A stretch of DNA of 54,233 bases, taken from NCBI GenBank assembly GCA_040878325.1, contig JBBDMM010000015.1, forward strand, positions 1 to 54,233, given 5' to 3'. Below, in pieces: positions 1 through 54,233 of this stretch. The notes below the pieces were generated by a model that was given only the letters and a program-made list of their open reading frames with translations, had not been told where the DNA came from and searched no databases. The position numbers and the translations under genes are program-made. The DNA comes from Acidimicrobiia bacterium. GTDB taxonomy: Bacteria > Actinomycetota > Acidimicrobiia > Spongiisociales > UBA11373. The stretch's first letter is position 1, and the number at the start of each line of letters is the position of its first letter.

Positions 1-48
<48 letters not shown>

Positions 49-65
49 ACGACTCGCTCGACGGT

Positions 66-452
66 CTAGGCGGCGGACTTGCCGCGGCCCTTGACGAGTC
101 CGACGATGCCGATCACGACACCGAGGAGCAGCAGCCACATGCCGATGCCGATGCTGCCAACACCGGCGTCTTCGATTGTCTCGCGGATGTCCAGGAAGTT
201 GATAATCGCGATTGCTGTCCAATTGGCGAGCACGGCCCACGCCAGCCACATCGGGTAGGGGCGACCGGTGAACGTGAGGAAACCGAGGACCATGAAGGCC
301 AATCCGGCGAAGAAAGTCATCCAGCCGTCCGTGAGATCTATGCCGGTTATCCCCGGGATCCCCGAAAGAAAGCCGGTTGCCCAAGGGAGCCACGAGCCAA
401 TCGCGGCCAGCCCTCCTGCCAGCATGATCATCACTCCTGCGTACCTGCTCAT
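66..452 (-). CDS. four-helix membrane protein, unknown function
   Basis: A 128-residue integral membrane protein. Hydrophobic segments lie near residues 6-28, 44-62, 67-86 and 100-121, and the tail is basic (KGRGKSAA). Aromatic residues cluster at the predicted membrane borders (SWLPWATG, MWLAWAVLANW). No catalytic motif is recognised. It is divergent from the sulfotransferase gene at 564 and separated from it by about 110 bases. The ATG at 452 is the only good start. Small four-helix proteins of this kind are common in actinobacteria and mostly uncharacterised. Its reality is supported by a well-formed membrane pattern; its function is unknown. Confidence 0.75.
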   Translation of the reverse strand: MSRYAGVMIMLAGGLAAIGSWLPWATGFLSGIPGITGIDLTDGWMTFFAGLAFMVLGFLTFTGRPYPMWLAWAVLANWTAIAIINFLDIRETIEDAGVGSIGIGMWLLLLGVVIGIVGLVKGRGKSAA

Positions 453-563
453 CGACGGTGCGAACCCTTCCCGAAGCCAAGTCGACGAAGCCGAGCATAG
501 GTCGTTGCTCCCAGAGGGGCGGTCCTAAACCCGAAGGCCTCAACCCGCTATCAGCGCCCGCCG

Positions 564-1424
564 ATGCCATCTCCAGTGATCGCTGTAGTCCACATCCACA
601 AGACCGCCGGAACCACGCTCGCCGGCGTCTTCAAGCGTTCGTTCGGTGGTCGGCACTGCGACGTCCGGCTCACCGATCCCGCCGCAGACCATCTGACGCC
701 CGATGGGCTGACGCAGCTCCGCCGGTGGTATCCCCGGCTCGAGAGCATCCTCGGTCATCCGGTGCGCGCCTACGCCGGGCTGGAAGAGGTGGCGGGGGAG
801 ATCCGATATGTCTCGTTCTTGCGTGACCCGATCGTCCGCACCGCCTCTCACTATCAATACGACGTCCAGCGTGGTGGCGTCGACCTTCCCTTCGAGGATT
901 GGATCACTCACGACGCGGTGCGCGACCGGCAGACCCGGATTCTGGCGGGGCCCGATGGGACCGCCGCCGAGGCCGTCGGCCACCTCGACCGTTTCGCGTT
1001 CGTAGGACGGGCCGACCGGTTCGACGAGTCGCTGGTGATGTTGAAGCGCTTCGTAGGGATGCCCGATGTCACGTACGCATCGAAGTGGGTGGCGCCGACC
1101 GACGACATCAAGAAGCGGCTACTGGCCGATCCCGAGGCAGTTGCCAGGATCGCCGCGGTGAACCAGGCCGATCTCGAGGTCTGGGATCACCTGATCCACG
1201 AGATCTATCCGAAGCAGGTGACGCGGTACGGGCCGGGCATCGCACGGGATACGGCCGCGCTCGAGAAGGCGAACTCCCGTATGACAGTTCGTCGGATGTA
1301 CGCCCATCCCCGCTACGCCTGGTACGTCGCCAAGTGGCGGTGGGGCTACTCACCCTGGGTGAGTCGACAGCGCGCCGCTCTCGGTGAGTCCACCCCTGCG
1401 GAAACTCAGCCCACCGAGCGCTAG
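564..1424 (+). CDS. sulfotransferase family protein
   Basis: A 286-residue cytosolic protein of the PAPS-dependent sulfotransferase superfamily. The 5'-phosphosulfate loop is HIHKTAGTTL at residues 10-19. The 3'-phosphate binding strand-helix appears as FLRDPIVRTASHY, with Arg and Ser in the expected places. These features match the sulfotransfer_2 type that acts on glycans or cell-surface polymers, but the acceptor substrate cannot be told from sequence. The gene stands alone between a divergent membrane protein and a tRNA on the opposite strand. A TATCAG hexamer nine bases before the ATG may be a leaderless -10 box. Family call is firm; substrate is unknown. Confidence 0.85.
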   Translation: MPSPVIAVVHIHKTAGTTLAGVFKRSFGGRHCDVRLTDPAADHLTPDGLTQLRRWYPRLESILGHPVRAYAGLEEVAGEIRYVSFLRDPIVRTASHYQYDVQRGGVDLPFEDWITHDAVRDRQTRILAGPDGTAAEAVGHLDRFAFVGRADRFDESLVMLKRFVGMPDVTYASKWVAPTDDIKKRLLADPEAVARIAAVNQADLEVWDHLIHEIYPKQVTRYGPGIARDTAALEKANSRMTVRRMYAHPRYAWYVAKWRWGYSPWVSRQRAALGESTPAETQPTER

Positions 1425-1470
1425 GCCGGCTCAAGAGAGGATGGGAGCCGGAACCGGGCGGCTTTCGGGG

Positions 1471-1546
1471 TGGTGGGTCGGGTGGGAATCGAACCCACAA
1501 CCTTCGGGTTAAAAGCCCGCTGCTCTGCCAATTGAGCTACCGACCC
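1471..1546 (-). tRNA. tRNA-Lys (anticodon UUU)
   Basis: The reverse strand folds as a complete cloverleaf. The acceptor stem is GGGTCGG pairing with CCGACCC, the D arm contains TAGCTCAATTGGCAGAGCA, the anticodon loop is CTTTTAA, and the T arm is GTGGGTTCGATTCCCAC. The discriminator base is A and the CCA end (TGG on the plus strand at 1471-1473) is encoded. The gene stands alone. Confidence 0.97.
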
Positions 1547-1650
1547 GCCGCGAAGGTAGCACCACCCCCGCCCGGCCTCGCTGCCCCGCGAGCAGAGGAG
1601 GACAGAAGGGGGAACGGCCTTTATCTTGCGGGAGGCGGGTGGCCCTCCTG

Positions 1651-1671
1651 CTGGAGACTGGCGACTGGAGA
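1651..1671. repeat. heptamer array (CTGGAGA type)
   Basis: Three tandem 7-mers read CTGGAGA, CTGGCGA, CTGGAGA just upstream of the ATG at 1678. Part of the 7-nt repeat family found throughout the window. A TTGCGGGAGGCGGG stretch at 1626-1639 resembles the lead-in of other arrays. Confidence 0.8.
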
Positions 1672-1677
1672 CTGAAA

Positions 1678-3486
1678 ATGATCGCGTTTGGTGTTTCCGG
1701 GCTCCCACCCGAAGACGGGGACGACGCGGCGTTTCTCGACGGCCTGGCCGCCCGGGGGCACCGCGCGTATGAGTTCGCCTTCGTGAAGGGCTTCCCGTGG
1801 AAGGAGAAGCGGTGCGCTGCCTTCGGGGCACTCGCCGCCGAGCGCGGCATCGCCATCTCGATCCACGCCCCCTACTTCGCCATCCTCACCTCCGACGACC
1901 CCGAGAAGGCGAAGCTCACCCGCTCGGCGCTCGAGCACACCATGAAACTGGGAGCGGCCTTCGGCAGCCGGGTGATCGTGGCGCACACCGGCTACACCAA
2001 GGGTCGGCCACCCGACGAGCTGCACGCCTTGGCGGCTAAGAGCCTCGAGGTGATCGAGCCCAAGGTGCGCCATCTGGGGGTGGCCCTCGGCCTGGAGGTC
2101 GGCGGGTCCGATCGTGCCTTCGGAACCCTCGGCGACATCGCCCTCATCGCCGGGAACTTTCCCTTCGTCCACCCGGTGGTCGATTGGGCTCACCTTCATG
2201 CCATGTCGCGGGGGGCCTTGACCAGCAAGGAGGCCTTTCTCGGAGTTTTCGCATTCCTGCGCGACAACTTCCCGGGCTGGTCGCTCGATCCGCTCCATTG
2301 CCAGTTCACCGACAACGAATTCGGGCACGCCGGGGAGATCCGCCACCTTCCGTACGGCGAAGGGTCGTTGCGGGTGACCCCGCTGGTCGAAGCGGCAGTC
2401 GAAGCAGGGATGCGGATGACCCTTATCTCCGAGGCCAGGGAGGGGTCGAGCCATGAGGCGATCCAGGCGGAGTTGGAGCAGGCGCGGTCGGCAACGCGGT
2501 CGCCGGCGCAGAACGATGACGACACCCGCTCACTCGCCTCGGGGTCCGTGCCCTTCCCCGCTGGGGTCCAGGTCCGTGCCGAAGCCGACGGATGGATTCC
2601 AGTCGGCCGGGATCGCCAGGTGCGCCTCACCAACATCGACAAGCCGTTCTTTCCCGACGGCTATACGAAAGGTGATTTGATCGCCTATTACGCGGCGATC
2701 GCCCCACTGCTGCTGCCCCATTTGCGTGACAGGGCGATCGTGCTGGCCCGGTTCCCCGACGGGGCCGACGGCGACTGGTTCTATGAGAAGCGGGCACCAT
2801 CACACGCGCCGGAATGGCTGCCGACGGCGCCGCTGTGGTCCGGCCACAAGGGGGAGGACATCGACTTCGTGACCGCACCCGACGTCGAGTCGTTGATGTG
2901 GATCGCCAACCTCGGTGCCATCGAGATCCACCCCTGGTTGAGTCGGATCCTCACTTCGACGGAGCCCGATTTCGCCATCTTCGACCTCGACCCGGCCGAG
3001 GGCGCCGAATGGGACCAGGTGGTCACTGTGGCCAAGGTGATCCGGGTTGCGCTCGAGCGCCTCGGGCTCGCCGGCTACCCCAAGACCTCGGGTGCCACCG
3101 GCCTCCACATCTACGTGCCGCTCGATCCAGTGCACCCCTACGAGCGGGTACGGAAGTTCATCGAGACGGTGGGTCGTCTCGTCGTCGGCGCGGACCCGAG
3201 CCTGGCGACGATGGAGTGGGACATTCCCAAGCGCAAGGGCAAGGTGTTCATCGACCACAACCAGAACGTCGGCGGCAAGACGATTGCCTCGGTGTATTCG
3301 GTGCGCCCCCGCCCCGGTGCACCCGTGTCGACCCCCATTCTGTGGGACGAGGTCGGCGCAGTGAATCCATCGGACTTCACCATCGCCAGCATCTGGGACC
3401 GCGTCGCCCGCCACGGCGACCTCTTCGCGCCGGTCCTGAGAGGCGGGCAGACGCTAGATCGCGCGGAGAGCACACTCGGGAACTAG
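1678..3486 (+). CDS. endonuclease IV-LigD polymerase-domain fusion
   Basis: A 602-residue protein with two repair domains in one frame. Residues 1-265 are an AP-endonuclease-2 TIM barrel. The predicted metal ligands are H63, H103, E140, D169, H172, H207, H223 and E252, spaced almost exactly as in E. coli Nfo, but the position of Nfo D229 reads Ile. Residues about 300-595 are a LigD-type primase-polymerase domain. Its catalytic Asp pair is FDLD at 435-438, the nucleotide-contact His is in SGATGLHIYVP (H477), and the third Asp is D526. A low-complexity linker (about 266-300) joins them. Inferred role: incise abasic or damaged DNA and fill the short gap with NTPs or dNTPs. An in-frame GTG at 1639 would add residues encoded by heptamer repeat, so the ATG at 1678 is preferred. 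No Ku or ligase gene is nearby. Confidence 0.9.
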   Translation: MIAFGVSGLPPEDGDDAAFLDGLAARGHRAYEFAFVKGFPWKEKRCAAFGALAAERGIAISIHAPYFAILTSDDPEKAKLTRSALEHTMKLGAAFGSRVIVAHTGYTKGRPPDELHALAAKSLEVIEPKVRHLGVALGLEVGGSDRAFGTLGDIALIAGNFPFVHPVVDWAHLHAMSRGALTSKEAFLGVFAFLRDNFPGWSLDPLHCQFTDNEFGHAGEIRHLPYGEGSLRVTPLVEAAVEAGMRMTLISEAREGSSHEAIQAELEQARSATRSPAQNDDDTRSLASGSVPFPAGVQVRAEADGWIPVGRDRQVRLTNIDKPFFPDGYTKGDLIAYYAAIAPLLLPHLRDRAIVLARFPDGADGDWFYEKRAPSHAPEWLPTAPLWSGHKGEDIDFVTAPDVESLMWIANLGAIEIHPWLSRILTSTEPDFAIFDLDPAEGAEWDQVVTVAKVIRVALERLGLAGYPKTSGATGLHIYVPLDPVHPYERVRKFIETVGRLVVGADPSLATMEWDIPKRKGKVFIDHNQNVGGKTIASVYSVRPRPGAPVSTPILWDEVGAVNPSDFTIASIWDRVARHGDLFAPVLRGGQTLDRAESTLGN

Positions 3487-3508
3487 ACATCATGTCGGCC
3501 TCGGTTCT

Positions 3509-3600
3509 GCGATGCGCAATGTGCAATGCGCAATGCGCGACGCGTCTAGGTCCTCGTTGGCTCCAACGCGCTGCTCATTGCTGATTGCGCATCGCGGGCC
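3509..3600. repeat. inverted heptamer-array element
   Basis: The left arm holds five 7-mers (GCGATGC, GCAATGT, GCAATGC twice, GCGACGC) at 3509-3543. The right arm holds GCTCATT, GCTGATT, GCGCATC, GCGGGCC at 3573-3600. A perfect 12-nt inverted pair (3509-3520 with 3584-3595) shows the arms face each other. It lies between convergent genes. Confidence 0.85.
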
Positions 3601-3617
3601 GGGGCGCAGCCCCGGCC
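3597..3617. terminator. GC-rich hairpin between convergent genes
   Basis: A perfect 9-bp stem GGCCGGGGC/GCCCCGGCC with a 3-base loop abuts the stop of the minus-strand gene ending at 3617 and follows the plus-strand fusion gene. There is no strong U tract, so termination is plausible but not certain. Confidence 0.5.
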
Positions 3618-4465
3618 TAGTACGGAAGCACCTCGCCTGGTTCGTCTCCGGTGACAAATGGCATCTCGGCGCTGCTCCAGTCGCTCCAGGAGCCGGGGTA
3701 CAGGATCGGCTCGCCGAGGCCGGCCACGACCATCGCCAGGGCGGCGTGGCAGGCGGTGACGCCGCTGCCGCAGTAGACGACGGTGTCGTCGCCGTGGGCA
3801 CCCACTGCGCGGTAGCGGGCGGAGAGCATCCGGAATGGAAGAAACCGACCTTCCGTGTCGATGTTCTCCTCGTAGGGGATGTTGACGGCCGTGGGGATAT
3901 GGCCGCCGATCGGGTCGATGGGTTCCTGGTCGCCGCGGTACCGCTCGGCCGAGCGGGAGTCGATGAGCGTCAGCTCCCCGAGACTCTCCGCCAGGGCCTC
4001 ACGGTCGATGGTGCGGGTGGTGGCGGGGCGCACCGTCATGGTCGCCACGGGCCGTGCGGCGGTCGCCGACTCCAGCGCGTGGCCGGCTGCCACCCAGGCA
4101 GGCAGTCCGCCGTCGAGCACCCGGACCCGGTCGTGCCCGATGTCGCGGAGCATCCACCAGAGTCGGGCGGCGATTGCCCCGCCACGGTCGTCGTAGGCCA
4201 CGATCAGGTCGTCGTTGCCGAATCCAAGTGATCCCATCGTCGCGGCGAAGTCGCTTCGGGTGGGGAGAGGATGGCGGCCGGCGCCGATGGGGCCGCTGAG
4301 CTGGGTCTCGAGGTGCAGGTACACGGCTCCGGGAATGTGCCCCTCGGCATAGGCGGCGAGACCCTGCTCTGGCTCCGCGAGGTACCAACGGGTGTCGGCG
4401 ACCTTGGCGTCGCCAGTTGCCAGCAACCCCGCGAGCTCATCCACCGAGATCAGCGGATCGGTCAC
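3617..4465 (-). CDS. sseA: 3-mercaptopyruvate/thiosulfate sulfurtransferase
   Basis: A 282-residue tandem rhodanese-domain protein. The C-terminal domain has the active-site loop CGSGVTA; CG(S/T)GVTA is typical of 3-mercaptopyruvate sulfurtransferases, while thiosulfate rhodaneses usually have basic residues there. The N-terminal domain is catalytically inactive, as usual in this family, and contains GHIPGAVYLHLE. The second domain has GGHIPTAVNIPYEEN. It moves sulfane sulfur from mercaptopyruvate to thiol acceptors in the cytosol. The GTG start at 4465 overlaps the TGA of the upstream gene by four bases (GTGA), so the two are translationally coupled. A longer frame upstream is a shadow of that gene. 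Confidence 0.88.
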   Translation of the reverse strand: MTDPLISVDELAGLLATGDAKVADTRWYLAEPEQGLAAYAEGHIPGAVYLHLETQLSGPIGAGRHPLPTRSDFAATMGSLGFGNDDLIVAYDDRGGAIAARLWWMLRDIGHDRVRVLDGGLPAWVAAGHALESATAARPVATMTVRPATTRTIDREALAESLGELTLIDSRSAERYRGDQEPIDPIGGHIPTAVNIPYEENIDTEGRFLPFRMLSARYRAVGAHGDDTVVYCGSGVTACHAALAMVVAGLGEPILYPGSWSDWSSAEMPFVTGDEPGEVLPY

Positions 4466-4980
4466 GGCACCTTCGGCCGAGGCTTCGGCTTGAGGACCCG
4501 GGCGGCGGCGGCGGCCTCCCATGGCCTGGCGATGACGTGCCAAGAGAGGATCAGCGCGTGTACCGGCACCGCCACGTCGGTGTGCACGTCGACCCGGTTG
4601 TAGGTCAGGGCTGTGCCGGCGAGGCGGCCGACCGGATGTCCCCCGATTCGCAGCGTCCATCGGCGGGGGGTCGGGTCCGAGGTGAGTTCGTAGCCGAAGG
4701 TGGTACCGGTCACCTCCCAACGCCGCCCCCACCACGACTGGCGTTCGATCCTGGCCTTCTCGGAATCGCCCACCGCCACAACCGTGCCCCAGCCGTCGGG
4801 CTTCAGCTCGAGTTTGCGGCCATCCGGGAGCCACACCAGCGAAGTGTGTGTGGACGGGACCCGGCGCATTCGTGCGACGACCCCGTCGGGGCCGATCAGC
4901 TCCCAGTCATTGGACAGGAATCGGCTGACGAACTGGTGCTCCCCGACCAGGGCGGAGCGGAATTGCCGTTTGGAGGTCAC
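4462..4980 (-). CDS. hypothetical protein coupled to sseA
   Basis: A 172-residue soluble protein rich in Trp, Arg and beta-strand-like segments (WELIGPDGVVARMRRV, LVWLPDGRKLELKP, RRWTLRIGGHPVGRL). No catalytic motif is recognised. The alternating strands and the generic scrambled-lipid-like look suggest a beta-barrel fold such as the Tubby/LURP-one type, but this is only a guess. The GTG start at 4980 lies six bases after a TAGCCT -10 box, which fits a leaderless transcript. It overlaps sseA by four bases, so the two form an operon. Confidence 0.7.
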   Translation of the reverse strand: MTSKRQFRSALVGEHQFVSRFLSNDWELIGPDGVVARMRRVPSTHTSLVWLPDGRKLELKPDGWGTVVAVGDSEKARIERQSWWGRRWEVTGTTFGYELTSDPTPRRWTLRIGGHPVGRLAGTALTYNRVDVHTDVAVPVHALILSWHVIARPWEAAAAARVLKPKPRPKVP

Positions 4981-4986
4981 CGGGAG

Positions 4987-4992
4987 AGGCTA
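4987..4992 (-). promoter_or_regulatory. leaderless -10 box TAGCCT
   Basis: TAGCCT on the minus strand, six bases before the GTG at 4980. Supports that start and a transcript lacking a 5' leader. Confidence 0.6.
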
Positions 4993-5418
4993 CCGGCCCG
5001 GCTCCTCCACGGATCGCGGGGCGTTGGGTATTCGGAGCACGAAGCCGATGGCCCAGATACCGATGGCGGCGACGAGGAGCCGCAATGCCATCGGTCCCAG
5101 CACCCACCCGACGCTGTAGGTGAACGCCGCCGTCATAGCCAGAACCGCGACCACCTTGGTCCGCACCGGGATCCCCCGGCCGCTCTGGAAGTCGCTGATG
5201 AACCGGCCGAAACGCTGATGGTTGACGAGCCAGTCGTGCAACCGATCCGAGGACCGGGCGAAGAAGAAGGCGGCGAGCAGAAGCGGGCCCGTCGTAGGTA
5301 TCAAGGGAAGAAAGACGCCCACGATGCCGATGCCGACGAAGAGCAGACCGAGTACGAGGTAGAGGGCGCGCAACGCCGGTCCCCGCGGATGAAGGCCAGC
5401 AGCCATGGTCTCCTGCAC
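4990..5418 (-). CDS. DUF454 (YbaN-like) membrane protein
   Basis: A 142-residue inner-membrane protein of the YbaN/DUF454 family. It has the family pattern of a first helical hairpin with GLLFVGIGIVGVFLPLIPTTG, then FFFARSSDRLHDWLVNHQRFG, and two more helices near the C terminus. The function of the family is unknown. The GTG start at 5418 is chosen because TACTGT lies six bases upstream; an in-frame ATG at 5406 is the alternative. The gene shares its strand with the hypothetical-sseA pair at 4980, whose -10 box lies inside its last codons. Confidence 0.8.
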   Translation of the reverse strand: MQETMAAGLHPRGPALRALYLVLGLLFVGIGIVGVFLPLIPTTGPLLLAAFFFARSSDRLHDWLVNHQRFGRFISDFQSGRGIPVRTKVVAVLAMTAAFTYSVGWVLGPMALRLLVAAIGIWAIGFVLRIPNAPRSVEEPGR

Positions 5419-5424
5419 ACCCCG

Positions 5425-5430
5425 ACAGTA
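5425..5430 (-). promoter_or_regulatory. leaderless -10 box TACTGT
   Basis: TACTGT on the minus strand, six bases before the GTG at 5418 of the DUF454 gene. Decides the start in favour of GTG. Confidence 0.5.
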
Positions 5431-5462
5431 TCGAACGGGTTTTCGACGGCGAGTCGGGGGAG

Positions 5463-5503
5463 GGCCTCGCTGCACTCGGCCTGCGATGGGCGATTGGCGA
5501 TTG
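5463..5503. repeat. heptamer array with GGCCTCGCT head
   Basis: The head GGCCTCGCTGCACTCGGCC (5463-5481) is followed directly by 7-mers TGCGATG, GGCGATT, GGCGATT. The same head-plus-array arrangement recurs at 27832, 47744 and 54088. Confidence 0.8.
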
Positions 5504-5589
5504 GTAAGAGGGCACACTGCGTCGTGTCGACGGGAAAGTGGGCGGCAGGCCTTCCGGCCGGAGCCGGGGCTGGAGCGCTTGTAGTCGAA

Positions 5590-5595
5590 TAGCCT
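5590..5595 (+). promoter_or_regulatory. leaderless -10 box TAGCCT
   Basis: TAGCCT six bases before the ATG at 5602 of the exonuclease gene. Confidence 0.6.
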
Positions 5596-5601
5596 GGTGC
5601 G

Positions 5602-6474
5602 ATGAAGAGGCTTCATCTGCTCGATGGAACCTACGAGCTGTTCCGGTCTCACTTTGGGGCACCGTCGCGGTTGTCGCCCGACGGGAGCGAGATCGGGGCC
5701 GTTCATGGGATCGTCGCGTCGACACTCAACCTGCTGCAGGAAGATGGGGTGACCCATCTCGGGGCTGCGTTCGATACGGTCATTCGGTCGTTTCGCAACG
5801 ACCTGTACCACGGCTACAAGACCGAGGTGGGGGTTCCCCCGGAGTTGCTGGCACAGTTCCCGATCGCTGAAGACGCGCTCGACGCAATCGGTGTGACTGT
5901 GTGGCGGATGCGCGAGTACGAGGCGGATGATGCGATTGCGTCGGCGGTCGTCAGGTACGGCGGCGATTTCGAGCAGGTGGTGATCCTGTCCCCTGACAAG
6001 GATCTCCGCCAATGTGTCGACGGCCAGCGGGTGGTGGGCTTCGATCGCCGTCAGGGGATCTTCATCGACGAAGCGGGGGTCGTCGAGAAGTTCGGCGTAT
6101 CGCCCGCGTCGATCCCCGACTACCTCGGCCTGGTGGGCGACAGCGCCGATGGATTCCCGGGCGTCCCTGGATGGGGAGCCAAATCGGCCTCGGTGGTGCT
6201 GGCCGAGTACCGGCACATCGAGAACATTCCGCTCGAAGTCGGTCTGTGGTCGGTGTCGGTCCGGGGAGCGCTACGGCTGGTGGAGTCGTTGCGGGAGCAC
6301 ATGGGCGACGCGCTCCTCTTCAGGTTTCTCGCTCGACTTCGACCCGACGTGCCGCTCACCGAGACCACCGAGGATCTCCGCTGGAAGGGCGTGCCCCGGA
6401 AGCGATTCACCGACTTCTGCGACCGGTACGGATTCGACACCATTCGCGACCGCCCGCGGGTGTGGGCGGATTAG
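5602..6474 (+). CDS. stand-alone 5'-3' exonuclease (Pol I N-domain/FEN type)
   Basis: A 290-residue homologue of the 5'-nuclease domain of DNA polymerase I, without a polymerase. The N-terminal PIN-like motif LLDGTYELFRSHF, the acidic motif YEADDAIASAV and the SPDKDLRQ motif provide metal-binding carboxylates. A helix-3-turn-helix (LGLVGDSADGFPGVPG) contacts DNA. Such proteins remove RNA primers or 5' flaps and could process ends for the polymerase fusion upstream, though no operon link exists. Length matches stand-alone bacterial FENs. The ATG at 5602 has a TAGCCT box six bases upstream. Confidence 0.88.
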   Translation: MKRLHLLDGTYELFRSHFGAPSRLSPDGSEIGAVHGIVASTLNLLQEDGVTHLGAAFDTVIRSFRNDLYHGYKTEVGVPPELLAQFPIAEDALDAIGVTVWRMREYEADDAIASAVVRYGGDFEQVVILSPDKDLRQCVDGQRVVGFDRRQGIFIDEAGVVEKFGVSPASIPDYLGLVGDSADGFPGVPGWGAKSASVVLAEYRHIENIPLEVGLWSVSVRGALRLVESLREHMGDALLFRFLARLRPDVPLTETTEDLRWKGVPRKRFTDFCDRYGFDTIRDRPRVWAD

Positions 6475-6547
6475 CGACGGTGCGCTCGAAGATCAGGCGC
6501 TTCTCGCCCCGGTAGCCTGAATGCGAGTCACGAGAGATCGGATAGGC

Positions 6548-7510
6548 ATGCAGTTTGGTGCGTTCGTCCCGCAGGGTTGGAAGATGGACCTGGTCGGGAT
6601 CCCGGAGCCGGAACAGTGGCCGACGATGCTCGCTGTAGCGCGCCGCATCGAAGACCGCGGGTACGACACGGTGTGGGTGTACGACCACTTTCACACCGTG
6701 CCGGAGGCTTCCCAGGAACCCACTTTCGAGTGCTGGACCGTCATGGCCGCCCTCGCTGCCGTCACCCAGCGGGTGCGCCTCGGCCAGATGTGCACCTGCA
6801 ACTCCTACCGCCAACCGTCTTACATGGCCAAGGTGGCCAGCACCGTCGATGTGATCTCGGGTGGTCGCCTCGAGTTCGCCATCGGAGCGGGTTGGTACGA
6901 AGAGGAGTATCTGGCATACGGATACGAGTTCCCCAAAGGCTCCACCCGGATCCGGCAGCTGGATGAAGCGGTGCAGATCATCAAGAAGATGTGGACCGAA
7001 GACCAGGCGACATTCGACGGCAAGCACTACTCGATCAAGGGGGCGATCAACCGGCCGCGGCCGCTGCAGCGCCCCTACCCGCCGCTGTGGATCGCGGGGA
7101 GCGGTCCCGAAATGACCTTGAAGGTGGTCGCCAAGCACGCCGACTACGCCAACTATGCCGGCTCGATCGAGCGCTTCCGTGAGAACGGCGTGATCCTCGA
7201 TGCCCATTGCGCGAAGATCGGCCGTGACCCGGCGGAGATCGGGCGGACCACCCACCTGGAGATAATGGTCGCCAAAGACGAGGCCTCTCTCAAGAAGGCG
7301 GCGGTACGGGCCGCCGAGCAGCGCGGCCGCCCGGTCGATAAGTGGCTCGAGTCCACTCTTACCCTCGCCGGGACCACCCAGCAGGTGGTCGAGGCCCTGG
7401 GCGAGTTCAAAGACGAGGGCTGCGCCCACGTGATCGGGTACTTCCCCGACGCGGCCTGGGGCGACTCGATCGAGCTGTTCGCCACCGAGGTGATGCCAGC
7501 CCTCAAGTAG
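6548..7510 (+). CDS. LLM-class F420-dependent oxidoreductase
   Basis: A 320-residue luciferase-like monooxygenase-fold protein. Characteristic features are the N-terminal strand MQFGAFVPQG, the VWVYDHFHTVP segment, LAAVTQRVRLGQMCTCN, STVDVISGGRLEFAIGAGWYEEEY and the C-terminal LAGTTQQVVEAL region. Enzymes with this profile usually use reduced F420 to reduce or oxidise small organic substrates; the substrate is unknown. An in-frame ATG at 6521 would add nine residues, but homologues begin near MQFG. A TAGCCT box at 6513-6518 would give a short leader for the 6548 start. The gene ends just before a repeat element. Confidence 0.88.
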   Translation: MQFGAFVPQGWKMDLVGIPEPEQWPTMLAVARRIEDRGYDTVWVYDHFHTVPEASQEPTFECWTVMAALAAVTQRVRLGQMCTCNSYRQPSYMAKVASTVDVISGGRLEFAIGAGWYEEEYLAYGYEFPKGSTRIRQLDEAVQIIKKMWTEDQATFDGKHYSIKGAINRPRPLQRPYPPLWIAGSGPEMTLKVVAKHADYANYAGSIERFRENGVILDAHCAKIGRDPAEIGRTTHLEIMVAKDEASLKKAAVRAAEQRGRPVDKWLESTLTLAGTTQQVVEALGEFKDEGCAHVIGYFPDAAWGDSIELFATEVMPALK

Positions 7511-7692
7511 CAAGAGTCAAGAGTCTCGGCTGTAGGTACTTGTCTTTGGCCCTTGACTCTTGACTCCAGCTCCGGCCACGGCCCCAGCCGGACACTCGGT
7601 CGCTGGAGTGAAGTCTTCTCTGGCTGGGGCTGGGGCTGAAGCCGGAGCGAAGTCTTCTTGGCTGAAGCCGGAGCCGCCGAGCGAAGCGAGGC
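7511..7692. repeat. inverted 7-mer and 6-mer repeat complex
   Basis: CAAGAGT occurs twice (7511-7524) and its partner CTTGACT twice (7552-7565), giving a perfect 12-nt inverted pair, 7514-7525 with 7555-7566. Behind it lies a second GCTGGGG/CCCCAGC arm pair of period six (7568-7650). A reversed CCGAGCGAAGCGAGG head motif follows at 7678-7692. The complex sits directly against the truncated permease remnant. Confidence 0.8.
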
Positions 7693-7695
7693 TCG

Positions 7696-8243
7696 TTAGT
7701 CTCACCCCCCGTGTCGGCCCTTTGCCTGCGCCGGCGTTCATGATCGGCAAGATCGGCTCCGGCATTTGGATCGCGTTCCTGGCATCGACCCTGATGCTCG
7801 CGGTGGGCGTGGTGGTCTACGACGTGTCGATCGACTTGGAACGGTTGCCGGCGGCCCTCATCACCTTCCTGTTAGGTGCCGGCTCGTTCGCCGGCCTCGG
7901 GTTGGCCCTCGGATCACTAGCTCCAACCGGCGAGAGCTCGCCCGCCATCGCCAACGCGACCTACCTTCCGCTGGCGTTTGCATCCGACGTGTTCATTGCC
8001 GTGGGTGATCCCCCCGCGGTGCTCGAGTTCATCGGGAAGGTGTTTCCACTCAAACACTTCGTGAACGCGTTTCAGGATGCCTTCAACCCACTCACCGCCG
8101 ATTTGGCGTTTCGTCCTGGCAGTTGGGCGGTGATGGCAGCCTGGGGCATCTTCGGTGCCTTGATCGCCTGGCGATTCTTTAGGTGGCAGCCTCGTCATCG
8201 AACCAGGAAAAGCCGCCGCGAACGGCGCGCCGAGGCCGGCTGA
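7696..8243 (+). pseudogene. ABC-2 type permease, C-terminal remnant
   Basis: The frame from about 7720 reads like the second half of a DrrB-type ABC-2 permease: PLPAPAFMIGKIGSG, a helix, ITFLLGAGSFAGLGLALGSLAP, then ANATYLPLAFASDVFIAV, VFPLKHFVNAFQDAFNP and a last helix. The first two or three helices and the normal N terminus are absent. The sequence before 7696 is repeat DNA that happens to stay open (the frame runs from 7560). No matching ATPase is next to it, as the downstream ATPase belongs with a FtsX-type permease. An ATG at 7740 could still give a shortened product of about 168 residues. Most simply it is a relic left after a deletion with repeats at its edge. Confidence 0.7.
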
Positions 8244-8280
8244 TCCGTTTGCGCCCGGTCCTACTCTTTCGGTTCACCTG

Positions 8281-8286
8281 AGGAGG
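8281..8286 (+). promoter_or_regulatory. strong Shine-Dalgarno AGGAGG
   Basis: AGGAGG ends five bases before the ATG at 8292 and decides that start over the in-frame GTG at 8286. Unlike many neighbours this gene is clearly SD-led. Confidence 0.75.
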
Positions 8287-8291
8287 TGCCT

Positions 8292-9020
8292 ATGGGCGGT
8301 GAATCAGCAGCCCGGGTCGAGAATGCCACCAAGATCTACGGCGAGGGTGATACCCGCGTCGTCGCGCTCGACGGCATCGCGGTTTCCTTCGAGCGGGGCC
8401 GCTTCACCGCGATCATGGGCGCCTCAGGCTCGGGCAAATCGACGCTGCTGCACTGTCTGGCGGGCCTCGACGACCTGACATCAGGCTCGGTCTTCATCGG
8501 CGACACGTCCCTCGGCGACCTCTCCGAGCGTGAGCTGACCCTGATTCGCCGCGAGCGGGTGGGGTTCATCTTTCAGTCCTTCAACCTCATCCCCACCCTC
8601 GACGCCGGGGAGAACATCACCCTCCCGGTGGCGATCGCCGGGGGCACCCCCGATGTCGCCTGGTACGACACGGTGGTCACCACGATGGGGCTCGGTGATC
8701 GACTCAAGCATCGCCCCAGCGAGCTCTCCGGGGGCCAGCAACAGCGAGTGGCCGCGGCCCGGGCACTGGTGTCCCGCCCCGAGATCGTTTTCGCCGACGA
8801 GCCGTCGGGGAACCTGGACTCGAAGTCGGGTGACGAACTGCTCGGCTTGTTGCGCCGGGCGGCGGACGAGTTCGGCCAGACCATCGTGATGGTTACTCAC
8901 GATCCGCGGGCGGCCGCCTGGGCCGACCGGGTGGTCTTCCTCGCCGACGGCCAGGTTGTGGGCGAACTCCACGATCCGACCGCCGAGCAGATCCTCGAGT
9001 TCCTCAAGGGCATGGGCTAG
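8292..9020 (+). CDS. ABC transporter ATPase (MacB/LolD type)
   Basis: A 242-residue nucleotide-binding subunit. Walker A is GASGSGKST, the Q-loop lies in FIFQSFNLIPTL, the signature is LSGGQQQR, Walker B is EIVFADEPSGNLDS and the switch His is in MVTHDPRAA. The PSGNLDS ending of Walker B marks the MacB/LolD/FtsE group that drives mechanotransmission exporters rather than solute importers. It is followed after six bases by the FtsX-type permease, so the two encode one transporter. Substrate (lipid, lipoprotein, peptide or antibiotic) is unknown. Confidence 0.93.
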   Translation: MGGESAARVENATKIYGEGDTRVVALDGIAVSFERGRFTAIMGASGSGKSTLLHCLAGLDDLTSGSVFIGDTSLGDLSERELTLIRRERVGFIFQSFNLIPTLDAGENITLPVAIAGGTPDVAWYDTVVTTMGLGDRLKHRPSELSGGQQQRVAAARALVSRPEIVFADEPSGNLDSKSGDELLGLLRRAADEFGQTIVMVTHDPRAAAWADRVVFLADGQVVGELHDPTAEQILEFLKGMG

Positions 9021-9026
9021 GCCCCA

Positions 9027-11558
9027 ATGCTGCGCATGGCCCTGAAGGGCGTCTTCGCCCACAAGGTCAGGCTGGCGCTGACCGCCCTTGCGATCGTGTT
9101 GGGCGTGGCGTTCGTCGCCGGCACCTATGTGTTCACCGACAGCATCCAGCGGTCGTTCGACGACCTGCTGGGCGAGGTCAACGAAGGGGTCGATCTCTAC
9201 GTCAGGGGCACCTCCGAATTCGGGCTGGGCGGGACCCGTATCGACGAGGACGTGGTGCAACTGGTGGCTGCGGTCCCCGGCGTGGTGATTGCCGCCCCGA
9301 GCGTCGAAGGTATCGCCCAACTGGTCGACAAGGAGGGCGAGCCGGTCGGCGGCAGCGGCCCGCCCACTTTCGGGTTCTCGTACGTGCCGGCCGGCGAGAC
9401 GCTGACCCCGGTCATCATCCGCTCGGGTGATTGGCCCCGGTCGCCCGACCAGGTGGTGATCGACTCCTACGCGGCCGACGCCAACGACTTCGAGGCGGGG
9501 GACTCCATCCAGGTGATCCTCCCCGTGGGCACCGAGACCTTCACTATCGCGGGCATCGCCGCTTTCGGCGACGCCGACAACCTGCTCGGCGCCACCCTCG
9601 CCATCTTCGAATTCGAGACCGCCCAGCGGGTGTTCGAGGCCGAAGGTCTGGTCGACTCGATCGCGGTAGTCGTCGATGACGGTGTCGACCCGCTACTGGT
9701 GCTGGCTCAAATCAGCGAGTTCCTCCCCGAGGAGACCGAAGTGGTCACCTCGACCCAGCAGACCGAGGATGAGGTCGCCCTCTTCACCGAGGGGCTGACC
9801 TTTCTCAGCACCATCCTGCTGGTGATCGCCGGGGTGGCGATCTTCGTGGGTTCCTTCCTCATCCAGAACACCTTCCGGATCATCGTGTCTCAGCGGACCC
9901 GCGAGCTCGCCCTGCTTCGGGCGATCGGGGCCACCAGACGGCAGGTGACGATGATGGTGGTGATCGAGGCCCTGATCGTCGGCCTGATCGCCGCCGTGGT
10001 CGGGGTGGGGGTGGGGATCCTGGTCGCGTTCGGCCTCAAGGCGGTGTTCTCCGCCGCCGGTTTCGGTATTCCGTCGTCGACGCTGGTGGTGGCCCCACGA
10101 ACCGTCTTGGTCAGCCTGGTGGTTGGGGTGCTGGTCACCGTGGTGGCAGCGGTGGCACCCGCGCGACGGGCCTCGCGGATCCCGCCGATCGCCGCGCTGC
10201 GAGAGGTGGCCGCTCCACCCCGCTCGCTCCGCAGCCGGATCGCCGCGGGGGCGGCGGTCACTGCCATCGGGCTGTCGTTGGTGCTGCTGGGCCTGCTGCT
10301 GGAGATCTCCAACTCCATCGCTCTGGTCGGGGTCGGTGCCTTGATCACCTTCGTCGGGGTTTCGATGCTCGCCCCTCTCGTCGCCCGCAACTTCGCTGCC
10401 GTGGCCGGGGCCCCGCTTGCCCGGTACCTCGGGGTGGTGGGCCAGCTCGCCAGGGAGAACGCCATCCGCCGGCCGCGGCGTACCGCCGCCACCGCCTCGG
10501 CGCTGATGATCGGAGTGGCGCTGGTGAGCGTGATCGCCGTGTTCCAGGCTTCGGCCAAGGCGGCTGTCGCCGACGCCTTCCGCGAGGACTTCGCCACCGA
10601 CTTCCAGGTGCGGCTCTCAGGGTTCGGTGACCCTCGCGCCTCAGGGCTGTCGTCCTCCCTCGCCCCTGAGCTCCGCCAGGTCGAGGGGGTCGAGGTGGTC
10701 GTGCGTGATCGGATGGGGGAGTATCGGGCGGGGCCCGACGGGGTCGAGAAGTTCTTGCTCGGCGTCGACGGTCCGCTCGACCTGGTCGCCGCCCTGGAGA
10801 TGCGCGAGGGGGAAGTCGCCGACCTCGGGCCGGGTACGGCACTGCTCTCCGTAGAGGAGGCGAACTCGTTCAAAGTGGGCGCGGGGGACTCGTTCCAGAT
10901 CCAGTTGCCGTCGGGGCGTTTTGTCGAACTCACCGTCGCCGGGATCTTCGAGGAGTCACCGATCGGAGTGCCGCTGATCATCGACCTGGCCACCTTCGAG
11001 GAGAACATCGACTTCAACCTCGACCGGTTCATCTACATCCTTCTCGAGGAAGGAGCCGACCCCGAGGCGGTACGGCCGGCAATCGAGCAGGTCACCGATC
11101 GCTACCCCAATGCCGCCCTCACCAACACCGAAGAACTGATCGCAGACATTGAGGAGCAGATCGACGACCTGCTCAACCTGTTGGTGGTGCTGCTCGGCTT
11201 TGCACTCATCATCGCCCTGCTCGGGATCATCAACACGCTTGCCCTGTCGATCTCGGAGCGCCGGCGCGAGATCGGGCTGCTCCGGGCAGTCGGCATGCAG
11301 CGCCGCCAGGTGCGCCGGATGATCCGCTGGGAGGCGGTGCTGATCGCGGTGTTCGGCGGTTTGCTCGGCCTGCTGGTGGGGGTGGTGCTCGGTTCGGCCA
11401 TCGTGCTGTCGGTTGGCCAGGGCCTCACTCTGGCGATCCCGTGGACCCAGCTGGCCATCTACGTGCTCCTCGCCGGGATCGGTGGAGTGATCGCCGCGAT
11501 AGTGCCGGCACGCCGAGGCGCCCGGATGGACATCCTTGAGGCGATTTCGTATGAGTAG
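9027..11558 (+). CDS. FtsX-type ABC permease, duplicated
   Basis: An 843-residue permease with two MacB-PCD/FtsX units. An N-terminal helix (LALTALAIVLGVAFVAGTYVF) leads into a large extracytoplasmic domain to about residue 245. Three helices of the first FtsX domain follow, with the coupling motif SQRTRELALLRAIGATRRQV. A second unit repeats this, with SERRREIGLLRAVGMQRRQV near residues 745-765. The double architecture is usual for actinobacterial exporters of this class. It works with the ATPase at 8292-9020. The stop is followed closely by heptamer repeats. Confidence 0.92.
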   Translation: MLRMALKGVFAHKVRLALTALAIVLGVAFVAGTYVFTDSIQRSFDDLLGEVNEGVDLYVRGTSEFGLGGTRIDEDVVQLVAAVPGVVIAAPSVEGIAQLVDKEGEPVGGSGPPTFGFSYVPAGETLTPVIIRSGDWPRSPDQVVIDSYAADANDFEAGDSIQVILPVGTETFTIAGIAAFGDADNLLGATLAIFEFETAQRVFEAEGLVDSIAVVVDDGVDPLLVLAQISEFLPEETEVVTSTQQTEDEVALFTEGLTFLSTILLVIAGVAIFVGSFLIQNTFRIIVSQRTRELALLRAIGATRRQVTMMVVIEALIVGLIAAVVGVGVGILVAFGLKAVFSAAGFGIPSSTLVVAPRTVLVSLVVGVLVTVVAAVAPARRASRIPPIAALREVAAPPRSLRSRIAAGAAVTAIGLSLVLLGLLLEISNSIALVGVGALITFVGVSMLAPLVARNFAAVAGAPLARYLGVVGQLARENAIRRPRRTAATASALMIGVALVSVIAVFQASAKAAVADAFREDFATDFQVRLSGFGDPRASGLSSSLAPELRQVEGVEVVVRDRMGEYRAGPDGVEKFLLGVDGPLDLVAALEMREGEVADLGPGTALLSVEEANSFKVGAGDSFQIQLPSGRFVELTVAGIFEESPIGVPLIIDLATFEENIDFNLDRFIYILLEEGADPEAVRPAIEQVTDRYPNAALTNTEELIADIEEQIDDLLNLLVVLLGFALIIALLGIINTLALSISERRREIGLLRAVGMQRRQVRRMIRWEAVLIAVFGGLLGLLVGVVLGSAIVLSVGQGLTLAIPWTQLAIYVLLAGIGGVIAAIVPARRGARMDILEAISYE

Positions 11559-11560
11559 GC

Positions 11561-11639
11561 CGCCTTCCGCCTTCCGCCATCCGCCTTCCGCAAGACAGGA
11601 GTAACGCCGCCCGCCACCCGCCTCCCGCCTCCGGCAAGA
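11561..11639. repeat. two CGCCTTC-type heptamer arrays
   Basis: First array CGCCTTC, CGCCTTC, CGCCATC, CGCCTTC then CGCAAGA (11561-11595). Second array CGCCGCC, CGCCACC, CGCCTCC, CGCCTCC then GGCAAGA (11605-11639). Both keep a strict 7-nt period and both end in GCAAGA, whose complement TCTTGC leads arrays at 16821 and 27906. Confidence 0.85.
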
Positions 11640-11670
11640 CAAGAGAAGAGGTTTCACCTCCCGCAGGACA

Positions 11671-12393
11671 TCACCCGGTTAGGGCGTGCTGGCGGAGGCG
11701 GTTGTAGAGGGGGCGGCACTCGGCCAACAGGGGGATCAGGTGACCCGGCATCGGCGGGACGCCGGGCTCGGAGGGTTCGAAGCCGGTGGACCGATGCACC
11801 CGCTGGTACCAATGCTGGGCCCAGACCCCATCCTCCGGCTTGGGGCCGGCCGGCCACGAGAGCATCGCCGGGTCGAAGTCGAGTCCCAGGCGATCGCACA
11901 AGGCCGCCAGCACCCCGGGAGGGTCCGCGAGGAGCAACCGGGAGTCGAGCACCAGCGGAGAGCGGCCTGCGTGCTCCATCCGCTCCAGCAGCCTCACCTG
12001 CATCGGAAGACTGGTCCCCTCCAGGGTGGGGTTGGGCACCTGCTTCACCAGCGAAGGCAGCATCTCCATCGGGTCACGGGTGAGGAGCACGTTGTCGGCA
12101 CGGTCGACGAGGGAGAGATCGAGGTCGACCAGGTGGTGGGCCATGTGCTTTAAGAAGCGCACCGGGGTCGGCGAGGGTCCGAACACGACCGTCTCGATCA
12201 CATGCGCCCCGTCGGTGTCCTGGGAGGCGATGACGTTCTGAACCACGGGGTGCTCGACTCCGGTCGCGGCGAGGTAATGGGCGTAGAGCGGCTCGTCGAC
12301 CACGCTGGTGTCGGACCGCTCGCGGAACGAGTACATCAGGGCGGTCGAGACGTTGCGGGGACCCGACCACAGGCAGATCCGCTTCGTGGTCAA
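11671..12393 (-). CDS. sulfotransferase-like P-loop protein
   Basis: A 240-residue protein opening with CLWSGPRNVSTALMYSF, a sulfotransferase-type phosphate loop, followed by VVDEPLYAHYL. A second family motif, LLTRDPMEMLPSL, matches the 3'-phosphate region. It is not closely similar to the sulfotransferase at 564. Its ATG overlaps the stop of the upstream class IV aminotransferase-like gene (ATGA), so the two are translationally coupled. I recall that plant BCAT-like proteins carry a similar sulfotransferase-like domain fused to an aminotransferase domain, which would make this a split version of the same pairing. Reaction and substrate are unknown. Confidence 0.8.
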   Translation of the reverse strand: MTTKRICLWSGPRNVSTALMYSFRERSDTSVVDEPLYAHYLAATGVEHPVVQNVIASQDTDGAHVIETVVFGPSPTPVRFLKHMAHHLVDLDLSLVDRADNVLLTRDPMEMLPSLVKQVPNPTLEGTSLPMQVRLLERMEHAGRSPLVLDSRLLLADPPGVLAALCDRLGLDFDPAMLSWPAGPKPEDGVWAQHWYQRVHRSTGFEPSEPGVPPMPGHLIPLLAECRPLYNRLRQHALTG

Positions 12394-13304
12394 CCGCCCG
12401 TCTCCCGCTCCACCCGGGCCTCGTAGAGAGCCCTGAGGCGATCCGTCATCGGGCGGAGCTTCCCGTCACCGATCGGGTTGCCGTCGATGGCGGCGACCGG
12501 GGTGAGGCCACCGAATGTGCCCGTGACGAATGCCTCATCGGCCGGGTGGGCGTCAGCCAGGGTGAAGGCGCGTTCGTGCGCCGGAATGCCCGCAGCGCGG
12601 GCCTCCTCCAGAACCACGGCGCGAGTGATGCCGGGAAGGTTCGCATGGCCCACGGAGGTCCACAGCTCGCCGCGGGTGACGATGAAGAAGTTGGTGGCGT
12701 TGCAGGTGGCCACATGGCCCTCGGTGTCGAGCATCAGGGCCTCGTCGGCGCCCGCCTCGGTCGCCTCTACGAGGGCGATGACCTCATGGAGCTTCGAATG
12801 GGAGTTGAGGCGTTGGTCGAGCGTGTCAGGCGGGGGACGGCGCACCGTGGAAGTCGCCAGCTTGATCCCGCGGTCGCGGACGGTTGGGTCGGCCTGTTTC
12901 CACTCGGCGATCACCACGACGTTGGGTCCGCCAACCAGGTTGGCCGGATGCTGCGACGGAGTCTTCTTGTCCCCCCGGGTGATCATCAATCGAACGTGGA
13001 CGCCGTCGGTCATGCCGTTGCGGTCGACGACTTCATGGAGCAGGGCCTCGATCCCGGCGCGATCGAACCCGCACTCGATCGAGGCGACGTCCAGCCCGTG
13101 AAACAGCCGGTCGAGATGTCGATCGAGGAATGCGAACTCGCCGTGGTGGAGCCGGATCCCCTCCCAGATGCCGTCACCGATCAGGAATCCCGAATCGAAG
13201 ACCGAGATCCTGGCCTGGTCGCGGGGGAGGAACTCCCCGTTCACGTAGACGAGCACGCCGGCATTGCGGTCGTCGTGCAGGGCCGAATGGGTGGTGGGCG
13301 CCAC
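12390..13304 (-). CDS. class IV aminotransferase-like protein
   Basis: A 304-residue protein with the fold-type IV PLP enzyme pattern (branched-chain/D-amino-acid aminotransferase family): VYVNGEFLPRDQARISVFDSG, GIWEGIRLHHG, and C-terminal LPGITRAVVLEEARAAGI. By eye, the canonical PLP-lysine position (K-[ST]-x-N in relatives) reads N-S-H-S, with the nearest Lys four residues later. The glutamate that contacts the pyridine nitrogen reads Thr (VATCNATN). It may therefore be a divergent subfamily or a non-catalytic PLP-fold protein. The GTG at 13304 is chosen because TACGCT lies seven bases upstream. It forms a two-gene operon with the sulfotransferase-like gene. Confidence 0.82.
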   Translation of the reverse strand: MAPTTHSALHDDRNAGVLVYVNGEFLPRDQARISVFDSGFLIGDGIWEGIRLHHGEFAFLDRHLDRLFHGLDVASIECGFDRAGIEALLHEVVDRNGMTDGVHVRLMITRGDKKTPSQHPANLVGGPNVVVIAEWKQADPTVRDRGIKLATSTVRRPPPDTLDQRLNSHSKLHEVIALVEATEAGADEALMLDTEGHVATCNATNFFIVTRGELWTSVGHANLPGITRAVVLEEARAAGIPAHERAFTLADAHPADEAFVTGTFGGLTPVAAIDGNPIGDGKLRPMTDRLRALYEARVERETGG

Positions 13305-13311
13305 CGCCGGC

Positions 13312-13317
13312 AGCGTA
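13312..13317 (-). promoter_or_regulatory. leaderless -10 box TACGCT
   Basis: TACGCT on the minus strand, seven bases before the GTG at 13304. Confidence 0.55.
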
Positions 13318-13367
13318 GTGAGGCAGGGTCGCCCCCATAGCCTCGGTCAGCCCGATAATCGACGGTC

Positions 13368-13373
13368 TAGCCT
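13368..13373 (+). promoter_or_regulatory. leaderless -10 box TAGCCT
   Basis: TAGCCT seven bases before the GTG at 13381. It and the minus-strand box at 13312 form a compact divergent promoter region. Confidence 0.6.
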
Positions 13374-13380
13374 CGCGGGT

Positions 13381-14289
13381 GTGATCGACCGCATCGCCGA
13401 TTGGCTGAACCTCACCCATACCCAGTCCCAACTGGTGCTGACCGCAGTCTGGCTTGTCGGCCTGGTCGTCATTCGTGCGGCGGTGCTGGCGATCGTGAAG
13501 CGGCGGATCGAGGACACCGGGGTCTGGTACCGAACCCGCAAGTTCCTCAGCTACGCGATCGGGCTCATCGGTGCGATCGTGGTGGTGACGCTGTGGGTGG
13601 AGGGCAGCGGCATCCCCACCTACATCGGGTTCCTCACTGCGGGACTCGCCATCGCTCTCTCGGATGTGCTCAAGAACCTGGCGGGCTGGCTGTACATCGT
13701 CGTTCGGCGCCCGTTCCGGCTGGGCGAGCGCATCGAGGTCAGGGGCCACAAGGGCGATGTGGTGGACATCCGCGCGTTCCGCTTCACCTTGTTCGAGATC
13801 GGCACCGACCGCGTCGATGCCGAGCAGCCCACCGGTCGGCTGCTCCACATGCCCAACGGGACGCTATTCACCGAGCCGGTCGCCAACTACACCGAGGGCT
13901 TCCGGTACCTGTGGCTCGAGATCCCGGTGCTGGTCACCTTCGAGTCAAATTGGGAGGAGGCCGAGCAGATCCTGTCGCGGGTCATCGAGGAAGTCGCTCC
14001 CGATCGGTCCGAGGTCGCCGCCGGCCTCGAGCTCCGCAAGTCCGCCGATCACTACCGGATCGGGATCACGATGCTCGACCCGGTCGTGTTCGTGACGGTC
14101 CGGGACAGCGGGATCCTGCTGACGGCAAGGGTGGTGGCAGCAGTCGGCCGTACCCGGCAGATGGAACAGGAGATCTGGAAGGGCTTTCTGCGGGCGATCG
14201 CCGATCGGCCCGACATCGAGCTCGCCTACCACACGATTCGGACCCACCTGCGCGGCCCGATCGAGCTACAGGATCGCGGGGAGAAGTAG
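13381..14289 (+). CDS. MscS-type mechanosensitive channel
   Basis: A 302-residue small-conductance mechanosensitive channel homologue. Helices lie near residues 14-34, 50-70 and 78-105. The pore-lining helix and beta domain are seen as GFLTAGLAIALSDVLKNLAGW and RRPFRLGERIEVRGHKGDVVDI, the classic MscS signature. The C-terminal alpha/beta vestibule follows. It releases solutes under hypo-osmotic stress from the inner membrane. A longer frame from an ATG at 13264 would overlap the divergent gene and its promoter, so the leaderless GTG at 13381 is preferred. The TAG stop overlaps the first unit of a heptamer array. Confidence 0.9.
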   Translation: MIDRIADWLNLTHTQSQLVLTAVWLVGLVVIRAAVLAIVKRRIEDTGVWYRTRKFLSYAIGLIGAIVVVTLWVEGSGIPTYIGFLTAGLAIALSDVLKNLAGWLYIVVRRPFRLGERIEVRGHKGDVVDIRAFRFTLFEIGTDRVDAEQPTGRLLHMPNGTLFTEPVANYTEGFRYLWLEIPVLVTFESNWEEAEQILSRVIEEVAPDRSEVAAGLELRKSADHYRIGITMLDPVVFVTVRDSGILLTARVVAAVGRTRQMEQEIWKGFLRAIADRPDIELAYHTIRTHLRGPIELQDRGEK

Positions 14290-14344
14290 CGATTGGCGAT
14301 TGGCGATTAGCGATTGCGGTAGCGGGTAGTGGGAGGCGGGTAGC
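14289..14344. repeat. GCGATTG heptamer array
   Basis: Eight consecutive 7-mers: GCGATTG, GCGATTG, GCGATTA, GCGATTG, CGGTAGC, GGGTAGT, GGGAGGC, GGGTAGC. Two unrelated unit types are joined without losing the 7-nt phase. The array starts on the last base of the mscS stop codon. Confidence 0.88.
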
Positions 14345-14367
14345 CGCTTACGCGCGACAATCCCTCC

Positions 14368-15036
14368 ATGTGCGGTCGATTCGTCCAGGCCCAGAGCGCC
14401 CAGTCCTACGCCGACCACTTCGGGGCGGGCTTGGCGCTGCCCGAGTCGCTCGATCCCTCGTGGAACGTCGCGCCAACCGACGAGGTCTACGCAGTCGCTC
14501 AACACGAGGGCGCGCGGACTCTGGGGAAGTTCAAATGGGGACTGATCCCCTGGTACTCGGATTCACCGAAGGTCGCTTCGAAGCACATCAACGCCCGGGC
14601 GGAGACGGTTGCCTCGAAACCGGCCTTCAAGGATTCCTTCGCTCGTCGCCGTTGCATCGTCCCGGCCGACGGGTTCTACGAGTGGGAGCGGCTCGAGTCG
14701 GGCGGGAAGCTGCCCCACTTCATCCACTCGATCGACGGGGAGCCGCTCGCCCTGGCGGGACTCTGGGCCTCGTGGCGCGACCCGGAGGGCGAGCGGATCA
14801 CCACTTGCACCATCGTCACCACCAAGCCGAACGAACTCGTCGGCAAGATTCACGACCGAATGCCGGTGGTGCTCCCGTCCGATACATGGGAGCGCTGGCT
14901 CGACCCCACCTTTGACGACGCAGGGTCGTTGCGGTCGATGCTGGTGGCAGCCGACCGACTGATCGAACACCCGGTCTCGACCCTGGTCAACAGCGTGATG
15001 AACAACTTTCCGGAGTGCGCCGAACCCCTCCGGTGA
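14368..15036 (+). CDS. SRAP (YedK/HMCES) DNA-protein crosslink protein
   Basis: A 222-residue SOS-response-associated peptidase family protein. All hallmark residues are present: catalytic Cys2 right after the start Met, Asn75 in HINARAET, Glu105 in GFYEW and His162 in HDRMP. Proteins of this family form a thiazolidine crosslink to abasic sites in single-stranded DNA and shield them from strand cleavage. The start at 14368 is fixed by the need for Cys at position 2. It stands alone after the MscS gene and converges on the hydrolase gene ten bases away. Confidence 0.95.
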   Translation: MCGRFVQAQSAQSYADHFGAGLALPESLDPSWNVAPTDEVYAVAQHEGARTLGKFKWGLIPWYSDSPKVASKHINARAETVASKPAFKDSFARRRCIVPADGFYEWERLESGGKLPHFIHSIDGEPLALAGLWASWRDPEGERITTCTIVTTKPNELVGKIHDRMPVVLPSDTWERWLDPTFDDAGSLRSMLVAADRLIEHPVSTLVNSVMNNFPECAEPLR

Positions 15037-15045
15037 CCTCGCGGC

Positions 15046-15924
15046 TCAGGATCGGGCGAAGGGGACCGAGTGCTCCCAATCGGCGAGGAGGGTTCGCAGC
15101 GACGACACCAGCGAGAGCGGCTGGTCGAGGAGCAGATGGTGATGGGCCTCGGGGATCGTGACCATCGGAGACACCCTGCCCATCAGGTCGTACATATAGG
15201 CCGCGGTGTCTTCGGGTACTACGACGCTGTGCTCACCCCGCAGCACCGCCACCCGGCAGCGGACCGACGCCAGCTGGTCGTTCATCGCCACCATCGTGTG
15301 GGTGAAGAGGTTCGGATCGAACTTCCACGTCCAGCCGTGGGGGGTCTCCTTCAGTGAGTGCCTGGCGACATGGTCGAGCACCCAGGGCTCGGGGTCGGGC
15401 TGCGGGGGGATCAAGTGGAAGTGCCCCAGGGCGATCTCCAACTCCGGATAGATCCCTGGCGACCGGAAGGCGCGGCCCCGGGTTCCCTCCTCCGACTCTG
15501 GGTCGGGACGCCGCACCGGGGAGTCGACGATGACGGCCCCGGCGAGTTCCTCGCCGTACGTGGCTGCGGTCTGGATGGTCACGAGGCCGCCGAGCGAGTG
15601 ACCGATGACAACCGGTGGCCCCGGGAACCCTGCCGCCTTCGCCACCGATACGACCTCCCTTGCCCAGATGTCATGGGAGTACCGCTCGCGCCATCCGCTC
15701 TCGCCGTGGCCGCTCAGGTCGATCGCCGCCACGTGGTAGTGGGACGTGAAGAGTGGGGCGAGATGAGCCCACCATTCGGCGTGGGCCGCGCCTCCGTGCA
15801 CGAACACGAGCCCGGGGTGCCCGACATCTCCCCATTCCACGAAATGGACTGAGGCGCCGTCGACATCGACCCGCCGATCCCGGCGCGCGGCCGTCAGCGC
15901 TCTGGTGAACCACGCCGGGGTCAT
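15046..15924 (-). CDS. alpha/beta hydrolase
   Basis: A 292-residue serine hydrolase. The oxyanion region is VFVHGGAAHAEWW, the nucleophile elbow GHSLGG, and the catalytic His lies in EAHHHLLLDQP near the C terminus. HGESGW after the first strand is typical of esterases and lipases of this fold. The ATG at 15924 overlaps the stop of the MBL hydrolase (ATGA), so both are made from one mRNA. Substrate unknown; a carboxylester or thioester is plausible next to a metallo-hydrolase. A longer upstream frame is a shadow. Confidence 0.88.
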   Translation of the reverse strand: MTPAWFTRALTAARRDRRVDVDGASVHFVEWGDVGHPGLVFVHGGAAHAEWWAHLAPLFTSHYHVAAIDLSGHGESGWRERYSHDIWAREVVSVAKAAGFPGPPVVIGHSLGGLVTIQTAATYGEELAGAVIVDSPVRRPDPESEEGTRGRAFRSPGIYPELEIALGHFHLIPPQPDPEPWVLDHVARHSLKETPHGWTWKFDPNLFTHTMVAMNDQLASVRCRVAVLRGEHSVVVPEDTAAYMYDLMGRVSPMVTIPEAHHHLLLDQPLSLVSSLRTLLADWEHSVPFARS

Positions 15925-16721
15925 CGGGCGGCCTCGAGATGGCTCCATGCCCGGGTGAAAGCGCCTTCGAGGACGCTCACCGGATAGGGCCCTCCTCGAG
16001 ACGCCGCCGCCTCCGGCGTCAAGCCCTCGGCGTGGTACTGGCGGGCGAGCGAAGCCACTTCGGCCAATTCGGCCTGCTGGGAGTTCACGAATGCCGCGTC
16101 GACCACCGCCCCATGACCCGGCACCACCACTCCACCCGACGCGGCGGCGAGAGCGGCAGTGGTCTCCGGCCATTCGAGGGGATACGAGTCGTTGAATGAA
16201 GGAGGGGCCCCCTCCTCGATCAGATCACCGGCGAACACCACTCCCTGAACGAACACGGCAGTGTCGTTGTCGGTGTGGCCCCGGCCCAGGTGACGCAGCA
16301 CCACCTCGCGCCCGCCGAAAGAGACCTGGGACTCGGTGGTGAAGGTGAAGGTGGGCGGCTTGATCACGACCTCTTCGAATTCGGCAGCGTGTTCGGGTGC
16401 CATCTCGACGACCGAGCGTCGCATCGCCTCACCGTGCTCTTGCAGGGCTTCGGCGCACCGAGCGTGTCCCCAGATCGCCGACCCCTCGAACACCGCGTTG
16501 CCGAAAGCGTGGTCCCAGTGGTGGTGGGTGTTGATCACCCATCGGACCGCAAGCCCGAACGCATCGAGGGAGCGGTGCAACTCTCTGCCCTGGCGATGGC
16601 TGGCGCGAGTGTCGATCAGCAGGATGCCGCCGGGGCAGATGACGGCCCCGATGTTGAGATCGAGTGATCGATGGCGGCGCACATGGACTCCGTCGCCGAC
16701 CTCGGTCCATTGCTCCGCCAT
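15921..16721 (-). CDS. MBL-fold metallo-hydrolase
   Basis: A 266-residue metallo-beta-lactamase-fold protein. The metal site is THHHWDH, with further ligands in GRGHTDND, VVFAGDLIEEG and VVPGHGAVVD. It is a binuclear zinc or iron hydrolase of unknown substrate; the acidic VVFAGDL motif is common in the lactonase and glyoxalase-II-like groups. The ATG at 16721 (MAEQWTEVG) is chosen because TACCCT lies seven bases upstream; an in-frame start at 16796 is less likely. It is first in an operon with the alpha/beta hydrolase, overlapping it by four bases. Confidence 0.88.
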   Translation of the reverse strand: MAEQWTEVGDGVHVRRHRSLDLNIGAVICPGGILLIDTRASHRQGRELHRSLDAFGLAVRWVINTHHHWDHAFGNAVFEGSAIWGHARCAEALQEHGEAMRRSVVEMAPEHAAEFEEVVIKPPTFTFTTESQVSFGGREVVLRHLGRGHTDNDTAVFVQGVVFAGDLIEEGAPPSFNDSYPLEWPETTAALAAASGGVVVPGHGAVVDAAFVNSQQAELAEVASLARQYHAEGLTPEAAASRGGPYPVSVLEGAFTRAWSHLEAAR

Positions 16722-16728
16722 GAAGAGG

Positions 16729-16734
16729 AGGGTA
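16729..16734 (-). promoter_or_regulatory. leaderless -10 box TACCCT
   Basis: TACCCT on the minus strand, seven bases before the ATG at 16721. It decides the MBL hydrolase start. Confidence 0.55.
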
Positions 16735-16820
16735 AACAGCCCGCTGCCGGCCACCCGACGCGCGACTCGGGGCTCGACTCCTACAAGATGACTCACCCGA
16801 AACCATTCGGCGGTCGCAGC

Positions 16821-16883
16821 TTCTTGCGGGAAGCGGGAAGCCCGAAGCCGGAAGCCGGAAGCCGGCAGCCCGAAGCCGGAAGC
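16821..16883. repeat. GGAAGCC-type heptamer array
   Basis: TTCTTGC leads into eight 7-mers: GGGAAGC, GGGAAGC, CCGAAGC, CGGAAGC, CGGAAGC, CGGCAGC, CCGAAGC, CGGAAGC, all in phase, between divergent genes. Confidence 0.88.
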
Positions 16884-16896
16884 CGATTGTTCCTCC

Positions 16897-16902
16897 TAGC
16901 CT
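16897..16902 (+). promoter_or_regulatory. leaderless -10 box TAGCCT
   Basis: TAGCCT seven bases before the GTG at 16910. Confidence 0.6.
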
Positions 16903-16909
16903 TCGGCGC

Positions 16910-18328
16910 GTGACCCACTACGAACGGCTCTCGTTTCTCGACAACACCTTCCTGGCGATGGAGGGACCGTCGAATCCGATGCACGTCGGGGGCACGCTGG
17001 TGTTCGAGGGCGGTGGTATCGGGCTACCGGGGGGCGGGGTCGACATCGGTGCTGTCCGCAGCTTCATCGAGAACAAGCTGCAATACGTCCCTCGCTACCG
17101 GCAGCGGCTCCAGTGGGTCCCCGTCGAACGGCACCCGGTGTGGGTCGATGACGACCACTTCGACTCGACCTATCACATCAGGCACATCGCTCTACCTCAT
17201 CCCGGCACGGAAGCGCAGTTGCGGATGACGGCAGGGCGCATCCTCAGCCAGCGGCTCGACCGTGCCAGACCGATGTGGGAGGTGTGGGTGGTCGAGGGTC
17301 TCGAGAACGGCGGTTTCGCCTTGGTGACGAAGGTCCACCACTGCATGATCGACGGCATCGGGGGGGTCGACCTGATGAAGGTCCTACTCACGCCCTTCGC
17401 GACCGAGGAGATCGGGGAGCCCGACGATTTCGAGCCGCGGCCGGCGCCTACCCCTACTCAGCTGTTCGCCGATGAGGCCATCCGGCGGTTGGTTGCTCCG
17501 ATCGCCGCCGCCCAGAGCGCCAAGCGGTTCGTCGACGAGACCAAGGAGTTGGGTAAGGATCTGCAGCACCGCTTCCTGGCGATCCGTCAGTCGGCGGCCT
17601 CCGGATGGTTCACCCGCGCCTCGGCGACCCCCCTGAATGGGAAAATCGGCCCAAACCGGCGGATTGCGTTTCTGGAGACCCCGCTCGACCAGCTGAAGGC
17701 GATAAAGAAGGGCCTCGGAGGCACGGTCAACGACGGGGTGATCGCCGCCACCGCCGGCGCGGTGCGGGCCTTTCTGATCGAGGACCGCGGCGTCGATGTC
17801 GACGGGATCGACTTTCGCGCCATGGTCCCGGTCTCCACCCGGCGGGGGGCGTCGGCTGGAGGGCTTGGCAACCAGGTGACGATGTGGCTGCTCGATCTGC
17901 CGATAGCCGAACCGGACCCTGCCAAGCGGCTGAAGGCGGTTAGTGCGATGACGATCGACCGCAAGCGGTCAGACCACGCACTCGGTGCCGCCTTGATGAC
18001 CCAGAGCGCCTCCTTCACCCCTTCGACGATCCTCTCAGTGGCGGCGCGGGTGGTGGCGGCCACTGCTCGACCCTTCAACATGACGATCACCAACGTCCCC
18101 GGCCCCCAGGTGCCGCTGTTCCTTCTGTCGGCCCGCCTCACCCGGATCCACCCGATGGTGCCTCTCTGGGTCAACCACGGGCTCGGGGTGGCGCTCTTCT
18201 CGTATCAGGGGAAACTCAATTGGGGCATCGCCGGCGATTGGGATCTCGTGCCCGATATGGACCGGTTCGTCCAGCGGATCGTCGAGTCACTCGATGAGCT
18301 CGAAGCGGCCGCACAGTCGGCCAAGTGA
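16910..18328 (+). CDS. wax ester synthase/diacylglycerol acyltransferase (WS/DGAT)
   Basis: A 472-residue bifunctional acyltransferase. The active-site motif HHxxxDG is present as HHCMIDG at residues 143-149. The N terminus (LSFLDNTFLAMEGPSNPMHVGG) and the C-terminal NVPGPQVPLFLLSARL motif are diagnostic for the family. It transfers acyl chains from acyl-CoA to diacylglycerol or fatty alcohols at the cytosolic membrane face, making storage triacylglycerol or wax. Length is typical. Together with the acyl-CoA dehydrogenase and PlsC in this window it fits an oil-storing actinobacterial lifestyle. GTG start supported by a leaderless -10 box. Confidence 0.93.
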   Translation: MTHYERLSFLDNTFLAMEGPSNPMHVGGTLVFEGGGIGLPGGGVDIGAVRSFIENKLQYVPRYRQRLQWVPVERHPVWVDDDHFDSTYHIRHIALPHPGTEAQLRMTAGRILSQRLDRARPMWEVWVVEGLENGGFALVTKVHHCMIDGIGGVDLMKVLLTPFATEEIGEPDDFEPRPAPTPTQLFADEAIRRLVAPIAAAQSAKRFVDETKELGKDLQHRFLAIRQSAASGWFTRASATPLNGKIGPNRRIAFLETPLDQLKAIKKGLGGTVNDGVIAATAGAVRAFLIEDRGVDVDGIDFRAMVPVSTRRGASAGGLGNQVTMWLLDLPIAEPDPAKRLKAVSAMTIDRKRSDHALGAALMTQSASFTPSTILSVAARVVAATARPFNMTITNVPGPQVPLFLLSARLTRIHPMVPLWVNHGLGVALFSYQGKLNWGIAGDWDLVPDMDRFVQRIVESLDELEAAAQSAK

Positions 18329-18364
18329 CTCGTGGATTCGTGTCCACTTCAGTGACGATCGGGC

Positions 18365-19876
18365 CTACCAGGACCTGTCGCCGATCGCCCAGATCCAGCC
18401 CTCGAGGGTGCCGACGACGATGATGCCGTCGTCGCTGATGGCCGGTGAGGAGAGGATCGGGTATCCGGACTCGCTTTCTTCGCAGAAGTCGTCGTTGAAC
18501 CCTGCAGGGAAGGTGCCGCCTGGCTGGTTCACCTGGTTCCCGAGGTAGATCTCCCACACCATGGTCCGATCGGTGAGGCTCACGGCGTACAGGCCACCGT
18601 CGTCGCGCGGCATGATCACCTGGTCTCCGGCGATCAAGGGTGAGGGCCAATGGGGCAGACAGTACGACCCGACCTCGGCGCTCCATCGCGTCTGGCCGGT
18701 GAGCAGGTCGAGGGCCACCAGCGAGTCCGAGTAGGCCTCGCCAAACAGCACCAGCTCTCCGGCGACCGCCACCGATGATCTGATGTTCGCCCAGTTGCCC
18801 GTCTTGATGCCGGCCACGTCCACCGCCTGCCAGACGATGTCTCCGGTGGCGCGGTCGAGGGCCACCACCGCCGGCTCGGCGTACACGTCGAGTCTGACGA
18901 GAGTCACGATGAGCAAATCACCGGCGATCGTGGGGGCGGCGAAGATCCGCGTCTGCTCCGCGCTTTGGCCTCGGGCGGCCACCTTCGTCCGCCACAATTC
19001 TTGGCCCGAGAAGTTGAAAGCGGCCACCTCGTTGTTCTCGCCGGCGACGAAGATCCGCTCGCCATCGGAGGAGGCTCCACCGCGGATGGCGCCATCCACC
19101 TCCGCCGGCTCATCCCATCTCGGAGTGCCCGAGTGGATGTCGTAGGCGGTCAATTGGCCGAGCCCGTCGCCAACGATGGCCATACCCCCGACTGTCAGCG
19201 GATTGCTGTAAATCGGAGTATCCAGGTCGTTGGACCAGACCAGACTGCCGTCCCGGGCATCGAAGCCCCACACCCGTCCCTCGTCTCCCGTCGCCACCAC
19301 GATGCCATCGAGGTAGCCGATGCCGTTCACGTCGAGTTCGGCCTGGTAGTACCAGTTCTGCCGGCCCGTCCTGAGGTCGAGCGAGTAAATGGCATCGCGG
19401 CGATCGGCAACGAACTGCGCCACGCCGGCGCTGCTCACGTAGATCGAGTTGCCGACGATGATCGGATTGTTGAGCCAGCCTTGGATCCCGACCTCTGCCT
19501 TCCACAGCACGCGCGGGTCGGTGATCACCCGGGTGGGGGCGGCGCAACCGGTTCTTCCCGGCCCGCCCTGGAAAGTCGTCCAGTCCTCGGCCGTCTCGAG
19601 GCACTCGAATGAGGCATCTCCCGCGAACTCGCCGCCGTCGCCTCCGGCCGGGAGCAGCAGGGTGGGGACGGTCTCGTCTTCCATGGTGATGATCGCAGCG
19701 GCGTCGGCATCCACCTCCCTGAACCCGAACCACCAGAGGGAAACGCCGAGGATCGCGACCGCCAGGCCGGGAAGCAGGATCCGGGAGATGCCGAATCTTC
19801 CTTCGAAACCGGCGAATTCCCGGCGCTTGCCGCGCCGATCACCGAAGAAGCTGACGTATTCGTGCCGGCGAGCCAT
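18365..19876 (-). CDS. membrane-anchored PQQ-type beta-propeller protein
   Basis: A 503-residue protein with one N-terminal transmembrane anchor (about residues 32-52, LLPGLAVAILGVSLWWFGF), then a pyrrolo-quinoline-quinone-like propeller with repeating blades such as IYSLDLRTGRQNWYYQ, VWGFDARDGSLVWSN, LTAYDIHSGTPRWDE and LVALDLLTGQTRWSA. The repeats place it with BamB-like outer-surface scaffold proteins. No catalytic PQQ or dehydrogenase residues are evident. Role unknown; probably structural or ligand-binding outside the membrane. It converges on the WS/DGAT gene. Confidence 0.85.
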   Translation of the reverse strand: MARRHEYVSFFGDRRGKRREFAGFEGRFGISRILLPGLAVAILGVSLWWFGFREVDADAAAIITMEDETVPTLLLPAGGDGGEFAGDASFECLETAEDWTTFQGGPGRTGCAAPTRVITDPRVLWKAEVGIQGWLNNPIIVGNSIYVSSAGVAQFVADRRDAIYSLDLRTGRQNWYYQAELDVNGIGYLDGIVVATGDEGRVWGFDARDGSLVWSNDLDTPIYSNPLTVGGMAIVGDGLGQLTAYDIHSGTPRWDEPAEVDGAIRGGASSDGERIFVAGENNEVAAFNFSGQELWRTKVAARGQSAEQTRIFAAPTIAGDLLIVTLVRLDVYAEPAVVALDRATGDIVWQAVDVAGIKTGNWANIRSSVAVAGELVLFGEAYSDSLVALDLLTGQTRWSAEVGSYCLPHWPSPLIAGDQVIMPRDDGGLYAVSLTDRTMVWEIYLGNQVNQPGGTFPAGFNDDFCEESESGYPILSSPAISDDGIIVVGTLEGWIWAIGDRSW

Positions 19877-19921
19877 GTGGTGTCCTGGGTCCAGCCGAGC
19901 GTAGGCGGAAAGTGAAAGCAA

Positions 19922-20002
19922 GCCACCAGTCACCAGTCACCAGTCACCAGCCAACAGCCACCAGCCACCAGCCACCAGCCTCTGGCCGTGGGCCGTGGGC
20001 CC
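19922..20002. repeat. CACCAGT/CACCAGC heptamer array
   Basis: Eight perfect-phase 7-mers: GCCACCA, GTCACCA three times, GCCAACA, GCCACCA three times (19922-19977). A second short run GGCCGTG, GGCCGTG, GGCC follows (19984-20001). The unit closely resembles the cyanobacterial STRR unit CAACAGT. Confidence 0.9.
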
Positions 20003-20005
20003 TCT

Positions 20006-20011
20006 TATCCT
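20006..20011 (+). promoter_or_regulatory. leaderless -10 box TATCCT
   Basis: TATCCT six bases before the GTG at 20018, just after the heptamer array. Confidence 0.6.
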
Positions 20012-20017
20012 TCCTTT

Positions 20018-21784
20018 GTGGTTTCTAATGCCGACATTGCTCGCCATCTCTATGAAATGGCGCGGCTCGCAACTCTTGCCGAAGGGTCCAGCAATGCCTT
20101 TCGGGTTCGCGCCTACGAGACGGCGGCTCGCACCATCGACGGGCATCCCGACGCGGTGGCGGAGATGACCGGGCCTCAACTCACCGAGCTGCGCGGCGTG
20201 GGCAAGAGCACGGCGGAGAAAATTCGCGAACTTGTCGAGAAGGGCTCGATCGCGCGGCTCGAGGAGCTGCGGGCACTGTTCCCCGCTGGCTTCGTGGCGC
20301 TCACCCGGGTTCCCGGCATCGGGCCGAAGACGGCGGTGCGCCTGCGCGACGAACTGGGAATCTCGAGTGTCGAGGAACTGCGGGCGGCCATCGACCGACA
20401 TGAGCTGCGCGACATGCCGGGCATGGGGGAGAAGACCGAGGAGAACATCCGCAACTCGATCGAGCGCCTCGGTGTCGGCGGGAAGGAGAACCGAACCCCG
20501 ATCATCGAGGCGATAGGTGTCGCCCGCGAGGTCTGCGAGGCACTCCTCGGAGTGCCGGGCGTCCGATCCGCCGAGCCGATGGGGAGCCTGCGTCGATTCC
20601 GCGAGACCATCGGCGACATCGACATCATCGCGGTGACCAAAGGTGATCCGGAGGAAGTGATGCAGCGGTTCGTGGGGCTGGCCATCGTGCAGGAAGTGGT
20701 CGGGTACGGGGCCCGCAAGTCGGCCATCATCGGGAGGCAGGGGATGCAGATCGACCTACGGGTCGTGGAGCCTGCTGAGTTGGGGTCGGCGTCCGTCTAC
20801 TTCACCGGCTCGAAGGCGCACAATATCCGCTTGAGGCAGATGGCTCTCGACCGGGGCTGGACGCTGAACGAGTACGCCCTCTCAGAGATCGACACGGGGA
20901 AAGTCGTTGCCTCGAGGACCGAGGAGGACGTGTACGCCGCTCTCGGTCTGCCGTGGATTCCGCCCGAGATCCGCGAGGACGACGGCGAGATCGAGGCCGC
21001 GCTCGACGGCTCGCTTCCGAAGTTCGCCACAGAGAGGGGATTGAAGGGTGACCTGCACGTTCACACCGACCTCAGTGGCGACGGCCACGTGTCGCTGGAC
21101 GAGGTGATCGCCGCGGTCGCGGAACGCGGTTACCGGTACGTCGCGATCACCGACCACGCCGAGGATCTCACGATCAACGGCGCCACCCGCGACCAGCTTC
21201 TCAGCCAGCGCCGGGCGATCGGGCGGCTGCGCCGCCGCTATCCCGACCTGGCCATCCTCCAGGGGCTCGAACTGAACATCGGGGCCGGCGGCACCATCGA
21301 CTACGACCCGGATTTCCTTTCTGGTTTCGACTTTGGCGTGGCCAGCGTCCACAGCCAGTTCCGGCTTTCCCCGAAGAAGCAGACCGCCCGGGTGGTCGCC
21401 GCGATGCGCAACCCGGCGGTGAATGTCATCGGACACCTCACGGGCCGGCGAATCGGGAAGCGGCCGGGTATCGACCTCGACATCGACGCGGTGCTGGCGG
21501 TGGCCGTCGAGACCGGCTGCGCGCTCGAGATCAACTGCCACCTCGACCGTCTCGACACCCCGTCCGAAGTCCTTCGCCGGGCCATCGAGCACCCGGAGGT
21601 GGTGTTCGCCATCAGCACCGACACCCACCGCCTCCACGAACTGGACAACACGGTAAATGGCCTCCGCCTCGCCCGCCGGGGCTGGGTCGACCGCAGCCGG
21701 GTGGTGAACACCTGGCCGCAAAAGAAGTTCCTGGCGTGGGTGAAGAGGAAGCGCAATTCGCAATTCGCAATTCGCAATACGTAG
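20018..21784 (+). CDS. polX: DNA polymerase X with PHP domain
   Basis: A 588-residue bacterial PolX. An N-terminal 8-kDa-like and helix-hairpin-helix region (TELRGVGKSTAEKI, LTRVPGIGPKTAVRL) precedes the nucleotidyltransferase core. That core has GSLRRFRETIGDIDIIAV, giving the catalytic Asp pair. The C-terminal PHP domain begins GDLHVHTDLSGDGHV and includes AITDHAEDL and ISTDTHRLHE, a 3'-5' exonuclease and AP-endonuclease module. It fills short gaps in base excision repair. The last residues (KRKRNSQFAIRNT) are encoded by a four-unit heptamer array, so the repeat has become coding. GTG start supported by a leaderless -10 box. Confidence 0.93.
   Translation: MVSNADIARHLYEMARLATLAEGSSNAFRVRAYETAARTIDGHPDAVAEMTGPQLTELRGVGKSTAEKIRELVEKGSIARLEELRALFPAGFVALTRVPGIGPKTAVRLRDELGISSVEELRAAIDRHELRDMPGMGEKTEENIRNSIERLGVGGKENRTPIIEAIGVAREVCEALLGVPGVRSAEPMGSLRRFRETIGDIDIIAVTKGDPEEVMQRFVGLAIVQEVVGYGARKSAIIGRQGMQIDLRVVEPAELGSASVYFTGSKAHNIRLRQMALDRGWTLNEYALSEIDTGKVVASRTEEDVYAALGLPWIPPEIREDDGEIEAALDGSLPKFATERGLKGDLHVHTDLSGDGHVSLDEVIAAVAERGYRYVAITDHAEDLTINGATRDQLLSQRRAIGRLRRRYPDLAILQGLELNIGAGGTIDYDPDFLSGFDFGVASVHSQFRLSPKKQTARVVAAMRNPAVNVIGHLTGRRIGKRPGIDLDIDAVLAVAVETGCALEINCHLDRLDTPSEVLRRAIEHPEVVFAISTDTHRLHELDNTVNGLRLARRGWVDRSRVVNTWPQKKFLAWVKRKRNSQFAIRNT
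21751..21778. repeat. heptamer array inside polX 3' end
   Basis: GCGCAAT, TCGCAAT, TCGCAAT, TCGCAAT form the last coding bases of polX, translated as the tail before TAG. Confidence 0.88.
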
Positions 21785-21836
21785 GAACGGGAAACACTCT
21801 CTCGGCGGTGGGGCGATCGGCCGCGCCGCGGTTTCT

Positions 21837-21931
21837 GCGATGCGCGATGCGCAATGCGCGGACTCATTGGGCCCTCGGACGCGGTCTTCGCATTGCGCAT
21901 TGCGTATTGCGCATCGCGAATCGCGAATCGC
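21837..21931. repeat. inverted heptamer-array element
   Basis: Left arm GCGATGC, GCGATGC, GCAATGC (21837-21857). Right arm GCATTGC, GCATTGC, GTATTGC, GCATCGC, GAATCGC, GAATCGC (21890-21931). The arms are complementary across a core containing CGGACGCGGT, a core motif shared with the element at 47744. Confidence 0.88.
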
Positions 21932-21944
21932 GAACGGGCTCGCC

Positions 21945-21950
21945 TAGCCT
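21945..21950 (+). promoter_or_regulatory. -10 box TAGCCT
   Basis: TAGCCT nine bases before the ATG at 21960. Slightly longer spacing than the other leaderless boxes. Confidence 0.5.
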
Positions 21951-21959
21951 GGTCGCAAC

Positions 21960-23003
21960 ATGAACCCCTCCGAAGAGCGCATCGCTCTTTTCTTCGACTT
22001 CGAGAACCTTGCGATCGGGGCGCGTGAGGATCTCAACGGTCATGTTTTCAATGTGAAGCCCATCGCCGATGCTCTCGCCGAGCGGGGGCGGGTGATCGTC
22101 CGGCGGGCATACGCCGACTGGAACCTCTTCGAGGAATTCAGGCGGATGCTCGTCGAGCACCACGTCGAGATGATCGAGATCCCCCAGCGACTTGGGTCGG
22201 TCAGGAAGAATGCCGCTGACATCAAGATGGCGGTCGATGCCATTGAATTGTCCTTCGAGCGTGAGTACATCACGACGTTCGTCATCGCCACCGGCGACAG
22301 TGACTTCACGCCGTTGGTCCACAAGCTGCGCGAATTGAATCGTCGGGTGGTTGGCATCGGTCTCAAGGCGTCGACGTCGGCATTGCTCCCGCCGGCGTGT
22401 GACGAGTTCCTGTTCTACGAGTCGCTTGAGGGTGTCGAGCCTCCGCCGCGGACGGCGCGGCCGAAGCCGGGTAAGACCACCGACGCTCCGGTGGACAAGC
22501 CCCCGACGGAGCCCGACGGTGAGGCAGCCAACCTCGAGCGGCTGATCACCCAGACCCTCGCCGGTCTGCAGCGCTCGGCAGACGGTGTGGTGTTGGCGTC
22601 GAACCTCAAGCGGGCACTGCTGCGGAAGGACCCCACGTTCTCGGAGGCTGATCACGGGTTCCGAGCGTTCGGCGAGCTGCTCCGCCATCTGCAGGAGCGC
22701 GGGGTGATCGACCTGAGTGAGGGCGGAGCGCGCGGCGACCCTGAGGTGAACTTCCGTGAGGAAGGTGGGCAGGAGGAGCAGGCGTTCGTGCTGCTCCGAC
22801 GGGTGGTCGAGAAGGCGAAGTCCGGATCTGCGCCGCTGTCAGGCCTGAAGGATGCGATCCGAAAGATAGAACCCGGCTTCAGCGAGAAGGCCTACGGCTA
22901 CAACGGATTTCTCCAGTTCACTAGAGCGGCGGCGGCGCGCGGAGTGGTCGAGATGGTCTGGTCCGACGACGCCGACGACTACCTGGTGGCGCTTCCCGGC
23001 TGA
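21960..23003 (+). CDS. NYN-domain nuclease with OST-HTH domains
   Basis: A 347-residue protein. Residues 1-150 form a NYN (PIN-like, LabA/DUF88) domain with acidic metal-site residues in FFDFENL, NAADIKMAVDA and ATGDSDFTPLV. A Pro-rich linker follows, then two OST-HTH/LOTUS-type winged helices: about 190-265 (LERLITQTLAGLQRSADGV) and 275-345 (AFVLLRRVVEKAKSGSAPL). NYN plus OST-HTH proteins are predicted RNA-binding ribonucleases; LOTUS domains have been reported to bind G-rich or structured RNA. The next gene starts directly after its stop (TGA-ATG). RNA target unknown. Confidence 0.88.
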   Translation: MNPSEERIALFFDFENLAIGAREDLNGHVFNVKPIADALAERGRVIVRRAYADWNLFEEFRRMLVEHHVEMIEIPQRLGSVRKNAADIKMAVDAIELSFEREYITTFVIATGDSDFTPLVHKLRELNRRVVGIGLKASTSALLPPACDEFLFYESLEGVEPPPRTARPKPGKTTDAPVDKPPTEPDGEAANLERLITQTLAGLQRSADGVVLASNLKRALLRKDPTFSEADHGFRAFGELLRHLQERGVIDLSEGGARGDPEVNFREEGGQEEQAFVLLRRVVEKAKSGSAPLSGLKDAIRKIEPGFSEKAYGYNGFLQFTRAAAARGVVEMVWSDDADDYLVALPG

Positions 23004-23768
23004 ATGCAACCCATCGCTTTCCTTCGAGAGGTCACCGAGTCGTTCGCCCGATGCGTGACCCGCATCCCTGCGGTGCCCCCTCTCGATCCCGGACTCGCCC
23101 GCCGACAGCACCGTGGCTATCGGGATGCCCTCGAGGCGGGGGGCTACGAGGTGGTCGTCGTGCCCGGCGATGAGGCTCACCCGGACGGCTGCTTCATCGA
23201 GGACGCAGCGGCGGTGATCGGTGACACCGCCTTGATGGCCAGGTCGGGTCACCCGTCACGGCGGGGCGAGGTGGGGCCGGTCGCTGAAGCCCTGGCCGGA
23301 TACTTCGCCGTCGAGCACCTGGACGATGGCACCCTCGATGGAGGGGATGTGCTTCAAATGGGAAGGACGGTGTTCGTGGGGACCGGAGGCCGGACGGACC
23401 CGGCCGGCGCTCGGCGGCTCGCCACTCTTGCCGCACGTGCGGGCAAGCGGCTTGTCGAGGTCACGGTGCGGGATGCTTTGCATCTCAAGTCGGGGGTAAC
23501 CGCGATCGACGACGACACGGTGCTGTGGCATCCGGCGGCCTGCGACCGGGAGACATTCGATGGGATGCGCGTCGTCGAGGTGGAGGGAACCGATCCGGAA
23601 GCGGCCAATGTGGTGCGGCTCGCCGATGGCACCATCCTGGTGGGGGTGGGGCGCGACGCTGTAGCCGACCAGATCGTGAGCCTCGGCTACCAGGTGATTG
23701 CCTGCGACACGTCCGAGTTCGCCCGCGCCGATGGGGGCTTGACGTGTCTATCGATCCGGGTCAGGTGA
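23004..23768 (+). CDS. dimethylarginine dimethylaminohydrolase (DDAH)-like
   Basis: A 254-residue guanidino-group-modifying enzyme. It has the PDGCFIEDAAAVIGDTALM segment, the LDGGDVLQMG strand, catalytic His160 in DALHLKSGVT and nucleophilic Cys248 in GGLTCLSIRV. Members hydrolyse methylated arginines to citrulline plus methylamines, or act on arginine itself. The active site looks complete. It starts immediately after the NYN gene with no spacer, so they are co-translated. A functional link between the two is not obvious. Confidence 0.88.
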   Translation: MQPIAFLREVTESFARCVTRIPAVPPLDPGLARRQHRGYRDALEAGGYEVVVVPGDEAHPDGCFIEDAAAVIGDTALMARSGHPSRRGEVGPVAEALAGYFAVEHLDDGTLDGGDVLQMGRTVFVGTGGRTDPAGARRLATLAARAGKRLVEVTVRDALHLKSGVTAIDDDTVLWHPAACDRETFDGMRVVEVEGTDPEAANVVRLADGTILVGVGRDAVADQIVSLGYQVIACDTSEFARADGGLTCLSIRVR

Positions 23769-23781
23769 GATCGGCCGCCAT

Positions 23782-23787
23782 TATCCT
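23782..23787 (+). promoter_or_regulatory. leaderless -10 box TATCCT
   Basis: TATCCT six bases before the ATG at 23794. Confidence 0.55.
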
Positions 23788-23793
23788 GGGGCG

Positions 23794-24258
23794 ATGGCCG
23801 ATGACGCAGCACCAGACGGGCCGGATGCCGTAGAGACGCCGAGGTACGAGGAGGGCTCGTTCGCCAGCGCGCCCAAGTTGATGCGCATCGCTTCGATGAC
23901 GCGGGCGATGCTCGAGGAGACCAGACAGGCTCCGTTGGACGATGCGGGGCGACGCCGCATGGCGGAGATACACGAGAGCACTCTCGAGGAGATGAAGGAT
24001 GTGCTGTCCTCGGATCTGCGCACCGAGATGAACGAGTTGTTCACGCCCCTCTCCAGGGAGAGTGTGACCGAGGCCGAATTGCGGGTGACCCAGGCGCAGC
24101 TGGTCGGCTGGCTCGAAGGGTTGTTTGCCGGAATCCAGGCGACACTGTGGAGCCAGCAAGCGGCCGCTGCCAGCCAGTTGCAGGAGATTCGCATGCGAGC
24201 GATAGAGGCGCAGCGACGCGACCCGGGAGAGCCGACGCCGCCGGGCCAATACCTCTGA
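23794..24258 (+). CDS. bpa: bacterial proteasome activator Bpa
   Basis: A 154-residue alpha-helical protein of the DUF2587 family (Mycobacterium Rv3780/Bpa/PafE). It ends in GQYL, the C-terminal motif that docks into the 20S proteasome and opens the gate. The helical core contains RIASMTRAMLEETRQAPLDDAGRRRM and LSSDLRTEMNELF. Bpa forms a dodecameric ring and feeds unfolded proteins to the proteasome without ATP. This strongly implies the organism has a 20S proteasome, although the core subunits lie outside the window. A leaderless -10 box supports the ATG. Confidence 0.93.
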   Translation: MADDAAPDGPDAVETPRYEEGSFASAPKLMRIASMTRAMLEETRQAPLDDAGRRRMAEIHESTLEEMKDVLSSDLRTEMNELFTPLSRESVTEAELRVTQAQLVGWLEGLFAGIQATLWSQQAAAASQLQEIRMRAIEAQRRDPGEPTPPGQYL

Positions 24259-24308
24259 TGGGCGCGGCCGCGGCGGGGATCGATCGTCGCCACGGGTTCC
24301 GCCTCTAG

Positions 24309-25313
24309 ATGTCCGAGTCGAGAGGACGGCGCCTCCGGCGTCGGCTGCGCACCGTTCCCGCGACTCTCGGGCTCCTCGTCCTCGCCACGGTGCTGGCACC
24401 GTTGTGGCTGATCGTCGGCGTGCTGGTCGATGTCGTCCGTTGGGTGGTCGGGCGCCGACCATTCATGGCGGTGCGGATGCTCGCCTTCGGCTGGGTCTAC
24501 CTCGCGGTGGGGGCGTGGTGCCTCGCCACTCTGCTCGTCCATTGGGTCGCCGCCGGTTTCGGCAGAAACCGCATGAGGATGAGGGAGGGGTCGTACCGGC
24601 TGCAGGAGTGGTGGGCAGACGTGCTGTTCGGCACCGTGAAGCGGATCTTCCGACTCAGGGTCACGGTCGAGGGTCTCGACGTGGTGCCCCCCGGTCCGGT
24701 GATCGTGATGATGCGCCACGCCAGCATCATCGACACGTTGTTGCCGAACGTCTTCGTGACCCGCGGTGCGGGAATCCGCCTGCGGTACGTGCTCAAGCGT
24801 GAGCTGCTTGCCGATCCGACCCTCGACATCGCCGGAAATCGCCTGATCAATCACTTTGTCGACCGCGATGGCGACGTGGCGGTCGAAGTCGGCGCCGTGC
24901 TCGCCCTCACCGAAGGGATGACCGAACGGGAGGGGGTTCTGATCTACCCGGAAGGAACCCGCTTCACCGCCGAGCGACGACAGCGAATCGTCGACCAGCT
25001 GGGTGAGCGGTCATCCGATCTGGCCGACCGGACGCGCGCACTCAAGCGGGTTCTTCCGCCGCGGCCGGGCGGTTCGGCCGTGCTGCTCGGGACGGGTCAC
25101 GATGTGATAATCGCCGCCCACACCGGTCTCGAGCCCCTCGCCACCATTCCTGCCGCATGGTCGGGCAGCGTGGTCGGCTCAGACGTGAGGATTCGATTCG
25201 AGCGCTTCGCCGGCGGCTCGATTCCGACCGACCGGCGGGGCCGGGTCGAGTGGCTCTTCGACCGGTGGGCGGAAATTGACAAGTGGATCCTGAAAGTCGC
25301 TCCCGCCGACTGA
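24309..25313 (+). CDS. membrane PlsC-like 1-acylglycerol-3-phosphate acyltransferase
   Basis: A 334-residue acyltransferase with two N-terminal hydrophobic segments (about residues 17-41 and 58-82). The catalytic HX4D motif is RHASIIDT and the phosphate-binding motif is IYPEGTRFT. It would acylate lysophosphatidate at the membrane to give phosphatidate, a precursor for membrane lipids and for the triacylglycerol made by the WS/DGAT enzyme. The middle region between EGTR and the end is longer than in minimal PlsC proteins. It follows Bpa by 50 bases. The function call is to family, not to chain specificity. Confidence 0.87.
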   Translation: MSESRGRRLRRRLRTVPATLGLLVLATVLAPLWLIVGVLVDVVRWVVGRRPFMAVRMLAFGWVYLAVGAWCLATLLVHWVAAGFGRNRMRMREGSYRLQEWWADVLFGTVKRIFRLRVTVEGLDVVPPGPVIVMMRHASIIDTLLPNVFVTRGAGIRLRYVLKRELLADPTLDIAGNRLINHFVDRDGDVAVEVGAVLALTEGMTEREGVLIYPEGTRFTAERRQRIVDQLGERSSDLADRTRALKRVLPPRPGGSAVLLGTGHDVIIAAHTGLEPLATIPAAWSGSVVGSDVRIRFERFAGGSIPTDRRGRVEWLFDRWAEIDKWILKVAPAD

Positions 25314-25314
25314 A

Positions 25315-25402
25315 AGCCCCAGCCCCGGCCCCGGCTCCAGCCTGAACCGGCGCGGCCCCATCTACCCGTTCTGGCCGGAGCTGGAGCTGGGGCTGGGGCC
25401 TA
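25315..25402. repeat. inverted hexamer-phase GCTGGGG element
   Basis: Left arm AGCCCC, AGCCCC, GGCCCC, GGCTCC; right arm GGAGCT, GGAGCT, GGGGCT, GGGGCC. Arms are complementary, with a 6-nt rather than 7-nt period, like the second part of the 7511 complex. It lies between convergent genes. Confidence 0.8.
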
Positions 25403-25936
25403 GCCCTCGGTGTCTGCCGGGTGAATGGTTACGGAATTGATGACCGGTGGCTCGGCTGGTCGATCGTCGCCGCCGCGGGGGAGGGCGGCGATCGCGTCCA
25501 CGACATCCATTCCGTCGGTGACCCGTCCGAAGATCGTGTACTGGTGGGGCAACCCGGTGTCGCCGTGGCAGATGAAGAATTGGGACCCGTTGGTGTTCGG
25601 GCCGGCATTTGCCATCGCCACGGTCCCCCGGGGATAGCCCCCCGGCCCCTCCAGTTCGTCGCGGAACTGATATCCGGGACCGCCGGTGCCCTTCCCGGTG
25701 GGATCGCCGCCCTGGATGACGAATTTGGGAATGACTCGATGGAAGATGACGCCGTCGTAGAAGCCCTCGCCGGCGAGGAACAAGAAGCTGCTGGTGGCGA
25801 TTGGCGCTCTGTCGGCGAGGAAATCGATCGTGATGTCGCCCAGTGAGGTGTGCAGGGTGGCCGAATGGCGGGTGTCGAGGTCGATCGTGATCACAGGGGG
25901 AGCGGAATACTGCTTTGCCACGCCGGGCCCTTCCAT
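25400..25936 (-). CDS. cyclophilin-type peptidyl-prolyl isomerase
   Basis: A 178-residue cyclophilin. The core has LHTSLGDITIDF, FYDGVIFHRVIPKFVIQGGDP, GPGYQFRDEL, MANAGPNTNGSQFFI and YTIFGRV. This includes the catalytic Arg in FHRV and the Gln and Phe of SQFFI. It speeds proline isomerisation in the cytosol. No signal peptide is seen. The ATG at 25936 is one of several possible starts (25963 and downstream GTGs are alternatives), so the N-terminal few residues are uncertain. Confidence 0.92.
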   Translation of the reverse strand: MEGPGVAKQYSAPPVITIDLDTRHSATLHTSLGDITIDFLADRAPIATSSFLFLAGEGFYDGVIFHRVIPKFVIQGGDPTGKGTGGPGYQFRDELEGPGGYPRGTVAMANAGPNTNGSQFFICHGDTGLPHQYTIFGRVTDGMDVVDAIAALPRGGDDRPAEPPVINSVTIHPADTEG

Positions 25937-25986
25937 TGGGGAAGGGCACCCTAGACCCGGCAAACCCCCCGTTCACAGCCCAGGAT

Positions 25987-26019
25987 CCGTCTTACGCGCG
26001 AGATGTGCGCGTAAGACGG
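25987..26019. terminator. 13-bp perfect hairpin
   Basis: CCGTCTTACGCGC pairs with GCGCGTAAGACGG across a 7-base loop. TTTT follows on the plus strand. It lies after the stop of the minus-strand acyl-CoA dehydrogenase (26036) and before the cyclophilin gene. The U tract is on the plus strand, so minus-strand termination would be U-poor. Confidence 0.6.
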
Positions 26020-26035
26020 TTTTGTAGTTCCGCGA

Positions 26036-27811
26036 TCAGCGGTCGAGGGCCTCCTCCGGCACCCCGAAAGTCGTGGCGGCGCCGGCTATCACGGAATGGA
26101 GCATTCCGGGAACGGTTGAAAGGTGGTGGTCGGCGTAGAAGCCGGCGGTGGCTCGCTTGGCCTCGAGGAATTCCCGGTCGAAGCCGTCACCATCATCCGC
26201 CGCCAGCACCGACTGGACGAGGAACCATCCACCGAGCGTGAGTCCCAGCATCGTGGTGTAGACGGTGGCACCGGCGAGGGCGTCCGCCAGGCGGTCGCCG
26301 AGTGCCCCGAGCAGGTCTTCGGTCGCCTTCTCGGTCGCCTCCACGGCCGCGGCCAGTTGCTCGCCCAGGGTGGTACCGGCGAGGGCCCGGGCATCGTTCC
26401 GGGCTGCGGACAGCAGCCCGCGGATGGCGTCGCCCCCGGCGAGCGGGAGCTTGCGGGTGACGAGGTCGATCGCCTGGATCCCGTTCGTCCCTTCGTAGAT
26501 GGGGGCGATCCGTGAGTCGCGCCAGAGTCGGGCGATCCCCGTCTCCTCCACATAGCCCATTCCCCCGTAGACCTGGATCGCCACCGAGGCGAGGGAGACG
26601 CCGAGGTCGGTGCCCCAGGCCTTCGACACCGGGGTGAGGATCCCGGCGATGTCCGACTCGGCGTCGCGGACGGCCTCGTCGGGGTGATGGTGTGCCAGGT
26701 CGATGGCCACCGCATTGCGGTACATCAGGCAGCGCATCGCCTCGATCTGGGACCGCATCTGCATGAGCATGTGCCGCACGTCGGGGTGGCGCACGATCGG
26801 GGAGGTCCCCTGGTCGTCGCCCACGGCCCTTCCCTGGGTGCGTTGCCGGGCGTAGGCAACGGCTTCTTGATAGGCCCGCTCGGCGATGGCGAGCCCCTCC
26901 AGCCCTATCTGGAGGCGGGCGTTGTTCATCATCGTGAACATGTAGCGCATCCCCTGGTTCTCCTCGCCCACCAGGTAGCCGACCGCGCCCTCCCCCTTCT
27001 CTCCGAACGACAGCACGCAGGTGGGGCTGGCGTGGATCCCCACCTTGTGTTCGAGTGACACGGTGGTGATGTCGTTCAGCTCACCGACCGAGCCGTCCGC
27101 TTCAACGAGGCGCTTCGGCACGATGAAGGCCGAGATCCCCTTCGTCCCAGTCGGGGCGTCGGGGGTCCGTGCCAGCACGATGTGGACGATGTTGTCGGCG
27201 AGGTCGTGGTCGCCCCAGGTGATGAAGATCTTGGTGCCGGTGAGGCGATAGGTCCCATCCGCGGCCTTCACCGCGCGGGTCGAAACCGCGCCGACGTCTG
27301 ATCCGGCATGAGGTTCGGTCAGCACCATGGTGCCCGTCCACTCTCCGCTGATCAGTCGCTCGAGGTAGGTGGCCCGCTGCTGGTCGGTGCCGTGCTGGAG
27401 GAGCATTTCGTCGGCCGAGTAGGTCAGCATCGGACAAAGGGAAAACGCCATGTCCGCCGACGTCAGCATTTCCTGAAGGGCTACCCCTACGGCCCACGGG
27501 AGCCCTCCACCGCCCCACTCTGGGGGCATCGCCGCCGCCGGCCATCCGGCGTCACGAAACTTTCGATACGCCTCGCGGTACCCGGGAGGCGTCACCACGG
27601 TCCCGTCGGCCGCAAGGACAGAGCCGACCCGATCGCCGTCGGGTCCGAGCGGGGCGATGACCTCCGCCATGAACCTCCCCGCCTCTTCGAGAACGCCCCC
27701 GGCCGTGTCAGCGTCGATGTGCGAGAAGGCGTCCAGCGCCGTGACCCGTTCGAGCCCGACCACCCGGGTGAGCGCAAAGAGCATGTCGGTGACGGGAGCG
27801 CGATAGCCCAT
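26036..27811 (-). CDS. acyl-CoA dehydrogenase, AidB/long family
   Basis: A 591-residue FAD-dependent acyl-CoA dehydrogenase with a C-terminal extension. Motifs include MVLTEPHAGSDVG, YRLTGTKIFITWGDHD, ALARQ-like TQGRAVGDDQG, VYGGMGYVEETGIARLWRDSRI and YEGTNGIQAIDL. Its length (about 590) and the GTNGIQAIDL ending match the 3-methylmercaptopropionyl-CoA dehydrogenase/long-chain group rather than the 380-residue short-chain type. It acts in fatty-acid or short acyl-CoA oxidation in the cytosol; exact substrate is not clear. The ATG at 27811 lies just after a TTACCCT sequence. Confidence 0.92.
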   Translation of the reverse strand: MGYRAPVTDMLFALTRVVGLERVTALDAFSHIDADTAGGVLEEAGRFMAEVIAPLGPDGDRVGSVLAADGTVVTPPGYREAYRKFRDAGWPAAAMPPEWGGGGLPWAVGVALQEMLTSADMAFSLCPMLTYSADEMLLQHGTDQQRATYLERLISGEWTGTMVLTEPHAGSDVGAVSTRAVKAADGTYRLTGTKIFITWGDHDLADNIVHIVLARTPDAPTGTKGISAFIVPKRLVEADGSVGELNDITTVSLEHKVGIHASPTCVLSFGEKGEGAVGYLVGEENQGMRYMFTMMNNARLQIGLEGLAIAERAYQEAVAYARQRTQGRAVGDDQGTSPIVRHPDVRHMLMQMRSQIEAMRCLMYRNAVAIDLAHHHPDEAVRDAESDIAGILTPVSKAWGTDLGVSLASVAIQVYGGMGYVEETGIARLWRDSRIAPIYEGTNGIQAIDLVTRKLPLAGGDAIRGLLSAARNDARALAGTTLGEQLAAAVEATEKATEDLLGALGDRLADALAGATVYTTMLGLTLGGWFLVQSVLAADDGDGFDREFLEAKRATAGFYADHHLSTVPGMLHSVIAGAATTFGVPEEALDR

Positions 27812-27831
27812 TACCAGCGGGAGGGTAACCG

Positions 27832-27952
27832 GGCCTCGCTTCGCTCGGCCACGATTGGCGATTGGCAATTCACAATTCGACCGAGCGGCCTTGCCCTCCT
27901 CTTCCCTCTTGCGGAAGGCGGATGGCGGATGGCGGATGGCGGATGGCGGATG
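27832..27952. repeat. heptamer element with GGCCTCGCT head
   Basis: Head GGCCTCGCTTCGCTCGGCC (27832-27850). First array CGATTGG, CGATTGG, CAATTCA, CAATTCG (27852-27879). After CTCTT, a second array GCGGAAG then GCGGATG five times (27911-27952). The whole gap between two minus-strand genes is repeat. Confidence 0.9.
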
Positions 27953-27962
27953 GCCTTGCCGC

Positions 27963-29069
27963 TCAGCCGCCCTCGTACGCAGTTGGATCCTCGGTGAGGT
28001 AGGACTCGATCACGGCGTGGCGTTCGAGGTAGGTCGACACGAAGGCCTGGGCCGTCGCGGCGACGGGCAGAGCCATCAGGGCTCCGGGTACCCCGAGCAG
28101 GGTGCCACCGGCGATGGCGGAGCCGAACGAGATCGCCGGATGCAGCGACATGGTGCGCGCAGTGATCCGGGGGGCTAACAAGTAGTTCTCGATCTGCTGA
28201 TAGACGATGACATAGATGAAAACCGCCACCGCGCTCCCCGGGCTCTCGAGGAGGGCAATCACCAGGGGGAGCGCACCGCCGATGTAGGTGCCGACGACGG
28301 GCACGAACTGTGACAGCACCGCCATCCAGATGGCAAGAGCCAGGGCAAACGGCAGCCCGATCACCATGAACATCGACCATGCGAGCACTGCCGATATTCC
28401 GGCCAGGAGCACCCTGCTGTAGAAGTACCCACCGGTCTTTTCGATCGCGATCTCCCACGCCCGCAGCACTTCGCGTTGGCGGGCCGGAGGGAGCAACGAG
28501 CACACGGTCCGCCGGAGCCGGGGTCCATCGGCGGTCATGTAGAAGGTGAAGAGGCCGATCGTCAGCAACTGAAAGATGCTGCCTATCAGGGTCAATCCCA
28601 CGCCGAATACCTGGCCGGCGAAGTCGGCCCCGAAATCGCTGAGATCCTGGCTCGCTTCCTCGAGTGCCTCCCGAATGCGCTCGCCCGAGAACTCGATCCC
28701 CATCCCGGCCAGGAAGTCAGAGAGTTGATCGATCGATTCGGGGAGCCGCTCGACCAGCCGGGTCACCTGGTCGACGATCAGCGGGACCATCATGCCGGTG
28801 AACGTTCCGGCGATGGCCACCAGGGCCAGGAACATCAATCCGGTGGCCAGACCGCGCTTCCAGCCTCGCCTGGAGAGGAAGTTGACCGCCGGTTCGAGGG
28901 CGATCGAAAGGAAGAGGCTGATCATCAGCAGGATGAGCAACCCGCGGAGTCGGCCGACGACGTGATAGGCGGCGAACAGCCCGATGATGACGAGAACGAT
29001 GATCGTCAGCAGGCGGGGTATCCACGGAGGCATCCCGTTGCGGGTCTTCTTTACATCGCGCTTGGCCAC
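27963..29069 (-). CDS. AI-2E family transporter
   Basis: A 368-residue inner-membrane protein of the AI-2E/PerM family. Paired N-terminal helices (about residues 18-60) are followed by a helix near 70-92, a soluble segment with amphipathic helices (LVERLPESIDQLSDFLAGMG), and five further helices. The family hallmarks PVVGTYIGGALPLVIAL and GVPGALMALPVAA are present. Members export small molecules or act as Na+/H+ antiporters; substrate is unknown here. The GTG at 29069 is supported by TAGCCT six bases upstream. Confidence 0.88.
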   Translation of the reverse strand: MAKRDVKKTRNGMPPWIPRLLTIIVLVIIGLFAAYHVVGRLRGLLILLMISLFLSIALEPAVNFLSRRGWKRGLATGLMFLALVAIAGTFTGMMVPLIVDQVTRLVERLPESIDQLSDFLAGMGIEFSGERIREALEEASQDLSDFGADFAGQVFGVGLTLIGSIFQLLTIGLFTFYMTADGPRLRRTVCSLLPPARQREVLRAWEIAIEKTGGYFYSRVLLAGISAVLAWSMFMVIGLPFALALAIWMAVLSQFVPVVGTYIGGALPLVIALLESPGSAVAVFIYVIVYQQIENYLLAPRITARTMSLHPAISFGSAIAGGTLLGVPGALMALPVAATAQAFVSTYLERHAVIESYLTEDPTAYEGG

Positions 29070-29075
29070 GTCGGG

Positions 29076-29081
29076 AGGCTA
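29076..29081 (-). promoter_or_regulatory. leaderless -10 box TAGCCT
   Basis: TAGCCT on the minus strand, six bases before the GTG at 29069. Confidence 0.6.
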
Positions 29082-29097
29082 ATGCCCGCCGGGTTGG

Positions 29098-31191
29098 CTA
29101 GACGGCGATGGCGGGGCGGGCCGCCCCGGGAAGGCGGATCTCGAAGATGCTTCCGCCATCGTGGCGGTAGACGAGGTCGCCGCCCATGAGCCGGGCCAGC
29201 CGCCGCGAGACCGGGAGCCCCAGGCCGATCGACCCCGGCAGGGCCGAGTCGGCCGTGGCACGCACATACGGCTGGAAGATCCGCTCGCGTTCTCCTGCCG
29301 GCACGCCGGGCCCGTCGTCGATGACTTGCACATAGATGCCGGCGTGGTCGAGCCCGGCGCGGATCGTGACGTTGGCTCCTCCGTAACGGCGAGCATTGGT
29401 GAGCAGGTTCCGCACGATCTGCCGGAACCGGAGCGGGTCGACCCAGGCGTGCACTCCGGTGGGGACGTCCACCGAAGGGATGTCGCCAGAGGGCGATGAG
29501 GCGACGATCTGGTCGATCTCGACCCGCAGGTCTACAAGCTCGGGGCGTACGACGAGGGTGCTCAGGTCGGCGCGGGCGGCGATCAGCAGGTCCTCGACGA
29601 TGTTGGAGAGCTCCCGGCTCTGGTCGGCGATGATGTTGATCAGGTCCCTGGTCTCGTCGGCGGAGAATTCGGACGCGTTGTCGCGTAGCTCGAACGCCAT
29701 TCCGTAGATCGTGGTGATCGGTGTCCGCAGCTCGTGCGAGACGCTCGCCACCAACTCGTCCTTGGAGGCCACCAGCGCCGCCAGTTCGCGTTCCGCTCGT
29801 TTGACCACCCCGATGTCGGTGATCCCGACGATGACCCGGGAAGCGTCGAGGCGGCCATCGGCCGTGCGAGTGGCCGCCCAGTGGAGCGAGAGATCGAGCG
29901 GCTGGCCGTCGACCGTGAGGCCATTGATCTCGAGGGCCAGGTGGTCGCGGTTCTCCCATACCGCCACGAACTGGTCGATGAACGATTCGAGCAACGGCGG
30001 AGGGGGGTTGTTGGGGACGACCCGTAGTAAGGCGTCTTCCTTCGAGGTTGCGCCGATGAGGTTGATCCCTGCGGGGTTCACGTCGAGAAAGGCGATCCGG
30101 GATATCAGGTCATGGGTCGCGGCGGGGTCGTCTTGAAGGTGGGCGCGCAGGTCGGTGACGCCGATGTGGCGCAGTTCGTCGAGCCGTCGAACCACCGCGC
30201 TGTAATCCTCCTCCCAAAGGGCGATCGGGGCGCGTTCGAACAGTGTCTTGAATCGGGCGGCATTCAGGTATGCGGTCTCTTCCACCTCGCGGCGCTGGGT
30301 CACATCCTCGACGGCCGCTTCGAAGTAGCGGAGTTCTCCATCGTCGTCACGGATCGCCTGGGCGTTGCCCCTGACCCAGAGGGAGGTGCCGTCGGCTCGC
30401 ACCCACCGGTTGGCGAAGCGCTGCGGCCCATCCTCGGATTCGAGTGCGGCTGCCAGGCCGCGCCACTCGCCGGCGTTGGCATGGAGTTCGCCGATCGACC
30501 TGCCGAGCAGATCGGCCGGCTCGTATCCCAGCATGGCGCCGAGGGCGGGGTTCGCATCGATGATCCGACCAGAGAGGGAGCACCTGAACAACCCGAGAGG
30601 CACCCGCCGAAAGATCTCGATTCGGGCGCGTTCGCTCTCCTCGAGCATCCGGCGAGCCATCCCCACGGCAGCGAGTCCCGCTGTCATTGCAAAGAGCCCG
30701 ATGAGCGTCGCCGAGATCGCCTCGCCCCCGGTGGCCAGGCCCATCGTCGGCCAGGCCAGTTGCCCCAGCGTCAGGGCTGCCATGAATGCCACGGTCCGCT
30801 GGCGCGAGCCTTGGGGCAACAGGAGCATGCCGACCAGCGCCAGCATGACGAGTCCGGCGGTGGTGGCGCCGCGCACCACCGGCGGAACGAGCAGGCCCGC
30901 AATGGAGGCACCGAAACCCGACAGGACCAGCAGGATCTCCGTGTCATAGCGGAGTCGGGCGAGGAGCACGGCCGAGCTGACGCCAATGGCGATCGCCACC
31001 GCGCCCATCAACAGGAATGCAGGGTTGCCGGTCACGGTGAACCCTATGAGATACCCGGCCAGCGCTATCGGCGACAGCCAGACGCCGGCAGTGAGAGCCA
31101 TTCGGTCGAGCCGACGCAACACCGATACGACGGTCATGTCGCGAGCAGCCGTATCCTGAGCCCCGGACGGGCTAAAAGTGAGCGAATCCAT
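29098..31191 (-). CDS. membrane PAS-sensor histidine kinase
   Basis: A 697-residue kinase. About six to seven transmembrane helices (residues 30-185) precede a PAS domain (about 205-310, with the PAC-like RWVRADGTSLWVRGNA). A second, divergent PAS region (about 315-450) and a HisKA helix with VSHELRTPITT follow. The HATPase domain has N-box VRNLLTNARRYGG, G1 VIDDGPGVP and G2 GSIGLGLPVSRRLARLMGGDL. All residues for autophosphorylation are present. No response regulator lies beside it, so it is an orphan kinase. TACCTC lies five bases before the ATG at 31191; an in-frame ATG at 31137 is the alternative. Confidence 0.9.
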   Translation of the reverse strand: MDSLTFSPSGAQDTAARDMTVVSVLRRLDRMALTAGVWLSPIALAGYLIGFTVTGNPAFLLMGAVAIAIGVSSAVLLARLRYDTEILLVLSGFGASIAGLLVPPVVRGATTAGLVMLALVGMLLLPQGSRQRTVAFMAALTLGQLAWPTMGLATGGEAISATLIGLFAMTAGLAAVGMARRMLEESERARIEIFRRVPLGLFRCSLSGRIIDANPALGAMLGYEPADLLGRSIGELHANAGEWRGLAAALESEDGPQRFANRWVRADGTSLWVRGNAQAIRDDDGELRYFEAAVEDVTQRREVEETAYLNAARFKTLFERAPIALWEEDYSAVVRRLDELRHIGVTDLRAHLQDDPAATHDLISRIAFLDVNPAGINLIGATSKEDALLRVVPNNPPPPLLESFIDQFVAVWENRDHLALEINGLTVDGQPLDLSLHWAATRTADGRLDASRVIVGITDIGVVKRAERELAALVASKDELVASVSHELRTPITTIYGMAFELRDNASEFSADETRDLINIIADQSRELSNIVEDLLIAARADLSTLVVRPELVDLRVEIDQIVASSPSGDIPSVDVPTGVHAWVDPLRFRQIVRNLLTNARRYGGANVTIRAGLDHAGIYVQVIDDGPGVPAGERERIFQPYVRATADSALPGSIGLGLPVSRRLARLMGGDLVYRHDGGSIFEIRLPGAARPAIAV

Positions 31192-31196
31192 TGCTT

Positions 31197-31202
31197 GAGG
31201 TA
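31197..31202 (-). promoter_or_regulatory. possible -10 box TACCTC
   Basis: TACCTC on the minus strand, five bases before the ATG at 31191 of the histidine kinase. A weaker match to TAnnnT (last base C). Confidence 0.3.
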
Positions 31203-31270
31203 TCGACCGCTCGGGGGATCGCCTTGACCGTTCGAAAGTCCGATTCTCACCCGTATCGAGTGATTCGGGC

Positions 31271-31276
31271 TACCGT
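31271..31276 (+). promoter_or_regulatory. leaderless -10 box TACCGT
   Basis: TACCGT six bases before the ATG at 31283. Confidence 0.5.
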
Positions 31277-31282
31277 TCCGCC

Positions 31283-31924
31283 ATGCCGGCCCCATCGATC
31301 CGCAGGGTGGCACTCGTGCTCGCCGCAATGGCGGTCGCGGCGGCATGCTCCGAGCCCTTGTCGCAGGAATCGACTCCGATCCGCGACGACGGCCGGGAGA
31401 TCTTCTTCGAGCTCCCGTCGGGCTGGACCGTGGTGCCGGAGTCCGAAGTGGCCGCGCTCGGCAGGACCCCCTTCGTTGCTCAGACCAGCTTTACGTTGCC
31501 CGTGGTGTCCCGGGTGGTGTTCCATGGCCCGGGTTTCGCTTTCAGTGACGCCGCCCTGGACACGTCGCTGTTCGGCAGCCCGGTGGGGTCGGCGGTGGTC
31601 CGCACCATCCCCGAAGGTTCCCGCGACTTCATCAGCCGCTACCTGCTGGCCGAGCTAGTGGTCCCGTATCACAGCGAGCCCATCGCCACCGAGCACTTCA
31701 AGCAGGACATCGAGCTCGCCGATGGCTACGACGGCGTCCAACTGCTCATCAGCTACGCCGAGACCGAGGAACAAGTACCGGCGGCGGTACTGTTCACCGT
31801 GGTGACCGACCCCGATGATGAGCGGATGTACTCGATCGCCGTCGGGTGTTCGGCCGAGTGCTTCAACACCCATGGTGAGGCGATCACCGCGATCATCGAC
31901 TCCTGGCTGGTGAACACCGGATGA
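31283..31924 (+). CDS. lipoprotein coupled to FtsH-like protease
   Basis: A 213-residue lipoprotein. The signal peptide MPAPSIRRVALVLAAM ends in lipobox VAAAC, with Cys22 as the lipidated residue. The mature part starts with a short FFELPSGWTVVPESEVAALG segment and looks like a small alpha/beta domain seen in secreted stress proteins, but I cannot name it. Its stop overlaps the ATG of the protease gene (ATGA), so the two are translated together. It could be a partner or substrate presented on the outer face of the membrane. Function unknown. Confidence 0.8.
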   Translation: MPAPSIRRVALVLAAMAVAAACSEPLSQESTPIRDDGREIFFELPSGWTVVPESEVAALGRTPFVAQTSFTLPVVSRVVFHGPGFAFSDAALDTSLFGSPVGSAVVRTIPEGSRDFISRYLLAELVVPYHSEPIATEHFKQDIELADGYDGVQLLISYAETEEQVPAAVLFTVVTDPDDERMYSIAVGCSAECFNTHGEAITAIIDSWLVNTG

Positions 31925-34158
31925 GCTACCCGCGCCGCCGCCGGGCCGGCTTCTTCGACCGGATCAAGGTCTTCTTGTTCCTGTTCATCGTGCTCGCCTT
32001 CTTCGTGGTCAAGGAACTCAACGACCCGTTTGTCACCCTGCGCGAATCGTTCGAATCGTTCGCGTCCACCACCTTCGGGGTGGTGGTCGTCAGCCTCCTC
32101 TTGGTCGAGATCCTCCGCCAGATCCACTACCTGATCTCTGAGAACTGGGGCCGGTACAACCACTTCTGGACGGACCGGGTCTTCGAGGGCACCTCGCGCG
32201 GTGTTGCCCGGCGGGTAGGCGAATTCACCCGCTATCGGATTCGCCGCATCGTCCGCTGGCTGATCCTGATAACCGTCTACGCCTACATTGTGGTGATCAT
32301 GCGCGACGACATCGATTCGCCCGTAGATGCAATCGTGCGTACCCCCGAGGTGATCGGCGACATCCTTCCGATTGTCCTTCAGTTCGTCTTCCTCGGCAGC
32401 CTGGTCATGTTCCAGTTCGTGGCGATCTTCTGGTTCCTGTCTCGGGGCGGCATCGACATCGTGTTTCCCGAGGACATCGAGACCCGGTTCGATTCGGTAT
32501 GGGGCCAGGACCATGTGCTGTCCCATGTGAAGGAGAACATCGCCTTCCTCGAGAAGCCCGACGAGATCGAGGCAAAAGGCGGCTACATCCCTGGAGGCAT
32601 ACTTCTTTGGGGTCCCCCGGGCACCGGCAAGACGCTGATCGCCGAGGCGATCGCGGGCCAGGTCGGGAAGCCGTTCGTGTTCGTGGACCCGGGTGCCTTC
32701 ATCCAGATGTTCATGGGCGTGGGTGTCCTGAAGGTCAAGCGCCTATTCCGCAAGCTACGCAAGCTGTCGATCAAGCACGGGGGCGTCGTCGTCTTTTTCG
32801 ATGAAGCCGACTCACTGGGCAACCGGGGGATGCTCACCGGGGGGCCCGGCCCCGTCCAGCCGATGGTGGGCGGCGACCCCAGCTGCAACGGCACATCGTT
32901 TCTCACCCCGCAGACCCAGCGACTGCTGGCCGAGGCCTTCAACCCGACCACCGTGGCCGACCCCGACCGGGAGCAGCGCGGCATGGTCCACCGGATGATG
33001 ATGGGAATGGGCGGCGGCGGCGGAGGTATGGGGACATTGCAGGCCCTGCTCACCGAAATCTCCGGATTGACGAAGCCGCGCGGTCTCGGCAATCGCCTCC
33101 GGCGAATCCTCGGTATGAAGCCGAAGCTTCCTCCGAAGTACCGAATCCTCATCATGATGGCCACCAACATGCCGAACGCCCTCGACCAGGCGTTGCTCCG
33201 GCCGGGCCGAATCGACCGCATGTACAAGGTGGGTTTCCCCTCATTGGAAGGCCGGAAGCGCACCCTCGAGGGGTATCTGGCCAAGGTCAAGAACACCCTC
33301 ACGCCGGACGAAGTCGAGAGAGTCGCCTTGACCACCCCGTATTTCTCCGGTGCCAAGATCAAGGACCTCGTCAACGAGGCGCTCATCCACGCGATTCGCT
33401 ATGGGCGCGACACGGTGAGCTTCGCCGACGTGTGGCATGCAAAGGCTCTCAAGCAGTTCGGGCCCCCCGACGACCACGAGTACATCGTGCGGGAGCGCTG
33501 GGCCGTGGCGATCCACGAGGCGTCCCACGCGGTGGCCGCCCATTTGCTGCGGGCTCACGCCGCCATCGACATCGTCACCATCGAGCGCCGCGGGGAGACC
33601 GGGGGCTTCGTCTCCTGGATCGATGTCGAGGACCGATTCACCCATTGGCGCACCGAGCACGAAACCGATATCAAGACCGCGTTGGCGTCCCTCGCCGGCG
33701 AGAAGTTGTTCTTCGGGGACGACAACTCGTCTGGTGTCGGCAGCGATCTGCGCAACGCCACCCACATCGCGGCTCTGATGGAAGGCGTCTGGGGGATGGG
33801 CGACCAAATCACGTCCCACATGGCCCTCTCGCAGGCTTTCGTAGGAAACGCCCCTGACCCGAGCGAGAGCATCCTCAAGTCGCTCGGCAAGCAGGTGGAG
33901 GAGCGTCTCAAGGGGCTCTATGACGAGGTCTATGCCCTTCTGGAGGAACACCGCGAGGGTGTCATGAAGATCGCCGGCGAACTCGTCGAACGGAAGACGA
34001 TCTCGGGGGACGACATCACCCGGATCCTCGAGGTCGAACCCGGCTCACGGACCATCCACAAGCCGGTCGGCTATCGAGCCTTCCAGGTGGAAGGGAACGG
34101 CGAAGTTCGCACGTCCGACGGTGACAAGCGCACTTCCGGGGGCGTGGCGGTGGAATAG
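31921..34158 (+). CDS. divergent FtsH-like membrane AAA+ metalloprotease
   Basis: A 745-residue protein. Four N-terminal hydrophobic segments lie near 16-31, 51-65, 112-127 and 148-173; classic FtsH has two. The AAA module has Walker A GPPGTGKT (231-238), the pore-loop MFMGVG, Walker B FFDEAD (292-297) and the Arg-finger region RPGRIDR (427-433). About 70 extra residues sit between Walker B and sensor 1, including a Met/Gly run MMMGMGGGGGGMG. The peptidase has HEASH (532-536) with the third ligand D609 in SDLRNAT, so it should be an active zinc protease degrading membrane proteins. It is translationally coupled to the lipoprotein upstream. The TAG stop overlaps a heptamer array. Confidence 0.88.
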   Translation: MSYPRRRRAGFFDRIKVFLFLFIVLAFFVVKELNDPFVTLRESFESFASTTFGVVVVSLLLVEILRQIHYLISENWGRYNHFWTDRVFEGTSRGVARRVGEFTRYRIRRIVRWLILITVYAYIVVIMRDDIDSPVDAIVRTPEVIGDILPIVLQFVFLGSLVMFQFVAIFWFLSRGGIDIVFPEDIETRFDSVWGQDHVLSHVKENIAFLEKPDEIEAKGGYIPGGILLWGPPGTGKTLIAEAIAGQVGKPFVFVDPGAFIQMFMGVGVLKVKRLFRKLRKLSIKHGGVVVFFDEADSLGNRGMLTGGPGPVQPMVGGDPSCNGTSFLTPQTQRLLAEAFNPTTVADPDREQRGMVHRMMMGMGGGGGGMGTLQALLTEISGLTKPRGLGNRLRRILGMKPKLPPKYRILIMMATNMPNALDQALLRPGRIDRMYKVGFPSLEGRKRTLEGYLAKVKNTLTPDEVERVALTTPYFSGAKIKDLVNEALIHAIRYGRDTVSFADVWHAKALKQFGPPDDHEYIVRERWAVAIHEASHAVAAHLLRAHAAIDIVTIERRGETGGFVSWIDVEDRFTHWRTEHETDIKTALASLAGEKLFFGDDNSSGVGSDLRNATHIAALMEGVWGMGDQITSHMALSQAFVGNAPDPSESILKSLGKQVEERLKGLYDEVYALLEEHREGVMKIAGELVERKTISGDDITRILEVEPGSRTIHKPVGYRAFQVEGNGEVRTSDGDKRTSGGVAVE

Positions 34159-34219
34159 CCAGCCGCCAGCCGCCAGCCAACAGTCTTGATTCCTCTTGCT
34201 GGAGGCTGGTGGCTGGAGG
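34158..34219. repeat. CCAGCCG/CTGGAGG heptamer element
   Basis: Left arm GCCAGCC three times then AACAGTC (34158-34185). Right arm CTGGAGG, CTGGTGG, CTGGAGG (34199-34219). The arms are roughly complementary and sit between convergent genes, starting on the last base of the upstream TAG stop. Confidence 0.87.
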
Positions 34220-34223
34220 CTTC

Positions 34224-35528
34224 TTATGGTGCTTGCCAGCCCGGATCACCCAGGGTCGCCGGCCCGCAGCGGGTCGTCAGCAGTCTCACTTCGTCGGTTC
34301 CCACGGCTGCGTAGAGCAGGTCGGTGCCATCGCTCACGATGACATGCTCGCCGTCGCCGGCCGGCCACACCGTTCGTGCCCCGCTCAGTGATTCGGGGAG
34401 AGACCCCTCCGTCGTCGATCCCGTGATCACATCCGTGACCTGGAGCATCGCCAGTGATTGCGGCGAATCGACCCAGAGCAGCCGATCTCGTGCGTGCCAG
34501 CCGATGACGAGCGCTCCGTCGGGGACCCCGCGAACGGGCGTCACCACCGGCTCGCCATCCTCGAGAGTCAGCAGCAAATGGCTCTCCGGGTTCGGCTCCC
34601 CCAGTGGGGTCAGGCGGATCAAAGCCCGGTCGCGGAAAGGGTCTCGGGCGGCGGATGAGGGCAGGAAGGACCCTGTCGACTGATCGGCGATCTCGACGGT
34701 CCACAGCAGCTCGCCCGTGGTGGCGTCGATGCCGAGTACCGCCGACTGGACGCCGCTAGGTCGCCCCTCATCCGGCTGCAACGCCCCGACGAGAAGGACG
34801 TCGTCGATGACGGTCAGCGATGTCAGCACGTCCCAATCCACTGCCGCGACGGTGACGATGGTTCCGGCGATCGTGCCCACCGCGGCCAGTTGGCCATCGG
34901 GCAAGGAGTCGAACTGGTAGATCTCAGACTCGCCTGCCACGAAGGTCTCGGCGCCAGCGATCGGGAGGCTGCCGAGCGACGCCCAGCGGAGGCCGGCCGG
35001 GTCGAATAGGAGGTAGCGGTCCTCGAACCGCACCACTCGAACCAGTGAACCGACGAACTCGATGTTGGCGCCCGCGAGAGTCCTGACGGCTTGCCGCTCT
35101 TGCCGGGTGACGGTCGCAACCCCGAGCAGCGGGGTCCCGGCTATATCGGGATGCTCGCCCAACCTCACCTCGACGGTGAGCGGCTCGAAGTCGTTGCGAA
35201 CGAGGGCAACCCTCACCACTTCGCCGGTGGCGTGGGTTTGGACGACCTCGCGCAGGTCCGCCGAGGTCACCACTCGGGTGCCTGCGACGTCGACGATCGT
35301 GTCTCCAGGCAGGAGAACGCCGTCGGCACCGCTTCCTTCGGTGACGGCTGTGACCTGGGCACCGAGACCCGGGCCGATCGACAGCAGGCATGCGCCGACC
35401 CCGACATTGGTCCCGTCGTCGACCGCGGCGAGCGGCACGGTGGGGAGGGTGGTGACGCGATCGCTCCGGTTGGCGCACGCCCCGGCGACGAGTGCCATTA
35501 CCCCGACGAGCGCGTAGATCCGACGCAT
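34224..35528 (-). CDS. PDZ-domain lipoprotein with propeller-like region
   Basis: A 434-residue lipoprotein. The signal peptide ends in lipobox VAGAC. Residues about 45-125 form a PDZ-like domain (GVGACLLSIGPGLGAQVTAV, GVLLPGDTIVDVAG, TSADLREVVQT). The rest holds strand-rich repeats resembling a beta-propeller (AVLGIDATTGELLWTVEI and similar). No protease triad is seen, so it is probably a binding or scaffold protein on the cell surface. The ATG at 35528 is supported by TACCCT six bases upstream. A longer antisense frame reading through the ogt gene is a shadow. Confidence 0.82.
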   Translation of the reverse strand: MRRIYALVGVMALVAGACANRSDRVTTLPTVPLAAVDDGTNVGVGACLLSIGPGLGAQVTAVTEGSGADGVLLPGDTIVDVAGTRVVTSADLREVVQTHATGEVVRVALVRNDFEPLTVEVRLGEHPDIAGTPLLGVATVTRQERQAVRTLAGANIEFVGSLVRVVRFEDRYLLFDPAGLRWASLGSLPIAGAETFVAGESEIYQFDSLPDGQLAAVGTIAGTIVTVAAVDWDVLTSLTVIDDVLLVGALQPDEGRPSGVQSAVLGIDATTGELLWTVEIADQSTGSFLPSSAARDPFRDRALIRLTPLGEPNPESHLLLTLEDGEPVVTPVRGVPDGALVIGWHARDRLLWVDSPQSLAMLQVTDVITGSTTEGSLPESLSGARTVWPAGDGEHVIVSDGTDLLYAAVGTDEVRLLTTRCGPATLGDPGWQAP

Positions 35529-35534
35529 TGCGGA

Positions 35535-35540
35535 AGGGTA
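35535..35540 (-). promoter_or_regulatory. leaderless -10 box TACCCT
   Basis: TACCCT on the minus strand, six bases before the ATG at 35528. Confidence 0.55.
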
Positions 35541-35580
35541 AGCGACTTGCCGGTTTTCTGAGTTCAGCCGGGAAGATCTC

Positions 35581-36354
35581 CTAGGCAGCTCGGGCGGGTC
35601 GACACACCTGGCAAGCCCGGTAGCCGGCCTTCTCGGCGGCGACCTCGGAAGGAAACTCCACCCTGTGGGGCTCGGTGATTCGGCGGGCGTTGTGGCAAGT
35701 CGGGTGGCAGAAGATCCGGGTGGTATCGCTGCCGAGGAAGCGGACCCCCCGGGCAGTGAGCCGCTCGAACCCTTCGACGTCGAGGCCTTCGATCTCGAGG
35801 AGGGCTCGCTTGTTGTCATCGGATCCGAGCGAGTACTTGCCGAGCGTGCCGTCCGACCGCACCACGCGGTGGCAGGGGATGATGACCGGAACCGGGTTCC
35901 GGGCAAGGGCCGACCCCACCGCGCGGACGGCATCGGGCTTCCCGATCTCCTTGGCGATCCAGCCGTAGGGACGGACTTCACCCCGGGGGATGGTCGCCGC
36001 CCGCAGGAGCACGGCTTGCTGGAACTCGGAGAGACCGGACAGATCGAGCGCAAGCTGTCCAGGTCGTCCGTCGGCGAGTGCCTTGTCGACCTGGGCGGCG
36101 ATGACCGCGGGCAGCGCCGTCGCCGGAACGACGTTGCGGCCGTGAATCTCGAGAAAGCGCCGTTCGAATGCCTCCGGTGAGGTGGCGAGGTCGACAGTGG
36201 TGACCCCCCGTCGGTTGAAGGCGACGAACACGTCGCCGAGCGGGCTCGACCGGCGGGCGTACTGGTCGGCCAGGCCGACGTCGGCGAGAATCCGGTCGAT
36301 CAGGCCCGTCGGAGCAGGCTCCCGGAGTGACTGGAGATCGTCTTGGAGCGTCAT
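35581..36354 (-). CDS. O6-alkylguanine-DNA alkyltransferase with C-terminal Ada zinc domain
   Basis: A 257-residue fusion. Residues 1-105 are an N-terminal region, 106-190 the alkyltransferase core with HTH-like YGWIAKEIGKPDAVRAVG and active-site PCHRV (Cys161). Residues 203-253 form an Ada-type zinc domain with four cysteines, CHPTC and CQVC (C216, C220, C248, C251), the pattern that takes methyl groups from phosphotriesters in E. coli Ada. In classical Ada this domain is N-terminal and precedes an AraC domain, which is absent here. The ATG overlaps the stop of the ECF sigma gene (ATGA), so the protein sits where an anti-sigma factor normally would. Inferred role: repair plus alkylation sensing. 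Confidence 0.88.
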   Translation of the reverse strand: MTLQDDLQSLREPAPTGLIDRILADVGLADQYARRSSPLGDVFVAFNRRGVTTVDLATSPEAFERRFLEIHGRNVVPATALPAVIAAQVDKALADGRPGQLALDLSGLSEFQQAVLLRAATIPRGEVRPYGWIAKEIGKPDAVRAVGSALARNPVPVIIPCHRVVRSDGTLGKYSLGSDDNKRALLEIEGLDVEGFERLTARGVRFLGSDTTRIFCHPTCHNARRITEPHRVEFPSEVAAEKAGYRACQVCRPARAA

Positions 36355-36911
36355 GGTCCCTCCGATGGGGGGTAGGTGGCGCGCAGGCGGGCGAGCCCGC
36401 GGTGGACATCCGAGCGGATCGTCGCCGCGGGGCGATCGAGTGCAGTGGAGATCTCGGCGTACGAGAGACCGACCACGTGTTTCAAGACGACGGCGGTACG
36501 CATTTCCCAGGGCAATTCGAGCAAGAGATTGGCCAGTTGACCTTCGATCTCGGAGGACAACACGGTCGCCTCGGGTCCCGCGGTGGGTTCGGCCGGCTCG
36601 TGAGTGCCCAGGCTCACGGCTTGGTGGCGCGCCCGTGATCGCAGCCGGTTTCGGCAGAGGTTGGCGGCGATGGTCCACACCCATCCCCTGAGCCGCATCT
36701 CGCGGATGCGGTCCTGCGGATACTCACCCAGGGCCCGGTAGGCGCGGATGAGGGCCTCCTGCGTGACCTCCTCGGCGTCACTCCTATTGCCGAGCATGCG
36801 CAGTGCCCCCGAGTAGAGGCCGGGGGTGAGATCTCTCACGAGATCCGGGAACGCACCGTCGAGGTCATCGGCGAGCCGCATGGCGAGACGATCGGCGCTC
36901 ATGGTCATCAT
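36351..36911 (-). CDS. ECF-type RNA polymerase sigma factor
   Basis: A 186-residue sigma factor. Region 2 includes LRMLGNRSDAEEVTQEALIRAYRAL and RLRGWVWTIAANLCRNRLRS. Region 4 includes LPWEMRTAVVLKHVVGLSYAEISTALDRP and TIRSDVHRGLARLR. No region 3 is present, which is typical of extracytoplasmic-function sigmas. The start is uncertain: ATGs at 36926, 36911, 36908 and 36902 are all in frame. It overlaps the alkyltransferase gene by four bases and has no other anti-sigma neighbour. It likely directs RNA polymerase to a repair regulon. Confidence 0.9.
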   Translation of the reverse strand: MMTMSADRLAMRLADDLDGAFPDLVRDLTPGLYSGALRMLGNRSDAEEVTQEALIRAYRALGEYPQDRIREMRLRGWVWTIAANLCRNRLRSRARHQAVSLGTHEPAEPTAGPEATVLSSEIEGQLANLLLELPWEMRTAVVLKHVVGLSYAEISTALDRPAATIRSDVHRGLARLRATYPPSEGP

Positions 36912-36958
36912 CGTCCCAGAGAACACCGGCCATCACCCATCCGTTGCACCCGCAGGGC

Positions 36959-36964
36959 TACCTT
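36959..36964 (+). promoter_or_regulatory. leaderless -10 box TACCTT
   Basis: TACCTT seven bases before the ATG at 36972. Confidence 0.5.
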
Positions 36965-36971
36965 TGGTGCC

Positions 36972-37667
36972 ATGGCCGGCTGCTGCGACCCATCCGGATA
37001 TCGGCAGGTATTCAACAAACGCGAAGCCCGCCGGGCGGCCCGGGCGTACCGGCGCCGCGGGCTCGACTCCACCGCCCGGCCGATGGTCGCGGCTCTCGCG
37101 GCGAGGGGGATCGATGGGGCATCCGTGCTCGAAGTTGGCGCGGGGGTGGGGTCGGCGCAGGTGGCGCTCCTCGAAGCCGGTGCCCGGTCAGGAGTCGCCT
37201 ACGACCTCTCGCCTGCCCACAAGGAGGTGGGCGAGGACCTGCTGGCGGAACACGGGTTGACAGATCGCGTCGAGTGGAGGACTGGCGACTTCGTCGCTGA
37301 TAGGGCCGCACCGCAAGCCGACGTCGTGTTCCTCAATCGGGTGGTGTGTTGCTATCCCGGCATCGAGCTCGTAGACGCGGTCGCGTCCCGCTCGGTTCGG
37401 CTGCTGGCCATGGCGTATCCGCGGGACCGATGGTGGGTGCGTGCCGGGGTACGGGCGCTGAACGGCTTCCTGCGGATCGGGCGAACCACCTTTCGGGTCT
37501 TCGTGCACCCAACCGCCGAGGTCGGACGGCGAGTTGCCGCCGCCGGGCTCCGAGAAGTCGCGTCGGGGCGGAACCTGATGTGGGAGTGGCACGTCTGGGA
37601 ACGTCGACAGTCAGCGACGACCGCGACGGCGCAGGTAGGCGTGCCAGATCAGATGGGCGGCGGCTGA
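36972..37667 (+). CDS. class I SAM-dependent methyltransferase
   Basis: A 231-residue Rossmann methyltransferase. Motif I is VLEVGAGVGSAQVALLEAGA, the acidic residue after strand 2 is in GVAYDLS, and motif IV is in ADVVFLNRVVCCYPG. The N-terminal Cys pair (GCCDP) and the CCYPG motif resemble proteins related to Mg-protoporphyrin methyltransferases, but the substrate is unknown. Its last 57 bases overlap the 3' end of alkA on the other strand. It is divergent from the sigma-ogt operon. Confidence 0.82.
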   Translation: MAGCCDPSGYRQVFNKREARRAARAYRRRGLDSTARPMVAALAARGIDGASVLEVGAGVGSAQVALLEAGARSGVAYDLSPAHKEVGEDLLAEHGLTDRVEWRTGDFVADRAAPQADVVFLNRVVCCYPGIELVDAVASRSVRLLAMAYPRDRWWVRAGVRALNGFLRIGRTTFRVFVHPTAEVGRRVAAAGLREVASGRNLMWEWHVWERRQSATTATAQVGVPDQMGGG

Positions 37668-38225
37668 CCGACGGGGAGCCCACTCCTCGGCGATGGCGCG
37701 GAGTGCTCGTTCGCTCGGAGGCTCGGACCCGCCCCTGAGTTCGTGCCATCCGAGACGCAGCGCCAGGTCTCCGGCCGGAAAGACATCGCGGTGGCCGGCA
37801 CAGAAGATGAGGAAGCATTCTGCGGTCCAGCGGCCGATTCCCCGCAGAGCAGTGAGTTCTGCCACCACCTCGTCAGCTGTGCCGGCCGAGGCGCGGGCAA
37901 AGTCCAGACCGTCGAGTGCGGCCCTCGCCAGGCCCCGGGCGTACTCGGCCTTCATGCGAGTAAACCCGCAGGCCCGCATCGTGGCGTCGTCCATTGCGAG
38001 CAGCGCCTCCGGCGTGACGGTTCCCAAGGTCACCCGCAGTCGCCGGAACATCGCATCGGCCGCCTCGATCGACACCAGCTGCCCAAGGATGAGATGGATC
38101 ATCCCGGCAAAGCCGGGCTCGAGGAACTCCACCGGTACCGGTCGGGGGACGGCGGCGAACAGCGGGTGGCGCCGGCCGAGTACGGCCATGTCGCGGCGGA
38201 TCGCGGTCACCCGGGGATCGGTCAT
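37611..38225 (-). CDS. alkA: AlkA-type DNA-3-methyladenine glycosylase II
   Basis: A 204-residue HhH-GPD glycosylase. The hairpin is LTALRGIGRWTAECFLIF and the catalytic Asp is D153 in FPAGDLALRLG. It lacks the N-terminal domain of E. coli AlkA, as many actinobacterial AlkA-like enzymes do. It excises alkylated purines such as 3-methyladenine. Its closeness to the sigma-alkyltransferase operon suggests a shared alkylation-repair role, although the strands and promoters differ. ATG at 38225 is preferred over the upstream ATG at 38291, which would lie within the palindrome. Confidence 0.88.
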   Translation of the reverse strand: MTDPRVTAIRRDMAVLGRRHPLFAAVPRPVPVEFLEPGFAGMIHLILGQLVSIEAADAMFRRLRVTLGTVTPEALLAMDDATMRACGFTRMKAEYARGLARAALDGLDFARASAGTADEVVAELTALRGIGRWTAECFLIFCAGHRDVFPAGDLALRLGWHELRGGSEPPSERALRAIAEEWAPRRSAAAHLIWHAYLRRRGRR

Positions 38226-38275
38226 GGTCGGGACCATACGGGCCCGTGATACTTGCAAGCTGGCCCGATACCACG

Positions 38276-38306
38276 CGATGAAGCGCTCCACTGGAGCGCT
38301 TCATCG
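38276..38306. promoter_or_regulatory. 31-bp palindrome upstream of alkA
   Basis: Two perfect 15-bp arms (CGATGAAGCGCTCCA and its complement) separated by a single base, ending 50 bases upstream of alkA. The near-zero loop makes it more like an operator or cruciform than a standard terminator. No U tract follows on either strand. It also lies downstream of the DUF2188 gene. Confidence 0.6.
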
Positions 38307-38363
38307 AACGTTCGTATCGGATCCATCGGGAAGGCACCGCGCCGGTGCTTCCCGGGTTCGTGA

Positions 38364-38804
38364 TCAGCCGCGGCCGCGGGGGTCGTTCCCGTACGAGTTC
38401 CGCTCGCCCATCTTCCCGCTGGCATTGTGGATGATGTGCTCGACCTTTTCGCGCATCGCCGTCTCGCGGCCAGCCTTCTGGGCGGCGGTCTTCGTCGAGA
38501 AGACCCTGCTCACCTTGGAGGCGCCGGCGCGCTTGTTGGCCCAGCCCTTGTCGTGGGGAACGGTGTGGACCGCGGGACCCTGCTTTGCCTTCTTCCTCGG
38601 CGCGGCCTTCTTGACCGCCTTCTTCACGGTCTTCTTGGCAGCGGCCTTTTTCTTCGGCGCAGCCTTCTTGACGGTCCTCTTCACGGCCTTCTTGGCCGCG
38701 GGCTTCTTGGCTGCGACCTTCTTGGGCGCGGCCTTCACTTTCTTGACCGCCTTCTTCACGGCCTTCTTGACCGGCTTCCTTGCCGCGGGCTTGCGTGTGG
38801 TCAC
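38364..38804 (-). CDS. DUF2188 protein with histone H1-like basic tail
   Basis: A 146-residue protein. Residues 1-76 are a Lys/Ala-rich low-complexity stretch (repeats of KKAVKK, AAPKK, KKTVKK) like the tails of H1-like and mycobacterial HU proteins, predicted to bind DNA. Residues about 80-140 are a DUF2188 domain (VHTVPHDKGWANKRAGASKV, with KTAAQKAGRETAMREK). DUF2188 alone is usually a short unit; the long basic head is unusual. The GTG start follows an SD sequence GAGGAGG. Confidence 0.85.
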   Translation of the reverse strand: MTTRKPAARKPVKKAVKKAVKKVKAAPKKVAAKKPAAKKAVKRTVKKAAPKKKAAAKKTVKKAVKKAAPRKKAKQGPAVHTVPHDKGWANKRAGASKVSRVFSTKTAAQKAGRETAMREKVEHIIHNASGKMGERNSYGNDPRGRG

Positions 38805-38867
38805 GAGTCCTCCTCACTTGTCACACACTGATGATGCCAGGTGTTGGTGCGAATTGTCGGTAACGAA

Positions 38868-38895
38868 CTTCGGGGACCTCGCGAGGTCCCCGAAG
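38868..38895 (-). terminator. 28-nt perfect palindrome after nrdJ
   Basis: CTTCGGGGACCTCG and its exact complement (14 bp per arm, no loop) lie 22 bases after the nrdJ stop. On the minus strand it is followed by TTCGTT. A likely intrinsic terminator for nrdJ. Confidence 0.65.
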
Positions 38896-38916
38896 TCTCG
38901 ACCGGTGAGTGGCGGT

Positions 38917-41900
38917 CTACGAGCAGCCCATCGAGTTTCCGCAGTTGAGGCAGCGGTAGCACGACCCGTTGCGAACGGTGATGTGGCCGCAGGTGTCGCA
39001 GAGGGGGGCGTCGCCCATCATCTCGCCCAGGGCGGCCTGCATCGAAGCCGTTTGTGTGGCCGCCGCCGTCGCCTTTGCCGTGACTGCCACCATCGTCCCG
39101 CGCGACTTGCCGTTGCCGTTGCCGGCATGCCCCTTGCCGTTGGTCGCGGTGACCTGCGGCTTGGCCACCGCCGGGTGGCTGATCGGAGCGGTCAGCGGCA
39201 TGTCGTCGTCGAGGCCAAGCTGCACTCCTGCGTCGACGGCGAGGCCACTGGGTGGCTCAGGGAGCTCACCGACCTCCTTCGGAGGGATCTGCACCAGGTC
39301 GGTTCGGCCGAGGTACTCCATCCCGAGCGAGCGGAAGACGTAGTCGATGATGGAGTTGGCCATCTTGATGTTGGGATGGCCCTCCACCATGCCTCTCGGC
39401 TCGAACGTCTGGAACGTGAACGACTCGACGAACTCCTCGAGGGGAACCCCGTACTGGAGACCCTTCGATACCGCGATCGCGAAGCAGCCGAGGATGCCCC
39501 GCAGTGTCGCCCCCTCCTTGGCGAGGTCGATGAACAGCTCGCCGAGCGTGCCGTCTTCGTATTCGCCGGTGCGGAGGAAGATCTTGTGGCCGCCGACCTT
39601 GGCCTCCTGGGTCCAGCCCTGGCGTCGTGACGGAAGCAAGAACCTCGGGCGATTCACCCCGTGGTACGCCTGGGTCGGGCTGATCCCCGGGGCAAACGTC
39701 CCGGTGACGAGCCGCGCCTCGGCATCGATCGCGTTGGCGAGTTCCTCCGATTCGTCTTCGTGTGAGTCGCCTTCACCGGTGGTGGAGGACAGTGGCTGGC
39801 TGGCCTTCGAACCGTCCCGGTACAGCGCCATCGCCTTCAGTCCCAACTCGGCGGAGAGGGCGTACGAGTCCTCGATGTCACCGATCTCGACCTCGTGGGG
39901 CATGTTGATCGTCTTCGAAATCGCCCCCGAAATGAACGGCTGGGCTGCCGCCATCGCCCGGATGTGGCCGGTGTGATGAATGAAGCGGACCCCGTGCTTG
40001 CCGTTCTTGTTGGCGCAATCGAACACCGGCAGATGGTCGTCCGCCAGATGCGGGGCACCCTCGATGGTCTGAGTGCCGCATATCACCCGGTTGGCCTCGT
40101 CGATGTGCACCGGAGTGAACCCGAGGGCGCGCAACAGGTCGAAGTCGAATGAGGTGTACTCGTCTTCATCGAATCCGAGCCGTTGCAGTGCGGACTCGCC
40201 GACCACGAACACGTTGAACGCGTGCCGTAGCTCGAAGACACCGGGCAGCGTCGCCTCGATCGCGTCGATCTCGCTGTCGTTGAAGCCCGTGGCGCTCAGC
40301 GACTCCCGGTTCACATGGGGGGTTCCGTCGAGGGTCATGGTGCCCACTACGTAGTCGACGATCTCGCGCCGCTGCTCCTCGTCGTAACCGAGGCGGCGGA
40401 GCGCCGGATCGATCGACTGGTTGGCGATCTTGAAGTAGCCGCCTCCGGCCAGCTTCTTGAACTTGACCAAAGCGAAGTCGGGCTCGACCCCGGTGGTGTC
40501 GCAATCCATCAGCAAGCCGATGGTCCCGGTCGGTGCCAGCACGGTGGCCTGGGCATTGCGGTAGCCATACTCCTCACCCATCGCCACCGCGTGGTCCCAG
40601 GACTCGCGGGCGGCGGCCAACAGATGGTCGGGGCACAGGTCGGGGTCGATGCCGACGACGCGGTGAGTGACACCGTCGTACTCGGACGGGTCGGCGTTGT
40701 ATGCGGCCCGGCGATGGTTGCGCATCACCCGGAGCATCGACTCGCGGTTCTCGGAGAACCGGGGGAATGGGCTCAGCACCGCCGCCATCTCCGCCGACGC
40801 CGCGTAGGCGTCGCCTGTGAGGACCGCGGTGAGCGCACCCGTGATCGCCCTGCCCTCGTCCGAGTCGTAGGGGATGCCCTGGCGCATCAACAGCGATCCC
40901 AGGTTGGCGAAGCCCAGCCCGAGCGTGCGGTAGTCGTACGACCCCTGGGCGATCTCCTGCGACGGGAAGTGGGCCATGGTGACCGAGATCTCGAGCACCA
41001 TCGTCCACAGCCGGATGGCGTGCTTGTAGCCCTCGATGTCGAATGCCCCGGTCTCGTCGTCGTAGAACGTCACCAGGTTGAGGCTCGCCAGGTTGCAGGC
41101 CGTGTTGTCTATGAACATGTACTCCGAGCAGGGATTCGACGCCCGGATGGGCCCGCCTGCGGGGCAGGTGTGCCATTGGTTGATGGTGGTGTCGAACTGC
41201 ACCCCGGGGTCGGCGCACGCCCAGGCGGCCTCGGCGATCTGACGCCACAGGTCGCGGGCCTTCATCGTCTTCATGACATGCCCGTCGATACGCGCGGTCA
41301 GCTCCCAGTCACCATCCTCAGCCACCGCCCGGATGAACTCCTCGCTTACCCGGACGGAGTTGTTGGAGTTCTGGCCCGAGACCGTCTGGTACGCCTCGCC
41401 GTTGAAGTCGGAGGGGTAGCCGGCGGCGATCAGGGCGCGCACCTTCTCTTCCTCGATCTTCTTCCAGTTGATGAAGAGCTCGATGTCGGGGTGGTCGATG
41501 TCGAGGATGACCATCTTGGCGGCGCGGCGGGTGGTGCCACCCGACTTGATGGCTCCGGCGGCGCGGTCGCCGATCTTGAGGAACGACATGACTCCGGACG
41601 ATTTGCCGCCACCGGAGAGGGTCTCGTTCTCGGCGCGCAGGCTCGAGAAGTTGGTGCCGGTGCCCGAGCCGAACTTGAACAGCCGGGCCTCGCGGGTCCA
41701 GAGGTCCATGATCCCGCCCTCGTTCACCAGATCGTCGTTCACCGACTGGATGAAACAGGCGTGTGGAGCGGGACGGGTGTAGGAGTCGTCGGAGGGAACG
41801 ACCTGACCGGTCGCCTCGTCGACGAACCAGAAGCCCTGCGCCGGCCCGGTGATCCCGTAGGCGTGGTTGAGCCCGGTGTTGAACCACTGCGGGCTGTTGG

Positions 41901-42315
41901 GGGCGGCGATCTGGTGGACGAGCATGAACGCGAGTTCGTCCTCGAAAGCCTGGGCGTCGGCCTCGGTGGCGAAGTAGCCGTACTGCTCACCCCACATCCG
42001 CCAGGTGGAGGAGAGACGGCCGATCACCTGGCGGGCGCTGCGCGCGCGCGCGCGCGCCGGGTTGCCGTCGTCGTCGACAATCAGGTCGCCCGCTTCGTCG
42101 CGCTGCGGAACCCCTGCCTTACGAAAGTACTTCGACACCATGATGTCGGCTGCGACCTGCGACCAGGTGGCCGGAACCTCGGCGTCCTTCATCTCGAAGA
42201 CCACCGATCCGTCGGGATTCGCAATCCGGGAGGTTCGGGTGCTCCACTCGGCCGTGTCGAACGGATCGGTTCCCGCATCCGTGAAGTAGCGGCTGATTCT
42301 GAGCCCGTCACCCAT
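38917..42315 (-). CDS. nrdJ: class II B12-dependent ribonucleoside reductase
   Basis: An 1132-residue adenosylcobalamin-dependent ribonucleotide reductase, making deoxynucleotides for replication. Key features are NPCSEYMF and CNLASLNL in the barrel, FKFGSGTGTNFSSLR, the ATVLAPTGTIGLLMDCDTTGVEP segment, and a C-terminal zinc-ribbon-like tail with CDTCG, CYRCLNC and GCS. The ATG at 42315 is chosen because GGGAGG lies seven bases upstream; an ATG-proximal frame from 42402 would include leader and operator DNA. A (CG)n tract occurs near the 5' end of the gene. Two NrdR-type boxes lie upstream. Confidence 0.95.
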   Translation of the reverse strand: MGDGLRISRYFTDAGTDPFDTAEWSTRTSRIANPDGSVVFEMKDAEVPATWSQVAADIMVSKYFRKAGVPQRDEAGDLIVDDDGNPARARARSARQVIGRLSSTWRMWGEQYGYFATEADAQAFEDELAFMLVHQIAAPNSPQWFNTGLNHAYGITGPAQGFWFVDEATGQVVPSDDSYTRPAPHACFIQSVNDDLVNEGGIMDLWTREARLFKFGSGTGTNFSSLRAENETLSGGGKSSGVMSFLKIGDRAAGAIKSGGTTRRAAKMVILDIDHPDIELFINWKKIEEEKVRALIAAGYPSDFNGEAYQTVSGQNSNNSVRVSEEFIRAVAEDGDWELTARIDGHVMKTMKARDLWRQIAEAAWACADPGVQFDTTINQWHTCPAGGPIRASNPCSEYMFIDNTACNLASLNLVTFYDDETGAFDIEGYKHAIRLWTMVLEISVTMAHFPSQEIAQGSYDYRTLGLGFANLGSLLMRQGIPYDSDEGRAITGALTAVLTGDAYAASAEMAAVLSPFPRFSENRESMLRVMRNHRRAAYNADPSEYDGVTHRVVGIDPDLCPDHLLAAARESWDHAVAMGEEYGYRNAQATVLAPTGTIGLLMDCDTTGVEPDFALVKFKKLAGGGYFKIANQSIDPALRRLGYDEEQRREIVDYVVGTMTLDGTPHVNRESLSATGFNDSEIDAIEATLPGVFELRHAFNVFVVGESALQRLGFDEDEYTSFDFDLLRALGFTPVHIDEANRVICGTQTIEGAPHLADDHLPVFDCANKNGKHGVRFIHHTGHIRAMAAAQPFISGAISKTINMPHEVEIGDIEDSYALSAELGLKAMALYRDGSKASQPLSSTTGEGDSHEDESEELANAIDAEARLVTGTFAPGISPTQAYHGVNRPRFLLPSRRQGWTQEAKVGGHKIFLRTGEYEDGTLGELFIDLAKEGATLRGILGCFAIAVSKGLQYGVPLEEFVESFTFQTFEPRGMVEGHPNIKMANSIIDYVFRSLGMEYLGRTDLVQIPPKEVGELPEPPSGLAVDAGVQLGLDDDMPLTAPISHPAVAKPQVTATNGKGHAGNGNGKSRGTMVAVTAKATAAATQTASMQAALGEMMGDAPLCDTCGHITVRNGSCYRCLNCGNSMGCS
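42040..42059. repeat. CG dinucleotide tract in nrdJ
   Basis: About nine CG repeats encode ARARARSAR within nrdJ. Slippage could shift the frame of an essential gene, so it may be under selection for stability. Confidence 0.7.
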
Positions 42316-42398
42316 GAGGACCTCCCTGTCCTGGTGCGCTTCGTGCGCCGCTTCCGTTCGTCTGGGGACCGTGACCGCAAGGGTCGACTTGTCCACAG

Positions 42399-42414
42399 CC
42401 ACAAGATGTGGTGG
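42399..42414 (-). promoter_or_regulatory. NrdR-type box 1
   Basis: CCACAAGATGTGGTGG (plus strand) matches the 16-bp NrdR dyad pattern with conserved C4, A6, A8, T9, T11 and GTG. It lies downstream of the nrdJ -10 box. Confidence 0.6.
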
Positions 42415-42430
42415 TCGAGGAAGTGAAGGA

Positions 42431-42446
42431 CCACTACTTGATGTGG
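42431..42446 (-). promoter_or_regulatory. NrdR-type box 2
   Basis: CCACTACTTGATGTGG, starting 32 bp from box 1, a gap of 16 bp. Paired NrdR boxes spaced about three helical turns apart are characteristic of RNR promoters. It lies at the inferred transcription start. Confidence 0.6.
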
Positions 42447-42616
42447 ACCCACCACTGTAATTACACGCGTGTCATCCCGTCAAGCAACCACTGCGACGGG
42501 GGAAGTCGCCGGGGGGAAGAAACCGGCGTGAGACTGTTGTAGCGGTGCGCCCCACTCGGGGCAACTCCGCGCACTAGGGAGATTTCGCGTTGAAGTGTCG
42601 GGCCCCGGACGCTTCG

Positions 42617-42901
42617 TCAGCCATCGAGAAACTGGGCGCAAGCGAAGCTCGCTTCGAAGAACTCCGGCGGTGGCTCGTCCGTCCCTTCGATCGCCAGCGA
42701 CATGATCTCTTCCTGGGTGAATCGGTCTTCGAGTTCGCCGAGGTAGCAGATGCAGAACTCCTCAGATTCATCATCAGTGCAGTTCTCCATGAAGAGCCGG
42801 CGAAAGTCCTCGCTGAACTCGCTGCCGCCTCCATCGTCGCCGCACGCCGACGCCAACACGACGACCGACAGGGTGGCTGCGAGCAGCCGGCGGAACTTCA
42901 T
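42617..42901 (-). CDS. small lipoprotein, unknown
   Basis: A 94-residue lipoprotein. The signal peptide MKFRRLLAATLSVVVLAS leads to lipobox ASAC, followed by an acidic mature part with three or four further Cys (FMENCTDDESEEFCICYLG, FACAQFL) that may form disulfides outside the cell. No domain is recognised. The ATG at 42901 has AAGGAGAG upstream. It follows the SGNH hydrolase gene and may be in its transcript. Confidence 0.72.
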   Translation of the reverse strand: MKFRRLLAATLSVVVLASACGDDGGGSEFSEDFRRLFMENCTDDESEEFCICYLGELEDRFTQEEIMSLAIEGTDEPPPEFFEASFACAQFLDG

Positions 42902-42955
42902 CTCGGCTCTCCTTGTGACGGCGCGAGCGTACCCCGACCAGTGAACAGCCACGCG

Positions 42956-44536
42956 TCAGGCTGCGGCGAGCGCCTCGATGATGGCCCAGGCGAGAATGCC
43001 GTATCCGACCGACTTGGGGTGAATGTCCGGTTCGGCGTCCAGCATGTGGGTGGTGGCTGCCGTCGTCCCGCGCATCGGCGTGAACCCGTCGGCGACGATC
43101 ACGCCGAGGTTCTCAGCCACCCGGGTGCCGAGTGCGTTGAACGCGGCGACGATCTGGTCGCTCCGACCCTCGAAGCCGACGCCGCCCGCCAGGCCGAGGC
43201 TGAACGGGTTGTAGGCGGTGAGGTACACCACCGGCACGTCGGGGGCGGCGGCCGCCAGGCGTTCGAGGATCACCGACAGATTCGCCTCGTAGGTGGTGAA
43301 TGCGGCATCGAGTCTGGCCGAACAGTCGGGGGAGTCGATGTCGTCGGAGCAATCGTCCGAGCCGAGGTGGCCGAGGAGGTCATTGGCACCGATGTCGATC
43401 ATCACATAGGCGACGTCCACCGTCTCGATGTATGCGATCGCGGCGTCGAGCTGGCCTCCGCGGATCATGGTGCCCGTCGTCTCCCCGGAGACGCCAAAGT
43501 TCCGCAGCCCGAGGGTACGGGCGTCGCGCCGCTGCAGTTCGGCGTGGACCCTCGAGACATATCCCCTTCGCGGCTCGTCGACGCCGACATTGGCGGCCAA
43601 CGAGTCACCGAGAGCGACTACCACGGGAACCCCGGGGAAGAGGGTGCCATTCACTTCGCCTGGTCCCAGTCGCTGGTCGGGAGGCTCGACCCCCGATCCC
43701 AGGCCGGCTGCCTGATCGGCGAGAGCAGTCAACAGCGCTGCGGAGGTGATCGTGGCGCCACCGCCATGGGAGCCGGTGACCACGATCTGGTCGTTGCCGA
43801 GGGTGATCGATTGGACATCGGCGTTGAGGCCGACCAGCACGTCGTTGAGATCCGCCACTTCGGCGAGGATGTCCTCGATGGCGTCGCGGCCGATTCCGGG
43901 GAGGTCGAGATCGCCCACCTCGAGGTGAGTCACTTCCACCCGGATGGCGCCGGCGTCGAGGTGGAAGCCGACCGTGCCGCTGAACTCAATCCCACCGCTC
44001 TTGAAGAATCCGACGATGGAGAGGGTGCCCGACTCGTCGTCGCCGGTGGCGGGGTCCTCGATGTCTACTTCGATCCTTCGAATCGGGTTGTTGGCGATCT
44101 CGCCCAGACCCTTCTGCAGGTAGGCGCCGGTCTCCTCTTCGGTGAGAACGATCCGGAAGCCGTTCTGGGCGTTCGCCACGGCGATGGCGGCTTCGGCGGA
44201 GGCAACCGAATTGGGGTCGGCCTCGTCGACCGGTCCCTCGGTCGTAGAGATGGCGCGATAGATCTCCAGCGCATGGCTCACCCCGTAGTAGATGCTCCCC
44301 ACCACCAATGCGAGCATGAGGAGGGCGATGAAGATCGACGGGCCGCGGGTCGCGGCAAACGCCGAATACATGGCGACCGCGAAGGTCAGACCGCCGAGAA
44401 CCAGCCCCCAGACCGCGCTTCCGGATCTCAGCCAGGCGAGGATCCCGACCAGGACCGCGGCCGGCACGCCGAGCAGCACCGAGGCCGTGCGGGCGCCGGA
44501 ACTCTTCGGGGCAGGGGCGTAATAGGAGTACGACAT
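42956..44536 (-). CDS. membrane-anchored SGNH/GDSL hydrolase with extra domain
   Basis: A 526-residue protein. Three N-terminal helices (about 18-36, 41-61 and 68-88) precede a novel-looking domain (about 105-260) with ITLGNDQIVVTGSHGGG that resembles DUF2993/LmeA-like lipid-binding domains. The SGNH esterase follows: block I ALGDSLAANVG, block III IGANDLLGH and block V AEPDIHPKSVGYG with catalytic Asp-His. It may remove acyl groups from surface lipids or polysaccharides. The combination of TM, LmeA-like and SGNH domains in one chain is uncommon. Confidence 0.82.
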   Translation of the reverse strand: MSYSYYAPAPKSSGARTASVLLGVPAAVLVGILAWLRSGSAVWGLVLGGLTFAVAMYSAFAATRGPSIFIALLMLALVVGSIYYGVSHALEIYRAISTTEGPVDEADPNSVASAEAAIAVANAQNGFRIVLTEEETGAYLQKGLGEIANNPIRRIEVDIEDPATGDDESGTLSIVGFFKSGGIEFSGTVGFHLDAGAIRVEVTHLEVGDLDLPGIGRDAIEDILAEVADLNDVLVGLNADVQSITLGNDQIVVTGSHGGGATITSAALLTALADQAAGLGSGVEPPDQRLGPGEVNGTLFPGVPVVVALGDSLAANVGVDEPRRGYVSRVHAELQRRDARTLGLRNFGVSGETTGTMIRGGQLDAAIAYIETVDVAYVMIDIGANDLLGHLGSDDCSDDIDSPDCSARLDAAFTTYEANLSVILERLAAAAPDVPVVYLTAYNPFSLGLAGGVGFEGRSDQIVAAFNALGTRVAENLGVIVADGFTPMRGTTAATTHMLDAEPDIHPKSVGYGILAWAIIEALAAA

Positions 44537-44539
44537 GAA

Positions 44540-44566
44540 ACGGGGCGGGCTTGGTGCCCGCCCCGT
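44540..44566 (-). terminator. GC hairpin
   Basis: ACGGGGCGGGC pairs with GCCCGCCCCGT over a 5-base loop, just upstream of the SGNH gene start. Together with the next hairpin it separates two minus-strand transcripts. Confidence 0.6.
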
Positions 44567-44581
44567 GACGTTAGAGGCTCA

Positions 44582-44610
44582 GGGGGTTAGCGAATAGGTC
44601 GCTAACCCCC
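44582..44610 (-). terminator. 12-bp hairpin after membrane gene
   Basis: GGGGGTTAGCGA pairs with TCGCTAACCCCC over a 5-base loop, about 20 bases after the stop at 44631. A likely terminator for the two-gene secretory operon, without a clear U tract. Confidence 0.6.
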
Positions 44611-44630
44611 CCACTCGACTTGCGAACCGC

Positions 44631-44969
44631 CTACTCGTCGCCCTCCTCCTCGACCGGCAGCTCCGCGGGCATCGCCGCGGTCGCCGGCCGTGCCGGTTCG
44701 GCGGGCGTCGCCGGTGTCGCCGGGGCTGGCGGGGCCGCCGGGGCGGCGCCGGCTCTCATCGGTGCAGGGCCTTTGGGCTTCTTCGCCGGGGCGAACAGGC
44801 CCCAGAGGAGGCCGAACGCCGCCCCCGCCACCGTGTAGATGATGGCTGTGGGAATGTCGAGCCGGACGATGCTGAGGACCATCAGCAGGAGGATCCCGCC
44901 GAAGCCCATCAGCAATCCCCAAAGCGCTCCTCGTATGGGATGCCGATGCAATACGGTGTCGCTGTTCAT
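44631..44969 (-). CDS. small membrane protein with Ala/Pro tail
   Basis: A 112-residue protein. Two helices (ALWGLLMGFGGILLLMVLSIV and AIIYTVAGAAFGLLWGLFAP) form a hairpin, and the tail after residue about 65 is Ala/Pro-rich and ends in acidic PVEEEGDE. The ATG at 44969 has GGAGGGAGG upstream and shares one base with the stop of the upstream secreted-protein gene (TGATG). Function unknown; likely a partner of that protein. Confidence 0.78.
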   Translation of the reverse strand: MNSDTVLHRHPIRGALWGLLMGFGGILLLMVLSIVRLDIPTAIIYTVAGAAFGLLWGLFAPAKKPKGPAPMRAGAAPAAPPAPATPATPAEPARPATAAMPAELPVEEEGDE

Positions 44970-45811
44970 CAGCCCTCCCTCCATGACAGCGCCGGCCGTG
45001 CGTTGAACAACACACCGGTGAACCCGGCCGCGGCGAACAAGGTTGCCAGGATTCCCGGCGGGGTGAGGAATGGGTTCGGCCCCACGAACTTCACCCAGCC
45101 TCGTCCGATGCAGTTGGGTTCGGGATAGGTCGCCTGATCGGGCAGTTCGGTTGGGCCCCACTCGTCGACCCACGCGCCTTCAGCCACCACCAGCGCGGTG
45201 AAGGGGAAGGGGAGTAGCGCCCCGAAGTCGACCGACCCGGCATTGCGGTTCTTGTCCCGCGGGTTCGGATCGCCGCCGTCGTCCTTGAAGATCCCTTCGG
45301 CCTTCAGGTACCAGCGGTGGTTGTGGAAGGTGGCGGGCTGGCTCGATCCGAAGTAGAGCAGGGTCCCCCGGGTGTCGACCTCGAAGGGGTTGCTCTTCGT
45401 CATCGCCTGGTTGCCGTTGATGTCGATCAGGGGATCGGGTCCACCCCGGTCGATGAACGCGTCGACCGAGCTGCCGTCCGCGTCGTACGAGATCACAACG
45501 CCCTTGCAGGGTCCGGTCAGGCTCGACCCCTCGTCGTCGGTGTCGAACGAATCCGACCCGACGGCATCGAGAAAGGCCTGATCCTCGACTTCGCCGACCG
45601 CATCGTCCCAGATCCCGGCTATGCCCTCTGGGGGGACCTCTTTGAAGTCGGGAATGCCATCACCGTTGCGATCCTCGAAGTCGTCTCGGAACTGCTCGGG
45701 AATGAACTCGAACAGATCGATGGTCGGATCGCCTTGCGCTGTCGCATACGGTGCGGCCCCAATCAACATGATCAAACCGACGGCGAGCAACAGGTTGCGC
45801 CATCGTTTCAC
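44969..45811 (-). CDS. secreted protein, unknown function
   Basis: A 280-residue protein with a signal peptide (LLLAVGLIMLIGAAPYATAQ, cleavage after AQ). The mature region has EF-hand-like acidic motifs such as DRNGDGIPDFKE and DINGNQAM, suggesting calcium binding. A C-terminal hydrophobic stretch (PPGILATLFAAAGFTGVLF) may anchor it. No family is recognised. It is coupled to the small membrane protein downstream by a one-base overlap. An SD AAGGGGGATC lies about 13 bases upstream of the ATG. Confidence 0.78.
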   Translation of the reverse strand: MKRWRNLLLAVGLIMLIGAAPYATAQGDPTIDLFEFIPEQFRDDFEDRNGDGIPDFKEVPPEGIAGIWDDAVGEVEDQAFLDAVGSDSFDTDDEGSSLTGPCKGVVISYDADGSSVDAFIDRGGPDPLIDINGNQAMTKSNPFEVDTRGTLLYFGSSQPATFHNHRWYLKAEGIFKDDGGDPNPRDKNRNAGSVDFGALLPFPFTALVVAEGAWVDEWGPTELPDQATYPEPNCIGRGWVKFVGPNPFLTPPGILATLFAAAGFTGVLFNARPALSWREG

Positions 45812-45864
45812 GGATGATCCCCCTTGTAAGTGCCGCGGAGTCTATCGGCCGGTCGGCTGCCGCG

Positions 45865-46050
45865 TCAGGGGGTTTCGTCGGCCTCCTCATCCTCCGGCAC
45901 CACGAGGTCGTACCGATGGCCGCAGTCTTCGCAGACGTAGGCGACGACATCACCGGCAACGAACCCCTCATCCGGCGAAAAACTCATCAGATTCGCCGTC
46001 CCCTGGCATTCGAGACAGGGGATCTGCAAAGGCGTAGGAGGAGTCGCCAT
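45865..46050 (-). CDS. small zinc-ribbon protein
   Basis: A 61-residue protein with two Cys pairs, CLEC near residue 12 and CEDC near 40, the pattern of a zinc ribbon. The C terminus is acidic (PEDEEADETP). Such proteins often bind nucleic acid or partner proteins. TAACCT lies six bases before the ATG, supporting a leaderless transcript. Function unknown. Confidence 0.72.
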   Translation of the reverse strand: MATPPTPLQIPCLECQGTANLMSFSPDEGFVAGDVVAYVCEDCGHRYDLVVPEDEEADETP

Positions 46051-46056
46051 TGAGAC

Positions 46057-46062
46057 AGGTTA
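46057..46062 (-). promoter_or_regulatory. leaderless -10 box TAACCT
   Basis: TAACCT on the minus strand, six bases before the ATG at 46050. Confidence 0.55.
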
Positions 46063-46070
46063 AGGACTGG

Positions 46071-46130
46071 ATTGGCTATTGGCTATTGGCGACTGGCGAC
46101 TGGGGACTGGGGACTGGGGACTGGGGACTA
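46071..46130. repeat. ATTGGCT/ACTGGGG heptamer array
   Basis: Eight 7-mers: ATTGGCT twice, ATTGGCG, ACTGGCG, ACTGGGG four times. The ACTGGGG unit is the reverse complement, in shifted phase, of CCCCAGT, the classic cyanobacterial STRR1 unit. It runs into the stop of the cytochrome gene. Confidence 0.9.
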
Positions 46131-46505
46131 TTGAAGGCTTCTCAGGTAGGCGATGATGTCCCTGATCTCCGAGTCGGTGAGGTTGGTGCGTCCGCCTCGG
46201 GGGGGCATGGCGATGCCGCTGGTGTTCTCCGGATCGGTGGTGGGTCGTCCCATGACGATGAACGCGAGAAGATCCTCATCGGTCAGGCCTGCAATGAAGT
46301 CGGAGTGGGACAGGGGCTTGCCCAGCCCGATGATGCCTTCTCCCGCGGAACCGTGGCAGGCACCGCAAGCCACCAGGTAGGCGGATTCTCCTCGCCCTGC
46401 ATCGGCTGTGCCCGGGTCAGCCGGGGCGTTGCCTCCGCAGGCGACGGCCAGGAGCAGCGCTCCGACTACGGCCACGGCCCTCTGCGCTCTCTTGGTCGGC
46501 GACAT
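46128..46505 (-). CDS. lipid-anchored class I cytochrome c
   Basis: A 125-residue c-type cytochrome. The signal peptide ends in a lipobox (LLAVAC), so it is probably tethered to the membrane. The heme site is CGACH and the distal Met lies in GIAMPPRGG. C-terminal SEIRDIIAYLRSLQ is the closing helix. It would carry electrons outside the membrane. The ATG at 46505 has TACACT eight bases upstream. The stop abuts a heptamer array. Confidence 0.87.
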   Translation of the reverse strand: MSPTKRAQRAVAVVGALLLAVACGGNAPADPGTADAGRGESAYLVACGACHGSAGEGIIGLGKPLSHSDFIAGLTDEDLLAFIVMGRPTTDPENTSGIAMPPRGGRTNLTDSEIRDIIAYLRSLQ

Positions 46506-46513
46506 GAACGCCG

Positions 46514-46519
46514 AGTGTA
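46514..46519 (-). promoter_or_regulatory. leaderless -10 box TACACT
   Basis: TACACT on the minus strand, eight bases before the ATG at 46505, part of a divergent promoter with the box at 46570. Confidence 0.45.
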
Positions 46520-46569
46520 CGGCCAGACCGATGACTTTCGGGACGCGCCTCCTGGCCCCGAACCGGGTA

Positions 46570-46575
46570 TACCCT
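46570..46575 (+). promoter_or_regulatory. leaderless -10 box TACCCT
   Basis: TACCCT eight bases before the ATG at 46584. Confidence 0.45.
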
Positions 46576-46583
46576 CCTGCGCG

Positions 46584-47744
46584 ATGTCCCGATTTCCCAC
46601 CCTGCTGCTCGCGGCGGCGCTGGTCGTCGTTCCGGCGTGCGCCTACGAGTCGTCGGGCACCACCACCACCGTCACCGCAGCACCAGAGGACACGCCGCCG
46701 CCTTCCGCGCCCGCCGAGATCGTGGCCCTCGACCAACAGATCGAGGGGTCGTCGGTGCTGGTCGAATCGGTGTCATTGCCCTCCCCCGGGTTTGTGGTGG
46801 TACGCCGGGACGCCGGTGGATCACCCGGAGAGGTCATCGGGATCAGCGAGCTGATCAGCACCGGCGTCATCTCGCGAGTTCCGGTGCCGTTCTTTCTGCC
46901 GATCGTTGAGGAGACGACGGTGCACTTGACGGTTCACATCGACATGGACCGCGACGAGCGCTTCACCTACGAGCCTCCAGACTCTTTCGTGGACGAGATC
47001 GCCACCACGGCCGCCGGGGATCCGGCGACCACGACCGCGCTGCTCACTCTGTTGGCGCCACTCTCACCGGCCGATGTCTTCGTCGATCCGCAAACCAACA
47101 ACGGAACCACTCTCGATGTTGCCTCGGCGAGCCTGCCGTCGCCGGGGTGGGTGGCGGTCCACCAGAGCGAGGGCGGTGAGCCGGGCGTGGTCCTCGCCAT
47201 CTCCGATCTGCTGCCCGCCGGGATCACCACGGGCCTGGTGTTCGACCTCGACCCGGCTCTGGCGTCCACCCAGTCGGTGTTCGTCGCCGTCTGGATCGAC
47301 CGCGATCAGGACGGGATCTTCGATCCAGAGGACGGGCTCGATGAGATCGGAGTGCGCGACACCGGCGCCCTCGCCCTCGAGAACCCGGTGATCACTGTTC
47401 TCAGCCGGAGCCCCGGCGACCTGTTCGTGCTCGACCAGGAGTCCGATGGCACCAGCATCACCCTCGACTCGGTGCAGTTCCCCGCCCCGGGATTCGTCGA
47501 GATCCTGTCCGACGACGACGGTGCGCCCGGCACCCGGCTGACGGTTTCCGACCTGATCCAGGCTGGAGTGTTCCCCGACCTCGAGGTCGAGTTCGAAGAG
47601 GCGCTCACCGAGAGCGCAGTCCTCTGGGTGAGGCTGTGGATCGACTTCGATCAGGACGGCACCCTCTCCGATGAAGATCTGACCGTTCTCGACGAACCCG
47701 ACGGCGACCGGATTCAGGACTCGTTCGAGGTGACGATCGAGTAG
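46584..47744 (+). CDS. lipoprotein with three DUF7282-like repeats
   Basis: A 386-residue lipoprotein (lipobox VPAC). It contains three copies of a roughly 110-residue unit, each opening with a DQ..G(S/T)xLxVxSVxLPxPGFV-type strand pair and carrying a central acidic segment. The second and third copies hold EF-hand-like loops (WIDRDQDGIFDPED, WIDFDQDGTLSDED), so calcium binding is likely. The repeats resemble the DUF7282 surface domains known from haloarchaea. Probably an extracellular binding or structural protein. A longer in-frame extension upstream is ignored because the leaderless ATG at 46584 starts a good signal peptide. Confidence 0.83.
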   Translation: MSRFPTLLLAAALVVVPACAYESSGTTTTVTAAPEDTPPPSAPAEIVALDQQIEGSSVLVESVSLPSPGFVVVRRDAGGSPGEVIGISELISTGVISRVPVPFFLPIVEETTVHLTVHIDMDRDERFTYEPPDSFVDEIATTAAGDPATTTALLTLLAPLSPADVFVDPQTNNGTTLDVASASLPSPGWVAVHQSEGGEPGVVLAISDLLPAGITTGLVFDLDPALASTQSVFVAVWIDRDQDGIFDPEDGLDEIGVRDTGALALENPVITVLSRSPGDLFVLDQESDGTSITLDSVQFPAPGFVEILSDDDGAPGTRLTVSDLIQAGVFPDLEVEFEEALTESAVLWVRLWIDFDQDGTLSDEDLTVLDEPDGDRIQDSFEVTIE

Positions 47745-47860
47745 GCCTCGCTGTGCTCGGCCAACAATTCGCGATTCGCAATTCGCAATACGACGGACGG
47801 CTGAGTTCCTAACGGACGCGGTCGCCAGCTTCCTTCGTATCGCGTATTGCGTATCGCGAT
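47744..47860. repeat. inverted heptamer element with head
   Basis: Head GGCCTCGCTGTGCTCGGCC (47744-47762). Left array CAATTCG, CGATTCG, CAATTCG, CAATACG (47765-47792). Core contains ACGGACGCGGT. Right array CGTATCG, CGTATTG, CGTATCG (47836-47856). CAATACG and CGTATTG are exact partners. Confidence 0.9.
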
Positions 47861-48748
47861 CTACTTCGGCCAGGCGGCGGCCCTGGGGAGCATCGCCTTA
47901 GAGCCCTCGTGTCCCAGTTGCTCCGCCAGCCACTGGCCGGTTTCGGCGAGGCGTTTCGGGTCGAGGCCCGTGTCAATGCCGGAGCGGTGCAGCATCCAGG
48001 CAAGGTCCTCGGTGGCGATGTTACCGCCGGCGCCGGGGGAGAACGGGCTGCCGCCGAAACCGCCGACCGAGGCGTCGAGAGCCTGCACTCCTGCAGCCAC
48101 CGCGGCAAAGGCGTTCGCATACCCGGTATTGCGGGTGTTGTGGAAGTGGCAGCGGGTGCGAGTCTCCGGGACCGCGGCCGTCACCATCGCCAGGAGGCGC
48201 GCCACCTCCGAGGGGACGGCGACGCCGATCGTGTCGCCCAGGGCGATCTCGTCGACCCCCGCTTCGTTCAGGTCGCGGGCGATGTCCGCCACGCGCTCGG
48301 CCGACACCGGGCCGTCGATCGGGTCGCCGAATGCCACCGAGATCGTCACCGAGACCCGCAGGCCGGCTTCCTTCGCCTGGACCGCGAGCACGGCTGCCTC
48401 GGCGTTGCGGTCGTCGGCACCGGCATCGCTGTTCTTCAGGGCGTAGCCGTCGGAGGCGTACGCCACCAGGTTCACTTCATCGAGATCGGTGTCCATGGCC
48501 CGCTCGAGGCCGCGATCGTTGAGCACCAGGCCGATGGCCGAAAACGTCCGCTCACCGAGAGCGCTGCAGATCGCCTCGGCGCCATCCATCTGCGGCACGA
48601 GCCGGGGATGAGCGAACGAGACGGTCTCGATCCTGGTGGCGCCGGCGGCCTCGAGCCGCCGGATCAGGTCGACCCGGGTGGGCACGGGAAGGACGAGATC
48701 CTCGCTCTGGAGGCCGTCCCTGGGGCCGACTTCGACGATCTCGATCAA
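47861..48748 (-). CDS. HMG-CoA lyase-like protein, active-site Cys replaced
   Basis: A 295-residue DRE-TIM metallolyase of the HMG-CoA lyase group, which cleaves HMG-CoA to acetyl-CoA and acetoacetate in leucine breakdown. Hallmarks are EVGPRDGLQ and the metal His pair in CHFHNTRNTG. The C-terminal catalytic loop reads GGSPFSPGAGGNIATED, where the usual GGCPYA/GGCPFA motif has a Cys; here the Cys is Ser, which may change or slow the reaction. A TTG at 48748 is the best in-frame start, 19 bases after the HPPD stop, so both are probably one transcript. Confidence 0.83.
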   Translation of the reverse strand: MIEIVEVGPRDGLQSEDLVLPVPTRVDLIRRLEAAGATRIETVSFAHPRLVPQMDGAEAICSALGERTFSAIGLVLNDRGLERAMDTDLDEVNLVAYASDGYALKNSDAGADDRNAEAAVLAVQAKEAGLRVSVTISVAFGDPIDGPVSAERVADIARDLNEAGVDEIALGDTIGVAVPSEVARLLAMVTAAVPETRTRCHFHNTRNTGYANAFAAVAAGVQALDASVGGFGGSPFSPGAGGNIATEDLAWMLHRSGIDTGLDPKRLAETGQWLAEQLGHEGSKAMLPRAAAWPK

Positions 48749-48767
48749 GAGATGTGTGCCACTGACG

Positions 48768-49889
48768 TCAGAGGTTGCCCCGAAGCGCCTGCTCGCGCTC
48801 GATGGCTTCGAAGAGGGCCTTGAAGTTCCCCTTGCCGAACCCGGTGGCGCCACGCCGCTCGATGAACTCGAAGAACACCGTCGGGCGGTCCTGCAGCATC
48901 CGGGTGAAGATCTGGAGAAGGTATCCGCCCTCGTCCTGGTCGAGCAATATCTGCAGGGCCTCCACTCGTTTGCGGTCGACATCGATGTCGGGCATCCGCG
49001 CCCACACGTCTTCGTAGTAGGTGGCCGGGACGGTGAGCGTCTTGAGACCCCTCGCCGATGCTTCGGTCACCGTCGACAGCAGATCGGCGGTGTGCATCGC
49101 GATGTGCTGCACTCCGGCTCCGCGATAGAACTCCAGGTACTCGTCGATCTGTGACTTCTTTAGGCCCTCGGCCGGCTCGTTGATCGGCAGCTTGATGATC
49201 CCGGTGCCATCCCACATCACTTTCGACATGAGGGCGGTGTACTTGGTGCTGATGGCGTCGTCGTCGAAGTGGCGGAGCATGGTGAACCCGAACACCCGCT
49301 CGTAGAACTCGACCCAGTAGTCCATCTTGCCCAATTCCACATTGGCGACCACGTGGTCGATGAACTGCAGGCCGATCGGATTGGCGATGTCGTCTTCGAG
49401 GGGCACGAAGTCGGGGAAGACCCGGCCACCCTCCACGAAGGAGTGGACCGTGTCGCCGTAGGCCTGGATCGCCGAGGTGACCGTACGGCCCCGGTCGGTC
49501 TCGACGACGAAGGGCTTCGACTCGGGGTCGGCCCCGCGATCGACGGCCAACTCGAAAGCGGCTTCGGCATCGGGTACCTGGAGGGCCACGTCGTGCACGC
49601 CGGGGCCGTGCAGGTGCACGTGGGCGCTCACCGGATGATCAGGCGTCATCGCGCCGGTGACGACGAAATGGATGTCGTTCTGCCTCAGCAAGTAGGAGGC
49701 AGTCTCCCGGGTACCGGTCTCCGGGCCGCGATAGCCCGCGATGCTGAATCCAAGGAGGGACCGGAAGAACTGTGCGGTTTGGAAGGCGTTGCTCACCCAC
49801 CACTCGAGGTGAGAGAAGCCCATGAGCGGGAAGTCGTCGCGCTTGGCCATGTCCTTGGCCCGCTCGAGAGTGGCGTCGTGTTCGGTCAT
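48768..49889 (-). CDS. hppD: 4-hydroxyphenylpyruvate dioxygenase (HPPD)
   Basis: A 373-residue vicinal-oxygen-chelate dioxygenase. The iron ligands appear as His in LQFIDHVVANVELG, His in GVQHIAMHT and Glu in VFFEFIERRG, and FGKGNFKALFEAIE is the closing motif. It turns 4-hydroxyphenylpyruvate into homogentisate, the second step of tyrosine breakdown. Length is typical. The ATG at 49889 follows a GGAG SD sequence. Its plus-strand neighbour FAH performs the last step; homogentisate dioxygenase and maleylacetoacetate isomerase are not in the window. Confidence 0.96.
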   Translation of the reverse strand: MTEHDATLERAKDMAKRDDFPLMGFSHLEWWVSNAFQTAQFFRSLLGFSIAGYRGPETGTRETASYLLRQNDIHFVVTGAMTPDHPVSAHVHLHGPGVHDVALQVPDAEAAFELAVDRGADPESKPFVVETDRGRTVTSAIQAYGDTVHSFVEGGRVFPDFVPLEDDIANPIGLQFIDHVVANVELGKMDYWVEFYERVFGFTMLRHFDDDAISTKYTALMSKVMWDGTGIIKLPINEPAEGLKKSQIDEYLEFYRGAGVQHIAMHTADLLSTVTEASARGLKTLTVPATYYEDVWARMPDIDVDRKRVEALQILLDQDEGGYLLQIFTRMLQDRPTVFFEFIERRGATGFGKGNFKALFEAIEREQALRGNL

Positions 49890-49959
49890 GGTGTCGCTCC
49901 GTGGAGTTGGTGGGTCCATTCTCGCGTGTCTCGGGCCGCTTGGTGCGCGATTGGGGGGA

Positions 49960-50089
49960 GCGCAATGCGCAATGCGGCAAACCGCCGATCGCGTCGATTG
50001 GTGCTCACGCGTTGCGCATCGCGCATCGCGCATCGCGAGAACCCCCTAGGACGGACCGCCCCTCTACGGCGAATCGCCAATCGCCCATT
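49960..50089. repeat. heptamer element between HPPD and FAH operons
   Basis: GCGCAAT twice (49960-49973), GCGCATC three times (50014-50034) and GCGAATC, GCCAATC, GCCCATT (50069-50089). The first two arms are partly complementary. It fills the divergent intergenic region. Confidence 0.87.
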
Positions 50090-50099
50090 CTTCCTTGCC

Positions 50100-50105
50100 T
50101 AGCCT
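50100..50105 (+). promoter_or_regulatory. leaderless -10 box TAGCCT
   Basis: TAGCCT six bases before the ATG at 50112. Confidence 0.6.
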
Positions 50106-50111
50106 TGTTGG

Positions 50112-51029
50112 ATGCTCGACATCACCCGACCTGACGCCCGGGTGGCGGCGTTGGGAGGGCTCATCGACTACGCCGGGTTGTTTCCGCCGGCCGCACTCGG
50201 CATGGCGGATGCCGTGGCGGAGTATCGGGCGGCCCGCGCCGGCGGTGATGCGTGGATGGTCGAGCGGTTTCTCTGCCCCGTCGGCCGCCTCGAAGAACTC
50301 GCCGCCGTGCTGATGCCGACGATGGCGTCGGGCGAGGCGGCCTGGCGGCTCTCGGCCATCGCCGCCGGCACCGATCTCGACGCCGACGTCGCCGCGATCG
50401 AGGCCTTCGACACCGAGTTGAGTGGCGGAGCCACCATCGAATTGGTGGAGACCAAGGTTCCTCCAGATGACCTGGCCGGCTGGGCCGCGCGAGCGGTGGC
50501 AATGCTGGACCGCATGGTGTTCTTCGAAATCCCCTGGGCGGGCGATCTGGCCGGTTCCTTCGACGCGCTGGTCGCGGTCCGTGAGAGTTCCGGTCGCATT
50601 CTGGGAGCGAAGCTGCGGACCGGAGGGCTGGCGGCCGGCGACTTCCCGTCGCCGGAGGCGGTGGCGGCGTTTCTGGCCGGCTGTCGCGATCGGTCCCTCC
50701 CGATGAAGGCGACCGCCGGGTTGCATCACCCGGTTCGCCACCTCGACCCCGCCACCGGGTTCGTTCACCACGGGTTCCTCAATCTTCTGGTTGGTGCGGC
50801 CCTGGCCGTCCGCGGCGAGGACGCGGCCGCGATCGCCGCCGTCCTCGCCGACGATGAGCCGGGTGCATTCCAGTTCGATCGAACCGGGATCCGTTGGCGG
50901 GGCACCACGGCAGGCATCTCCGACTTGCAGGCAGCCCGGAGGGGCCTGTTCGTGGCATACGGATCCTGTTCCTTCGACGAGCCTGTCGAGGACCTCACCG
51001 CCCTTGGCGTGCTCCCGGTGGCGTCGTGA
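50112..51029 (+). CDS. unknown protein in the tyrosine-catabolism operon
   Basis: A 305-residue soluble protein, Ala/Val/Gly-rich with alternating strand and helix that suggests a TIM-barrel-like fold (FFEIPWAGDLAGSFDALVAV, RILGAKLRTGG, MKATAGLHHPVRHLD). The MKATAGLHHP motif looks like a strand with possible metal ligands. No family is recognised. It overlaps fumarylacetoacetase by four bases (GTGA), so they are co-translated and it may act in tyrosine or aromatic breakdown, possibly as an isomerase. The ATG has a leaderless -10 box. Confidence 0.8.
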   Translation: MLDITRPDARVAALGGLIDYAGLFPPAALGMADAVAEYRAARAGGDAWMVERFLCPVGRLEELAAVLMPTMASGEAAWRLSAIAAGTDLDADVAAIEAFDTELSGGATIELVETKVPPDDLAGWAARAVAMLDRMVFFEIPWAGDLAGSFDALVAVRESSGRILGAKLRTGGLAAGDFPSPEAVAAFLAGCRDRSLPMKATAGLHHPVRHLDPATGFVHHGFLNLLVGAALAVRGEDAAAIAAVLADDEPGAFQFDRTGIRWRGTTAGISDLQAARRGLFVAYGSCSFDEPVEDLTALGVLPVAS

Positions 51030-52222
51030 CAGCGGACCGATCCGACTTTCCGGTCGAGAACCTGCCATACGGCGTGTTCGACGCAGGCGGGGGCTCGCGG
51101 GTGGGTGTCGCCATCGGTGAGCATGTCCTCGACCTACGCGCGGTTGCCGGTCATCTTCCAGCGTCCTCCGCCGAGGCCCTTGCCGCCGAAACCCTCGGCC
51201 CGTTCCTCGGTCTGGGCCGGAGGGTCTGGACCGAGGCGAGGATGCAGATCACCGCCCTGCTCTCCGCCGACCGGGCTCCGCTCGCCGATGCCCTCCACCG
51301 GAGGGACCGGGTCGAGATGCTGCTGCCCTTCGAGCCCGGCGACTATGTCGACTTCTACTCGTCGGTCGAGCACGCCACGAACCTGGGGAAGATGTTCCGG
51401 CCCGATCAGGAGCCACTGCTGCCCAATTGGCGTCATCTTCCGGTCGGCTATCACGGTCGGGCGAGCAGTGTCGTGGTGAGCGGAACGCCTGTGATGCGAC
51501 CTGCCGGCCAGCTCAAACCGGCCGACGGGCCGCCAATTCAGGGTCCGACCAGGTCTCTCGACATCGAGCTGGAGGTGGGGTTCGTCACCGGGCCGGGCAA
51601 CGAACTCGGCCGACCGATTCCCATCGACGAGGCGCGGGAACACATCTTCGGCCTCGTGCTCGTGAACGACTGGAGCGCCCGGGACATCCAGCGGTGGGAG
51701 TACCAGCCGCTCGGTCCATTCCTGGGCAAGTCGTTCGCCACCAGCGTGTCGCCATGGGTGGTAACCCTCGACGCGTTGGAGCCATATCTGACGAGGCCAC
51801 CGGCTCAGGAGCCTGAACCGCTCGACTACTTGCGTACCGGTGCCAATTGGGCGGTCGATCTGGAGCTCGAGGTGCTGCTCCAGTCGGCGGCGATGTCGGC
51901 TCCGCAATCGATCTCGCGCACCAACTTCGCGGGGATGTACTGGACGATGGCGCAGCAACTGGCCCATGTCACCGTGAACGGCACGAACGTCCGCCCTGGC
52001 GACCTCTACGCGTCGGGAACCGTGTCGGGACCCGATCCCGGGAGTTACGGCAGCCTGATCGAACTGACCTGGGGTGGAGAGCAGCCGATCATGCTCGAGG
52101 ACGGTTCCGAGCGTCGCTTCCTCGAGGACGGCGACACGGTGATCCTGCGCGGATGGTGTGAGCGCGCCGGGCAGCCGCGGATCGGGTTTGGCGAGTGTGT
52201 CGGGACCGTCGTCGGGCAGTGA
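51026..52222 (+). CDS. fahA: fumarylacetoacetase
   Basis: A 398-residue fumarylacetoacetate hydrolase. Family motifs include DFYSSVEHATNLGKMFRP, LPVGYHGRASSVVVSG, LDIELEVGFVTGPGN, VNDWSARDIQRWEYQPLGPFLGKSF and NFAGMYWTMAQQLAHVTVNG, with acidic metal ligands in ELEVGF and NDWSARD. It cleaves fumarylacetoacetate to fumarate and acetoacetate, the last step of tyrosine breakdown. The GTG start overlaps the upstream gene. It converges in function with HPPD on the other strand. Confidence 0.95.
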   Translation: MTADRSDFPVENLPYGVFDAGGGSRVGVAIGEHVLDLRAVAGHLPASSAEALAAETLGPFLGLGRRVWTEARMQITALLSADRAPLADALHRRDRVEMLLPFEPGDYVDFYSSVEHATNLGKMFRPDQEPLLPNWRHLPVGYHGRASSVVVSGTPVMRPAGQLKPADGPPIQGPTRSLDIELEVGFVTGPGNELGRPIPIDEAREHIFGLVLVNDWSARDIQRWEYQPLGPFLGKSFATSVSPWVVTLDALEPYLTRPPAQEPEPLDYLRTGANWAVDLELEVLLQSAAMSAPQSISRTNFAGMYWTMAQQLAHVTVNGTNVRPGDLYASGTVSGPDPGSYGSLIELTWGGEQPIMLEDGSERRFLEDGDTVILRGWCERAGQPRIGFGECVGTVVGQ

Positions 52223-52261
52223 TCGGGGCCCGCTGGGCGTCGAAGCGCCGGATCGCCACGG

Positions 52262-52267
52262 TACCCT
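52262..52267 (+). promoter_or_regulatory. leaderless -10 box TACCCT
   Basis: TACCCT seven bases before the ATG at 52275. Confidence 0.5.
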
Positions 52268-52274
52268 CCTGCCG

Positions 52275-53108
52275 ATGCCCCTCAACTTCGCCCTCGGCGG
52301 GAAGATCTACGAGCCGGTCGAGCGGACGATCACCGGCGAAGAGATCCAGGCCTACGCCGCCGCCTCGGGCGATCTGAACCCCCGGTACGGCGAGGGGCCC
52401 GACCAGGTGGCTTCGCCGATATTCCCTGTCGTGCCCGGCTTCCCCCTCATGGGCGCCGTCACCACCGACCGGGAACTCAACGTCGAGAACCCCTTGATGA
52501 TCCTCCACGGCGAGGAGGAAATCGTCCACCATCGCCCGATTCGCCCGGGAGACGCGCTGGTGTTCACCCCCGCCCTCGAGTCGGTGGAGGACAAGGGACG
52601 CAACGGGGTGTTCGTGATTCGGGTCGACGCCACCTCGGTCGCCGGCGAGAAGGTCAACGAACAGCGGGCCACCATCGTGGTTCGCGGAGCAGGCAGCGGC
52701 CGGGAGCAGCCCGCAACGACCAAGGAGCCCGCTCCCGATCGTGGGACTCCGGCGGTCTCCTTCGTCAATCGGGTGGCCGATGATATGCCCACTAGGTACG
52801 CAGCCGCTGGTGGCGACCACAACCCGATTCACCTCGACGAGTCGGTTGCCCGGATGGTGGGCCTTCCCGGCGTCATCAACCACGGTCTGGGCACACTGTC
52901 CCTCGTCACCGGAGGCCTGGTCGAGCATCGCGCCGGTTCCGACCCGGCCCGGGTTCGCCGTGTCAAGGTTCGATTCACCGATGTGGTGTTCCCCGGCAGC
53001 GAGCTGACCACCAGGGTCTGGGACACCCCTGACGGTCATCACTTCGAGACGGTTCGGCCCGACGGGAAGGTCGTGATGCAGGGAGTCTTCGAGGCGACGG
53101 CAGGCTGA
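52275..53108 (+). CDS. double-hotdog MaoC-like dehydratase
   Basis: A 277-residue protein made of two hotdog units. The N-terminal FAS1-type dehydratase half has EEIQAYAAASGDLNP. The C-terminal MaoC half has the active-site motif RYAAAGGDHNPIHLDESVARMVGLPGVINHG, giving the catalytic Asp and His. It probably hydrates enoyl-CoA or dehydrates 3-hydroxyacyl-CoA in fatty-acid or mycolic-type lipid metabolism. Its stop shares one base with the MoaD-fusion gene (TGATG), so the two are coupled. Confidence 0.9.
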   Translation: MPLNFALGGKIYEPVERTITGEEIQAYAAASGDLNPRYGEGPDQVASPIFPVVPGFPLMGAVTTDRELNVENPLMILHGEEEIVHHRPIRPGDALVFTPALESVEDKGRNGVFVIRVDATSVAGEKVNEQRATIVVRGAGSGREQPATTKEPAPDRGTPAVSFVNRVADDMPTRYAAAGGDHNPIHLDESVARMVGLPGVINHGLGTLSLVTGGLVEHRAGSDPARVRRVKVRFTDVVFPGSELTTRVWDTPDGHHFETVRPDGKVVMQGVFEATAG

Positions 53109-54088
53109 TGGCGCGGCTCAGGCTGTTCGCCAACTTGCGGGAGATCGCCGGCATCGGCGCGGTCGATGTCGACGGCGGCACGGTCGATGAGGTGCTCGAA
53201 GGGGCAATCGCCCGATTCGGATCCGACTTCGCACGCGCCCTCGAGCCTGCACAGGTGTGGGTCGACGGCGAGCGAGCGAGCCGCGACGCCACGGTGTCCG
53301 CGCACTCGGAGGTGGCGGCGATCCCCCCGGTGTCGGGTGGGGCGCTGCTCGTTCGTTCTCCGATGGCCATCGAGATCGGCATCGTCGGAATCCTGGCCGC
53401 CATGCTGTTCGGGGCCAACGCGGTCTCGCTGCAGTGGTTCGCGGTGACGGTGGTGTTGGTCGTAGGGGTCTGGGCTTTCGACATCACCACCGCGGCGGAG
53501 CGGCGTGATCTCCCGGTTGCATCGGTCCCCGCGATCTCTGCCGCTCTGGGCGGGGCGCTTGCCACCTATCGATTCGGAGCGAACGGGGCGGCAGCGGCCA
53601 CCATCGGGGCGGTGCTGCTCGCGTTGACGTGGAGCGTCTTCTCCTATCGGCTGCGTGAGATCGATTCGATCACGGCCGGGGCCATGATCGCGATGTCGTC
53701 CGCGCTGGGATCGTCGGCCCTGGTGATGCTCCGCTTGCGATCGTATGACGAGACACAGGTCTTCCTATTCGTCGCCGCGGTTGCCGTCTTCGTTTCCTGG
53801 CTGTCGGACCGGTCTGAGATGCCGATCGTCGACCCGCTGGTGGCGATGCTCATCGGGGCCATCCTCGGCGGGGCGGTGGCCGGGGCATTCTGGGCCCCCG
53901 ACTTGCTCGCCGCGATCGCCGGAGCAGTCGCCGCCGCCATCGCGCTCGTCGCGGGGCGGAATCTCGGCATGCTCGTCAGGGCCGGGGGATTCTTCGCCGG
54001 CGGCCACGCGCCGGGCAGCCTCTCCTATCTCGACGGAGTGGTGATCGCCGCCGCCGCCTTCTGGACCCTGCTGACGGTTCTGTCTTAG
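53108..54088 (+). CDS. MoaD-like domain fused to a membrane protein
   Basis: A 326-residue protein. Residues 1-78 are a MoaD/ThiS beta-grasp domain ending in the canonical PPVSGG (Gly77-Gly78), where free MoaD proteins stop. Here the frame continues into an integral membrane part (residues about 86-326, seven or eight helices). Its tail FAGGHAPGSLSYLDGVVI loosely resembles the CDP-diglyceride synthase signature without its full set of residues. Either the diglycine is exposed by cleavage, or this is a structural fusion. An internal ATG (53363, MAIEIG) could start the membrane part alone. Coupled to the MaoC-like gene. Confidence 0.83.
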   Translation: MARLRLFANLREIAGIGAVDVDGGTVDEVLEGAIARFGSDFARALEPAQVWVDGERASRDATVSAHSEVAAIPPVSGGALLVRSPMAIEIGIVGILAAMLFGANAVSLQWFAVTVVLVVGVWAFDITTAAERRDLPVASVPAISAALGGALATYRFGANGAAAATIGAVLLALTWSVFSYRLREIDSITAGAMIAMSSALGSSALVMLRLRSYDETQVFLFVAAVAVFVSWLSDRSEMPIVDPLVAMLIGAILGGAVAGAFWAPDLLAAIAGAVAAAIALVAGRNLGMLVRAGGFFAGGHAPGSLSYLDGVVIAAAAFWTLLTVLS

Positions 54089-54180
54089 GCCTCGCTTCGC
54101 TCGGCCGGCGATTGGCGACGGAACGGTGAACTCGTGCGGACGCGATAGCCCGTTCCTTCCTATCGCGTATCGCCTATTGG
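54088..54180. repeat. inverted heptamer element with GGCCTCGCT head
   Basis: Head GGCCTCGCTTCGCTCGGCC (54088-54106). Left array GGCGATT, GGCGACG (54107-54120). Core with GCGGACGCGAT and TTCCTTC. Right array CTATCGC, GTATCGC, CTATTGG (54160-54180). Confidence 0.88.
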
Positions 54181-54185
54181 AGAAC

Positions 54186-54233
54186 CATCAGGACATCGTT
54201 GACGGTTTGTAGACGGTCTATGTCCATCAGGAC
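54186..54233. repeat. direct repeat CCATCAGGAC at window edge
   Basis: CCATCAGGAC occurs at about 54186 and again at the last ten bases, 38 bases apart, with GACGGT repeated between. GTCCATCAGGAC is itself a dyad (GTCC/GGAC). It may mark the end of a mobile element that continues outside the window. Confidence 0.4.

What the first reader, a model, noticed from the sequence alone, without database searches (positions are those of the whole stretch)
1678..3486. Endonuclease IV fused to a LigD-type polymerase domain
One uninterrupted frame encodes an AP endonuclease with eight of nine expected metal ligands in near-exact E. coli Nfo spacing, and a complete NHEJ-type polymerase domain with its Asp pair, His and third Asp. 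I know of no described fusion of this kind. Mycobacterial Prim-PolC, a relative of the polymerase part, is known for short-gap repair, so joining it to an incision enzyme suggests a one-protein abasic-site excision and gap-filling system.
Basis: partly seen in the sequence, partly recalled or inferred. Interest (0 to 1): 0.88.

Follow-up and report, generated by a model that had tools for sequence, protein, structure and literature searches.

The report
Endonuclease IV-like end-joining polymerase
One bacterial protein joins a DNA-end-trimming domain, related to the repair enzyme endonuclease IV, to the gap-filling polymerase used to rejoin broken chromosomes; we found no published description of this combination, and gene-occurrence patterns tie it to break rejoining more than to ordinary base repair.

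Summary
ORF 1678-3486 encodes one 602-aa protein: an endonuclease IV-like TIM barrel (about 1-274) followed by a complete LigD-type polymerase (about 312-590). It is not an artefact: the fusion is full length in 27 of 36 sampled genomes of its order and in 7 genomes of two other families of the phylum, and three genomes of a further genus carry the same two domains in reverse order. The metal site is retained (H207 alternates with Q).

The interpretation needs shifting. The polymerase groups with NHEJ (LigD) polymerases, not Prim-PolC, and lacks Prim-PolC's Loop 3. In the home order 25 of 27 fusion genomes have Ku; the two other Ku genomes carry a conventional PE-LIG-POL LigD instead. All ten fusion genomes examined elsewhere have Ku, mostly with a stand-alone NHEJ ligase beside it. 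The home genome has one Ku, one such ligase, no PE domain, no other LigD-type polymerase, and a separate true Nfo.

Best reading: the fusion supplies polymerase and 3'-end healing to a split NHEJ system. Abasic-site repair is a serious, perhaps overlapping, rival: one genus keeps the fusion without Ku. No activity has been tested. The architecture appears undescribed in the literature held.

The parts
1678..3486 (+). ORF, 602 aa: endonuclease IV-like domain fused to LigD-type polymerase
   Evidence: open frame; Pfam domains; homologues in 22 MAG contigs and full length in 34 genomes
1678..2499 (+). Endonuclease IV-like TIM barrel, residues 1-274; metal site H63, H103, E140, D169, H172, H207, E220, H223, E252
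   Evidence: PF01261 E 1.6e-23; AlphaFold2 pLDDT 93.8; 14 best VIA-align rows are endonuclease IV/APN1, Z 27.0 to 25.1; eight of nine ligand positions invariant in 34 fusions, position 207 H or Q
2500..2610 (+). Linker, residues 275-311, poorly conserved (32% mean identity over 271-311 against 62% and 67% in the two domains)
   Evidence: low-confidence segment 275-280 in the model
2611..3447 (+). LigD-type (NHEJ) polymerase domain, residues 312-590; catalytic D436, D438, H477, D526; 5'-phosphate pocket N319, K322, K331; loop-2 Arg R519
   Evidence: PF21686 297 bits; TIGR02778 237.8 bits, cut-off 214.7; VIA-align Z 37.4 to the Methanocella NHEJ polymerase and 35.3 to M. tuberculosis LigD-Pol; residue counts

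Best explanation
The protein is the polymerase and end-healing component of a split bacterial NHEJ system. Ku binds a double-strand break. The polymerase domain docks on the 5'-phosphate and is recruited to the Ku-bound end. The endonuclease IV-like domain, tethered to it, removes 3'-blocking groups or abasic residues (3'-phosphate, 3'-phosphoglycolate, 3'-unsaturated aldehyde, AP sites) to give a 3'-OH. The polymerase then fills the gap, probably with ribonucleotides. The stand-alone ligase encoded beside Ku seals the nick. In most of the home order the TIM barrel thus takes the place that the PE domain has in conventional LigD. Shown here: the fusion, its conservation, intact catalytic residues, NHEJ-type polymerase ancestry, co-occurrence with Ku and a POL-less NHEJ ligase, and absence of PE in most home-order genomes. 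Inferred: physical recruitment by Ku, nuclease activity and its substrates, order of steps, and ribonucleotide use.
For: Home order, 36 genomes: fusion and Ku 25, fusion only 2, Ku only 2, neither 7; Fisher p = 1.4e-4, not corrected for kinship. Both Ku-only genomes carry PE, LIG and POL in one 833/865-aa frame next to Ku, so fusion and full LigD replace each other. PE occurs in only 6 of the 25 fusion+Ku genomes and in both LigD genomes. Home genome: Ku (TIGR02772, 293 bits, cut-off 150) and about 1.1 kb away a 311-aa NHEJ ligase (TIGR02779, 250.6 bits, cut-off 227.75) without POL or PE; the only LigD-type polymerase is the fusion. In 16 of the 25, Ku lies within about 9 kb (15 of them within about 2 kb) of a stand-alone LIG. 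The seven fusions in families f69/f72 and the three reversed fusions in f65 all have Ku, and seven of those ten have a LIG on the Ku contig within about 2 kb, two of them cut at contig ends. Polymerase tree: with LigD polymerases 97/97, Prim-PolC clade separate 100/99. No Loop 3. Reversed domain order in G214, G351 and (frameshifted) G390 argues for functional coupling. Literature: POL mediates the Ku-LigD contact (PMC7719229); endonuclease IV removes 3'-phosphates ahead of a Prim-Pol in reconstituted repair (PMC5663958); bacterial Ku leaves 3'-PUA ends that need cleaning (PMC4245934).
Against: Two genomes of genus g12 (G034, G058; 100% and 95% complete) keep the fusion with all invariant residues but have neither Ku nor an ATP-dependent ligase. 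The fusion gene is not on the same contig as Ku in the home genome and Ku is not among its recurrent neighbours. In families f69/f72 PE is also present in six of seven genomes, so replacement of PE is not general. In nine of the 25 home-order fusion+Ku genomes no stand-alone LIG lies near Ku. The co-occurrence sample contains related genomes. No biochemical or genetic data exist, and all genomes seen by name are metagenome assemblies.
Confidence: 0.6

Rival explanations
1. Base excision repair enzyme: the TIM barrel incises 5' of abasic sites or cleans 3' ends after glycosylase/lyase action, and the attached polymerase fills the one-nucleotide gap, with ligation by LigA or another ligase, independently of Ku.
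For: Metal site and the DNA-intercalating Tyr (Y66, aligned with E. coli Y72) are conserved. Genus g12 keeps the fusion without Ku or ATP ligase. A mycobacterial pathway uses endonuclease IV, Prim-PolC and LigC in sequence (PMC5663958). B. subtilis LigD and Nfo are epistatic and LigD fills gaps at incised AP sites (PMC4770248).
Against: The polymerase is not of the Prim-PolC clade and lacks Loop 3. Occurrence follows Ku and a Ku-adjacent NHEJ ligase. The home genome has no LigC or Prim-PolC and has a separate true Nfo (NF002198, 373 bits, cut-off 244).
Confidence: 0.25
2. The TIM barrel acts on another phosphodiester or is mainly a DNA-binding module: a divergent AP_endonuc_2 domain that trims 3'-ribonucleotides or another end chemistry, or positions the break, rather than an AP endonuclease.
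For: The nfo model scores far below its cut-off (20 of 130 bits). Weak hits to the cobamide phosphodiesterase CbiR occur in 11 of 34 members. Stand-alone relatives in f73 have lost the Tyr and lie beside unrelated genes. In 13 of 34 fusions the H207 ligand is Gln.
Against: The whole endonuclease IV metal site is conserved, including the His positions that sugar epimerases of this fold do not need (the comparison with epimerases is general knowledge); closest folds are endonuclease IV, ahead of epimerases.
Confidence: 0.13
3. Assembly or gene-calling artefact, or a recent accidental fusion without function.
For: The window's contig starts with a run of 48 C, an evident sequence artefact, though 1.6 kb upstream of the ORF.
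Against: Full-length fusions at 53-81% identity in 33 other distinct sequences with invariant active sites, further fusions at 42-47%, and the reverse-order fusion.
Confidence: 0.01

Closest known systems
Bacterial LigD (PE-POL-LIG multidomain NHEJ ligase) and its split or operonic variants
   Same: Polymerase of the same clade, co-occurrence with Ku, an NHEJ-type LIG in the genome, and joining of an end-processing domain to POL in one chain.
   Different: No ligase domain in the chain; the end-processing module is an endonuclease IV-like TIM barrel instead of the PE beta-barrel; LIG is a separate gene beside Ku.
Endonuclease IV (Nfo/APN1)
   Same: Fold (Z 27.0, rmsd 2.6 over 265 residues), eight of nine metal ligands plus a conservative Asp-to-Glu, the intercalating Tyr.
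   Different: 17-18% structural identity, nfo model far below cut-off, E220 spaced three residues from H223 instead of two, H207 replaced by Gln in some members, fused to a polymerase.
Mycobacterial Prim-PolC / LigC excision repair complex with endonuclease IV (PMC5663958)
   Same: Pairs an endonuclease IV activity with an AEP-family gap-filling polymerase in sequence.
   Different: There the proteins are separate; the polymerase is of another clade and has Loop 3; LigC, not Ku, is the partner.
B. subtilis LigD plus Nfo in spores (PMC4770248)
   Same: Functional interaction between an NHEJ polymerase-ligase and an endonuclease IV.
   Different: Separate proteins acting in trans; here they are covalently joined and LIG is separate.
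Nuclease-ligase fusions of the LigB type (RMMBL domain; PMC10140301)
   Same: A nuclease fused to a DNA-joining repair enzyme in bacteria.
   Different: Metallo-beta-lactamase-type nuclease with a ligase, not a TIM-barrel nuclease with a polymerase.

Membership tests
LigD-type NHEJ polymerase (Prim-PolD) | Score above the curated model cut-off (TIGR02778, PF21686) | tested here: met
   237.8 bits against 214.7; 297 bits against 27.4
LigD-type NHEJ polymerase (Prim-PolD) | Catalytic Asp pair, His, third Asp; 5'-phosphate pocket Asn/Lys/Lys | tested here: met
   D436, D438, H477, D526, K331 invariant; N319 and K322 in 33 of 34
LigD-type NHEJ polymerase (Prim-PolD) | Phylogenetic placement with LigD polymerases | tested here: met
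   97/97 branch with full and split LigD polymerases of the phylum; the long-branched M. tuberculosis and Pseudomonas references are not firmly placed
LigD-type NHEJ polymerase (Prim-PolD) | Works with Ku | tested here: inconclusive
   Co-occurrence 25 of 27 in the home order and 10 of 10 elsewhere; interaction itself not testable here
Prim-PolC (LigC-associated) | C-terminal Loop 3 extension | tested here: not met
   The chain ends at the equivalent of residue 307 of M. smegmatis Prim-PolC (Loop 3 is 313-333, PMC5663958); nine LigC-associated paralogues in the same order extend about 27-34 residues past the fusion's end
Prim-PolC (LigC-associated) | Clade with Prim-PolC | tested here: not met
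   The Prim-PolC clade is separate, 100/99
Endonuclease IV (Nfo) | TIM-barrel fold of the family | tested here: met
   14 best structural matches are endonuclease IV/APN1
Endonuclease IV (Nfo) | Nine-ligand trinuclear metal site | tested here: met
   Eight identical plus D229 to E220; the geometry at E220 was not superposed
Endonuclease IV (Nfo) | Score above the nfo family cut-off | tested here: not met
   18.4-20.8 bits against 129.65; not filed as an Nfo, only as endonuclease IV-like
Endonuclease IV (Nfo) | AP-site incision activity | not testable with these tools
   needs purified protein
Conventional LigD | Ligase domain in the same chain | tested here: not met
   no ligase domain; LIG is a separate 311-aa gene beside Ku

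The most novel reading that the evidence does not exclude
A previously undescribed form of bacterial NHEJ in which an endonuclease IV-derived metallonuclease, fused to the polymerase in either of two domain orders in separate lineages, replaces or supplements the LigD PE domain as the 3'-end-healing module and lets one enzyme handle abasic and 3'-blocked double-strand breaks.
Probability: 0.5. Interest if true: 0.82.

Novelty: new variant of a known kind. Interest (0 to 1): 0.72.

Why it matters
Bacterial NHEJ is described as Ku plus LigD with PE, POL and LIG domains (PMC7719229, PMC8656161). This would add a fourth kind of module, taken from base excision repair, and would explain how bacteria without PE clean damaged 3' ends. 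It turns the genetic interaction between LigD and Nfo seen in B. subtilis spores into a testable single enzyme, and could be a compact tool for repairing damaged DNA ends in vitro.

Tried and rejected
Assembly artefact: rejected by conservation. Phage or plasmid origin: no relatives in viral contigs, and no plasmid record where one place covers 80% of the query. Anti-phage defence: no PADLOC match. Conserved operon: no neighbour is shared by all loci; a rhodanese-like ORF recurs in 12 loci and a 5'-3' exonuclease in 9, on limited flanks. PE replacement as a general rule: rejected, because families f69/f72 carry PE as well. A Pfam check of the G094 LigD failed on coordinates; its domains rest. 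Three paper searches failed on term format and were replaced.

Full report
Observation. The frame 1678-3486 on the + strand encodes 602 residues from an ATG at 1678. A longer frame from GTG 1639 exists, but homologues begin at the same MIRFG-like position. Pfam finds AP_endonuc_2 (residues 23-267, E 1.6e-23) and LigD_Prim-Pol (330-583, E 1.4e-88), both well above cut-off.

The TIM barrel. Against E. coli Nfo, eight of nine metal ligands are identical: H63, H103, E140, D169, H172, H207, H223 and E252. The ninth, D229, is E220. Spacings are nearly those of Nfo. The model is confident (pLDDT 93.8), and the 14 best structural matches are all endonuclease IV or APN1 (Z 27.0 to 25.1), ahead of sugar epimerases. 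The Tyr that intercalates in Nfo is invariant in all fusions as Y66 (the role of E. coli Y72 is from general knowledge). Sequence similarity is nevertheless low: 17-18% by structure, and 20 bits in the nfo model against a cut-off of 130. I therefore call it endonuclease IV-like, not Nfo. A true Nfo is encoded elsewhere in the same genome (G000:C6:140314-141048; NF002198 373 bits, cut-off 244).

The polymerase. It passes the NHEJ polymerase model (TIGR02778, 237.8 bits against 214.7) and has the catalytic D436/D438, H477 and D526, the loop-2 Arg R519, and the 5'-phosphate pocket N319/K322/K331 (pocket and loop residues named in PMC5663958). Its nearest solved structures by VIA-align are the Methanocella NHEJ polymerase (Z 37.4), tied with M. 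smegmatis Prim-PolC (36.6), then M. tuberculosis LigD-Pol (35.3). Fold alone does not discriminate, but the tree and Loop 3 do. In a 60-row tree the fusion polymerases join full and split LigD polymerases of the phylum (97/97), while Prim-PolC and the LigC-associated paralogues of the same order form their own clade (100/99). The Prim-PolC hallmark Loop 3 (residues 313-333) is absent, since the fusion ends at the equivalent of residue 307, whereas nine LigC-associated paralogues extend about 27-34 residues past the fusion's end.

Distribution. A peptide-pattern scan of 84,980 prokaryotic genomes gave 22 loci, mostly from Acidimicrobiia metagenome assemblies, of which 18 cover at least 570 residues of the query. 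In a sample of the class, 27 of 36 genomes of the home order and none outside it carry the full fusion. A sample of the phylum adds seven fusions at 42-47% identity in families f69 and f72. A profile of the N-terminal domain also finds it beside the polymerase in three genomes of genus g138, family f65. There one frame of about 600 residues reads polymerase first and TIM barrel second in G214 and G351, and G390 has the same order with a frameshift. Stand-alone relatives in family f73 have lost the Tyr and lie among unrelated genes. Two domain orders for the same pair argue for a functional tie.

Association with NHEJ. In the home order Ku is present in 25 of the 27 fusion genomes and in 2 of the 9 others (Fisher p = 1.4e-4 without correction for kinship). 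The two exceptions, G094 and G101, carry PE, LIG and POL in one frame beside Ku, so the fusion and a conventional LigD appear to substitute for each other. Fusion and Ku are missing together in some members of families f1, f2 and f3, which suggests several joint losses. In 16 of the 25, Ku lies within about 9 kb of a stand-alone ligase, 15 of them within about 2 kb. In the home genome these are Ku (TIGR02772, 293 bits) and a 311-aa ligase (TIGR02779, 250.6 bits) without POL or PE, about 1.1 kb apart, and the fusion is the only LigD-type polymerase. PE is found in only 6 of the 25. The seven fusions in f69/f72 and the three reversed fusions also have Ku, mostly with an NHEJ ligase next to it, although six of the seven f69/f72 genomes have PE as well.

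Mechanism. The polymerase domain of LigD mediates contact with Ku (PMC7719229). Bacterial Ku can cut AP sites, and such lyases leave 3'-PUA ends that must be cleaned (PMC4245934). Endonuclease IV removes 3'-phosphates before Prim-Pol filling in a reconstituted mycobacterial pathway (PMC5663958), and in B. subtilis spores LigD and Nfo act epistatically (PMC4770248). The simplest model is that the fusion brings 3'-end healing and gap filling to Ku-bound breaks, with the Ku-adjacent ligase sealing. Recruitment, activity, substrates and ribonucleotide use are inferred. The main difficulty is genus g12, which keeps an intact fusion without Ku or any ATP-dependent ligase. A Ku-independent abasic-site role therefore remains possible, alone or in addition.

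Novelty. No paper held describes an endonuclease IV domain joined to an NHEJ polymerase. The survey of NHEJ domain combinations in 5,973 genomes treats PE, POL and LIG combinations only, in the passages read. Subscription papers and domain-architecture databases could not be searched, so 'undescribed' is limited to that library. I rate it a new variant of bacterial NHEJ.

Noticed in passing
window 1-48: The contig begins with a run of 48 C, an evident sequence or assembly artefact, away from the ORF studied.
   Followed up: no
window 1471-1546 (-): tRNA-Lys (TTT) gene about 130 bases upstream of the fusion ORF, on the opposite strand.
   Followed up: no
window 5602-6474 (+): Stand-alone 5'-3' exonuclease (similar to the exonuclease part of DNA polymerase I and to Xni), recurring downstream of the fusion in 9 of the 33 loci compared; a possible flap-removal partner.
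   Followed up: partly
window 19988-21784 (+): DNA polymerase X with PHP domain (NF006375, 463 bits, cut-off 426), a second repair polymerase in the window.
   Followed up: partly
L047, L048 (genomes G034, G058): Genus that keeps an intact fusion but has no Ku and no ATP-dependent DNA ligase; unexplained by the NHEJ reading.
   Followed up: partly
L093, L094, L095 (family f73): Stand-alone TIM-barrel relatives of the N-terminal domain with the metal site kept but the intercalating Tyr replaced by Leu, among genes without an evident NHEJ link; function unknown.
   Followed up: partly
L090 about 5079-5160 (genome G390): The reversed fusion is split by a frameshift in this genome; it could be sequencing error or a real split.
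   Followed up: no
genome G320 (C243, C124, C218): Carries both a LigD-like 842-aa frame and the endonuclease IV-like/polymerase fusion plus a stand-alone NHEJ ligase.
   Followed up: no
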